A DNA stretch of 37,146 nucleotides. It comes from a bacterium (GTDB lineage Bacteria > Patescibacteriota > Minisyncoccia > Phycocordibacterales > UBA2100). Shown here one piece after another: positions 1 through 37,146 of this stretch. Each line of letters begins with the position of its first letter. Position 1 is the stretch's first letter. A program made the position numbers and the translations under genes. The notes beneath the pieces are model-generated. The model did not search any database and was not told the DNA's origin. It saw only the letters and a list, made by a program, of their open reading frames with translations. The stretch spans positions 1 to 37,146 of the forward strand of contig JAUSHX010000015.1 in assembly GCA_030648265.1 (NCBI GenBank), written 5' to 3'.

Positions 1-70
1 GGAAATCATTTCGTTTTTGGACAAGAAATAGGCATCTTGTAGTCAACTTACGCTACACGCATATGCTAAT

Positions 71-110
71 TTTCTTATGCTAGTGTTTTGCAAAACACTA
101 GCATAAGAAA
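71..110. repeat. Perfect 40-bp palindrome
   Basis: Bases 71-90 are the exact reverse complement of 91-110, with no spacer (centre TTTTG|CAAAA). There is no T-run on either side, so it is not a typical intrinsic terminator. It probably lies beside the end of a gene left of the window, as similar palindromes here sit on stop codons. Confidence 0.8.
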
Positions 111-170
111 GATACTATAGCCCCCCAAGAGTTAGTATTGGAACGGCTCTCTTCTGTCGTTCTTGTTGTT

Positions 171-202
171 CTATTGAACCATTCGCGCGAATGGTTCAAT
201 AG
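171..202. repeat. Perfect 32-bp palindrome
   Basis: Two exact 16-bp arms meet at CGC|GCG without a spacer. It lies 35 bp upstream of a likely plus-strand promoter at 238. Function unknown; it could be a hairpin in RNA or an extruded cruciform. Confidence 0.8.
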
Positions 203-237
203 CAGGAAGTCACGATTTTCGAGTGCAGTACGTGCTA

Positions 238-265
238 TTGACACAAAAACGGGGTCTGATACTGT
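238..265 (+). promoter_or_regulatory. Promoter of the short Met-rich ORF
   Basis: The -35 box is a perfect TTGACA (238-243), followed by a 16-nt spacer and a weaker -10 TACTGT (260-265). Transcription would start near 272, about 9 nt before ATG 281, and meet the hairpin at 380. Confidence 0.45.
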
Positions 266-280
266 GATTACGTTATGTAT

Positions 281-349
281 ATGAAGGCGCGTATGTCGGT
301 AGCCATGATGATGGCGATGATGAACCCCCACAGCGGAGGCGCGTTTTGA
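281..349 (+). CDS. Possible 22-residue Met-rich peptide
   Basis: A short reading frame begins MKARMSVAMMMAMM and has 7 Met in 22 residues. No Shine-Dalgarno is seen. What supports it is its position between a consensus-like promoter (238-265) and a hairpin terminator (380-404). The peptide could be a leader peptide or toxin-like product, or the RNA itself may be the functional product. The same bases read on the minus strand give a His-rich stretch inside a longer ORF, but that strand has no matching promoter. Not recognised; weakly supported. Confidence 0.3.
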   Translation: MKARMSVAMMMAMMNPHSGGAF

Positions 350-379
350 TTGCATAGCGAAAAGAAAAATCAAAACAAA

Positions 380-404
380 ACCCTCCGCGAAAGCGGGGGG
401 TTTT
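380..404. terminator. Intrinsic terminator, likely bidirectional
   Basis: AACCCTCCGC, GAAA loop and GCGGGGGGTT form a strong stem with one G-T pair, followed by TTTT on the plus strand. The minus strand also has a T-rich tail. It would end the short transcript starting near 272. Confidence 0.65.
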
Positions 405-512
405 CGTTTAGCTCTTTTAGCTCTTTCGTTCTTTGACAAACGGTTGAACATATCAGACTGAAAAGGGAATCAATCCTTGTCAGTCAATGTGTTCAACCTG
501 AAGGAGATGGTT

Positions 513-875
513 ATGGCGAACGTGAGTGGCTTCAACAATGCATTATCGGCAATGGCCAAGATGTCTTCTGTAACAGAGGGCCGCGTCATCGTTGCCTTCC
601 CCGCTTCACGCGGGCATTACACGCTGAAGTGCGTGAAGGCGACACCTCTGCCGTTTGGCACGTATATGTTCGAGGAGATATGCGTGCTGAAAAACGTCCC
701 GCAAGAGGACATGAAGAGAACAATCTGCCGAGCACTGGAAAGAACAAGAAGCGATCCGGTGTTCCTCGTCGGGAAAAACGATAGCATACTCCGGTCGAAA
801 CTGACGCGGGTCGGTTGGAACCTGCGGCGGAGGCGGAACGAGAAGTTAATAGAGGTCGCTTTCAATGCGACCTGA
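513..875 (+). CDS. Hypothetical protein, 120 residues
   Basis: The start ATG at 513 is chosen because AAGGAG (501-506) sits 6 nt upstream, one of the few strong Shine-Dalgarno sites in the window; upstream in-frame starts lack one. The product is soluble with no signal peptide or membrane segment. It has a basic C-terminal part (RRRRNEK near residue 110) and a hydrophobic-charged middle. I do not recognise the family. It is a stand-alone unit: a strong hairpin terminator follows at 889-954 and no partner gene is adjacent. A TTGACA at 433 may be a -35 box, but no convincing -10 is seen at the right spacing. Being short, SD-led and terminator-flanked sets it apart from the core genes. Confidence 0.65.
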   Translation: MANVSGFNNALSAMAKMSSVTEGRVIVAFPASRGHYTLKCVKATPLPFGTYMFEEICVLKNVPQEDMKRTICRALERTRSDPVFLVGKNDSILRSKLTRVGWNLRRRRNEKLIEVAFNAT

Positions 876-888
876 TATCGGCCACTGC

Positions 889-954
889 CCTGGCGGGGAT
901 TCGTTTGGGATGGTTAGTAAAACCAACCCCTTCGAACCCCCGCCGGTTTTTTTT
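889..954 (+). terminator. Intrinsic terminator of the 120-residue gene
   Basis: GGCGGGG (892-898) pairs with CCCCGCC (938-944), extended by CC/GG around a bulged T, and is followed by eight T residues (947-954). A small GGTT/AACC hairpin lies in the loop. It separates the upstream cassette from pyrF. Confidence 0.75.
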
Positions 955-983
955 ATGGCATTTTCTGGTATTATGTGACTTTA

Positions 984-1817
984 ATGGCCGCTCGAAATTT
1001 CCGGGAAATGCTTGAACGTCGGTGGGAACTAGGCAATTTTTTGTGTGTCGGCTTGGACAGCGAGCCGGAAAAAATCCCAGAATCAGCGCGCGGGGCGACA
1101 GTCCGCGAAACAATCGTCAATTTCAACAGAGCGATAGTGGATGCGACCAAGGATTTGGTCTGTGCATTCAAGCCTAACCCCGCGTTTTACGAAGCTCATG
1201 GCGAAGAAGGGTGGAGTGCTTTGCGGGAGACGATTGCCTATATTCAGGAAGTAGCACCCGAAGTACCGGTTATCCTGGACGCGAAGCGGGGGGATATCGG
1301 CAATACCAACATCGCCTATGCACAATCGGCATTTGACCACCTGCGCGCCGATGCGATTACCGTACAGCCGTACCTCGGAAGCGAGCCACTCGCTCCTTTC
1401 TTTGAGCGGAAAGATAAAGGCATCATTGTGTTGTGCCACACGTCGAATCCCGGCGCAAGTGAGATACAGAGTCTATTCGTGGACGGCGAGCCGTTGTATA
1501 AAGTGGTTGCCAGGCTCGCGACAGAGAAATGGAATGCTCATGGCAATTGCTGTGTCATGGTGGGCGCAACGTATCCTGAAGAACTTTCCGAGATACGGGA
1601 AATTGTCGGAGACATGCCGATACTGACTGCCGGCATCGGGGCGCAAAACGGCGACCTCACAAAAACAATGTGTGCGGGATTGGATAAAAACAAGAAGGGC
1701 ATCATCGTGAACGCTTCGCGTTCCGTTATTTTTGCTTCTTCTGGGGCGGATTTTGCGCAGGCCGCGAGGAGCAAAGCGGAAGAACTTCATAGCGAAATGC
1801 GGAAAGCATTGTCGTAG
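984..1817 (+). CDS. pyrF: Orotidine-5'-phosphate decarboxylase
   Basis: Decarboxylates OMP to UMP, the last step of de novo pyrimidine synthesis. The group-2 active-site signature DAKRGDIGNT lies at residues 99-108 of 277, with an N-terminal VGLDSEPEKIP and a C-terminal VNASRSVIFA phosphate-binding stretch; the length is normal for this group. The ATG at 984 is preferred over a GTG at 975. A TATTAT box (969-974) lies 9 nt upstream with no Shine-Dalgarno, so the mRNA may be leaderless. The next gene is pyrE, 130 bp on and in the same direction, so the two enzymes of consecutive steps probably form a unit. The stop codon (1815-1817) lies inside the distal arm of a repeat element that occupies the gap. 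Confidence 0.95.
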   Translation: MAARNFREMLERRWELGNFLCVGLDSEPEKIPESARGATVRETIVNFNRAIVDATKDLVCAFKPNPAFYEAHGEEGWSALRETIAYIQEVAPEVPVILDAKRGDIGNTNIAYAQSAFDHLRADAITVQPYLGSEPLAPFFERKDKGIIVLCHTSNPGASEIQSLFVDGEPLYKVVARLATEKWNAHGNCCVMVGATYPEELSEIREIVGDMPILTAGIGAQNGDLTKTMCAGLDKNKKGIIVNASRSVIFASSGADFAQAARSKAEELHSEMRKALS

Positions 1818-1945
1818 AAAATAATGAGCGTATGCGAGTATATTTTCTTGACCCTGTTAAATACCGCTGTGCGGTCTTTTGCTATGCAAAAGATTTAACA
1901 GGGTGTAAGATTTCCTAATTCGCTTTGCTCATAACAAAATCTAAC
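1811..1945 (+). repeat. Modular leader element, copy 1 (before pyrE)
   Basis: The distal arm (1811-1850) includes the pyrF stop. The central stem is ACCCTGTTAAAT (1851-1862) with ATTTAACAGGGT (1893-1904). It encloses two hairpins, ACCGC-TGT-GCGGT and CTTTTGC-TAT-GCAAAAG, giving a perfect three-way junction. The proximal arm (1905-1945) begins GTAAGATTTC and ends AAAATCTAAC, 2 nt before the pyrE ATG. There is no Shine-Dalgarno. Related copies precede ftsZ, the HisRS-like gene, argG and the solute-binding protein. Confidence 0.8.
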
Positions 1946-1947
1946 AT

Positions 1948-2580
1948 ATGACGATGACAGAAGAAGAAGTTTTAGATATTCTCCAAAAAGTCGGCGCGTT
2001 CCGAAGCGGGCATTTTGTGCTCACCTCCGGTGTGCACAGCGATTCGTACGTTCTCAAAGATGCGATGTACGCGTACACGGCGGAGACCTCACAAGTGTGC
2101 CGCGAGATGGCCGAGCGGTTCAAGGATGCAAACGTTGAGGCTGTCATTGGGCCTGCGATAGGCGCGGCGGTTCTTGCGCAGTGGGTCGCACATCACCTTT
2201 CGGACATGACAGGGAGGGAAGTGTATGCCGTCTATGCCGACAAGGACGGCAAAGGAGGATTTATTATAAAAAGAGGATACGACAAAGTAATCGCGGGCAA
2301 AAACACGCTCGTTGTGGAGGACCTAACGACCACGGGCGGCTCTATACGGAAAGTTGTGGAGGCGTCACGCGCCGCGGGTGCGAAAGTCGTGGGAGCCGTC
2401 GCAATATGTAATCGGGGGAATGTAACGAGAGAAGACGTAGGAAACCCACCGGAATTTGTTTCTCTAGTCAATCTTAGTATGGAACAATGGCCTCCCAAGG
2501 AATGCGAGTTGTGCGAGAAGAACATTCCTGTCAACACCGACGTCGGGCACGGGAGAGAATTTCTGACAAAGAATGGGTAA
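1948..2580 (+). CDS. pyrE: Orotate phosphoribosyltransferase
   Basis: Joins orotate and PRPP to give OMP, the substrate of the PyrF encoded upstream. The PRPP-binding signature LVVEDLTTTGGS is at residues 121-132 of 210, preceded by the IGPAIGAAVLA segment typical of type I phosphoribosyltransferases; the length is ordinary. The ATG at 1948 directly follows the conserved arm of a repeat element (2 nt gap), whereas a second ATG two codons later does not fit the spacing seen in the sister copies. No Shine-Dalgarno is present. No other pyr genes are in the window, so UMP synthesis from orotate is all that can be claimed here. Confidence 0.95.
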   Translation: MTMTEEEVLDILQKVGAFRSGHFVLTSGVHSDSYVLKDAMYAYTAETSQVCREMAERFKDANVEAVIGPAIGAAVLAQWVAHHLSDMTGREVYAVYADKDGKGGFIIKRGYDKVIAGKNTLVVEDLTTTGGSIRKVVEASRAAGAKVVGAVAICNRGNVTREDVGNPPEFVSLVNLSMEQWPPKECELCEKNIPVNTDVGHGREFLTKNG

Positions 2581-2644
2581 GTTCAGAGCAGGCATGGTAT
2601 GATGGCTCCTGTATTATTTTGGTAGCTTAGAGAATTAAAATTAT

Positions 2645-3133
2645 ATGAACAAGATTGTATTGTGGGTTCTTGCAGTCGTTATCGTCGCAGGCGGTTGGTT
2701 TCTTTATTCCTCGGCTCCGGCACAGGAATCGGCGGATACAGAAGTAGTGGCAGGAGGAGTTGTTGCACCACAGGCGGTTTCGGTCGAGGGAGCCAATACG
2801 AATGTCACAGAGGTTGTGTCGAAGGTTCCGGACATAGTCATCACATTCACAGACTCGGGGTTTGTGCCTTCTTCCCTCACTGTCAAGAAGGGGCAGACGG
2901 TACGGTGGGCCAACAATTCAGGATCAAAAGTATGGCCGGCTTCAGCTGTGCATCCCACACACGGCGTGTATCCGCAGAAATCAGCCTCTGACTGTCTTGG
3001 AAGCTCTTTTGACGCTTGTCGTGCACTCTCGCAGGGCGAATCGTGGGATTTTACATTTGACTATGTCGGCGAATGGAAGTTCCACAACCATCTGAATGGG
3101 TCTCAAAAGGGCTCTGTGATAGTTACGGAATAA
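2645..3133 (+). CDS. Membrane-anchored cupredoxin-like protein
   Basis: An N-terminal hydrophobic helix (residues 4-20, no lipobox) anchors or exports a cupredoxin-like domain (about residues 67-162). The VTFTDSGFVPSSLTVKKGQTV-type opening and closing KGSVIVTE strand resemble plastocyanin-family proteins. One copper ligand His appears in HPTHGVYP. In the usual C-x2-H-x4-M ligand loop this protein reads FHNHLNGSQKG, so the Cys is replaced by His and the Met by Gln. Two other Cys (SDCLG, DACRA) lie in a loop insertion and could form a disulfide. It may bind metal in another geometry or not at all. No Shine-Dalgarno; it follows pyrE by 64 bp and is convergent with trxB. Confidence 0.75.
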   Translation: MNKIVLWVLAVVIVAGGWFLYSSAPAQESADTEVVAGGVVAPQAVSVEGANTNVTEVVSKVPDIVITFTDSGFVPSSLTVKKGQTVRWANNSGSKVWPASAVHPTHGVYPQKSASDCLGSSFDACRALSQGESWDFTFDYVGEWKFHNHLNGSQKGSVIVTE

Positions 3134-3176
3134 TAGCTGCCGTAGTGAAACAGTCCGAATTCTCGGAATTTCCCGA

Positions 3177-3230
3177 ATTCTTCCTGTTCCTTATTCATAA
3201 CGACCGTGAGTAATAAGGAACAGGAAGAAT
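3177..3230. terminator. Inverted repeat between convergent genes
   Basis: Exact 19-bp arms (3177-3195 and 3212-3230, ATTCTTCCTGTTCCTTATT and its complement) flank a 16-nt loop. It lies between the convergent cupredoxin and trxB genes and probably ends transcripts from both sides, though it has no classic T-run. Confidence 0.6.
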
Positions 3231-3243
3231 CAGACACCGGATT

Positions 3244-4188
3244 TCAGGAAGATTTAATAAAAAGATAAATATCCTCTAGCGCTTTTACAGCATCGCCCGC
3301 GGCTATGTTGTTCTGGTGATACTTGCCGTCGGTACAGTCGCCAGCAGCCCATACTCGGGATGGCGCAATTTTGCCATCAAGTACATATGCGCGCTGTGTC
3401 AGTGGGTCAACCATAATCTGCCCGATTTTATTCAAGGCGAGAGAATCTGCAAGCCACGATGTGTTTGGAAGCAGGCCGATTTCAACGAATATGCCTTCTA
3501 CGGCGAGCGTTTCCTCCGTTCCTGTTGCTGTATTTTTCCACTTCAAACCATTAACGAACTTATTCCCAATGACGGCGGTTGGGGTTGCGTTTTTTATCAC
3601 GCGCATATTCGGATGCGCAAGTACGGCGTGGACAGTTATCTCATCAGCACGATACGTGTCGCCACGAACCATGAGGGTTACCGTTTTGCAGTAAGCAAGA
3701 AGCTGGGAAGCAGTTTCAAATGCGGCGTTGCCTCCGCCGATGACAGCAACATCTTTACCGTCAAAAAGCGGTCCATCGCAGGTTGCGCAGTACGTAAGGC
3801 CTTTCTGTTCATATTCTAGAGCGCCGGGAATGTCAAGCTTTCGGCGCGTAGCGCCAGCTGTTATAAGAATAGCCCTTGCTTCATATTTCTTTCCGCTCGC
3901 GAGCGTGACCGTGACCTTGTCTTTGTCTCGTTTGAGCGCAACTGCAGTATCAGGAAAAACTATTGAAAGAGAATCGCCTGCGTAACTTTCCACATGTTTG
4001 CGCAAGTTCTCCGAGAGTTGCCGGCCGGAAATTGTCGGACTGCCTATCCAGTTTTGTATGTTGTCTGAAACGGTGCTTTGACCGCCCCATTCATGTGCGA
4101 CCAGAATGGTTTTCAGGCGTTTACGCGCGGCATAAACTCCGGCGCTAGCGCCAGCTGGACCGCCGCCGATGATTATTAAATCAAGCAT
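3244..4188 (-). CDS. trxB: Thioredoxin reductase (NADPH)
   Basis: FAD/NADPH enzyme that reduces thioredoxin. Seen are the N-terminal FAD motif GGGPAGAS (8-15), the redox pair CATC (Cys134, Cys137) followed by DG, the NADPH motif GGGNAA (151-156) and a C-terminal AAGDCTDGKYHQ FAD segment. The length of 314 is normal. The start is the first ATG before the GGGPAG motif, with no Shine-Dalgarno. It is the last gene of a minus-strand run after ftsZ, separated by a repeat-filled 155-bp gap. No thioredoxin gene is in the window. The cytosolic thiol system it implies would also serve the disulfide chemistry of its neighbours only by inference. Confidence 0.95.
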   Translation of the reverse strand: MLDLIIIGGGPAGASAGVYAARKRLKTILVAHEWGGQSTVSDNIQNWIGSPTISGRQLSENLRKHVESYAGDSLSIVFPDTAVALKRDKDKVTVTLASGKKYEARAILITAGATRRKLDIPGALEYEQKGLTYCATCDGPLFDGKDVAVIGGGNAAFETASQLLAYCKTVTLMVRGDTYRADEITVHAVLAHPNMRVIKNATPTAVIGNKFVNGLKWKNTATGTEETLAVEGIFVEIGLLPNTSWLADSLALNKIGQIMVDPLTQRAYVLDGKIAPSRVWAAGDCTDGKYHQNNIAAGDAVKALEDIYLFIKSS

Positions 4189-4193
4189 AAGAA

Positions 4194-4347
4194 GTTTACA
4201 GTTTACAGTGAACAGTTTACAGCCTAGCGAGGTGAGTGAAAAGGAAGCTCATTTACTTTTCCGAGCGAGCGACGGCTGAATGAGCGAAGCGATTACAGTA
4301 AAAAAGAGGCAGAATTATCTGTCAACTGTAATCTGTCAACTGTTTAC
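4194..4347. repeat. GTTTACAG-type repeat island between ftsZ and trxB
   Basis: Quasi-tandem units of about 7-11 bp (GTTTACAGTTTACAG, TGAACAGTTTACAG) at 4194-4222 face inverted units (CTGTCAACTGTAATCTGTC) at 4310-4347. A second island of the same units lies at 34936-35020. It contains GAATGAGCGAAGCGA, like the arm of the modular leader elements. Function unknown. Confidence 0.6.
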
Positions 4348-5555
4348 TTTTTTCTTAAAAAGGCTGGCAGTCCTCCCCATGAATCATCCTCCTCGTGTGT
4401 AGTTATCGCGGAATTAATTTCAGTTGGTTTTAGAGGAAGAACCTTACCGCCCTTTTCTTTTTCGATTCCGGTAGAAGCGCGGCCATCCTCACTTTCTTTT
4501 TCCTTATGAGCTGGCGCATTTGATATTGGAGGAACCTCCGAGTCTTTCTTTGCCGCAATGCGCGAGGCAGCTGCGAAAAGCGCTGAACGTGGAGGAAGCT
4601 CCGGGAATCCTGTAGCAATAACGGTAACGCGGATTTCGCCCTTCTTCAGAGAGTCGTCTGTGACCGCGCCGAAGATGACTTTTGCGTCCGGGTCTATGGC
4701 CTCTGTTATGACATTTGCGGCATCCTGAACTTCCAACATACCTAGGTCGTCTCCGCCAGCAATGGAGAAAAGCACGCCTTTCGCTCCATGTATTGAGACT
4801 TCAAGGAGCGGGGAATTGATGGCGTTCCTAGCGGCCACTTCAGCGCGCTTCTCTCCGGTGGCCGTGCCGATGCCCATCAAGGCACTTCCGGCGTTCTGCA
4901 TGATGGTGCGCACATCCGCGAAGTCAACGTTGATGATGCCAGTCGTTGTTATGAGGTCGGAAATGCCCTCTACTGCCTGCTTCAGGATGTCGTCGCACAT
5001 AGCGAACGCATTTTTGATGCCAGTCTCCCGGCTGACTATAGCCAGCAGTTTGTCATTCGGTATGACGATAAGCGCGTCAACCGCTTTGCGGAGCTCCGCC
5101 ATGCCTTGCTCGGCCAGGCGCATTCTCTGCGCCCCCTCAAATCCGAAAGGACGGGTCACGACACCGACAGTGAGTGCTCCGATTTCCCGCGCGATTTTGG
5201 CGATGACTGGCGCGCCACCCGTTCCCGTTCCGCCTCCCATTCCGCAGGTAATGAAAACCATATCGGAACCCTTAATGGCATCTTGTATTTCTTCTCGCGT
5301 CTCATCCGCCGCTTGTTTCCCCATATCGGCATTCATGCCGGTCCCTAATCCGCGCGTAAGAGCTTTCCCGATATGGATTTTTCTTTTTGCTTTTGACTTG
5401 TGCAGGTCTTGTCCGTCGGTGTTGACCGCGACGAAATCAACGCCCTGCACGTGCGTGGCAATCATGTGATTGACCGCATTTCCGCCGGAACCTCCGACAC
5501 CGATGACGCGGATTCGTGCGAACGATTCTACATCCGGCTTTACCTGTTTGGTCAT
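4344..5555 (-). CDS. ftsZ: Cell division GTPase FtsZ
   Basis: Tubulin-like GTPase that polymerises into the Z-ring at midcell. The N-terminal [10 protein letters not shown] (19-28) and the tubulin signature GGGTGTGG (107-114) bind [11 protein letters not shown] is the T7 synergy-loop region. After a charged, Lys/Glu-rich linker the C-terminus ends [14 protein letters not shown], the conserved tail that binds FtsA. At 403 residues it is typical. The ATG directly abuts the conserved arm of a modular leader element (5556-5742) and has no Shine-Dalgarno. ftsA lies upstream on the same strand but is separated by a plus-strand cassette, so ftsZ probably has its own transcript start. Confidence 0.97.
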
Positions 5556-5742
5556 GTTAGATTTTATTATGAGCGAAGCGAGTTAGAAAATCTTACATCC
5601 CTCCCCAATTTTGAACTCCAGCAGTTCTGCTGATAAGTTCTGACTGTGGTTGGATATGGCAGTGTTGCATATTTCTTCATTGTTTCAAAATTGGAGAGGG
5701 ATCGTGAAAATTATAGTCGCTTTGCTCCTTAATTTACTACGA
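5556..5742 (-). repeat. Modular leader element, copy 2 (before ftsZ)
   Basis: In the ftsZ direction: distal arm 5742-5703, central stem 5702-5684 with 5615-5597 (18 of 19 pairs), then the proximal arm 5596-5556 (GTAAGATTTTCTAACTCGCT start, AAAATCTAAC end) touching the ATG. The inner loop has its own small hairpin CAGCA-GTT-CTGCTG. Both arms match the copy before the solute-binding protein almost base for base, while the central stem is unrelated in sequence. Confidence 0.8.
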
Positions 5743-5772
5743 CATCATAGCACGGCAAATAAAAGGTCAAGC

Positions 5773-5801
5773 TTGACTATATCAGCATCACGTATTATTG
5801 T
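5773..5801 (+). promoter_or_regulatory. Promoter of the 60-residue gene
   Basis: TTGACT (5773-5778), a 17-nt spacer and TATTGT (5796-5801). The start point would be near 5808, leaving a leader of about 24 nt that carries the AAGGAG ribosome site. Confidence 0.5.
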
Positions 5802-5831
5802 GCGCTGGTCACTTTTTGAAAGGAGATGACG

Positions 5832-6014
5832 ATGGCAACGCATCAACAGCATCAAGAAGTTGCGGCAATGGTCTTTGAGGCCCTCCAGAATTGGCGGCGG
5901 GGAAACAGAGGTGCTGCGAGTGAAGGATTTTTAAGAGCCGAGCAGACAGCCCTGGCGAATGGCCTTTCCGCGGCCAACCTGATTATGGAAGTGAAGAGTC
6001 TCATGGGCCTCTAG
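5832..6014 (+). CDS. Hypothetical small protein, 60 residues
   Basis: The start ATG 5832 is fixed by GAAAGGAG ending at 5825, 6 nt upstream; the context AAGGAGATG-NNN-ATGGC is nearly the same as that of the gene at 513. The product is soluble and mostly helical in character (HQEVAAMVFEALQNWRRG, ANLIMEVKSLMGL), with no signal or membrane segment. I do not recognise it. It is a self-contained plus-strand cassette (promoter 5773, terminator 6036) inserted between ftsA and ftsZ, which both run on the minus strand. An antagonist or regulator role is possible but unsupported. Confidence 0.7.
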   Translation: MATHQQHQEVAAMVFEALQNWRRGNRGAASEGFLRAEQTALANGLSAANLIMEVKSLMGL

Positions 6015-6035
6015 TTTGTGTGGCCCAACAAATCA

Positions 6036-6085
6036 CCGCCGAAGCAATGCCGAAAGGCTGCCCCGGCGGCCTTTCATTTGTATTT
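6036..6085 (+). terminator. Intrinsic terminator of the 60-residue gene
   Basis: CCGCCG pairs with CGGCGG around an inner GCAATGCC-GAAA-GGCTGC hairpin, followed by the T-rich CTTTCATTTGTATTTT. Confidence 0.65.
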
Positions 6086-6092
6086 TCTCAAA

Positions 6093-6123
6093 AGCTAGAA
6101 GCTAGCCCCTAGAAGCTAGCAGC
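6093..6123. repeat. GCTAG quasi-tandem repeat
   Basis: Four imperfect AGCTAG units (AAGCTAGAAGCTAG, CCCCTAGAAGCTAG, CAGCT) lie just after the ftsA stop on the minus strand. One of several intergenic islands of short degenerate units in the window. Confidence 0.6.
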
Positions 6124-6128
6124 TGATT

Positions 6129-7298
6129 TTAAGGTAACAGCGCCCGCACCGCTTGTTTTATAGACTCTCCGCCACGGCGGATAATTTCTCCGATGGAATG
6201 CTCTTCAGCGGTCATGTCCTCCGCATATGCCCATCGGCAGAGGCCGTAGGCGACAGACCATGTCGCATCCGCGCTTCCTGTTCGCGTCAAGTTTCCTATG
6301 AGTCCGATTTGCGAGGGAAGCCGGAGGACAGTGCGCGCGATGTCGGCCGCGCTAGCGAGACCGGAACCCCCGCCCGTTATGATTATTCCCGCGGGGAGCA
6401 GCCGCTGACGTCCTATGGACTTCAGGTGCGCGTTCACGATTACGAACATATCTTTCAGGCGTCCGGCTATTATCATATTCATCTTTCGGGGCGGTATGTC
6501 GCTTCCGGTGACCGCTCCGCGCTTCATTTGTTCCGCTTCCGAAGGCGGAATTTGCAGCGACAGCGCGATGGTGTTCGTAATGTCAGTGGAACCGTTAGGG
6601 AAAACTTTGACCGAAATGGGAACGTCATTGTCAAAGATTATTACGGAAAGAGTTTCCGCACCGATATTTGCCAGAACAACCCCTGCCGTTTTTTGGGCTT
6701 TTGAGAGAGTCACAAGACTCGCTGCCAAGGGAGATGCCATAACGCCCTCCACCTCAACCCCTGCCGCTTCCACGGCTTCTATAAGGTCGTCGTGATGCTG
6801 TGAGAGCATTGTTATGAGAAGCGTGTCCACGGCGAGCTTTGTGCCCTGAAGCCCGTTCGGCTGTCCCAGCACTTTTGTACCATCAACGCGGAACTCAATA
6901 GGAATGGTGTGGACGATAGTGCGATTGGTCAACTTTGCCGATGCTTTTTTCTCGCTCTCGCGCCCTGCGCGCTCTATTTCGCGGGCGGTTACTATTCCGC
7001 CGGAGGGGGTCAAGGTCACTTCTCCCGTGGAACGTATTTCGTCAAGACCTAGTCCGCCCAAGGCAACCCGCGCGCTTTTAATGGGGACTTTAGCGGCTGA
7101 TGATGCACGCATAAGCGCTTCTTTAACGCTCCTTGTCGCCTCATTTTGGTCGATGACAAAGCCGTGGCGCATTCCTCTTGAGGTGGCGACTCCTGTTCCG
7201 ATAATTTGCATCGGAAGGTCGGGGTTTTCGGCAGGCGTAGCAATAACCACTTTCACGTGGTACGTACCGACATCAATCCCCGTGTAATATCTGCGCAT
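6129..7298 (-). CDS. ftsA: Cell division protein FtsA
   Basis: Actin-like ATPase that tethers FtsZ to the membrane. The N-terminal GIDVGTYHVKVV (phosphate 1), a mid-protein ANIGAETLSVIIF (phosphate 2) and TGGGSGL (adenosine motif) are all visible, with the 1C subdomain in between. The C-terminal GGESIKQAVRALLP has the look of the amphipathic membrane helix. The 389-residue length is typical. A TACAAT box (complement of 7307-7312) lies 8 nt before the ATG with no Shine-Dalgarno, so the transcript may be leaderless. Its partner ftsZ is downstream on the same strand beyond the 60-residue cassette; ybeY is upstream. Confidence 0.95.
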   Translation of the reverse strand: MRRYYTGIDVGTYHVKVVIATPAENPDLPMQIIGTGVATSRGMRHGFVIDQNEATRSVKEALMRASSAAKVPIKSARVALGGLGLDEIRSTGEVTLTPSGGIVTAREIERAGRESEKKASAKLTNRTIVHTIPIEFRVDGTKVLGQPNGLQGTKLAVDTLLITMLSQHHDDLIEAVEAAGVEVEGVMASPLAASLVTLSKAQKTAGVVLANIGAETLSVIIFDNDVPISVKVFPNGSTDITNTIALSLQIPPSEAEQMKRGAVTGSDIPPRKMNMIIAGRLKDMFVIVNAHLKSIGRQRLLPAGIIITGGGSGLASAADIARTVLRLPSQIGLIGNLTRTGSADATWSVAYGLCRWAYAEDMTAEEHSIGEIIRRGGESIKQAVRALLP

Positions 7299-7371
7299 TA
7301 GCTTTCATTGTAGCGCGCATTTTCTGCGCACAAAATGCATGCGTGCGTGGACAACATGTACATGGGCGGTA

Positions 7372-7776
7372 TCAAAAACCGAATTTCTTGAGGATATTTT
7401 TCTCCATGTTTTCCATTACTGTGCCGTGGCGTAATCCACGCAAATGAAGGCATCCGTGCGCGAATAAAAGCGCGATGCGTTCGCGCACGTTCATTTTCGC
7501 AGCCCTAGCTTCACGCTCCGCACATCTCACATTCAAAAAAATCTCACCTTCGTATTCGCCGAGAGGAAACGACAGGACGTTGGGTGAGTAATCTTTCTTT
7601 CTGTACGTGCGGTTGATTCGCCTGGCGAGCGTGTCGCCGCATATAACGAGCGACAGAACATATCTCTCGTTCAACACTGCGCGTGCTATGCCTGCAAATG
7701 GAATGAGCGGGACGCGTGTTTTAACCGTTTGCTTTATCTCTATCAGCGTGCGCGAATAGTTGTTCGGGGACATCAT
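7372..7776 (-). CDS. ybeY: Endoribonuclease / rRNA maturation factor YbeY
   Basis: Zinc endoribonuclease of 16S rRNA 3' maturation and ribosome quality control. The metal motif HGCLHLRGLRHG (H-x3-H-x5-H) is near residues 106-117, and NVLSFPLGEYEGEIFLN is the conserved core strand pair. At 134 residues it is shorter than most homologues, mainly by a trimmed N-terminus. The usual Asp of the LxGyDH version is replaced (LRGLRHG). The first of two adjacent ATGs is taken. It lies between rpsU, another 30S-linked gene, and ftsA, all on the minus strand, so co-transcription is likely. A strong hairpin lies in the gap to rpsU. Confidence 0.9.
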   Translation of the reverse strand: MMSPNNYSRTLIEIKQTVKTRVPLIPFAGIARAVLNERYVLSLVICGDTLARRINRTYRKKDYSPNVLSFPLGEYEGEIFLNVRCAEREARAAKMNVRERIALLFAHGCLHLRGLRHGTVMENMEKNILKKFGF

Positions 7777-7807
7777 ATAGGTCTTGCACCACTACATTTC
7801 CGCGCCC

Positions 7808-7844
7808 CGCCCCGTAGTGAGCTGTGCTCTACTACACTGGGGCG
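7808..7844 (-). other. Hairpin between rpsU and ybeY
   Basis: CGCCCC/GGGGCG, GTAGT/ACTAC and GAGC/GCTC stack in register around small internal loops. There is no T-run after it on the minus strand, so it may be an mRNA processing or stability structure, not a terminator. Confidence 0.5.
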
Positions 7845-7867
7845 TGCCTCTCATAGTTTCGCGTCAG

Positions 7868-8218
7868 TTAGCGGGCGGGAGTTTCTCCGCCTACCTGCCC
7901 TGTATGCGCGGGCATGGCAGGTATGCTTGGTCGTGCGGTTTGTTGCGACTCGGCCCCGTGGAATGTAGAACGCGCGTGGCCGTACTGCTTCGGCTCTTCC
8001 GTTATTTTTCCTTCTTTCAAGAGCTGGTTGTACTCTTTGCGGCGCTGTATTGATTTAAGGGTGCGTTTCTTTTTTACGATTTTGGACGTAACCCTTTCAA
8101 AGTAACGCTTGTCGCGGACTGTCCGGATAAGACCTGCACCGCGCACCTTGCGGCTGAATTTTCGGATAGTTGAAATGGCGGTTTCGCTTCCGCTTTTTGA
8201 TACTTCTGCATTTATCAT
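7868..8218 (-). CDS. rpsU: 30S ribosomal protein bS21 with extended C-terminus
   Basis: Small basic 30S protein near the mRNA exit side. The start at 8218 (MINAEVSKSGSETAIS) is where bS21 similarity begins; codons further upstream run into a palindrome and are not family-like. Residues 1-72 carry the family pattern (AISTIRKFSRKVRGAG, RDKRYFERVTSKIVKKK, RRKEYNQLLKEG). The remaining roughly 40 residues are a Pro/Ala/Gly-rich tail not found in ordinary bS21. Part of that tail is encoded by a hairpin with an ACCTGCC/GGCAGGT outer stem (7893-7922), like the one in the SET gene. It sits between the HisRS-like gene and ybeY in a translation-related run. Confidence 0.88.
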   Translation of the reverse strand: MINAEVSKSGSETAISTIRKFSRKVRGAGLIRTVRDKRYFERVTSKIVKKKRTLKSIQRRKEYNQLLKEGKITEEPKQYGHARSTFHGAESQQTARPSIPAMPAHTGQVGGETPAR

Positions 8219-8266
8219 TGGCGAGACTATATCATTCTGCGATGTTGCGGGCAAGCCCTCGACAGG

Positions 8267-8291
8267 TCCTATGAGATGACATCTCATAGGA
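8267..8291. repeat. 12-bp-arm palindrome before rpsU
   Basis: TCCTATGAGATG, a single A and CATCTCATAGGA form an exact hairpin between the HisRS-like gene and rpsU. No T-run follows on either strand. Confidence 0.65.
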
Positions 8292-8316
8292 TTTTGTGTA
8301 TATAACAAAAGATGCT

Positions 8317-9570
8317 CTATGCAGTCGCAACTACCCGGTGCCGTTTGAGGTAATTTGTCAGCTCGGGTAGCGGTATGGCGTTCTGTGAGTTGGTTGAGAC
8401 TTCGCGAACGAGGATAGTGTTCTCCATCGCTTCTTTGTGCCCCATGAGGAGGATGTAGGGAACTGCATACCGTTTTGCTTCCTCCATTTGTTCTCCGATG
8501 CGTTCGTAGAGGAGCGATTGATAGACCGGTATTTCGGCCTTGCGCAGGGTCTCCATGACTCCGAGAGAGCGCCGGCGCGCCTCCGGCCCAAGATGCGCAA
8601 AATAGAGAGCCGGAGCTACGCGCTCCGCGTGTTTAATAGTCATTTTGCCGTGTATCTCGCAGGCAATAGATATAACTGCCGCGGGCACACCGTCTACATG
8701 TCCCGCCCCAACCGGCGGGGCGGAAAATCGCGCGGCAAGCGGATCGTATCGTCCGCCGTATGCGAGCAAAATACGGGCGCCTGTCTCTTCGTCAACGGCC
8801 GCTATTTCAAAAATAGAATGCACCCAGCAATCGCGGCTGCCGAGCACCTGCGGATTAAGTTCGTATGGCAATCCGAAAACCTCCAAGTACTCCAGCAGAT
8901 TCCAGAATTTCCTCCGTTCATCTTCAGTCAGGTATTCCATTGATTGTGGCGCGCGCGGCGCGGCTGGATGCCCCCGTTCTATCAGTTGGATAAGAACGCC
9001 GAGCGGGTCGTCTCCAACTCGCGGACGCAATGTCGGCGAGATGCTTTCAATATGTTTTCGCAGATATATGCCGATGTCGCGCACGTAGCGGTTGGAAGAA
9101 TCCGTTGAGCCGATGCTGTTAATGGAAAGGACGCGCTGTTTAATACCAGCTTCCGCCGCTATCGCGTCTGCTACAACGATGAGAAGTGCTTCGGCTACTG
9201 CTCCCGATGACCCGACGACATGAAGTTCCAATACGACTGAAGGAACATTTGAGCGCTCTCTTGACGCTCCTGAAGACCGTCTCCATAGGAGTCGCGAGCC
9301 GGTGTCTCGCAGTGATGAGAGACAGCGTTTCGCCGCCGAAACAAGTGCGCGCTCATCACGGTGCGCGAATATCATTTCGGATTCGCACTCTGCGGCGGAA
9401 GGAATCTTGCGCTTTTCGGGCTGATTCTGATTTGCAACAACAATTTCTTTGGGGCGCGGGAGTTTCGCGGCCTCTTCCAGCGATGAGAATCCATAGTACT
9501 CCGCAATCCTAATTGCCGAGGAAAGAAATTCCGCGGTGTTCTGATGCCGTGTATCTTTAAGACGGAACAT
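8317..9570 (-). CDS. Histidyl-tRNA synthetase-like protein, degenerate catalytic motifs
   Basis: The order of segments follows HisRS. INSIGSTDSSNRYVRD (150-164) matches the LNSIGS region, SRDCWVHSIFEI (245-256) the RGLDYYTGTVFE loop, LAYGGRYD (269-276) the HisA motif, and the C-terminal YILLMGHKEAMENTILVR the anticodon-binding domain. The key catalytic parts are worn. The RPEGT segment is not seen, motif 2 reads WRRSSGASRERS in place of FRxERPQxGR, and motif 3 lacks the usual Arg (VISIACEIHGKM). It may be a very divergent HisRS, an accessory HisZ-like paralogue, or inactive. At 417 residues it is family length. It is preceded by modular leader element copy 3, which touches the ATG. Confidence 0.75.
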   Translation of the reverse strand: MFRLKDTRHQNTAEFLSSAIRIAEYYGFSSLEEAAKLPRPKEIVVANQNQPEKRKIPSAAECESEMIFAHRDERALVSAAKRCLSSLRDTGSRLLWRRSSGASRERSNVPSVVLELHVVGSSGAVAEALLIVVADAIAAEAGIKQRVLSINSIGSTDSSNRYVRDIGIYLRKHIESISPTLRPRVGDDPLGVLIQLIERGHPAAPRAPQSMEYLTEDERRKFWNLLEYLEVFGLPYELNPQVLGSRDCWVHSIFEIAAVDEETGARILLAYGGRYDPLAARFSAPPVGAGHVDGVPAAVISIACEIHGKMTIKHAERVAPALYFAHLGPEARRRSLGVMETLRKAEIPVYQSLLYERIGEQMEEAKRYAVPYILLMGHKEAMENTILVREVSTNSQNAIPLPELTNYLKRHRVVATA

Positions 9571-9773
9571 GTTAGTTTTTCTTAGCGAGTGCTAACGAGC
9601 TTAGAAACAACTTACATCCCACACCACTTTGGCGTCCCCTGCTGCTCGTTTCATATTTCATGTTCAGTCGAGACGGTCTCAGCGACAGCGCAAAGTGTTC
9701 CATCTGGTTTTGGACGCCAAAGTGGTGTGGGATAAAGAATTTGTAATTCGCTTTGCTCATAACAACTTCTTTA
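9571..9773 (-). repeat. Modular leader element, copy 3 (before the HisRS-like gene)
   Basis: The central stem is a perfect 22-bp match (9616-9637 with 9712-9733). The proximal arm (9571-9615) is the most divergent of the five but keeps GTAAG at the start, CTAAC at the end, and the touch to the ATG. The distal arm carries TAATTCGCTTTGCTCATAAC and ends at the lepB stop codon (9771-9773). Confidence 0.75.
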
Positions 9774-10367
9774 TTTTTCTAAATACAAAAATCTCCCGGG
9801 CAAAATGCCTATCGCATTGAAAGGAAAGAGGCGCGCGTCAACCCGTCCGCTGATATCCGCTTTTGGGAGACCCCCCCATAGGCGCGAGTCTGAAGATACA
9901 CGCCTGTTATCCCCCATAACAAAATATTCGTCCGCGCCGAGCGTTCTCTCAACACTCTCGCCCCTTGTGGCATTCTTCGGGTCAATATAGGGCTCTGCAA
10001 GCGTGAACCCATCGGGGTTATTTGCGTTGATGATTGTCACGGTAGAGTCGGAAATACGGACTGTTTCGCCCGGCAGTCCTATTACGCGCTTAATGAGCGA
10101 GCGGGAAGCGTCTTGCGGGAGCGTGAAAACAATAACCTCGCCACGAGCGGGCGTCTTTATGTCGTACACAACCTTGTCTATTATCAAGTAATCCCATCCG
10201 AAGAACATCGGTTCCATTGAGGAACCCTCTACGATGTACGGAGCGGCGATAAAAAAGCGGATGAAAAGTGCCAGGCCCAGTGCGACTACGGTATACCCGA
10301 AAATGGAACGGGAGGAAGCTGGAGGAGTCTCCGATGGTGAGATGGTATCTTTCAATGTCATCTCCAT
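9771..10367 (-). CDS. lepB: Signal peptidase I
   Basis: Membrane serine protease that removes signal peptides. A single N-terminal membrane helix (about 24-42) leads into the catalytic GSSMEP box (Ser50) and the general base in LIKRVIGLPG (Lys93), with the late GDNRRVSSDSR box near residue 152. At 198 residues it is a compact type with one membrane segment. A -35 TTGGTG, an 18-nt spacer and a -10 TAGACT lie 8 nt before the ATG, so the mRNA is probably leaderless and this is the first gene of the long minus-strand run. Likely substrates in the window are the exported pilin-like proteins at 27.4-29.8 kb. Confidence 0.93.
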   Translation of the reverse strand: MEMTLKDTISPSETPPASSRSIFGYTVVALGLALFIRFFIAAPYIVEGSSMEPMFFGWDYLIIDKVVYDIKTPARGEVIVFTLPQDASRSLIKRVIGLPGETVRISDSTVTIINANNPDGFTLAEPYIDPKNATRGESVERTLGADEYFVMGDNRRVSSDSRLWGGLPKADISGRVDARLFPFNAIGILPGRFLYLEK

Positions 10368-10375
10368 GTGCGGAC

Positions 10376-10405
10376 AGTCTACATCGCTCGTGCCGTTGAC
10401 ACCAA
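10376..10405 (-). promoter_or_regulatory. lepB promoter
   Basis: On the minus strand TTGGTG (10405-10400), 18 nt, then TAGACT (10381-10376), 8 nt before the ATG at 10367. The predicted start point falls on or next to the ATG. Confidence 0.5.
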
Positions 10406-10506
10406 ATGTTTACCATGTCGCATGCTAAATGATTTTCAATTTTCAGATGAATGAAGTTTCAGGCCTTGCTGAATACATAATACAAAATGTTGTATACTGC
10501 TTTGCT

Positions 10507-11097
10507 ATGGCATGGATAATCGTCGGTTTGGGAAATCCCGGATACGAATATGAGGGCACGCGGCACAACACGGGGCGTATGGCGGTTGAATACTTTGCAA
10601 AAAATGCAAAGTTGAGCGAGTGGAAAGAAGACACAAAATCAAAATCGCTAGTGTCACGTGGGGTTATTGGAAAGACACTAGTTGCTCTGGTTCTTCCGAA
10701 TACATTCATGAATAAATCTGGGGCTGCTGTCGCAAAATTCGTGAAGAGTCCGAAAGCAGCAGAGCGCATGGCCGTTGTGTACGATGACTTGGATCTTCCG
10801 TTGGGGACGATGAAGATTTCCTACAACCGCGGAAGCGGGGGACACAAGGGAGTTGAATCCATAATGAAAGTATTGAAGACCAAGAAATTTACGCGCGTGC
10901 GCGTGGGAGTTTCTCAATCAACGGCATCTGGTGCTATCAGGAAACCGGTTGGGGAGAAAGTAGTTGTCAACTATATTCTTACGAAATTCAAACCGCACGA
11001 GCTTGAACAGTTGAAAACAATATTCAAGAAAGTGTCGCGCGCGCTGGAGGTGATTGCGACAGAGGGGACAGAGAGGGCGATGAATGAATTTAACTGA
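10507..11097 (+). CDS. pth: Peptidyl-tRNA hydrolase
   Basis: Cleaves peptidyl-tRNAs released from stalled ribosomes. The start at 10507 gives MAWIIVGLGNPGYEYEGTRHNTG, matching the family N-terminus with Asn10 and catalytic His20; in-frame codons further upstream are non-homologous. VVYDDLDLPLG and GSGGHKGVESI are the conserved substrate-binding loops. The 196-residue length is normal. TATACT (10493-10498), preceded directly by TG, lies 8 nt upstream with no Shine-Dalgarno, suggesting a leaderless transcript. It diverges from lepB and converges with rpsA. Confidence 0.95.
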   Translation: MAWIIVGLGNPGYEYEGTRHNTGRMAVEYFAKNAKLSEWKEDTKSKSLVSRGVIGKTLVALVLPNTFMNKSGAAVAKFVKSPKAAERMAVVYDDLDLPLGTMKISYNRGSGGHKGVESIMKVLKTKKFTRVRVGVSQSTASGAIRKPVGEKVVVNYILTKFKPHELEQLKTIFKKVSRALEVIATEGTERAMNEFN

Positions 11098-11105
11098 CTA
11101 GAATA

Positions 11106-11173
11106 TAGCCACTAGGGTATAGGGTTTAGGGAAGTGCGAGCAAGAAAGGAGGATTTCTCTAGTGGCTAAACCC
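11106..11173. terminator. Inverted repeats between convergent pth and rpsA
   Basis: TAGCCACTAG (11106-11115) pairs with CTAGTGGCTA (11159-11168). An overlapping alternative pairs GGGTTTAG with CTAAACCC. The AGGGTATAGGGTTTAGGG units belong to the short-unit repeat islands seen elsewhere. It probably separates the two converging genes. Confidence 0.5.
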
Positions 11174-11187
11174 TATTGGCTAACTTA

Positions 11188-12321
11188 CTATACAGATGGC
11201 TTGAGTGTCATTCTTCGTTCTTTTGGTTCAAAAAATGTAATTATAAACGGGTACACTTTGCCGAGCTCCAATTTCGCGTGCAAGTCTTCCTCATTCGTGA
11301 ATTCTGAAATGTGAACGAGGCCTGCGACACCCTCCTCAATGGAAGCGAGCGCGCCGTGCTTATTGTATTTAATGACGACAGCATCCACTTTCTGGTCTTT
11401 CTTGTACTTGGCTCCCGCCGATATCCACGGGTCTTCAATAAGGGCTTTGAGAGAGAGCGAAACCTTCCCATCTTTTATTTCAATGACTTTCACTTTTACT
11501 TTTTCGCCTACCTTGAAGCGTGTCTTCGGGTTTTCAACGAGCGCCCAATCCATTTCGGAAATGTGCACGAGGCCTTCCAGCCCTTCTTCCAGCTTCACGA
11601 ATATGCCGAATTCCGTTGCACCCGTAACAATGCCCTCAAACACATCGCCGATGTGGTACTTCTCAACCAGAGACGTGCGCTCGGATGTTCCCGCGCCCTT
11701 CTCGCTGAAAATAAGTTTCTGCTCCTTCGGATTTGCGGTGATGATTAATACTTCAATTTTGCCGCCCACCATTTTCTTCAACTCCGCAAATATTTTGTCC
11801 TTGTCGCCGTCCGGAACACGCGGGTAGTGCTCGTGCGAAAGCTGAGAAGCGGGGAGGAAGCCGTGGATTCCGTTCCAGTTGATGATGAGCCCGCCCTTGT
11901 TCGCATCCGTTATGACAAGCTCAAAGTTGGTCTTCTTATTCATCGCAGACTCGGCCTCGTTCCAGATGAGCGCCTGTCGCGCTTCGCGCAGACTTAGTTC
12001 AATGTATCCTTCCGCGTTGTCTGTGCCCATCACTTTTGCCGTGATGGTGTCACCGATGTTTACGTTCTTCAGAGTCTCGCGGGCAGAGAGATATTCGCGC
12101 CCGTAAATGATACCAGTGCCGAACGGCTGGATATCAACGAAAACGCGTGCCCGTCCGAAGGCGATTACAGGCCCTTCCACGACATCATCAATCGCGGGGA
12201 CCTTTGGAGCCGAGCGGAGCAGTTCCGCCATCGGCCCCTCTTTTATTAAAACCTCTCCCTCTTCTCTCGCCTCTATTTTCTTATCTTCCACCTCGTCCTG
12301 ACCAATGGTCTTATTTGACAT
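11188..12321 (-). CDS. rpsA: 30S ribosomal protein S1 (four S1 domains)
   Basis: mRNA-binding ribosomal protein built of S1 OB-fold repeats. Four are visible at about residues 47-117, 133-206, 223-291 and 308-377. The last two are the most canonical (GIFVKLEEGLEGLVHISEM, GALASIEEGVAGLVHISEF). The 377-residue protein is shorter than the six-domain form of E. coli, as in many other bacteria. The N-terminal 40 residues are acidic. Upstream on the minus strand is a 293-bp gap with a TATACT box (12382-12377) about 55 nt before the ATG and a GTCTACA-loop hairpin. In a genome with few Shine-Dalgarno sites, S1 and leaderless initiation may matter more, but that is inference. Confidence 0.93.
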   Translation of the reverse strand: MSNKTIGQDEVEDKKIEAREEGEVLIKEGPMAELLRSAPKVPAIDDVVEGPVIAFGRARVFVDIQPFGTGIIYGREYLSARETLKNVNIGDTITAKVMGTDNAEGYIELSLREARQALIWNEAESAMNKKTNFELVITDANKGGLIINWNGIHGFLPASQLSHEHYPRVPDGDKDKIFAELKKMVGGKIEVLIITANPKEQKLIFSEKGAGTSERTSLVEKYHIGDVFEGIVTGATEFGIFVKLEEGLEGLVHISEMDWALVENPKTRFKVGEKVKVKVIEIKDGKVSLSLKALIEDPWISAGAKYKKDQKVDAVVIKYNKHGALASIEEGVAGLVHISEFTNEEDLHAKLELGKVYPFIITFFEPKERRMTLKPSV

Positions 12322-12409
12322 GTGTTAAGTGCTTCCGGTGCCCTCTGCTCCTTCCGTTTCAGTCGCCTGGCAGAAGAGTATAAACCGTCCGCTCTCTATT
12401 AAATTGTCA

Positions 12410-12438
12410 CGCCGTCTACAGGCGAATCAACAGATTCG
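12410..12438. other. GTCTACA-loop double hairpin upstream of rpsA
   Basis: CGCC-GTCTACA-GGCG is followed at once by CGAATC-AACA-GATTCG. A second copy at 28449-28482 has the same 7-nt loop but CACC/GGTG stem pairs, a covarying change, and a different second stem. On the minus strand it lies just upstream of the rpsA -10 box. Apart from this and the -10 box, I see nothing else in 12322-12545. Confidence 0.45.
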
Positions 12439-12545
12439 TGGCTTGGCCCAGATGACAAACCCATCGACCCATCAAATTGCTGGCGTGGGCACAATATATA
12501 GTAGCTGGTGCCTACATGCAAGCATTTGGTCCAGAATTTATTCAG

Positions 12546-12578
12546 AAAAAGTCATGCCCCGCTCGCGCCGCGGGGCAT
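12546..12578 (-). terminator. Terminator of the small membrane protein gene
   Basis: ATGCCCCGC/GCGGGGCAT form a perfect 9-bp stem. On the minus strand it is followed by GACTTTTT, giving a classic intrinsic terminator 37 nt after the stop codon. A further hairpin CCGTAAG/CTTACGG lies between. Confidence 0.7.
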
Positions 12579-12614
12579 AGGACGATGATCCGTAAGACTG
12601 AAAACTTACGGTTC

Positions 12615-12767
12615 TCAGTCCAATAGCCTGCTCAGGTAGGCCGGCTGGAAGATGGCCCTGAAGGCAATCAACAGAAAGCCAGCCAGCCCGAAAAGCGCGC
12701 CGAACAATAACAATGAAAGGAAAAGCGCGGCCGCTAGGGCCGCCCCCGCTACCGCGATTATTTCCAT
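12615..12767 (-). CDS. Small membrane protein, 50 residues
   Basis: The ATG at 12767 has GGGAG 8 nt upstream. The product is nearly all membrane: MEIIAVAGAALAAALF and LSLLLFGALFGLAGFLLIAF form one or two helices, followed by a short FQPAYLSRLLD tail. A hairpin (CGTATGGA-CTAT-TCCATACG, 12785-12804) lies just upstream and an (AG)20 tract at 12833-12872 beyond that; both could affect its expression. A strong terminator follows. Not recognised by family. It is another SD-led, terminator-bounded small cassette. Confidence 0.6.
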   Translation of the reverse strand: MEIIAVAGAALAAALFLSLLLFGALFGLAGFLLIAFRAIFQPAYLSRLLD

Positions 12768-12829
12768 AGCGCTTTCTCCCGTGACGTATGGACTATTCCA
12801 TACGTTTGTTTCTAACCGCACTATCTCGA

Positions 12830-12875
<46 letters not shown>

Positions 12876-12913
12876 ATGGTAGCGACTGATGTCGCTCGCA
12901 GATTTACGCAGAG

Positions 12914-12948
12914 ACAAATCCAGTGAGGCGACGCCTCACTGGATTTGT
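12914..12948. repeat. 35-bp palindrome, core shared with 36055-36081
   Basis: Exact 17-bp arms around a central A. The inner 21 bp (12921-12941, half-site CAGTGAGGCG) recur exactly at 36058-36078, while the outer bases differ yet remain complementary in each copy. Confidence 0.75.
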
Positions 12949-12964
12949 GAAGACTTTCCGCGAA

Positions 12965-12993
12965 TTGCACAAAGTCGGATAATGGGTTATAGT
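12965..12993 (+). promoter_or_regulatory. Promoter of the argGH leader
   Basis: TTGCAC (12965-12970), an exact 17-nt spacer and TATAGT (12988-12993). The start point would fall at about 13000, on the ATG of the Arg-rich ORF. Confidence 0.6.
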
Positions 12994-12999
12994 GAACGC

Positions 13000-13062
13000 A
13001 TGCAGGTCAGAATCACAAACACACAAAACCGACGTCGAACAGCCTCTATTCGGCTGTTTTAG
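13000..13062 (+). CDS. Possible Arg-rich leader peptide of argGH
   Basis: A 20-codon frame contains TQNRRRTASIRLF with five Arg, three in a row (CGA CGT CGA). It starts where the upstream promoter should start transcription. The end of the frame overlaps a hairpin terminator (13038-13060), and a second terminator follows at 13085-13109, both upstream of argG. This is the classic layout of amino-acid attenuation, with ribosome stalling at Arg codons controlling a terminator. No clear long antiterminator is seen; CCGA (13029-13032) could pair with TCGG (13050-13053). Alternatives are an unrelated small RNA or chance. Confidence 0.4.
   Translation: MQVRITNTQNRRRTASIRLF
13038..13060 (+). terminator. 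First terminator of the argGH leader
   Basis: AACAGCC and GGCTGTT form a 7-bp stem around TCTATTC and run into TTTT (13057-13060). It overlaps the last codons of the Arg-rich ORF. Confidence 0.6.
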
Positions 13063-13084
13063 AGTGCCTGTTTATTTGTACTCC

Positions 13085-13109
13085 AAAGCGGCCTAAGTAG
13101 GCCGTTTTT
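13085..13109 (+). terminator. Second terminator of the argGH leader
   Basis: CGGCCT-AAGT-AGGCCG followed by TTTTT, about 130 nt before the argG start. Confidence 0.65.
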
Positions 13110-13161
13110 AATTAATAGGGTAAAATTAAGCAGTAAATATGGGGGAATGAATCGTCTTGAC

Positions 13162-13241
13162 CCAGCACCTTCGTTTCCTTCAGAAACAAAAGTGCTGGAT
13201 GTAAGATTTTCTAACTCGTTTTACTCGTAACAAAATCTAAC
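13162..13241 (+). repeat. Modular leader element, copy 4 (before argG)
   Basis: The proximal arm (13201-13241) matches the pyrE, ftsZ and solute-binding copies closely (GTAAGATTTT start, CAAAATCTAAC end) and touches the argG ATG. The central stem is short (CCAGCAC/GTGCTGG) with an inner GTTTC-CTTCA-GAAAC hairpin. The distal arm is too worn to delimit. Confidence 0.75.
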
Positions 13242-14516
13242 ATGAAACCACAACATCCGTACCACAAAGTCGCCTCGTACGAGGGAAAGAAAAAAGACAT
13301 TAAGAAAGTCGTCCTTCTCTATTCGGGTGGGCTTGATACTTCTGTGCTACTCAAATGGATTCAAGACGAATACAAGGCCAAGGTCGTGACGCTCACGCTT
13401 GACCTCGGCCAGCAACACGATGATTTGGAGGCAATCAGACAGAAGGCTATGAAATTCGGAGCAGTGAAGGCCGTCGCGCTTGATGTCAAAGAGGAATTCG
13501 CGAATGAGTATCTGGCGAAGGGTATCAAAGCGAATGCCCACTACCAGGGCGAGTATCATCTCTCAACGCCGATGGCGCGCGCGATTCTGGCAAAGAAGGC
13601 GGTTGAGGTTGCGGAGAAGGAAGGCGCCGACGCAATCGCTCACGGATGCACGGGAAAGGGAAATGACCAGGTCAGGATTGACGGATACATTCTCGCGCAC
13701 AATCCGAACATGAAAATAGTCGCGCCCGTCAGGGAGTGGGGCATGGACAGGAAAGAAGAAATTGCATACGCCAAAGAAAACGGCATTCCGGTTCCAGCAA
13801 CAATTGATTTTCCGTACTCTGACGACGACAATATGGGAGGCATCACGTGGGAAGGCGGAGAAATCACCGACCCCGGGCTCATTGCCCCGGAAGAGCGGTT
13901 TCTCACGACGTACACGCTTCCGAAGAATGCACCCGACAAGCCGGAGTTCGTAAAGTTGGAATTCAAGCACGGAGTTCCCGTTGCGTTGAATGGAGAAAAA
14001 TTGACCCTTGGCGCACTCATCATGAAATTGAACAAAGTTGCCGGCAAACACGGAGTCGGCACGTTCCAGGTTCTTGAAGACAGATTGATAGGATTAAAAA
14101 ATAGGGGAGTCTATGAGCACCCGGGACTTCACACGATTATTGAGGCTCACCGCTACTTGGAGAGATACGTTTCAACCAAGGTTCTGAATGAGGTGAAAGA
14201 AACAATGGATACCCGCTGGGGATACTTCTGTTACAGCGCCTATTGGTATGACCCCGTCATGGACGCCCTGAACGCGTTCAATGATTCTGTGAATGAAAAG
14301 GTGAGTGGCGAAGTAACCGTCAGATTGTTCAAGGGACAAGCAGTGGTTGTCGCCGTAAAATCGCCGTACGCTCTGGCATTCGTTTCATTCAACAATGCGG
14401 AAGGATATAACTTTAATGTGAATGCAAGTGCGGGGTTCATTGAACTCTATTCGTTGCAAATGAAAATCGCCAATGAAATAAAAAGGGCATCTAAGGGTAA
14501 GGATAAAAAGAAGTAA
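13242..14516 (+). CDS. argG: Argininosuccinate synthase
   Basis: ATP-dependent joining of citrulline and aspartate to argininosuccinate. The ATP-pyrophosphatase loop SGGLDTS is at residues 28-34 and the citrulline/aspartate-binding GCTGKGNDQVR at 135-145. At 424 residues it is family length with a slightly extended Lys-rich C-terminus. The ATG abuts leader element copy 4, with no Shine-Dalgarno. argH follows after 26 bp, so the last two steps of arginine synthesis are co-transcribed. Upstream lies a promoter with an Arg-rich short ORF and two terminators. No other arginine genes are in the window. Confidence 0.96.
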   Translation: MKPQHPYHKVASYEGKKKDIKKVVLLYSGGLDTSVLLKWIQDEYKAKVVTLTLDLGQQHDDLEAIRQKAMKFGAVKAVALDVKEEFANEYLAKGIKANAHYQGEYHLSTPMARAILAKKAVEVAEKEGADAIAHGCTGKGNDQVRIDGYILAHNPNMKIVAPVREWGMDRKEEIAYAKENGIPVPATIDFPYSDDDNMGGITWEGGEITDPGLIAPEERFLTTYTLPKNAPDKPEFVKLEFKHGVPVALNGEKLTLGALIMKLNKVAGKHGVGTFQVLEDRLIGLKNRGVYEHPGLHTIIEAHRYLERYVSTKVLNEVKETMDTRWGYFCYSAYWYDPVMDALNAFNDSVNEKVSGEVTVRLFKGQAVVVAVKSPYALAFVSFNNAEGYNFNVNASAGFIELYSLQMKIANEIKRASKGKDKKK

Positions 14517-14542
14517 TTCTCTATACCCTATACCCTATTCTT

Positions 14543-15868
14543 ATGGCAAAACTTTGGAAAAAAAATGAAGAATCGCTGCACCCCGCAGTGGAGAAATATA
14601 CCGCCGGTACGGACTCTGTTTTTGATTTGGAACTTCTGCCGTTTGATATTCAGGCGAGTTGCGTCCACGCGAAAGGCTTAGAGAAAATCGGCATACTTAC
14701 AAGCGCAGAAGCAAAAGAAATACTCGGCGGGCTGGGCGCACTCCTCAAAGATTTTCAGGCGGGCAAGGTAAACATCACGCCGGAAGATGAGGATTGCCAT
14801 ACGGTCATAGAAAATTATCTGGTAGAGAAAATCGGGAATACTGGCAAAAGACTGCACACAGGGAGAAGCAGGAACGACCAGGTTCTGGTCGCGGTACGCC
14901 TCTACATGAAGCACAATCTCGCGGAGTTGGGAGCGTCCTCTGTCGGTCTCGCGGATGTATTCCTAAAGATGGCCGAGAAATACTCCGCCGATGAGGCAGG
15001 CATCGGCACCTGTGGACGGAACGTTCCCATGCCCGGATATTCTCACACACAGCAAGCAATGCTTTCTAGTTTAGGGCATTACTTCTCGGCTTTTACCGAG
15101 AGCTTATTGGACGATGCGGATTTCATTGCTCTGACCGCAAAACACATAGACAAGAATCCGCTTGGTTCGGCGGCGGGCTTTGGCGTCTCAATTCCGCTTG
15201 ATAGAGAATTCACAAGCAAAGAACTTGGATTTGCCGGCGTGCAAGTTAACTCACTCTATTGCCAAAACTCGCGCGGGAAATTTGAAAGCGCCTACATGGA
15301 GGCACTCGCGCAGGTGATGCTCACATTGGGCAAGTTTGCGAACGACATGCTTCTGTTCACATCGCAGGAATTTGATTTTTTCGCTGTTGATGAATCGCTT
15401 ACAACCGGCTCTAGCATCATGCCGCATAAGCACAATCTGGATGTGATGGAGATTTTGCGCGGGAATGTGAGCGTTGTCATAGCGAATCAGTTAATGGTCA
15501 AAGACATTTCCAAGAATCTTCTTTCCGGCTACAACAGGGACGGACAGCTTATGAAAAAGCCGGTTTTTGAGAGCACGAAAATTGTCGCCGACAGTTTGGA
15601 AGTTGTCGGGTTGCTTTTGGGAGGGCTTATTCCGAAAGAGGGAAACATCAAGTCGAAAATCACGCAGGGAATATTCACCGCCGACATCGCGAACAAATTG
15701 GTGACCGAGAAAGGAGTTCCATTCCGCGATGCCTACAAACAGGCAGCGGAAATGGTCTCCGAAAAGCCGGACTTAGCGGCGAACATCGCATCAAAGGTGA
15801 GTTTGGGTGCGCCGGGCAATCTCGGATTTAAGGAACTGAAACAAAGAATACAGAAAATAACATTCTAA
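14543..15868 (+). CDS. argH: Argininosuccinate lyase
   Basis: Splits argininosuccinate into arginine and fumarate. The superfamily signature GSSIMPHKHN is at residues 289-298, TGRSRNDQV at 106-114 and MPGYSHTQQA at 163-172, giving all three conserved regions of the fumarase/aspartase fold. At 441 residues it is normal. The gap to argG contains the short-unit repeat CTATACCCTATACCCTATTC immediately before the ATG and no Shine-Dalgarno. The stop codon is the left end of a perfect palindrome (15867-15884). Confidence 0.96.
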   Translation: MAKLWKKNEESLHPAVEKYTAGTDSVFDLELLPFDIQASCVHAKGLEKIGILTSAEAKEILGGLGALLKDFQAGKVNITPEDEDCHTVIENYLVEKIGNTGKRLHTGRSRNDQVLVAVRLYMKHNLAELGASSVGLADVFLKMAEKYSADEAGIGTCGRNVPMPGYSHTQQAMLSSLGHYFSAFTESLLDDADFIALTAKHIDKNPLGSAAGFGVSIPLDREFTSKELGFAGVQVNSLYCQNSRGKFESAYMEALAQVMLTLGKFANDMLLFTSQEFDFFAVDESLTTGSSIMPHKHNLDVMEILRGNVSVVIANQLMVKDISKNLLSGYNRDGQLMKKPVFESTKIVADSLEVVGLLLGGLIPKEGNIKSKITQGIFTADIANKLVTEKGVPFRDAYKQAAEMVSEKPDLAANIASKVSLGAPGNLGFKELKQRIQKITF

Positions 15869-15884
15869 CATTCTGCAGAATGTT
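15867..15884. repeat. Palindrome on the argH stop codon
   Basis: AACATTCTGCAGAATGTT is a perfect 18-bp palindrome overlapping the TAA at 15866-15868. No T-run follows directly. Confidence 0.7.
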
Positions 15885-15996
15885 GGAATGTTATAATGCT
15901 ACTTCGATTGCCGTGTTCGTGCAGTAATCCTATCATTCGCGCGAACCCCAAATGTTCCATCATCTCAGTTAGTTAAAAAAGGTGTATTATCAATTT

Positions 15997-16893
15997 ATGG
16001 AAACTGCCGAAAATGTGCGAACTGCTGCGTTTGACGTCCGCAAAGAACGCTTCTCTGCTTTTCTGCGCAATACCGATCAGAAAGAAATCCAGTTGCAAGC
16101 TACACTTCACGGCTTGCAACAACGCGCCCCCACTACATGGCGCAAAGCTATCGATCCCAATCAGGAATTTCGCGCATATTTTGTAGGGGCTGGAAATGGT
16201 GGTCTTGAAATACCTTTTGCAAAAGCAATAATGGATTCGCGCGGCACGAAAAATGGGCTTTCGATCTTTTGCGAGGATGTATCAGCTCCTATGAAGGAAG
16301 AATTTTTGCGCAACGCAGAAGCGGCGGGATTGACGGAAACTGTAAAGGAATATGCGGTTGTCCCATTCGAAAATCCAACATACGCGCCGCGTCGCGCAGA
16401 TTTTTCCGCTTCCTCTCATGTTTGGTACTACGTGCAAAATTGGAAAAACGTGCCGCGCGAATCCAATTCGCTAGCAAAGTTTCAAAGTACAATTCAAGAT
16501 GGCGGCGTTGGGTTGATAACGCTTTATTCGCGACAAAGCGACCGATATGAAATTCTTGCGTATTTGCACTCACTCGGCAAGCAATCCACGCCTGAGTTGC
16601 CGGGAGAGGAAATAATCGATGAACTACAAGTTCTAAACATTCGGAGTGAAACAAACATCGTTGACGCACATACGAACGTGAGCGCGTGTTTCCAAAGCGG
16701 AGAATTCAATCCTACGGACGAGGGCAAGTTGCTTCTTTCATTCATCTTGCGAACCTATTGGAATGTGTTGTCTGAAGACGTAAAGGCAAGTGTCGGAAGG
16801 AAACTGACGGAAATAACCGAAAGAAACGGCAGGCTCCAGATGATTTTTCGCGATTTGTATGTGTGGATTTTCCCGAATAAATCAAGCGAGTGA
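15997..16893 (+). CDS. SAM-dependent methyltransferase-like protein
   Basis: A 298-residue soluble protein with a class I methyltransferase opening, YFVGAGNGGLEIPFAKAI, followed by an acidic strand end in IFCEDVSAPMKEEFL. This fits SAM binding. The rest (HVWYYVQNWKNVP, GGVGLITLYSR) resembles small-molecule N-methyltransferases of the histamine type, but the substrate cannot be named. The ATG at 15997 is preferred because TATTAT (15985-15990), directly preceded by TG, lies 6 nt upstream, implying a leaderless mRNA. It is a lone plus-strand gene between argH and the tRNA-Leu cluster. About 130 bp upstream contain only the argH palindrome and this -10 box. Confidence 0.65.
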   Translation: METAENVRTAAFDVRKERFSAFLRNTDQKEIQLQATLHGLQQRAPTTWRKAIDPNQEFRAYFVGAGNGGLEIPFAKAIMDSRGTKNGLSIFCEDVSAPMKEEFLRNAEAAGLTETVKEYAVVPFENPTYAPRRADFSASSHVWYYVQNWKNVPRESNSLAKFQSTIQDGGVGLITLYSRQSDRYEILAYLHSLGKQSTPELPGEEIIDELQVLNIRSETNIVDAHTNVSACFQSGEFNPTDEGKLLLSFILRTYWNVLSEDVKASVGRKLTEITERNGRLQMIFRDLYVWIFPNKSSE

Positions 16894-16942
16894 TCTATTC
16901 AAATATGCAATTGCGTCGAGCGACGCTCCACTTGTCTCTCAG

Positions 16943-17026
16943 TGCCGGGAGAGGGACTCGAACCCTCACGACCTTTCGGTCACATCATCTTAAGTGATGC
17001 GCGTAAACCAATTCCGCCATCCCGGC
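16943..17026 (-). tRNA. tRNA-Leu (anticodon UAA)
   Basis: All stems fold exactly: acceptor GCCGGGA/TCCCGGC with A73, D-arm GCG/CGC, anticodon arm CATCA-CTTAAGA-TGATG, a long variable arm GACC-GAAA-GGTC, and T-arm GAGGG-TTCGAGT-CCCTC. CCA is not encoded. The first 47 nt also encode the end of the upstream HNH nuclease on the same strand. Confidence 0.95.
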
Positions 17027-17501
17027 TTTTATTTTTCAAGTTCCTGCCGCGGTGTGTGGGCTGAAGGCTATGACAATTCGGACAAAGAACTCGCAGGTTC
17101 TCTAAGCGATTATCATGTCTGTTTCCATTGATATGGTCAAGCTCCAGAGGCAGGCGACCATCTGCGGAATACTGAGCCCATCCGCACATTTCACACTCCG
17201 TTTTCTTTAACTTTTCGGAAAACAAACGAGCCTTAAGTTTATAGCTTTGGTACCGACTACTTTGTACCAGGATTTCATTTAGTGGAACCAACGGTTTAAA
17301 GGGAAACTTCATACCTCTCGACCATCCGCGTCCAGTAAAATGCGAAGTATCAAACAAGTTTTCTTGTATATACTTACGCAATTGGTCATAGTTCCCGCCA
17401 GCGGGAACTAATCCCAACTTCAAAATGACCTGGCCCATGCTTCTTGAAGACGCGACAGCTTCCCTCAACTGCTCAATTGTCCAGCGTCTTTTCCGGTTCA
17501 C
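16980..17501 (-). CDS. HNH endonuclease running into tRNA-Leu
   Basis: A 173-residue HNH nuclease of the type found as free-standing homing endonucleases in phages and CPR genomes. Zinc Cys pairs (C103/C106, C140/C143) flank the catalytic LELDHINGNRHDNRLENL core (D122-H123, N131 region). The N-terminal part resembles an HTH-like module with SRSMGQVILKLGLV. Its last 16 codons are read from the 5' half of tRNA-Leu and the TGA lies in the variable-arm region. Start is GTG 17501: TTGTAT, 17 nt, TACAAT, then 6 nt to the GTG, so it appears leaderless. A perfect 10-bp-arm palindrome (17389-17410) lies inside the coding region. Confidence 0.88.
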   Translation of the reverse strand: MNRKRRWTIEQLREAVASSRSMGQVILKLGLVPAGGNYDQLRKYIQENLFDTSHFTGRGWSRGMKFPFKPLVPLNEILVQSSRYQSYKLKARLFSEKLKKTECEMCGWAQYSADGRLPLELDHINGNRHDNRLENLRVLCPNCHSLQPTHRGRNLKNKSRDGGIGLRASLKMM

Positions 17502-17507
17502 GTCCCG

Positions 17508-17536
17508 ATTGTACCAAATGGTAGACGAATATACAA
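17508..17536 (-). promoter_or_regulatory. Promoter of the HNH gene
   Basis: On the minus strand TTGTAT (17536-17531), an exact 17-nt spacer and TACAAT (17513-17508), 6 nt before the GTG start. One of the clearest promoters in the window. Confidence 0.65.
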
Positions 17537-17565
17537 TGCGTGTACTGCAGGTATACCATTTTCTT

Positions 17566-17763
17566 TCACTTTAACAGCTTATTGATAAAACTTTCAAGCG
17601 GTGTGCGCCAGTCACTCTCAAGTTGCGAGTACAGGAATCGGACAAGTCGTTTTTCATCGGGACTTGTAGCAGTTTTTGAGAGTGTAGCCAACTTTCTAAA
17701 AATACGTTTGTCTTGGGCGTTATAGAGAAGATATGGAGTCTTTGGTTTCGGTGGGAATTTCAT
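17566..17763 (-). CDS. Conserved-looking small protein, 65 residues
   Basis: Basic protein (MKFPPKPKTPYLLYNAQDK start; DWRTPLESFINKLLK end), with no signal or membrane segment. The ATG is 4 nt downstream of the mature 3' end of tRNA-Cys, with no Shine-Dalgarno and no promoter in between. It must therefore be read from a tRNA-mRNA precursor, and tRNA 3' processing would leave CAAC-ATG, an almost leaderless message. The longer in-frame ORF through the tRNA is rejected. Family not recognised. Confidence 0.6.
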   Translation of the reverse strand: MKFPPKPKTPYLLYNAQDKRIFRKLATLSKTATSPDEKRLVRFLYSQLESDWRTPLESFINKLLK

Positions 17764-17767
17764 GTTG

Positions 17768-17839
17768 AGGCCCGGGCGGGAATCGCACCCGCGCATGAGA
17801 GTTTTGCAGACTCTAGCGTTTCTACTTCGCCACCGGGCC
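17768..17839 (-). tRNA. tRNA-Cys (anticodon GCA)
   Basis: Acceptor GGCCCGG/CCGGGCC with U73 (diagnostic for Cys), anticodon arm AGAGT-CTGCAAA-ACTCT, T-arm GCGGG-TGCGATT-CCCGC. CCA is not encoded. It lies between rbfA and the 65-residue ORF on the same strand. Confidence 0.95.
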
Positions 17840-17865
17840 AGTGAGGAACAATATAACACAGCGGA

Positions 17866-18192
17866 CTATGTATTTCGTATCAGCTCATCTATCTTCTGTC
17901 GGTGTTTTTCCCCTAAATCAAGTTCAAAATCAACGGTCGGCAAGAATTTCATTTGGCTCTTCTTTTTTAGATACTCGCGAAAATCCGTGCGAACGCGTTT
18001 CGCAAACATAAGGGCTGACTGCTCAAATTTCTCGGGCAACACGGAAAAAAATATTGTGACATTCTTTAGGTCCGGTGACATCTCTGAACGAGTGACCGTG
18101 ATAAGGGACTGGTGATTTGATTCGCGCTCAAGAAACTCTCCCGCAAGGCGCGCTATCAATTCCGCGACTTGTGTTTGTCTCCTCGTTGCCAT
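17866..18192 (-). CDS. rbfA: Ribosome-binding factor A
   Basis: KH-fold 30S maturation factor. SLITVTRSEMSPDLKNVTIFF is the conserved strand-loop segment, followed by the helix ALMFAKRVRTDFREYLKKK and the closing PTVDFELDLGEKHRQKIDELI. The 108-residue length is typical. The ATG is 1 nt after the infB stop, so it is translationally coupled in the usual infB-rbfA order. tRNA-Cys begins 26 nt after its stop, so the messenger and tRNA share a transcript. Confidence 0.92.
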   Translation of the reverse strand: MATRRQTQVAELIARLAGEFLERESNHQSLITVTRSEMSPDLKNVTIFFSVLPEKFEQSALMFAKRVRTDFREYLKKKSQMKFLPTVDFELDLGEKHRQKIDELIRNT

Positions 18193-18193
18193 G

Positions 18194-19792
18194 TTATTTC
18201 AAGACCGTTGTGAAGCCCTGCAGTGTGTCGCCCTGTGCGATTTCAAAGACCGCTTCTATTTGCGCGCCGAATTCACCGCCTGTTTCCACCCTGTCCACAT
18301 TTTCTTTATGAGATTGAATGTTCTTGATTTTCCCGATTCCTATTATCGTTCCGCGTCTAGATACCCGCACTGACGCATTGCGCCCGATGTATCCTTCGGA
18401 AACCGAACCGCCGACGACGTGCAAAGTTTTCTGCGTGCCGAACTGTCTAATAACTTTCGCGCTTCCCGTTATCTCCTCAACGCTTCTCTTTGGGGACGAT
18501 TCTTTAAGAATTTCTTCCAACTTTTCCACCAATTTATAAATGATGTCAAATTTCTCTATGCGTATACCATGTTGTCGCGCACGTTCCAGCGCCACGGTGT
18601 CTACGTTCACATTGAATCCCACAACTACAGTTTGCTTTCCAAAAGAAGAGGATGCAGCCTTGATGTCATTTTCCGAAATGTCACCGATGCCCGAAAGCAC
18701 GATTTTTACTTGTGCGTGTTCGTCGCCGATGCGGCGCATCTCGTGCTCAATGGCCTCCAAAGAGCCGGTTGTGTCGGCCCGAACGACGATGGGAATTCTG
18801 AAGACGCCATCCGTCTCGTCCGCAGAAACGCCAGTTGTAATGCGCCCGCCCGCCTTCTCGCTTGATTGAGCCGCAGAGCGCGCATTTTCCGCATCTCTCC
18901 TGCTGTTGTACGCCAGAAACGGCTCACCAGCGATAGGCAATTCATCAAATCCGGTAATTGAAACGGGGCTGGAGAGACCGGCCTGTTTAATGGTTTTGCC
19001 TGCGAAATTTTCCATTATGCGCACTGGCGCTATTGCGCGTCCCGCGCGCACAGACATGCCCGTTGCGAGTGTTCCGTTCGTGATAATGAGGGTCGCCGCG
19101 ATGCCGCGCTTTTGGTCGCGATGTGCTTCAATAACCCAGCCTTCTGCGGGAAGTGAGGTGTCTCCCGTGAGCCCCTCCACTTCTGCGACGACGAGTATCA
19201 GGTCAAGGAGTCCTTCCACGCCCGTTCCGTTTTTTGCCGAAATTGCCGCCCACGGAACGTCTCCGCCGAGCGTCTCAAGATACACCGCGTTTTCCATGAG
19301 CGATGCCTGCGTGCGCTCCACATTTGCGTTCGGCTTGTCTATTTTGTTTATGGCGACTATGAATGGGATTTTTGCCGACCTGATGCTTTCCAACGCTTCC
19401 AGTGTTTGCGCTTTGACGCCGTCGTCGGCGGCGACAACGAGTATCGCGATGTCCGCGACATTTGCGCCGCGCGCGCGGATTGCCTTGAATGCGGCGTGTC
19501 CGGGAGTATCTATGAACGTGATTCTCTTTCCTTCGGAAAGCGCGGACTCACGCGGACTTGACGCAGAAAGACGCTGAATCTCTTCTGCGCTGTTCGGCGT
19601 TCGTTCTGCGTTCTTCTGCGGCGTATGAAGCACTTCATACGCAACGACGTGCTGCGTTATTCCGCCCGCTTCTTTCTCAACGGTGCTTGTATGCCTGATG
19701 AAATCCAAGAGAGTGGATTTGCCGTGGTCAACGTGACCCATCACCGCGACAATAGGCGGTCTCTCCGTTACGTTGGAAGTTTTTTGAATCAT
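18194..19792 (-). CDS. infB: Translation initiation factor IF-2
   Basis: GTPase that brings initiator tRNA to the 30S subunit. GHVDHGKST (G1, 19-27), GGITQH (G2), DTPGHAAF (G3) and NKID (G4) are all present, followed by domains II-IV with the C-terminal GQGDTLQGF-like EIAQGDTLQGF. It has no N-terminal extension (532 residues), as in many reduced genomes. Odd: about 35 extra residues (HTPQKNAERTPNSAEE and on to LSEGKR, 55-90) sit between G2 and G3, where other IF-2 proteins have a short turn. The DNA there (19523-19630) is rich in repeated CGCAGAA/TTCTGCG. A TATACT box at 19838-19833 lies 40 nt upstream, divergent from the desulfurase promoter. Confidence 0.95.
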   Translation of the reverse strand: MIQKTSNVTERPPIVAVMGHVDHGKSTLLDFIRHTSTVEKEAGGITQHVVAYEVLHTPQKNAERTPNSAEEIQRLSASSPRESALSEGKRITFIDTPGHAAFKAIRARGANVADIAILVVAADDGVKAQTLEALESIRSAKIPFIVAINKIDKPNANVERTQASLMENAVYLETLGGDVPWAAISAKNGTGVEGLLDLILVVAEVEGLTGDTSLPAEGWVIEAHRDQKRGIAATLIITNGTLATGMSVRAGRAIAPVRIMENFAGKTIKQAGLSSPVSITGFDELPIAGEPFLAYNSRRDAENARSAAQSSEKAGGRITTGVSADETDGVFRIPIVVRADTTGSLEAIEHEMRRIGDEHAQVKIVLSGIGDISENDIKAASSSFGKQTVVVGFNVNVDTVALERARQHGIRIEKFDIIYKLVEKLEEILKESSPKRSVEEITGSAKVIRQFGTQKTLHVVGGSVSEGYIGRNASVRVSRRGTIIGIGKIKNIQSHKENVDRVETGGEFGAQIEAVFEIAQGDTLQGFTTVLK

Positions 19793-19870
19793 AAGCGCTA
19801 GTGTTTCTACTCATAGAGAGAAGATTTCGGAAAGTATACGCCAAAACGATGGAAATGCTATATTGCTTAC

Positions 19871-21058
19871 GTGAGACTTTTCTCAAGCAAAAGAATATAT
19901 CTGGATTACGCAAGCGCGACTCCTATGTTAGCGCAGGCTGTTCGCGCTATGCGCTCGGCAGAGAAATTAGTAGGAAACCCGGGTTCAATTCACGATGAGG
20001 GGGTGCGCGCAGCGCGCTCGCTTCTAAATTCGCGCGCGCAGATTGCCGCGCAACTGGGATGCAAGCCGAGGGAAATTATTCTCACATCCGGAATTACCGA
20101 ATCAAATAACCTAGCCATTCTCGGTTCGTTCAAGAAAGTAGTACTTGGAGGTGAGACCTCCAAGTATACGCACTGGATAACGACATCCATTGAGCACGCG
20201 TCCGTTCTCTCGTGTTTTGAGCATATTAAAGAATTGGGCGGCATGGTTTCTTTCGTAAATCCAAATTCGCACGGGCTCATATCAGCGCGGGCGATAAAAA
20301 AGGAACTGCGAAAAGAAACTGTTTTTGTTTCTGTCGGATGGGCGAACAATGAGATTGGCGTTGTACAGCCGCTCTCGGAAATATCGCGCGTTATCCGTGA
20401 GCATGAAAAGAAACAGGACTCCGTTGTCATATTTCACAGTGATGCGGGCCAGGCGCCTTTGTATCTTTCCGCCCAAGCGCACTCGCTTGGCGTCGACCTT
20501 TTATCGGTTGGAGCGGCCAAACTTTACGGCCCGCATGGCATCGGCGCGCTATTCAGAAACGACAGGGCGGAACTTGCGCCGGTAATCCTTGGAGGCGGAC
20601 AAGAGAACGGTCTTCGTTCCGGAACCGAAAATGTCGCGCTCGTGGCAGGATTCGCAAAAGCGTTTGAAGGCGTCGCACGCGAGCGCGACTCGGAATCAAA
20701 ACGTCTCGCACAATTACGCGACCAGCTTTTTTCGGGACTTGTTGCAGGAATTCCAGGCCTGATTATTAATGGAGACATCAAACATTCACTCCCGCACATG
20801 CTCAACATTTCCGTGCCGAAAGTACAAGGCGAGTATTTCGTACTCTCGCTTGATATGGCCGGCATTTTCATTTCTACCAAAAGCGCTTGCGGAGAGGGTA
20901 CAGAGAAGATTTCGCACGTCGTTGCGGCTCTCGGCGGAGAGGCTTGGAGGGCGGAAAATTCCCTCCGTTTTTCATTAGGCAGAGACACGACCGAGAGCGG
21001 CATCAGACGAGTGATTAAAGAATGTACTGCAATTGCTTCCCGCCTCCAGCCACATTGA
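19871..21058 (+). CDS. Cysteine desulfurase (NifS/IscS family)
   Basis: PLP enzyme that takes sulfur from cysteine for tRNA thiolation or Fe-S assembly. YLDYASATP opens the protein. His109 in SIEHAS stacks on PLP, Lys217 in AAKLYGPHGIG binds it, and Cys340 in STKSACGEG is the sulfur acceptor. The usual His before the PLP Lys (SxHK) is Ala here. The 395-residue length is normal. The GTG start at 19871 is preferred because TATATT (19859-19864) lies 6 nt upstream, suggesting leaderless translation. No IscU/SufU or thiouridylase gene is nearby, so the sulfur target is open. Confidence 0.9.
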   Translation: MRLFSSKRIYLDYASATPMLAQAVRAMRSAEKLVGNPGSIHDEGVRAARSLLNSRAQIAAQLGCKPREIILTSGITESNNLAILGSFKKVVLGGETSKYTHWITTSIEHASVLSCFEHIKELGGMVSFVNPNSHGLISARAIKKELRKETVFVSVGWANNEIGVVQPLSEISRVIREHEKKQDSVVIFHSDAGQAPLYLSAQAHSLGVDLLSVGAAKLYGPHGIGALFRNDRAELAPVILGGGQENGLRSGTENVALVAGFAKAFEGVARERDSESKRLAQLRDQLFSGLVAGIPGLIINGDIKHSLPHMLNISVPKVQGEYFVLSLDMAGIFISTKSACGEGTEKISHVVAALGGEAWRAENSLRFSLGRDTTESGIRRVIKECTAIASRLQPH

Positions 21059-21122
21059 CCAAAACATTGCACTCTTTATCGTGCATTGTATTATGCGGAC
21101 ATGAGAACTCTCTAAAACTGCT

Positions 21123-21965
21123 ATGGATATTGAACACCTTTCAAAATCTCAAATCGTACTTCTGACACTTCTCGTGAGCTTCGTTACATCTATCGCGACC
21201 GGTATCGTCACGGTTTCGCTCATGGAACAAGCCCCGCCGTCCATCGCGCAAAGCGTTAACAGGATTGTGGAACGTACCGTGGAAAAAGTGGTTCCCGGGG
21301 GGCAGACAGCAGCGGTCGTCACGAGGGAAAAGACCGTCGTGGTCAAAGAGTCGGACCTTATTTCACAGGCCGTTGAACGCGTCAACCCGTCAGTGGTCCG
21401 GCTCTACACGAGAGATTCCGCATCGGTGTTCTTGGGATTCGGTGTTGTTGTTGATGCCTCCGGCGCGATTGCGAGCGACTCTGACATTTTCGGCGAAAAT
21501 GCAGACGCGGAAATTGAATTGTCCGACGGGGCGCGCGTGCGAGCATTTGTCACTGCGCGTGATGCTGGTTCCGGCACCGCATTTCTTCAGCCTGCAACGA
21601 CGTCAGCAGATGGCAAGGCATTGGTTTGGAAATCTGCAGCGGTCGCTCTCCAGCAGCCGGTTCTGGGGCAGACGGTCATAGCGTTCTCCGGCAAAAACAT
21701 TTCCCGCATAGCCGACGGCATAGTTACGGCGCTTATCCCTCGTGTGGAATCTGCAGATGCTGCGCGCGCGGGAGTGATTGATACGGGTATTTCGGCGGAT
21801 GCGATATTGCCGGGAAGTATGTTACTGAACACGGATGGAGAGGTCGTCGGAATAAGCACAGGGGTTTCGCGCAGTGTTTCAGAGAGCGGATTCATCTCGG
21901 CATCGGCTCTCATCAAGAGTGTATCTTCCGGTGCGCCGGTGCTTGATAAAAAGCCCGCTAAATGA
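21123..21965 (+). CDS. HtrA-like protein lacking the catalytic triad
   Basis: One N-terminal membrane helix (about 10-32), a coiled linker, then a trypsin-like domain aligned to HtrA/DegP by VNPSVVRLYT, GFGVVVDASGAIASD, GSGTAFLQP and ILPGSMLLNTDGEVVGIST. All three catalytic positions differ: the NNHVV His region reads ASDSDIF, the Asp of DLAVLK is absent, and GNSGGPL reads LPGSMLL. No PDZ domain follows. It is therefore probably a non-proteolytic, membrane-anchored extracytoplasmic binding protein. clpB, 69 bp on in the same direction, also belongs to protein quality control, though it seems to have its own start. Confidence 0.75.
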   Translation: MDIEHLSKSQIVLLTLLVSFVTSIATGIVTVSLMEQAPPSIAQSVNRIVERTVEKVVPGGQTAAVVTREKTVVVKESDLISQAVERVNPSVVRLYTRDSASVFLGFGVVVDASGAIASDSDIFGENADAEIELSDGARVRAFVTARDAGSGTAFLQPATTSADGKALVWKSAAVALQQPVLGQTVIAFSGKNISRIADGIVTALIPRVESADAARAGVIDTGISADAILPGSMLLNTDGEVVGISTGVSRSVSESGFISASALIKSVSSGAPVLDKKPAK

Positions 21966-21997
21966 TAATCATGTATGATGATACACAGTTCAAGCAA

Positions 21998-22020
21998 CCT
22001 AAACCCTAAACCCTAAACCC
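21998..22020. repeat. CCCTAAA tandem units before clpB
   Basis: CCTAAA CCCTAAA CCCTAAA CCC, three near-perfect heptamers ending just before the clpB -10 box. It resembles the CCCTATA units before argH and the TTTAGGG units after pth. Confidence 0.75.
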
Positions 22021-22034
22021 TGTAATCTATCTCT

Positions 22035-24746
22035 ATGGTTCCATTCAACAATTACACGACTAAAGCGAAAGAATCTGTGCACCGCGCACATCAGCTTGCG
22101 GTTGAACGCGGCCACAACCAAGTTTCCACACTGCATCTCTTGGCTGCGCTTCTCACGCAGGAGGAGTCCATGGTTCTCCCGATGCTTGAGCAAGTAGAAG
22201 TTGATGTCGTTCACCTTACCGATTCCGTGCTTGAACTCATTGAAGGAAGCGGAGGAGGGAATACCATATCCCCTTCATTCCAACTGTACTTGACGCCGGA
22301 GCTCGTGAAAGTCTTTGAGGCAGTCCCGCGGATAGCCGCAAGTTTCAACGACCAGTTTGTTTCGCCGGAACATCTTCTTTTGGGAGTGGCGGAAAATCCG
22401 GGGCCGGCAGCCGACATACTTACGAGATTTCGCGTGGATCGTGCCGCCCTCGCGCGCGTGCTTACGGACATTAAAGAAGGGAAGATACGCGACATTGACG
22501 AGCCGAAAAAGCCCCGTGCGCTTACGCGGTTTGCCCGTTCGCTCACAGACCGCGCCCGCGAAAATAAATTAGACCCGGTCATCGGGCGGAATATGGAGAT
22601 TACGCGCGTCATTCAGATACTCTCACGCCGTACCAAAAATAATCCGATTTTGATAGGAGAGGCAGGAGTCGGAAAGACCGCGGTTGCGGAAGGGCTGGCA
22701 CAGCAGCTTGCCTCGGGCGATGTGCCGGAATCTTTGCGCGGCAAGGATCTCGTACAGCTTGACCTAGGGCTTCTCATTGCCGGCACAAAGTATCGTGGAG
22801 AATTTGAAGAGCGGCTGAAAGCAGTGATGCGGGAAGTTGAGCGCTCGGAAGGAAAAATAATTCTTTTCATTGACGAAATGCATACACTTGTGGGTGCGGG
22901 AGCCGCCGAAGGGTCAATGGACGCATCCAATATGCTGAAGCCCGCTCTTGCGCGCGGCGATATCCGCGTTATCGGCGCGACAACGCTCAAGGAGTTTCAG
23001 AGACATATTGAACACGACCCCGCGCTCACGCGCAGATTCCAGCCTGTGTACGTGAATGAACCTTCACAGGACGACGCAATCGCGATTTTGCGCGGTCTTA
23101 AAGAACGGTACGAGCTGTTCCATGGCGTGCGAATTACGGACGATGCTATCGTTGCGGCGGTTCAGCTTTCTATCCGCTACATCACAGAACGTTTTCTACC
23201 GGACAAGGCAATTGATTTGATAGACGAAGCTTCATCGGCCTTGCGCCTCTCGCTTGAGAACAAACCGCCCGCGCTTGAAGAAGCGCAGCGCAAGATTATG
23301 CGTTTGGAAATTGAACGGGAGGCATTGAAAAAGGAATCGGAAGAAAGCGACGGCAAGGCGCGTACGCGCGTGAGGGCGATAGAAAAAGAAGTCGCTGACT
23401 TGAAAGACGGTACGCGCGAGCTTGAGCTCAAATGGAAAAATGAGCGCGAAACCATCGCAGAAATCAAGCGCGCGAAGGGCGACCTTGAGAAGGCGCGCAT
23501 TGAAGCGGATGCGGCGGAAGCGATAGCAGACCTCACAAAAACGGCTGAAATTCGCTACGGCAAAATTCCGCTCCTGGAAAAGGAAATTGAAGCTGCGGCG
23601 AAGCGTTTGAAGAAACTACAAGCAACTCGGCGTGTTCTCAAGGAGGAAATCACAGAAGAAGATATTGCCGGAGTCGTGTCCCGTTGGACCGGCGTTCCCA
23701 TAACGCGCATGCTTGAGGAAGAGGCGGAGAAGCTTTCCAGAATGGAGGAGGAGCTGAAGAAGCGCATCGTCGGCCAGGACGAAGCGTTGCAAAAAGTTTC
23801 AGATGCTATCAAGCGAAGCCGCGCCGGTATTGCCGACCCGAATCGCCCAGTGGGCAGTTTCCTGTTTTTGGGTCCGACCGGAGTAGGCAAGACCGAGCTT
23901 ACGCGGGCGCTCGCAGATTTCCTTTTCAACAGCGACAAGGCGCTCATTCGCGTTGACATGTCAGAATACATGGAGAAACATTCCGTATCTAAGATGATTG
24001 GCTCGCCGCCAGGATATGTGGGACACGACGAAGGCGGGGGGTTAACGGAACTTGTGCGGCATAGGCCCTACTCCGTTGTTCTATTTGATGAGATAGAAAA
24101 AGCGCATTCGGAAGTGTTTAATATTCTGCTTCAGGTCTTGGACAACGGAAGATTGACGGATGCAAAAGGCCGCATTGTAAACTTCAAGAACACCGTTATC
24201 ATCATGACCTCAAACATCGGCTCCGAACACATAGACAAGATGTCCAGTCTTGGCTTCGGGAGCGAATCGCACGGAAGCGAGAGCGATAGGTATGAAAAAG
24301 TCAAAGAGAAGGTGATGAGTTCGCTCAAAGAATTCTTCCGTCCGGAATTCCTGAATCGTCTGGATGAAATCGTTCTCTTCAATATACTTTCTCCGGATGC
24401 GGTGAAAGATATTGTGCGCATGCAAATAGACATAATCGCCAAACGACTTCAAGAAAAGCAAATCACACTTACATTCTCGGACGCCGTGCTTGTGCACCTG
24501 GCAAAAGAAGGTTACAGCTCGCAGTATGGCGCGCGACCTCTTAAGCGTTTGATGCAAACGAAAATACTTACTCCAATCGCCAACATGATGGTTTCCAGAA
24601 ATGTGATGGAGGGTGGCTCGGTCCACGTTGATGTCAAGCAGGGTGCAGAGGTCACACAGCCCGCGGAATTTGTATTTGATGTTCGCAGAGGAGCCGTTCG
24701 CAAGCGCGGAGCGCGTGCTCGCGCAAAATCCGCTGTTGGTGTTTGA
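22035..24746 (+). CDS. clpB: ClpB-type disaggregase ATPase
   Basis: Hsp100 ATPase that extracts proteins from aggregates. The order is an N-domain (1-150), AAA1 with Walker A GEAGVGKT (208-215) and Walker [10 protein letters not shown], a long charged coiled-coil middle domain (about 410-540) of ClpB type, AAA2 with Walker A GPTGVGKT (near 612) and [11 protein letters not shown], and a C-terminal small domain. No IGL/IGF loop for ClpP was spotted, which also favours ClpB over ClpC/A. At 903 residues it is slightly long. The start ATG has TAATCT (22023-22028) 6 nt upstream and no Shine-Dalgarno. The C-terminus ends in a basic Arg/Ala tail. Confidence 0.92.
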
Positions 24747-24830
24747 TGTTTTGATGATGCAGAGGGAAGCGCTTCTCTTGTTCACAGTATCAAAGTGGTC
24801 AATTGCGATAATCCACAATAATATGAACAT

Positions 24831-25646
24831 GTGGCAAAGAAGTGGACAAAATCGGAAGAGGATAGATATGGTTCGGAGTTACGTACGCTGTATATTAGTC
24901 AAAATAAAACCATCAGTGAAGTCGGATTGATATTGAACATTGCTCCGCAAACAGTCTTTAGCCGCTTACACCGTCTCGGTATTCCTACATGTCGCGAAAA
25001 GAAGTTGTTCGTTAACAATCAGCGAAAGGATATAATCTTGCCTAAGACACGTTCAGCTACTCTGGCAGAACTTCTCGGCGTTCTGTTAGGCGATGGACAT
25101 ATCAGTCATTTCCAAGTTATTATTACTTTGGGGAGTAAGGAACTCAAATATGCACATCATGTAAGTTCGCTTTTGAAAAATGTGTTTGGAAAGAAGCCCA
25201 AGATTAGCGTACGAAGTACCGGATATCGAGACGTGTACCTTGGCTCAACAGCCATTACCAGTTGGTTGATGCGCGAGGGATTGGTCTCAAACAAAGTCGA
25301 GGATCAAGTTGATGCTCCACTATGGATATTCAAAAAGCGGGAATATATGATTGCTTTTTTGCGCGGATTTTTTGATACAGACGGTTCTATCTATAAGTTG
25401 AAATATGGAATACAATTATCTTTTACTAACAAGTCTCTGCCGCTTTTATATTCTTTACAGAAGATGCTAAGAGCGTTAGGATACGCAGCATCGGCAATGA
25501 GCGCGTACCGTGTGTATGTCACGAGAGTCTCAGAGGTGGAGAGATTTTTTCGAGAGATAAAACCGGCAAATGCGAAGCATCAGCGCCGATTTAGTGAGTT
25601 CATTAGGCGCGTCGGTACTCAAGCGGTCAACGAGGATGCGCTGTAG
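24831..25646 (+). CDS. LAGLIDADG homing endonuclease running into tRNA-Tyr
   Basis: A 271-residue protein with two LAGLIDADG helices, LLGVLLGDG (81-89) and FLRGFFDTDG (176-185), each keeping the acidic metal ligand, so it could act as a monomeric double-motif enzyme. An N-terminal helix-turn-helix (about 29-51) resembles a resolvase or sigma-like DNA-binding motif. Its last 12 codons lie in tRNA-Tyr and its TAG stop overlaps the GTA anticodon. The GTG start at 24831 has TAATAT (24819-24824) 6 nt upstream. It is not inside an intron or intein: the tRNA and clpB are both intact. Neighbouring 97-residue ORF begins right after the tRNA. Confidence 0.9.
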   Translation: MAKKWTKSEEDRYGSELRTLYISQNKTISEVGLILNIAPQTVFSRLHRLGIPTCREKKLFVNNQRKDIILPKTRSATLAELLGVLLGDGHISHFQVIITLGSKELKYAHHVSSLLKNVFGKKPKISVRSTGYRDVYLGSTAITSWLMREGLVSNKVEDQVDAPLWIFKKREYMIAFLRGFFDTDGSIYKLKYGIQLSFTNKSLPLLYSLQKMLRALGYAASAMSAYRVYVTRVSEVERFFREIKPANAKHQRRFSEFIRRVGTQAVNEDAL

Positions 25647-25692
25647 ACGCATTGGCCTTTGGCCTACGCAGGTTCGAATCCTGCCCGGCGCA
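25609..25692 (+). tRNA. tRNA-Tyr (anticodon GUA)
   Basis: Acceptor GCGTCGG/CCGGCGC (one G-U pair) with A73, D-stem CTC/GAG, anticodon arm ATGCG-CTGTAGA-CGCAT, long variable arm GGCC-TTT-GGCC, T-arm GCAGG-TTCGAAT-CCTGC. CCA is not encoded. The first 38 nt also encode the C-terminus of the LAGLIDADG nuclease. Confidence 0.95.
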
Positions 25693-25694
25693 CA

Positions 25695-25988
25695 ATGAAA
25701 TTGAAAAATGACAGATATAAAAAAGTGCGAGGAGGATATTCTCGGCTCTTTCATATTTCTTGTCAGAAGTGCGGTGCGGCAATCTGTAGGTATCAAAAGG
25801 ATGGTTCGGGAAATTTGCGCCGAATGTATTTGGACCGAATCTCAAAAGCGAAAGTCTCTCTTGCTAGAAAAGATATAACTTGCCCAAAGGGACACTTACT
25901 GGGAGTCAAAATAATATATGAAAAAGAGAAGAGACCGGCTTTTAGATTATTTGTGGATTCTATAACAAGGAAAATAATCAAAGCATGA
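25695..25988 (+). CDS. Hypothetical zinc-ribbon-like protein, 97 residues
   Basis: The ATG begins 2 nt after the mature 3' end of tRNA-Tyr, with no Shine-Dalgarno or promoter, so it must be read from the tRNA precursor; tRNA 3' processing would give a CA-ATG message. The protein is basic, with CQKCGAAIC and a later CPKGH, four possible zinc ligands, and otherwise no recognised domain (RLFHIS, KKVRGGY). It starts MKLKND, close to MKFPPK in the other post-tRNA ORF, though the rest is unrelated. Confidence 0.6.
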   Translation: MKLKNDRYKKVRGGYSRLFHISCQKCGAAICRYQKDGSGNLRRMYLDRISKAKVSLARKDITCPKGHLLGVKIIYEKEKRPAFRLFVDSITRKIIKA

Positions 25989-26015
25989 GTGAGCGTCTGG
26001 TTTCACCTGAATTAA

Positions 26016-26456
26016 ATGACCTTCCCCACGCATATCCTAGCGGGACTCGTCATAGGGAAGTTGACGGGGGATTATACGGCGGCGCTCACGGGCTCCTTGT
26101 TCATGGATTTGGACCACCTCATTTCATATCACCAGAATGGAATATTGTTTAAACCGCGAGCGATACTGCATGAAAGCCTAACAGAAAAGGACCCGTGGGG
26201 AAGCCAAAAAAACATTTTTCACAGTGTGCAGGCGTGGGCTATTATTTCACTTCTGGTGGTGGCGCTTAACCTGCATTTCGGGCTTATTTTCTCTCTGGCC
26301 TACTTTGTCCATTTGTCTTTAGACGCGCTCAACGGAGACGTGTACCCGTTTTATCCGTACAAAAAGTTCCAAATAAAGAAACCGATAATACGCTATCTCT
26401 CAAAGAAAGAGGCTATACTCGGTGTGAGCCTGCTACTTCTATTTCTTATAGCTTAA
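26016..26456 (+). CDS. YdjM/DUF457-like membrane-bound metal hydrolase
   Basis: A 146-residue membrane protein with PTHILAGLVIGKL at the start and MDLDHLISY soon after, the His and Asp/His pattern of the YdjM-type (LexA-regulated, DUF457) family, plus later HESL, FHSVQAW and HLSLDALNGD His/Asp motifs. Hydrophobic helices lie at about 5-30, 70-100 and 130-146. The family is presumed to be metal-dependent membrane hydrolases, with the substrate unknown. The stop codon is the first three bases of a TAAATGCA/TGCATTTA hairpin. Confidence 0.7.
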   Translation: MTFPTHILAGLVIGKLTGDYTAALTGSLFMDLDHLISYHQNGILFKPRAILHESLTEKDPWGSQKNIFHSVQAWAIISLLVVALNLHFGLIFSLAYFVHLSLDALNGDVYPFYPYKKFQIKKPIIRYLSKKEAILGVSLLLLFLIA

Positions 26457-26476
26457 ATGCAATTTTCCTGCATTTA
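26454..26476. repeat. Hairpin starting with the stop codon
   Basis: TAAATGCA-ATTTTCC-TGCATTTA, where the first TAA is the stop of the membrane hydrolase gene. It lies just before the GGDEF gene promoter (TACAAT 26480-26485). Confidence 0.65.
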
Positions 26477-26492
26477 GCGTACAATATAGAAG

Positions 26493-27353
26493 ATGAAGAG
26501 ATTTGAGATACCCTCTCCAGACCCTAAACGGCCTCGGTCGTTCAGCGAGCGGTTGCAAGATAAAAGATTAAAGAATCGAACCATAAAAGAGCTTCACGAA
26601 GCTGTTCAGAAAAGCAGAGAAAAAGAGGAAGAAGCCAATAAGCAACTTCGGGAGGCTAGTTATGCGCTAGAGGCCTCCACATCTGCGTCTAGGCCAGTGC
26701 TGGAGAATCAGGAAAAGAAAATTGAGGAACTTGGAAACTTGGCAGCAAAAGATCCTCTTACGGGACTTTCAAATAGGCGCGATTTTAATGAACGCCTGAA
26801 AGAATTCAAAAAAAGATGGGAGCCAAAATCATCGGCATTTGAAGGCAAGAGAAGTGAAGATCCAGCACGATTTACAAATCATATTGATAAGAGAAAACCA
26901 CAGGATTTCGTGGTAATAATGATTGATCTTGATAAGTTTAAAACCATCAATGACACGCTCGGACACGATGCTGGCGACAAAGTGCTTCAGGAATTGGGAA
27001 AATTTCTTATCCATGGGAAGGTTCTCAGAGACAATGATTTTCCCGCACGATACGGCGGCGAAGAATTTATCGTACTATGCCCAGAAACTAATTTGTTGCG
27101 AGGGGGTGTGGTTGCGGAAAAGATCAGGGCAGGTATAGAAGCTCTAAATACAATATACAACGGTAAAGTAATCAAAATTACTGCAAGTCTCGGTGTTTCA
27201 TCGGCTGCAACAACTCTTGATATTAGTGCAATAGTTTCAAAGGCAGATACTGCCTTGTATCAAGCAAAAGCAGATGACGGGAATTTAGTCAGGAAAGCGA
27301 TTCCCACCAGACACGACCCCATACCGGAACTTCTTCCAATAGGTAGATTGTAG
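26493..27353 (+). CDS. GGDEF-domain protein (diguanylate cyclase)
   Basis: A Lys/Arg/Glu-rich coiled N-terminal part (about 1-85) leads to a GGDEF domain with DPLTGLSNRRDF, IMIDLDKFKTINDTLGHDAGD and the active-site loop RYGGEEF (near 187-193). The GGEEF signature, substrate-binding Asn/Asp and the DxD metal residues are intact, so synthesis of cyclic di-GMP is likely. There is no membrane segment, PAS or REC domain; the coiled part may control dimerisation. No RxxD inhibitory site is obvious before the loop. The ATG has TACAAT 7 nt upstream and no Shine-Dalgarno. c-di-GMP receptors are not seen in the window; the pilin genes that follow are convergent and a functional link is speculative. Confidence 0.85.
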   Translation: MKRFEIPSPDPKRPRSFSERLQDKRLKNRTIKELHEAVQKSREKEEEANKQLREASYALEASTSASRPVLENQEKKIEELGNLAAKDPLTGLSNRRDFNERLKEFKKRWEPKSSAFEGKRSEDPARFTNHIDKRKPQDFVVIMIDLDKFKTINDTLGHDAGDKVLQELGKFLIHGKVLRDNDFPARYGGEEFIVLCPETNLLRGGVVAEKIRAGIEALNTIYNGKVIKITASLGVSSAATTLDISAIVSKADTALYQAKADDGNLVRKAIPTRHDPIPELLPIGRL

Positions 27354-27384
27354 TAGCCCAGCCTTCGGCAACCTCGCTGACACC

Positions 27385-27714
27385 TCAATTCTCGACGAAA
27401 TTATACGCCGAGTTGATATTTTGAAGGCGGCTCATATCGGGCTCGTATGAGCGCGCGTCAGGGCTTACGCCGAGCTTGAATGTGTTGTTGAGTATCGCGA
27501 TGATGCCGAACACGCCGACCATAACGAGCATGCCGATGAGTCCCCAGAGCATGTGCTGTTTACCCTCGCTGTTTTCTCCGCCCTCGCCGAGATTCACAAT
27601 AAACACTACCAGCCCCCAAAGGAAGAGGAGGAATCCTGCGGTGAATATGAGCAGAATCGTCGGGTCTATTATTAACGTTACGAAGCGGTCAATGAGTTGC
27701 GTTGCAGAATTCAT
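27385..27714 (-). CDS. TrbC/VirB2-like pilin, 109 residues
   Basis: Two membrane helices (about 14-38 and 56-76) separated by a short charged loop (NLGEGGENSEGKQHM). This is the topology of T4SS-type pilins common in CPR genomes. No typical cleavable signal is obvious. It is the last of five related genes on the minus strand (27385-29753), suggesting a pilus or surface apparatus, but no VirB4/VirB11-type ATPase or coupling gene is in the window. Confidence 0.65.
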   Translation of the reverse strand: MNSATQLIDRFVTLIIDPTILLIFTAGFLLFLWGLVVFIVNLGEGGENSEGKQHMLWGLIGMLVMVGVFGIIAILNNTFKLGVSPDARSYEPDMSRLQNINSAYNFVEN

Positions 27715-27792
27715 AAAATTGCGGGAGACAAAGGCTTACCCTACAGCAAGCGCCTTAACACTGCTCAAGCTAGCACTTGAGCTCAATGTCTA

Positions 27793-28218
27793 TTAGAAAG
27801 GAACGGAAACGCCGCCACTAACATTGATGACTCCAGTAGCGCCGCCCGTAGCCCCGTAGCCCTGCGCTGTGTACGTTGAAGGCATTATAGCCGTCTGATT
27901 ACCGCCGACGCCGAACGTGTTTTGCAGGAGGCGGATAATGCCCCAGACAGACACCATGACGAACAACGCGATTATGCCCCATATCATAAGCTGTATACCT
28001 TTCTTTGCCGCATCCTCGCCGCCGATATTGGCAAGGTATTGAATCAATCCCCAGAAAAATACTACTATCGCTATTGTAATGAAAAGAAAGATAACGCCAT
28101 TCAAAATACCAAGCACGCGGTTCAGTGTGCTTTCAATAGTCACTTGTGCCAGAGCAATAAACGGTAAAGCAAGCGCAAAAAGAGCAAGAGCGGAGAAACC
28201 AACAGTTCGTGCACGCAT
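27793..28218 (-). CDS. TrbC/VirB2-like pilin with signal peptide, 141 residues
   Basis: A signal peptide (1-24, cleavage likely after IALA-Q) precedes two membrane helices (about 40-60 and 80-100) flanking a GGEDAAKKGIQ loop. The C-terminal tail is Gly/Thr/Ser-rich. The family pattern matches T4SS-type pilin. It follows a 378-bp structured gap after the preceding pilin gene, so it may have its own transcript; the leader is AT-rich with the palindrome CTTAATATATTAAG (28237-28250). Confidence 0.7.
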   Translation of the reverse strand: MRARTVGFSALALFALALPFIALAQVTIESTLNRVLGILNGVIFLFITIAIVVFFWGLIQYLANIGGEDAAKKGIQLMIWGIIALFVMVSVWGIIRLLQNTFGVGGNQTAIMPSTYTAQGYGATGGATGVINVSGGVSVPF

Positions 28219-28322
28219 AAAATATTGTTTAATTACCTTAATATATTAAGTACTTTCATGGTATATGATGGCGGAAAAAGCACAACGGCGGATGGAAGGT
28301 GCTGTGGATAACGGGGGCGCTC

Positions 28323-28416
28323 AAAAGGAGGAGGCTTTTTTAAGGGGCACATCGGGTAGAGATGTGCATCTGTAGACGAAGCCCGAACCAGTACCCTTAA
28401 AAAACCTCCTCCTTTT
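28323..28416. repeat. Long inverted repeat with inner hairpin
   Basis: Bases 28323-28346 pair with 28394-28416 over 23 bp with one bulged C. The 47-nt interior has GCACATC-GGGTAGA-GATGTGC, whose loop GGG can pair with CCC at 28382-28384, allowing a pseudoknot. It could end transcripts on either strand (AAAAA/TTTTT flank). Confidence 0.7.
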
Positions 28417-28448
28417 TCGCGGAAGTTGGAAAAATGCGAATGAACCCG

Positions 28449-28482
28449 CACCGTCTACAGGTGTCTATCACGAACGATAGAC
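28449..28482. other. GTCTACA-loop double hairpin, second copy
   Basis: CACC-GTCTACA-GGTG followed by GTCTATC-ACGAAC-GATAGAC. It shares the loop and layout with the copy at 12410-12438, with compensatory stem changes. CGTCTACAG also occurs inverted at 28369-28377. Confidence 0.45.
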
Positions 28483-28557
28483 CCGTCAAAAACCCATAAC
28501 CTTTCGCTAGAATTGAGGAAATGCGACGCTGGTCAGAACAGTAGCCAGAAAAGTCGC

Positions 28558-28597
28558 AAGGTGAGACCTTGGGAGTGATTCTTTAAGGTCTCACCTT
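28558..28597. repeat. 13-bp-arm hairpin touching a pilin stop codon
   Basis: AAGGTGAGACCTT and AAGGTCTCACCTT pair perfectly around a 14-nt loop; the right end overlaps the stop codon (28597-28599) of the minus-strand gene. Confidence 0.65.
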
Positions 28598-28998
28598 TAA
28601 CGACCTGGCGGTTGCTCTTTCTTCTCCTTTCCGCCGCTATAGGCGTATATTACAAGGCCAATGACCAGCACGAAAACGATGGTGCCGATGATATATGCCA
28701 TGTTTCCGGGATGGCTCTGAAAGTACTGCACAATGCCCAGCATAACTATGAGAATGAAGAGTATTGTAAGCCCCACCTCTACCAATTTTAAGGACTCATC
28801 GCGGTGCGGGGTGCCGTATCGCGTGAAATAAACGATGACGGCGGCGCCGTACAGTATCAGTGCCAATGTCAGAAAGAGTCCGACGAATATATTCAGGAAC
28901 CCGAAAAACCTGACAAGAGTCATCGCAGAGGCAGTGCCCGGAATGAATATGGCTACCGTGGCAAGTGTCTGCAACTTTATAACGTTTCGCAACATCAT
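28597..28998 (-). CDS. Small membrane protein of the pilin cluster, 133 residues
   Basis: A signal-like N-terminus (residues 1-25) and three further hydrophobic segments (about 28-58, 72-92 and 98-122), ending in a charged GGKEKKEQPPGR tail. Less clearly a two-helix pilin than its neighbours; the extra helix suggests a pilus-associated membrane component. It begins 9 nt after the stop of the preceding pilin gene, with ATGATG as start. Confidence 0.6.
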   Translation of the reverse strand: MMLRNVIKLQTLATVAIFIPGTASAMTLVRFFGFLNIFVGLFLTLALILYGAAVIVYFTRYGTPHRDESLKLVEVGLTILFILIVMLGIVQYFQSHPGNMAYIIGTIVFVLVIGLVIYAYSGGKEKKEQPPGR

Positions 28999-29007
28999 AA
29001 GCGTATT

Positions 29008-29379
29008 CTACGTGCGCTGCTGCCCCGGAGCCAATTGCTCCTGCTGGCTTGGCGCGCCCTGATTGGTAAAGAGCGTTCTTCCCAACAGCCGCAAAATTCC
29101 CGGTATGCTCAACATCACAAAGAGTATTATAATCCCCCAGAAGAAAAATGCTTTCCTTTTCTCAACACTGTTTTCATTGCTGAATTGCAGGATGTTTGCG
29201 GACATTCCGTAGAAATATGCCGCAAATCCGAGAGTGACAAGAACTATTGACCCTAGACTCATGATTGATACGAGCTTCTCAACGAGCTCGCTATATGTGC
29301 CGACAGCTCCCGCGGCCAGAGCCACAGCCGGTGCCATTACAACGCACACGATCATCAATCTGGTGCGCGCCATACTCAT
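29008..29379 (-). CDS. TrbC/VirB2-like pilin, 123 residues
   Basis: The start ATG (29379-29377) overlaps the TGA of the preceding gene as ATGA, so they are translationally coupled; longer in-frame starts are rejected for this reason. A signal peptide (1-20, ALA-AG cut) precedes two hydrophobic segments (about 32-52 and 70-95) with the SNENSVEKRKAF loop between. The C-terminus is Gln/Pro-rich. Confidence 0.7.
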   Translation of the reverse strand: MSMARTRLMIVCVVMAPAVALAAGAVGTYSELVEKLVSIMSLGSIVLVTLGFAAYFYGMSANILQFSNENSVEKRKAFFFWGIIILFVMLSIPGILRLLGRTLFTNQGAPSQQEQLAPGQQRT

Positions 29380-29753
29380 GGCCCTACGAGTTGTGAGACT
29401 GTTCCCGCAATCAACGTTGCCAGCACCCACGCTCCCATGATGAGCAAGGCGCCAATGACTACCCAAACGAAATTCTTCCGTGCTTCGTCAAGTTTGCCAG
29501 GATTTCCCTGCGCCGAAATAAATTGGAATCCGGCGACAACAAAAAAGAGAACGATGACTGGTAGCGCCAGCATCACAACGACCTTTAGTACTCCGGCGAT
29601 GAATGCAGGGATTGTGGAAAACTGCGGGTTGAGCGGATTGCAAAGACCACTACTGCCGTCCGCACAATTTGCAGCATGAGCCACGGCAACGCTTGCAAGA
29701 AATAGTGCGGGAGCGCACGAAAGCCAGAAACCTATTTTCCGTAATATATTCAT
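29376..29753 (-). CDS. TrbC/VirB2-like pilin, 125 residues
   Basis: A clear signal peptide (1-27, HA-A cut) is followed by NCADGSSGLCNPL with two Cys that may form a disulfide, then two membrane helices (about 50-75 and 94-118) separated by AQGNPGKLDEARKNF, the classic T4SS-type pilin loop. It is the first gene of the pilin run and overlaps the next by 4 nt. The 130-bp upstream gap to the solute-binding gene holds the TACGAAT/TACAAAT repeat island. Confidence 0.75.
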   Translation of the reverse strand: MNILRKIGFWLSCAPALFLASVAVAHAANCADGSSGLCNPLNPQFSTIPAFIAGVLKVVVMLALPVIVLFFVVAGFQFISAQGNPGKLDEARKNFVWVVIGALLIMGAWVLATLIAGTVSQLVGP

Positions 29754-29784
29754 AACAATGTTCGAATCCGCGAGTAATTAAGTT

Positions 29785-29879
29785 CCAATCTACGAATGAT
29801 ACGAATACTACAAATGGCTACAAATATTCTCCCCGTCAATTCGTAGTTATTTGCAGATTGGGATGAATTTGTAGATTGG
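29785..29879. repeat. TACGAAT-type repeat island
   Basis: CCAATCTACGAAT (29785-29797) faces ATTTGTAGATTGG (29867-29879), with one mismatch, around imperfect repeats ATACGAAT, ACTACAAATGGCTACAAAT and AATTCGTAG. It is between the solute-binding gene and the first pilin gene, both on the minus strand. Function unknown. Confidence 0.6.
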
Positions 29880-29883
29880 TATT

Positions 29884-31188
29884 TCATATTCCTAAAATCT
29901 GACCCAGTTCTTGATTTGCGCGCTGGACTGCGTCCGAAAGACTGAGAGAGCCACTGGTAATACTTTCAATCATAGCGCGGAATATGCCGGATGTCTTAGC
30001 GGGGTCAGGGTCATACCACGAACGCGATATAAGCGCTTCTCGCTTGTACAGATCTCCTGTTCCGGATGCAGGCAGTGCGAGCACATCGCGTAACGCACTC
30101 GGTATGCCAAGGGCGGTAGAAAGATTTTTTCCCATTCCGGTCGCTGTGGACGCAAACTGCAACGCAACTCTAAGAGCACCCGGTTGATTCTTGGCTGTGC
30201 GCGAGATTGAAATGCCGTAGATATGCGCAGTGTCAACCACGTGCGTGCCGTTTTCTATCTGCGGCACTGCCGCAACGGCAAAATTAAGATTTGGGTTCAT
30301 GCGCGCGATAACCGGTCTCTCGCTCCCAAACCCGATATACAAAGCTATGACGCCCGCGGCAAATGCTCTTTGCGATTCCGGCAGGGATCTGTTCCATGAG
30401 TAATGGGAACTGGAAGGGTTCGCGAATTCAGTGTAAAAACGCAAAGCGCTTTCTGCCGTTTGCCCAGAGCCGGTCCCTCCCGACAAAAGGCCGGGTACCA
30501 GACGCCCGGCACTGTCTCTTGTAACTATGTCGCCGCCTGCCTGCAGAATGAGGATGCCGAGTATTTCTTTTGCATTCGTTACGTTCGCATATTCTCCGAG
30601 CGCTATCGCACTTTTCACAATCGCACCAGAGTCGTCGCGCTTCTGAAATTTCTCCCCCATGCTCTCTACTTCAGCCCACGTGGCCGGCGGTTTTGCGTAT
30701 CCGGACTGGCTTAACGTATCCTTGTTCCAGTAGAGAACGAGTGGGTCTGCAACGATCGGGATTCCAAGAGCTCCGCGTGAGTCGGCAAATACGCCGGCAG
30801 CGTCAATGAACATAGTATTAAACTGCGACGGGGAGAGTGATGCGGTCGGTATCGGGGTAATCCGCGCCGCATTGTGCAGAAGATAATCCTGGCGCAAAAT
30901 GAATAAATCGGGACCCGACCCGTCGGCGAGCGCGTTCACGAGTTCGGATTCGTATGTAACCGGATCTTTCTCCACATACTTGACCTGGTCAAAGTCCTGG
31001 TTTTGGTCGGCGGCCTGCCCGAGAACCGCATTAAGCGCCTTTGAGTCAATTTCGCCCCATATGAGAACGGGTCCGGCACTCGTCGTATTGTTGCCGGCAG
31101 TAGCGAAAGCAAAAATGAGCACGCCGGCAATGCCAAGCATGCCGAAAATGATGAGGAGGACGACCTGGAAAACGGATAGTTTGTTCAT
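29884..31188 (-). CDS. Extracellular solute-binding protein, family 1-like
   Basis: An N-terminal hydrophobic helix (residues 7-31) without a lipobox Cys, so it is membrane-anchored and not a lipoprotein. The mature part fits periplasmic-binding-protein fold family 1 (GPDLFILRQDYLL, LGIPIVADPLVLYWNKDTL, PPATWAEVESMGEKF), the carbohydrate type. No permease or ATPase gene is adjacent, so uptake by a classical ABC system is not supported here. It lies directly upstream of the pilin run, separated by 130 bp, hinting at a surface or pilus-linked binding role. The ATG touches leader element copy 5. Confidence 0.85.
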   Translation of the reverse strand: MNKLSVFQVVLLIIFGMLGIAGVLIFAFATAGNNTTSAGPVLIWGEIDSKALNAVLGQAADQNQDFDQVKYVEKDPVTYESELVNALADGSGPDLFILRQDYLLHNAARITPIPTASLSPSQFNTMFIDAAGVFADSRGALGIPIVADPLVLYWNKDTLSQSGYAKPPATWAEVESMGEKFQKRDDSGAIVKSAIALGEYANVTNAKEILGILILQAGGDIVTRDSAGRLVPGLLSGGTGSGQTAESALRFYTEFANPSSSHYSWNRSLPESQRAFAAGVIALYIGFGSERPVIARMNPNLNFAVAAVPQIENGTHVVDTAHIYGISISRTAKNQPGALRVALQFASTATGMGKNLSTALGIPSALRDVLALPASGTGDLYKREALISRSWYDPDPAKTSGIFRAMIESITSGSLSLSDAVQRANQELGQILGI

Positions 31189-31376
31189 GTTAGATTTTGT
31201 TATGAGCGGAGCGAATTAGAAAATCTTACACCCGACACCACTTTTGAACCATGAGGGAATCTCTCATATGATTTCCTTATTGCTAATGTAACGTAATTTT
31301 GCATACTTATTCTAGATTTCAAAAGTGGTGTCGGGTCGTGGAAATTATAGTCGCTTCACTCCTTTATTTCCTACGA
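31189..31376 (-). repeat. Modular leader element, copy 5 (before the solute-binding gene)
   Basis: The proximal arm (31229-31189) touches the ATG, the perfect 19-bp central stem pairs 31230-31248 with 31318-31336, and the distal arm (31337-31376) contains the methyltransferase stop codon (31364-31366). The arms match the ftsZ copy closely; the central stem is different in sequence. Confidence 0.8.
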
Positions 31377-31933
31377 AAAATAAGACCATAATGATGCGAA
31401 CCGGTGGGAAATTCGCGCACAAGTCCGAAACCGTTTGAGTTGGCAAGCGATTCAGCATTTTCTTTTGTCACTACGTCAACCTCTTGAGGGCCAATACCTC
31501 CGAACGAATCGCTCCAATCGATTATAACAAGCCGCCCGGCTATTTTCAGTATGCGGAAGGCTTCTCTAACTACCGCATCTTTCTCATTAATTTGGAACAA
31601 AAGATTAGATATGAGTACCATGTCAAGCACTCCATCCGCAATTTTTGCCGCGCCCGCATACTCCAAATCGCCCCAAATCACTTCCACATTCTTGTACCCG
31701 CGCCTGGCCGCCTCATTCTTTGTTTTTCGCAGAAGATCGCGCTGTACATCAATCGCATACACATGCCCGCTCCCGCATAGCGCTTCCGCTATGGCGAGCG
31801 TGTATGCTCCGCTGCCGGAACCGAAATCGGCGATCTTCATTCCGGGAGTTATACCAATTCCAACAACGTTGCGCGTCGGGTGCGCGAAACGGGCCTGTAC
31901 AGTTTGTGTGTTTGCGAGTTTGACCGTTTGCAT
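31364..31933 (-). CDS. Class I SAM-dependent methyltransferase
   Basis: Soluble 189-residue enzyme with the SAM motif ADFGSGSGAYTLAIAE, acidic strand end YAIDVQ, a motif-II-like VIWGDLEY and the SNLLFQINEKDAVVREAFRILK segment of UbiE/MenG-type methyltransferases. The substrate is unknown. The start at 31933 (MQTVKLANTQ) is preferred over an ATG 44 codons upstream, because TATACT (31946-31941) lies 7 nt upstream and the longer N-terminus overlaps gyrA and is not family-like. It lies between gyrA and the solute-binding gene on the same strand; its stop lies in the repeat element. Confidence 0.8.
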   Translation of the reverse strand: MQTVKLANTQTVQARFAHPTRNVVGIGITPGMKIADFGSGSGAYTLAIAEALCGSGHVYAIDVQRDLLRKTKNEAARRGYKNVEVIWGDLEYAGAAKIADGVLDMVLISNLLFQINEKDAVVREAFRILKIAGRLVIIDWSDSFGGIGPQEVDVVTKENAESLANSNGFGLVREFPTGSHHYGLIFRRK

Positions 31934-32003
31934 CCAGTACAGTATATAACGCGCAACGGACGGCCATTTGCTCACCGCACAACTACTGGGGAAACTGCTG
32001 TCC

Positions 32004-34550
32004 TCATTTTTCCGCCTCTTCGTCAACCGGAAAAACGACAAAAGATGCAACCTTGTCGTTCTCACGGAGTTTCATTACTCTGACTCCCTGCGTCGCGCGG
32101 CTTAATGTTGATATCTCATCAAGACCGGTTCGTATTGCAGTGCCTTTCTGAGAAATTGCCACGAGTTCACCGCCCGATTTGCCTCCCGGAACTACCGCCG
32201 CACCGACCAATTGTTTCGTCTTTGCCGTTATAGACATCGTCTTTATGCCGGAACCCCCGCGTCCCTGCGTTTTATATTCTGAAAGTTTTGTCTTCTTTCC
32301 GTAACCGGTGGAAGAAAGAACAAGGAGTTCGGCGCCTTTTCCGCTCCCGGGAACAATACCAGCGCCAACAAGAAAATCTCCTGCGCCGAGTTTGATTCCG
32401 CGCACGCCGCCTGCCTGTCGTCCCATTTCGCGTACCGCGGATTCTTTGAATCGTATTGACTGTCCCTTTGACGTGGTCAGCATTACGTCGTCTCCCCTGT
32501 GCGCGAATTTTGCTGAAATGAGAGCGTCACCCTTGTCCAGCTTAATAGAAATCAATCCGCTCCGGCGTACGTCGCGGAATTTATCGGCCGATACTTTCTT
32601 AACCGTTCCATTCTTGGTCGCGAGCACAAGCGAAAGCCCCTCAATCGCTTTCATCTCTTTAGGCATTGCAAGAACAGACGTAACAGTCTCACTCTGTTCA
32701 AGAGAGAGGAAATTCATGATTGATTTTCCTTTCGTCGCACGCTTGCCTTCAGGGAGGTCATACATTTTCAGCTGGTATGCTTTTCCTCTGTCAGAGAAAA
32801 AGAGGATGTCGTTGTGCGCGCTCGCTGTCAGAAATTGCGTGACGAAGTCTTCCTCCTTCGTATCCAGGTCCATGACGCCGACTCCGCCGCGCTTCTGCCG
32901 TCGGTACTCATTTGGGTTCGTGCGCTTGATGTAGCCGCCCTGCGTGAGCACCAAGACGCTGTCTTCGTCCGCCACCAGATCTTCGGCGGAAAGAATAGTC
33001 GCCGCGCGCTTCACGATTTTCGTGCGGCGCAGGTCTCCGTATTTCTCAATAACCTCGCGAATTTCTTTTGTGATGACTTCCATCAGCTTTTTCGTGCTCT
33101 TGAGGAGCAATAGCAGATGTTCAATAAGCGCCTGCACTTCTTTCAATTCATCTTCAATTTTCTTGCGCTCAAGTCCCGCGAGTTTTTGCAGGCGCATTTC
33201 CAAAATTGCATTTGCCTGCAATTCGGAGAACTTGAAGGCTTTCATCAGCGCAAGCCGCGCCGCATCCACATCCGCGCTTTTCTTGATGAGCTTGATAATC
33301 TCGTCAATGTGGTCAAGAGCTTTTGAGAGGCCGAGCAGAATGTGCTCGCGGTCCTGCGCTTTCTTGAGGTCAAATTTTGCCCGCCGCGTGACGACTTCTT
33401 TGCGATGCGCGACGAAGTACTCAATTAGCGCTTTGAGCGAAAGTGTCTGCGGTACGCCGTCCACGAGCGCGACGACGTTATAGTGGAATGTTTCTTCAAG
33501 CTGGGTGTGCTTGTACAAATAGTTGAGTACGGTCTGCGGATGGGCGTTCCCCTTAAGCTCAATAACGACCCGGATATCCTTGGTAGATTCGTCGCGAATG
33601 TCGCGGATGCCCTCAATTTTTTTCTCGTGAACAAGGTCGGCAATTTTAGTCAGAAGGTCGGACTTGTTAACACGGAAGGGAATTGAAGTGACGACAATCT
33701 GGTAGTCGCCCTTTTTACCTTCCGCTATTTCTGCGTTTCCCCGCACCACGACTCCGCCGCGCCCTGTTGCATACGCGTGCGCGATGTCCTTTTCATTAAA
33801 TGCGATGCATCCAGTAGGAAAATCAGGGCCTTGGACGAATTTCATAAGGTCGTCGGTCGTTGCATCTGGGTCTTCTATCAAATGTATCGCCGCTTCGCAG
33901 ACTTCGCGGATGTTGTGCGGAGGAATGTTGGTCGCCATGCCGACCGCTATGCCCAAAGTGCCGTTCACGAGCAGGTTGGGAAATGCCGCCGGCAAGACCG
34001 AGGGCTCTTTTTTGGTGTTGTCGTAGTTCGGGAGAAAATCCACCGTGTCTCTGTCTATGTCATTCATCATCAGGGACGCTAGTCTGGACATCTTTGCCTC
34101 TGTGTATCTGTATGCGGCCGCGCTGTCGCCGTCAATACTGCCAAAATTTCCCTGACCGATGATGAGCGGATAGCGCATCGTAAAATCCTGTGCCATTTTC
34201 ACCATTGAGTCGTACACGGCTACATCGCCGTGCGGGTGATATTTTCCTATGACGTCTCCGACAACTGTTGCCGACTTGCGCGTTTTTGCATTCGCGGAAA
34301 GTCCTGCCTCCTGCATAGCGAATAAAATCCTCCGGTGCACCGGTTTCAGCCCATCGCGTACATCGGGAAGCGCGCGGGCGGTGATGACGGACATCGCGTA
34401 ATCAAGATACGACTCCCGCATTTCCGTCGTGATGCTTCGTGAAATGATGCCTACTCCGGCTCGGACAGGGACATCTTTCGGCTCTTTACCTTTTCCGCCG
34501 GAGGCGGATCCTCCTCCGGAGGACTTTTTTCCCTCATTCTTACCAGCCAT
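32004..34550 (-). CDS. gyrA: DNA gyrase subunit A
   Basis: Breakage-reunion subunit of DNA gyrase. [20 protein letters not shown] (60-79), the HPHGD motif and the catalytic Tyr149 in AAAYRYTE are present. The C-terminal six-blade domain starts after the variant GyrA box QKRGGVG, which favours gyrase over ParC. At 848 residues it is typical. A roughly 33-residue Gly/Ser/Lys-rich N-terminal tail ([15 protein letters not shown]) is extra. In the quinolone region the position of E. coli Ser83 is Val110 and Asp87 is Asp114. TAGAAT lies 9 nt before the ATG. gyrB is not in the window. Confidence 0.95.
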
Positions 34551-34588
34551 ATTTCGGCAATTCTACCACAACTAACGCCCCATTTCCA

Positions 34589-34623
34589 CCAATATTAGTG
34601 GTTTCGTAAACCACTAATATTGG
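34589..34623. repeat. Palindrome on a stop codon, upstream of gyrA
   Basis: Exact 16-bp arms (34589-34604, 34608-34623) around CGT. The stop codon of the 105-residue gene (34614-34616) lies inside the right arm. No T-run on the minus side. Confidence 0.7.
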
Positions 34624-34931
34624 CTGGCGGACTCGTCCTGAGCACCCTGTGATTGCGCGGCGGTGCTGTTCTGAATTGCTTGCAGATTGTCTTTTATATC
34701 CGAGAAACTATTTACTATCTGATTTTGAGCTTCTGTGAGAGGCGCCGTATTGAGCCCCGTGGTTCCTATCGGTTCAATCTGTATTCCGTTTGCCTGGATG
34801 TTTCTGAAAAACAGAATTATCCAGCCGATGAATAAAATGGCAACCACCGCGATCGCTATACCGCGCGCAACGGCGCGGCGCTCATGCCGCGGACGGCTTT
34901 TCAGGTTATCAACTGTTTTTTGGAGAACCAT
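34614..34931 (-). CDS. Single-pass membrane protein, 105 residues
   Basis: A basic cytoplasmic N-terminus (KSRPRHERRAVARG), one membrane helix (about 24-42), and an external Gln/Ser/Asn-rich part of coiled character (AQNQIVNSFSDIKDNLQAI). No domain is recognised. It is upstream of gyrA on the same strand, after the MBL-like gene; the gap upstream holds a GTTTACAG repeat island. No Shine-Dalgarno. Confidence 0.6.
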   Translation of the reverse strand: MVLQKTVDNLKSRPRHERRAVARGIAIAVVAILFIGWIILFFRNIQANGIQIEPIGTTGLNTAPLTEAQNQIVNSFSDIKDNLQAIQNSTAAQSQGAQDESASQY

Positions 34932-34935
34932 ATAA

Positions 34936-35020
34936 AAAGTTTACGGTTTACAGTTAACAGTTTACAGAGAAAAGCGTTGCGTTTCTGGTGACTGCTGTCA
35001 ACTGTGAACCGTTTACTGTC
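34936..35020. repeat. GTTTACAG-type repeat island, second copy
   Basis: GTTTACGGTTTACAGTTAACAG (units) at 34938-34963 face CTGTCAACTGTGAACCGTTT units at 34995-35020, as at 4194-4347. The stop codon of the MBL-like gene (35019-35021) lies in the last unit. Confidence 0.6.
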
Positions 35021-35639
35021 AACTGCTCAATACTACCACCTCATTTTCCTTTCCGATGACGTCACGCGGTTTCACCGTCAATTTCTCAACAGGAGCGATT
35101 TTCTCTTCGCCCGATTCTTTCAAGAATTGCTTGAGAGTTTTATCATCGTATAAGATCGGAATGATTATCTTTGCCTCAAGCTTGACGGAAAGTTTTTGAG
35201 CTTCTGCAGGCGAGAGCACCCCGTTCCCTCCGACCGGAATTATCAGAATATCCGGCGAGTCCATTTCCAAGACATCCGCCGGAAGTTCAGTGCTACCCAA
35301 TGCACCCAGGTACAAAACCGACAAACCGTCAAAGTGCAGAGAGTACACCGTGTTTATCTTTTCGCTTCCGCCATATTTTGATGTAGTGGGGAATCCCGCA
35401 ACAGTGATTTCTTTAACCTCGTATTCTCCGGGGCCCATGACCGCGAACGGTATCTTTTCTCCGCGGCCCGCTTCCTCAATGCCGTTCATATCCGGATGAT
35501 TGAGCGGGACAAACGCCACATCCGCGCCGAAATTTGTCGGCTTGAAGTTTTTAGATTGTTTGGATACAGGCCCAAGAACGAGAGTCGTATCCCCCGCGCT
35601 TATACGTACGCATGCTCCCTCGTGGTGGGTCAGGATCAT
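35019..35639 (-). CDS. Metallo-beta-lactamase-fold protein, metal site degenerate
   Basis: A 206-residue UlaG/COG2220-like MBL-fold protein, recognised by GPGEYEVKEITVAGF, VLYLGALG, DILIIPVGGNGVLSPAEAQKL and IIIPILYDD. Metal ligands are missing: the SHxHxDH motif reads PLNHPDM, LGDLG reads LGALG, and the PMHY His is Leu. It probably does not bind two zinc ions in the usual way and may have become a binding or structural protein. It begins a minus-strand run with the 105-residue membrane protein and gyrA; a TAGCG repeat island lies upstream. Confidence 0.75.
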   Translation of the reverse strand: MILTHHEGACVRISAGDTTLVLGPVSKQSKNFKPTNFGADVAFVPLNHPDMNGIEEAGRGEKIPFAVMGPGEYEVKEITVAGFPTTSKYGGSEKINTVYSLHFDGLSVLYLGALGSTELPADVLEMDSPDILIIPVGGNGVLSPAEAQKLSVKLEAKIIIPILYDDKTLKQFLKESGEEKIAPVEKLTVKPRDVIGKENEVVVLSS

Positions 35640-35670
35640 AGCGTGTAGCGTTTAGCGACTAGCGTATAGG
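35640..35670. repeat. TAGCG quasi-tandem repeat
   Basis: Units TAGCGTGTAGCGTTTAGCG and ACTAGCGTATAGG directly upstream of the MBL-like gene start. Confidence 0.55.
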
Positions 35671-35805
35671 AAATCATAAACGGGATTATAGCAGATTTTG
35701 GAAATACCCAAGGTCTCTCGGGAATTGAGAGGTGACTCCTCACCAGAAGGGGAGGTGTCTCCTCGGGAATTTTGGGTGAGTCCTTAGGCATTCCACCGCT
35801 GGTTC

Positions 35806-35846
35806 AAAAAGGAAATCCACCGCCCCAGGGGAGCCCAGGGCGGTGG
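35806..35846 (-). terminator. Intrinsic terminator, minus strand
   Basis: CCACCGCCC and GGGCGGTGG pair around an AGGGGAGC-type loop, and the minus strand continues ATTTCCTTTTTG. It would end a short minus-strand transcript from about 35930. Confidence 0.65.
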
Positions 35847-35851
35847 CCAAG

Positions 35852-35926
35852 CTACAGCCGTTCCTTCTTCTTAGCCGTTTTCTTCGTTACGCGCGAATGA
35901 TTTTTTGCGCATAGGAGAGCCTCCAT
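35852..35926 (-). CDS. Possible 24-residue basic peptide
   Basis: The frame starts MEALLCAKNHSRVTKK and is Lys/Arg-rich at the C-terminus. An overlapping alternative in another frame (ATG 35912, 13 residues, MRKKSFARNEENG) has a better GGAGG ribosome site 7 nt upstream. Only one, or neither, may be real; the terminator just downstream supports some short transcript here. The rest of 35640-36153 holds the TAGCG and TAGGC repeat islands, a palindrome and the SET promoter. Confidence 0.3.
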   Translation of the reverse strand: MEALLCAKNHSRVTKKTAKKKERL

Positions 35927-36022
35927 CGGTTATGAAAATGAGTGTGGCTCATTGACCAAAGGATCAGCCAAAGACCACACCACAATCAAAGTAGCAGGTG
36001 GGGGAATTTGTAAAGGCCAGAA

Positions 36023-36051
36023 AATAGGCAATAGGCAAAAGGCATTAGGCA
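36023..36051. repeat. TAGGCA quasi-tandem repeat
   Basis: Units AATAGGCAATAGGC and AAAAGGCATTAGGC upstream of the SET-domain gene. Confidence 0.6.
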
Positions 36052-36054
36052 AGA

Positions 36055-36081
36055 ATGCAGTGAGGCGACGCCTCACTGCAT
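36055..36081. repeat. Palindrome sharing its 21-bp core with 12914-12948
   Basis: The core 36058-36078 (half-site CAGTGAGGCG around A) is identical to 12921-12941, with outer arms ATG/CAT in place of ACAAATC/GATTTGT. Confidence 0.75.
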
Positions 36082-36094
36082 GAGCTACTTATTG

Positions 36095-36123
36095 TTTACT
36101 ACTAACTACTGACCGCATATAAT
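36095..36123 (+). promoter_or_regulatory. Promoter of the SET-domain gene
   Basis: TTTACT (36095-36100), a 17-nt spacer and a perfect TATAAT (36118-36123). The start point near 36130 leaves a short leader before GTG 36139 or ATG 36154. Confidence 0.65.
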
Positions 36124-36153
36124 ATCGCTTCCTCAAAAGTGAGGCGGACACCT

Positions 36154-36621
36154 ATGAGAACAAGCATATTACAAGCACGGTTTGCAGTACGGAAAGCACG
36201 GCCGGGTCTCGGCCACGGGCTTTTTGCGACCACCACGCTTCGCAAGGGGGATTTTATTCTTGAGTACAAGGGCAGGCGCATACCAACTCTGCAGGCGGAC
36301 GCATCAAAATCGCGATACCTTTTTGAGATAGACATGGAATGGACTATTGAAGGCAGTTTGAGAACCAATATCGCCAGATATATCAATCACTCATGCAAGC
36401 CGAATTGCGAAGCAGATTTGCGCGACCTGCCTGCGCCGCGCTCGGCGCGGCGGGCAGGTGGGCACATCTTGATTTACGCGTCCCGCGACATCGCGAAAGG
36501 CGAGGAGTTCAGCATTGATTACGGAGAAGAGTATTTTGATGAGTTCATCAAGCCTGCTGGATGCAAATGCGCGCACTGCTCAAGCAGTACATTTCCCCGT
36601 TTTCTAAACCTGGCGCGCTGA
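36154..36621 (+). CDS. SET-domain protein methyltransferase
   Basis: Lysine methyltransferase of the SET family, unusual in bacteria. It has GLGHGLFATTTLRKGDFILEYKG (start), the AdoMet/active motif RYINHSCKPNC, GEEFSIDYGEEY and a post-SET-like CKCAHC zinc motif. At 155 residues it is close to a bare SET domain. An extra DLPAPRSARRAGG (about 91-103) is encoded by a strong hairpin (36425-36459) inserted in frame between SET strands. The ATG at 36154 is used; GTG 36139 is possible. The substrate is unknown. The last 18 nt overlap the convergent P-type ATPase gene. Confidence 0.85.
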   Translation: MRTSILQARFAVRKARPGLGHGLFATTTLRKGDFILEYKGRRIPTLQADASKSRYLFEIDMEWTIEGSLRTNIARYINHSCKPNCEADLRDLPAPRSARRAGGHILIYASRDIAKGEEFSIDYGEEYFDEFIKPAGCKCAHCSSSTFPRFLNLAR

Positions 36622-37146
36622 AGCGCGCAGGGAATTCAGAATCACCGCGACGTCAATTATTTCCTGTGTGAGCGCTCCCCATATCGGTGGAATAAATCCG
36701 AATGCGGCGAATATCATGCCGATTGAAGAGAGCGCGACTCCTCCCCAAATGCTTTGGCCGGCAATTCGGACAGAGCGCGAGGCCGTATCAAAAAGGTCTT
36801 CTATGAGCATCACGTCGCGCCCGAGTATCACGACATTCGCCGCCTCAATAGAGGCGCTGTTTTCTGTGCCGGAAAAGACGATACCGACATTGGCATGCAC
36901 AAAGGCAGGCGCGTCGTTCAGGCCGTCGCCGACCATGACAACGATATCGCCTTTCTCTTTTGCCTTTTCTATTTCCCGGTACTTTGATTCCGGCGTGCAT
37001 TCCGCAAGTATTGGAATTCCAAACGTGCCGAAAAGGCGTTTTGCGTTTTCTTTCTTGTCGCCGGTAAGCATTTTCATCCTGATGCCGCGCGCAGAAAGCG
37101 CGCGAAATAGTTCGGAGACATTTTCTTTCACCTCGTCTTCAAAGTG
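36604..37146 (-). CDS. P1B-type heavy-metal ATPase, C-terminal part
   Basis: Partial: the frame is open through the window edge and the gene continues to the right. MLTGDKKENA, the hinge VGDGLNDAPA and later two membrane helices (SIWGGVALSSIGMIFAAFGF, WGALTQEIIDVAVILNSL) identify the end of a P-type cation ATPase. The metal-binding CPx motif and phosphorylation DKTGT lie outside the window. Metal specificity cannot be stated. The missing C-terminal extensions fit the P1B group. Confidence 0.88.
   Translation of the reverse strand, partial: HFEDEVKENVSELFRALSARGIRMKMLTGDKKENAKRLFGTFGIPILAECTPESKYREIEKAKEKGDIVVMVGDGLNDAPAFVHANVGIVFSGTENSASIEAANVVILGRDVMLIEDLFDTASRSVRIAGQSIWGGVALSSIGMIFAAFGFIPPIWGALTQEIIDVAVILNSLRASARQV

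Follow-up and report, generated by a model that had tools for sequence, protein, structure and literature searches.

The open reading frame (ORF) that runs into the tRNA-Tyr gene of the window, the whole 37,146-nt stretch of DNA that was analysed, is probably a mobile element that encodes a homing endonuclease and is specialised for a tRNA gene. Sequence comparisons favour, with good confidence, a model in which the element would have inserted inside the tRNA gene and brought along a substitute 5' part that rebuilt the tRNA. The features of the locus, and of a second nuclease locus in the window, are the following:

22035-24746, plus strand: clpB, the upstream gene, which the nuclease separates from tRNA-Tyr.
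24787-24810, plus strand: displaced fragment of a tRNA-Tyr D-arm, GTATCAAAGTGGTCAATTGCGATA, ahead of the nuclease start.
24831-25646, plus strand: LAGLIDADG homing-endonuclease ORF with GTG start, 271 codons and both catalytic motifs intact (LLGDG, DTDG).
25609-25693, plus strand: tRNA-Tyr(GTA), complete according to ARAGORN.
25609-25646, plus strand: overlap of ORF and tRNA-Tyr, 38 nt, encoding the last 12 nuclease residues, which are predicted to be disordered.
16980-17501, minus strand: HNH endonuclease ORF, 173 aa, identified by a profile match.
16942-17026, minus strand: tRNA-Leu(TAA), found by ARAGORN and overlapped by the HNH ORF over 47 nt.

ARAGORN places the anticodon of the tRNA-Tyr at tRNA position 35 (25643-25645), and Rfam recognises an ordinary complete tRNA (52.3 bits, 25609-25692). 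Both programs thus agree with the initial annotation, which had called the tRNA complete. The coordinates of the overlap hold as well: the ORF enters the tRNA by 38 nt, and its TAG stop codon (25644-25646) consists of the two anticodon bases TA (tRNA positions 35-36) and G37. The gene is the sole tRNA-Tyr match in this assembly and has a D-arm of a recoded type, CTCAAGCGGTCAACGAGG. An intron-encoded endonuclease was rejected because the tRNA is contiguous and complete; in the region 24400-26100, Rfam detected the tRNA and one sub-threshold match, and neither a group I intron nor any other RNA element above the threshold. An intein endonuclease was rejected too, because the nuclease is a stand-alone ORF with no host protein around it; inteins elsewhere in the genus are located within ORFs of >1000 aa. 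A 109-aa ORF (25659-25988, plus strand) starts inside the tRNA-Tyr; it has no Pfam match and shows weak similarity to sequences downstream of tRNA-Tyr in L048 and L055.

Profile searches assigned the window ORF to LAGLIDADG_3 (E 1.5e-18, 67.3 bits against a cut-off of 22.5) and gave no GIY-YIG match. The catalytic aspartates of the two LAGLIDADG motifs (D88 in LLGDG and D184 in DTDG) are invariant in 25 aligned sequences. An AF2 model with a mean pLDDT of 90 predicts a homing-endonuclease fold, which matches I-Tsp061I (E 8e-10), I-DmoI (E 1e-7) and also VMA intein endonucleases. I-Tsp061I and I-DmoI, which share 19-20% identity with the window nuclease, are the best free-enzyme fold matches; they are archaeal endonucleases encoded in introns. 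The LAGLIDADG transcription factor WhiA is also among the fold relatives; the WhiA domain models scored below their cut-offs (21.6 vs 23.2 and 18.4 vs 23.4 bits).

The position 5' of a tRNA gene is shared by nearly all relatives of the window nuclease. Using tblastn, matches to the window protein were found in 23 of 70 same-family genomes; nearly all of these matches lie at a tRNA, and tRNA-Tyr-associated copies occur in only 4 of the 70 genomes. Moreover, when about 85,000 species genomes were scanned with an alignment, 381 relatives emerged, of which the best 80 were examined. In 74 of these 80, ARAGORN detected a same-strand tRNA immediately downstream of the nuclease (25 Tyr, 47 Ser and 2 Gln), the Ser anticodons being GCT (25), CGA (16), GGA (4), TGA (1) and ACT (1). 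The exceptions were read by eye. One nuclease precedes a tRNA-Ser that is partly masked with N (L101), and three nucleases of DPANN archaea (L118, L128, L142) lie 5' of Gln-like, apparently intron-containing tRNAs, which ARAGORN misses with default settings; Rfam confirms the tRNA at L118. At L088 a tRNA-Tyr lies on the opposite strand beside the 5' end of the nuclease, and at L103 neither ARAGORN nor reading by eye revealed a tRNA beside the nuclease. After this reading, a same-strand tRNA directly follows the nuclease in 78 of the best 80 of the 381 relatives (25 Tyr, 48 Ser and 5 Gln or Gln-like), and the hosts of these nucleases are Patescibacteria, Omnitrophota and DPANN archaea. The end of the nuclease domain marks the beginning of the intact tRNA.

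The HNH ORF of the window, to which the initial annotation had drawn attention as a second case, indeed overlaps the tRNA-Leu(TAA) by 47 nt. Of its family matches, 20 of 21 are located directly 5' of a tRNA, that is, Leu(TAA) in 4, Ser(TGA) in 7, Thr(CGT) in 7 and His(GTG) in 2 cases; all four nucleases at Leu(TAA), including the relatives L198-L200, overlap the tRNA by 47 nt. As a control, viral LAGLIDADG relatives were retrieved from viral contigs by an alignment-based search, and none of the 46 lies beside a tRNA. Neither a phage search with the window protein nor a single-protein query against viral contigs found relatives. In small, tightly packed genomes, a neighbouring ORF could extend into a tRNA by chance, since spurious ORF/tRNA overlaps are common and TAA or TAG is built into GTA followed by a purine. 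However, this explanation is refuted by the survey counts and has a negligible probability: the position of these nucleases is not due to chance, because 78 of 80 LAGLIDADG and 20 of 21 HNH relatives share it as compared to 0 of 46 viral ones, in genomes that are mostly metagenome bins and at loci that are related, the counts being no independent trials. Thus, the proposal that two unrelated nuclease families occupy the same strict position 5' of tRNAs without introns was borne out by the surveys of both families, in which the enrichment is overwhelming.

On a nuclease tree with 88 members, 3 changes suffice for the amino-acid label of the tRNA and 12 for the full tRNA label, as compared to 50.5 with shuffled labels. 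Therefore, each clade keeps its own tRNA across hosts. Such strict specificity, together with a putative co-transcription, the weak WhiA similarity and the WhiA fold match, would also suit a domesticated LAGLIDADG protein that serves as a host regulator or RNA-processing factor of its tRNA rather than a mobile nuclease. We consider this very improbable, because the protein is patchily present (23 of 70 family genomes, tRNA-Tyr-associated in only 4), the catalytic aspartates are intact in both motifs, the WhiA models remain below their cut-offs and the unrelated HNH family behaves alike.

Both tRNAs with an overlapping nuclease in the window belong to class II, and in the LAGLIDADG clade of the window nuclease 73 of the best 80 of the 381 relatives are at Tyr or Ser tRNAs. 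The tRNA-Ser genes, which had been named as candidate hosts at the outset, thus account for 48 of these 80 loci. The long variable arm could therefore attract the nucleases and the stop codon in the anticodon could be functional, as the initial annotation had implied. As a general rule, this was refuted by a genus survey with PF14528, from which inteins and the loci already seen were left out, and by the HNH survey. Nucleases of the genus survey lie 5' of Asp(GTC) (8), Leu(CAG/TAG) (5), Cys (2) and Gln (1) and 3' of Lys(TTT) (7), Leu (3) and Met (2) tRNAs, and 8 LAGLIDADG_3 genes are not at a tRNA. One of the nucleases at tRNA-Asp, L002, is the second LAGLIDADG_3 gene of this genome. Class I tRNAs are common hosts: Asp, Lys, Gln, Cys and Met for LAGLIDADG_3 enzymes, Thr (7) and His (2) for HNH enzymes. 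Furthermore, the position of the stop codon follows the reading frame, and the tRNA fragments described below indicate the D-arm or the anticodon loop and not the variable arm. Attraction by the variable arm is thus highly improbable, and the bias towards Tyr and Ser is a property of the clade to which the window nuclease belongs.

The survey also uncovered nucleases on the other side of tRNA genes. In seven same-genus genomes (L227, L231, L233, L235, L238, L253, L256), a LAGLIDADG_3 gene starts 0-2 nt past the 3' end of tRNA-Lys(TTT), which is the mirror arrangement of the position 5' of a tRNA; no displaced 3' end was found behind these nucleases. At L017, L018, L019 and L250, a tRNA-Leu(CAA) is followed by a LAGLIDADG gene, and the near-identity of the tRNAs in the four genomes suggests that tRNA and nuclease move together. 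Behind the ORF of L018 (2125-2217), the remainder of a tRNA 3' end, CCCTCCTCCGGCACCA, is present, which matches a different Leu allele.

According to the initial annotation, the identity of the tRNA itself ends the nuclease, and neither can mutate freely. The relatives do not agree with this view. Overlaps in the Tyr clade amount to 15, 18, 31-39, 54, 61 nt and more; about 10 of 26 ORFs stop at the anticodon, 8 at tRNA nt 13-15 and the rest elsewhere. Overlaps of 37-39 nt end at the anticodon because GTA followed by a purine provides TAA or TAG in one frame, and an overlap of 15 nt ends in the D-arm. Nucleases at Ser(CGA) often overlap by 24 nt, and the majority of those at Ser(GCT) stop 3-22 nt ahead of the tRNA. 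Overlaps of >150 nt (L072, L075) are unreliable, and the L072 match has an internal stop codon. The stop codon in the anticodon is thus a by-product of the reading frame and one of several frame outcomes, the ORF ending at whichever in-frame stop codon the tRNA offers. Moreover, the tail encoded by the tRNA (about residues 260-271) is the sole poorly predicted part of the AF2 model, with pLDDT values falling from 58 to 43. Since the frame also differs between relatives, the tail looks incidental, which does not fit with a mutual constraint on nuclease and tRNA.

Most nucleases of the Tyr clade carry a copy of the 5' part of the tRNA itself just before or at their start, and Asp, Leu, Ser and Gln examples have such a copy in the same place. 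Reading the 75 nt upstream of the Tyr-clade starts revealed a recurring tRNA-Tyr D-arm: at least 8 positions of its 10-nt core are matched in 20 of 26 upstream regions as compared to 3.8% of shuffles, and a local-alignment test against dinucleotide shuffles, performed per locus, likewise gave p <= 0.05 for 20 of 26 Tyr loci. The fragments have a mean identity of 0.63 to nuclease-free tRNA-Tyr and of 0.48 to their own downstream tRNA, and in 19 of the 20 Tyr loci with a fragment it is closer to the nuclease-free allele; the nuclease-free control tRNAs come from one genus, and the fragment tests rely on short matches. The fragment of the window (p 0.03 alone), which the initial annotation had missed, is also nearer to nuclease-free tRNA-Tyr than to the tRNA downstream. 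It suggests that the element sits inside a tRNA gene; of the initially proposed parking of nucleases 5' of tRNA genes, the shared position without introns stood, and the parking beside a tRNA would give way to an insertion inside it. A repeat search with the downstream tRNA itself found no remnant, and the fragment appears only against nuclease-free alleles: the former search is blind because the 5' part of the downstream tRNA is recoded. Indeed, the core AGYGGTCAAT is present in 13 of 28 nuclease-free and in 3 of 26 nuclease-bearing tRNA-Tyr genes (p 0.007).

The fragments at other tRNAs vary in extent. For Asp, they reach from the D-loop through the anticodon at 7 loci, with identities of 0.64-0.79 to nuclease-free tRNA-Asp against shuffled maxima of 0.53-0.60; 6 of the 7 are closer to the nuclease-free allele than to their own tRNA and one is a tie. 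For Leu(CAG) and Leu(TAG), the anticodon marks the end of the fragments. In the HNH loci at Ser(TGA), a -10-like box precedes the fragment, and the start codon lies within the fragment or next to it; at the HNH locus of the window itself no convincing Leu fragment was found, and one was seen in the relative L198 only. The case for Ser in the LAGLIDADG clade is based on individual examples: 8 of 47 loci were significant in the shuffle test with the reference pool used, and start-anchored scores for Ser(GCT) were just slightly above the null. A clear fragment is absent in 6 of 26 Tyr loci and in many Ser loci. In six Ser(GCT) loci (L115, L120, L123, L126, L134, L141), which have a common N-terminus MAES/MVES, the start codon seems to lie inside a displaced tRNA-Ser D-arm, ATGGCTGAGTCG. 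At L113 (2412-2457), a tRNA-Ser fragment of 46 nt, whose anticodon is TGA, is located upstream of a nuclease at tRNA-Ser(CGA), and another Ser gene may have been an earlier target. In L002, L247, L251 and L252, the Asp fragment is preceded at constant spacing by a DnaA box-like stretch, TATCCACA, and a short CCAC-N4-GTGG hairpin, which could possibly be part of an operator or promoter.

Most Tyr and Asp fragments have kept the D-arm but no longer have the acceptor strand. This is expected for a selected binding site, and WhiA as a fold relative of the nuclease would fit as well with homing to the promoter/tRNA junction without replacement of any tRNA part, the D-arm copy being an evolved autoregulatory operator that mimics the target. 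However, in several fragments the first nucleotide is tRNA nt 1 and the acceptor strand is present (L084, L128 and the Ser copies at L094, L104, L107 and L135). For instance, the fragment GGGCAGGTAGCGAAGTGGTCAATTGC of L084 still has GGGCAGG, the acceptor strand of the L084 tRNA, and TAGCCCCGTGGTGTA ahead of the archaeal nuclease L128 is identical to the tRNA behind it. Moreover, the Asp and Leu fragments reach the anticodon, L018 has a displaced 3' end behind a nuclease on the 3' side, and the downstream tRNA is recoded. Displacement is therefore needed, and a purely regulatory origin of the copy is unlikely; a displaced piece may later have been used as an operator.

The proposed insertion inside the tRNA gene can also be viewed from the nuclease-free genomes. 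In most same-genus genomes without the nuclease, clpB adjoins tRNA-Tyr; at these syntenic empty sites, no more than about 20 nt separate a -10-like box from the tRNA-Tyr that it precedes. There is no space for a promoter between the window ORF and tRNA-Tyr; a promoter scan detected weak sites inside the ORF, from which the tRNA may be transcribed. No near-identical pair of a filled and an empty site was found, and the exact insertion ends are thus putative. G000 and its nearest relative G054 can be aligned to the end of clpB and not from clpB to tRNA-Tyr, and a global DNA alignment of both around clpB/tRNA-Tyr gave no clean insertion ends. The tRNA-Asp of G054 has no nuclease, yet it has the same 5' type as that of G000; therefore, the 5' type is not always coupled to the nuclease.

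Cleavage, homing and resistance, which we infer from the position, specificity, displaced fragment, recoding and intact motifs and fold described above, would proceed as follows. The nuclease would recognise and cut the tRNA gene, in the D-arm for Tyr, Ser and Gln and in the anticodon loop for Asp and Leu, as suggested by the ends of the fragments. Repair of the break would copy in the element, that is, the nuclease gene and a substitute tRNA 5' part, which would join the remaining 3' part of the host gene to give a complete tRNA, and the old 5' part would stay in front of the nuclease. The recoded D-arm of the substitute and the split target would render the rebuilt tRNA resistant to cutting. 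Nuclease and tRNA would be co-transcribed, probably from the old tRNA promoter, and in overlapping cases the ORF would lose its stop codon through the RNase P cut at the tRNA 5' end, which would limit translation of the nuclease.

Integrative elements also insert into tRNA genes and rebuild them with a copied end, usually the 3' end, by means of an integrase. The elements described here resemble them in rebuilding a tRNA gene with a copied end, but consist of one nuclease ORF without an integrase. The closest described logic is that of the fungal mitochondrial mORFs, known from atp6 of Allomyces and from atp6, atp9, cox2 and nad3 of Glomus, in which an endonuclease gene inserts together with a foreign gene end, giving a hybrid gene and displacing the native end (PMC3630166). 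Both hallmarks, a displaced native end across the nuclease ORF and a differing end on the functional gene, are found here as well. However, mORFs reside in mitochondrial protein genes, of which they replace the C-terminal (3') end (PMC3630166), whereas the hosts here are bacterial and archaeal tRNA genes that are mostly altered in their 5' part, and HNH as well as LAGLIDADG enzymes are involved. Like other free-standing homing endonucleases, SegB of phage T4 has no intron, and it also lies beside tRNA genes; according to the portion of the source considered here, it is a GIY-YIG enzyme encoded between tRNA genes that targets a tRNA intergenic region, and that portion describes neither an overlap with the tRNA nor a displaced tRNA end (PMC2988022). 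The window nuclease differs from it in belonging to LAGLIDADG_3. LAGLIDADG endonucleases of CPR bacteria such as I-ShaI, which belong to the same superfamily and host group, are encoded within insertion sequences of rRNA genes, and the word tRNA is absent from the main text of that report (PMC11270868); the window nuclease, in contrast, is located at a tRNA without an intron. No earlier description of such elements at tRNA genes was found in the open-access texts searched.

Taken further, the loci would represent a widespread convergent class of minimal mobile elements, a reading to which we incline with some reserve. Each would consist of one LAGLIDADG or HNH gene and a substitute piece of tRNA. 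In CPR bacteria, Omnitrophota and DPANN archaea, the elements would home into essential tRNA genes that are present in a single copy, at the D-arm or the anticodon loop; they would continually swap tRNA parts, and their nucleases would be expressed under the control of tRNA transcription and RNase P. If this is true, the swapping of tRNA parts and the RNase P control of the overlapping mRNA would be directly testable, and a large natural set of nucleases with predictable tRNA-gene targets would be at hand. The elements would also account for several features of CPR and DPANN genomes, namely odd tRNA D-arms, 'ORFs overlapping tRNAs' and scattered tRNA fragments. Essential and often single-copy tRNA genes would then be recurrent landing sites for selfish nucleases, which would need neither an intron nor an integrase because the element repairs the gene that it has broken.
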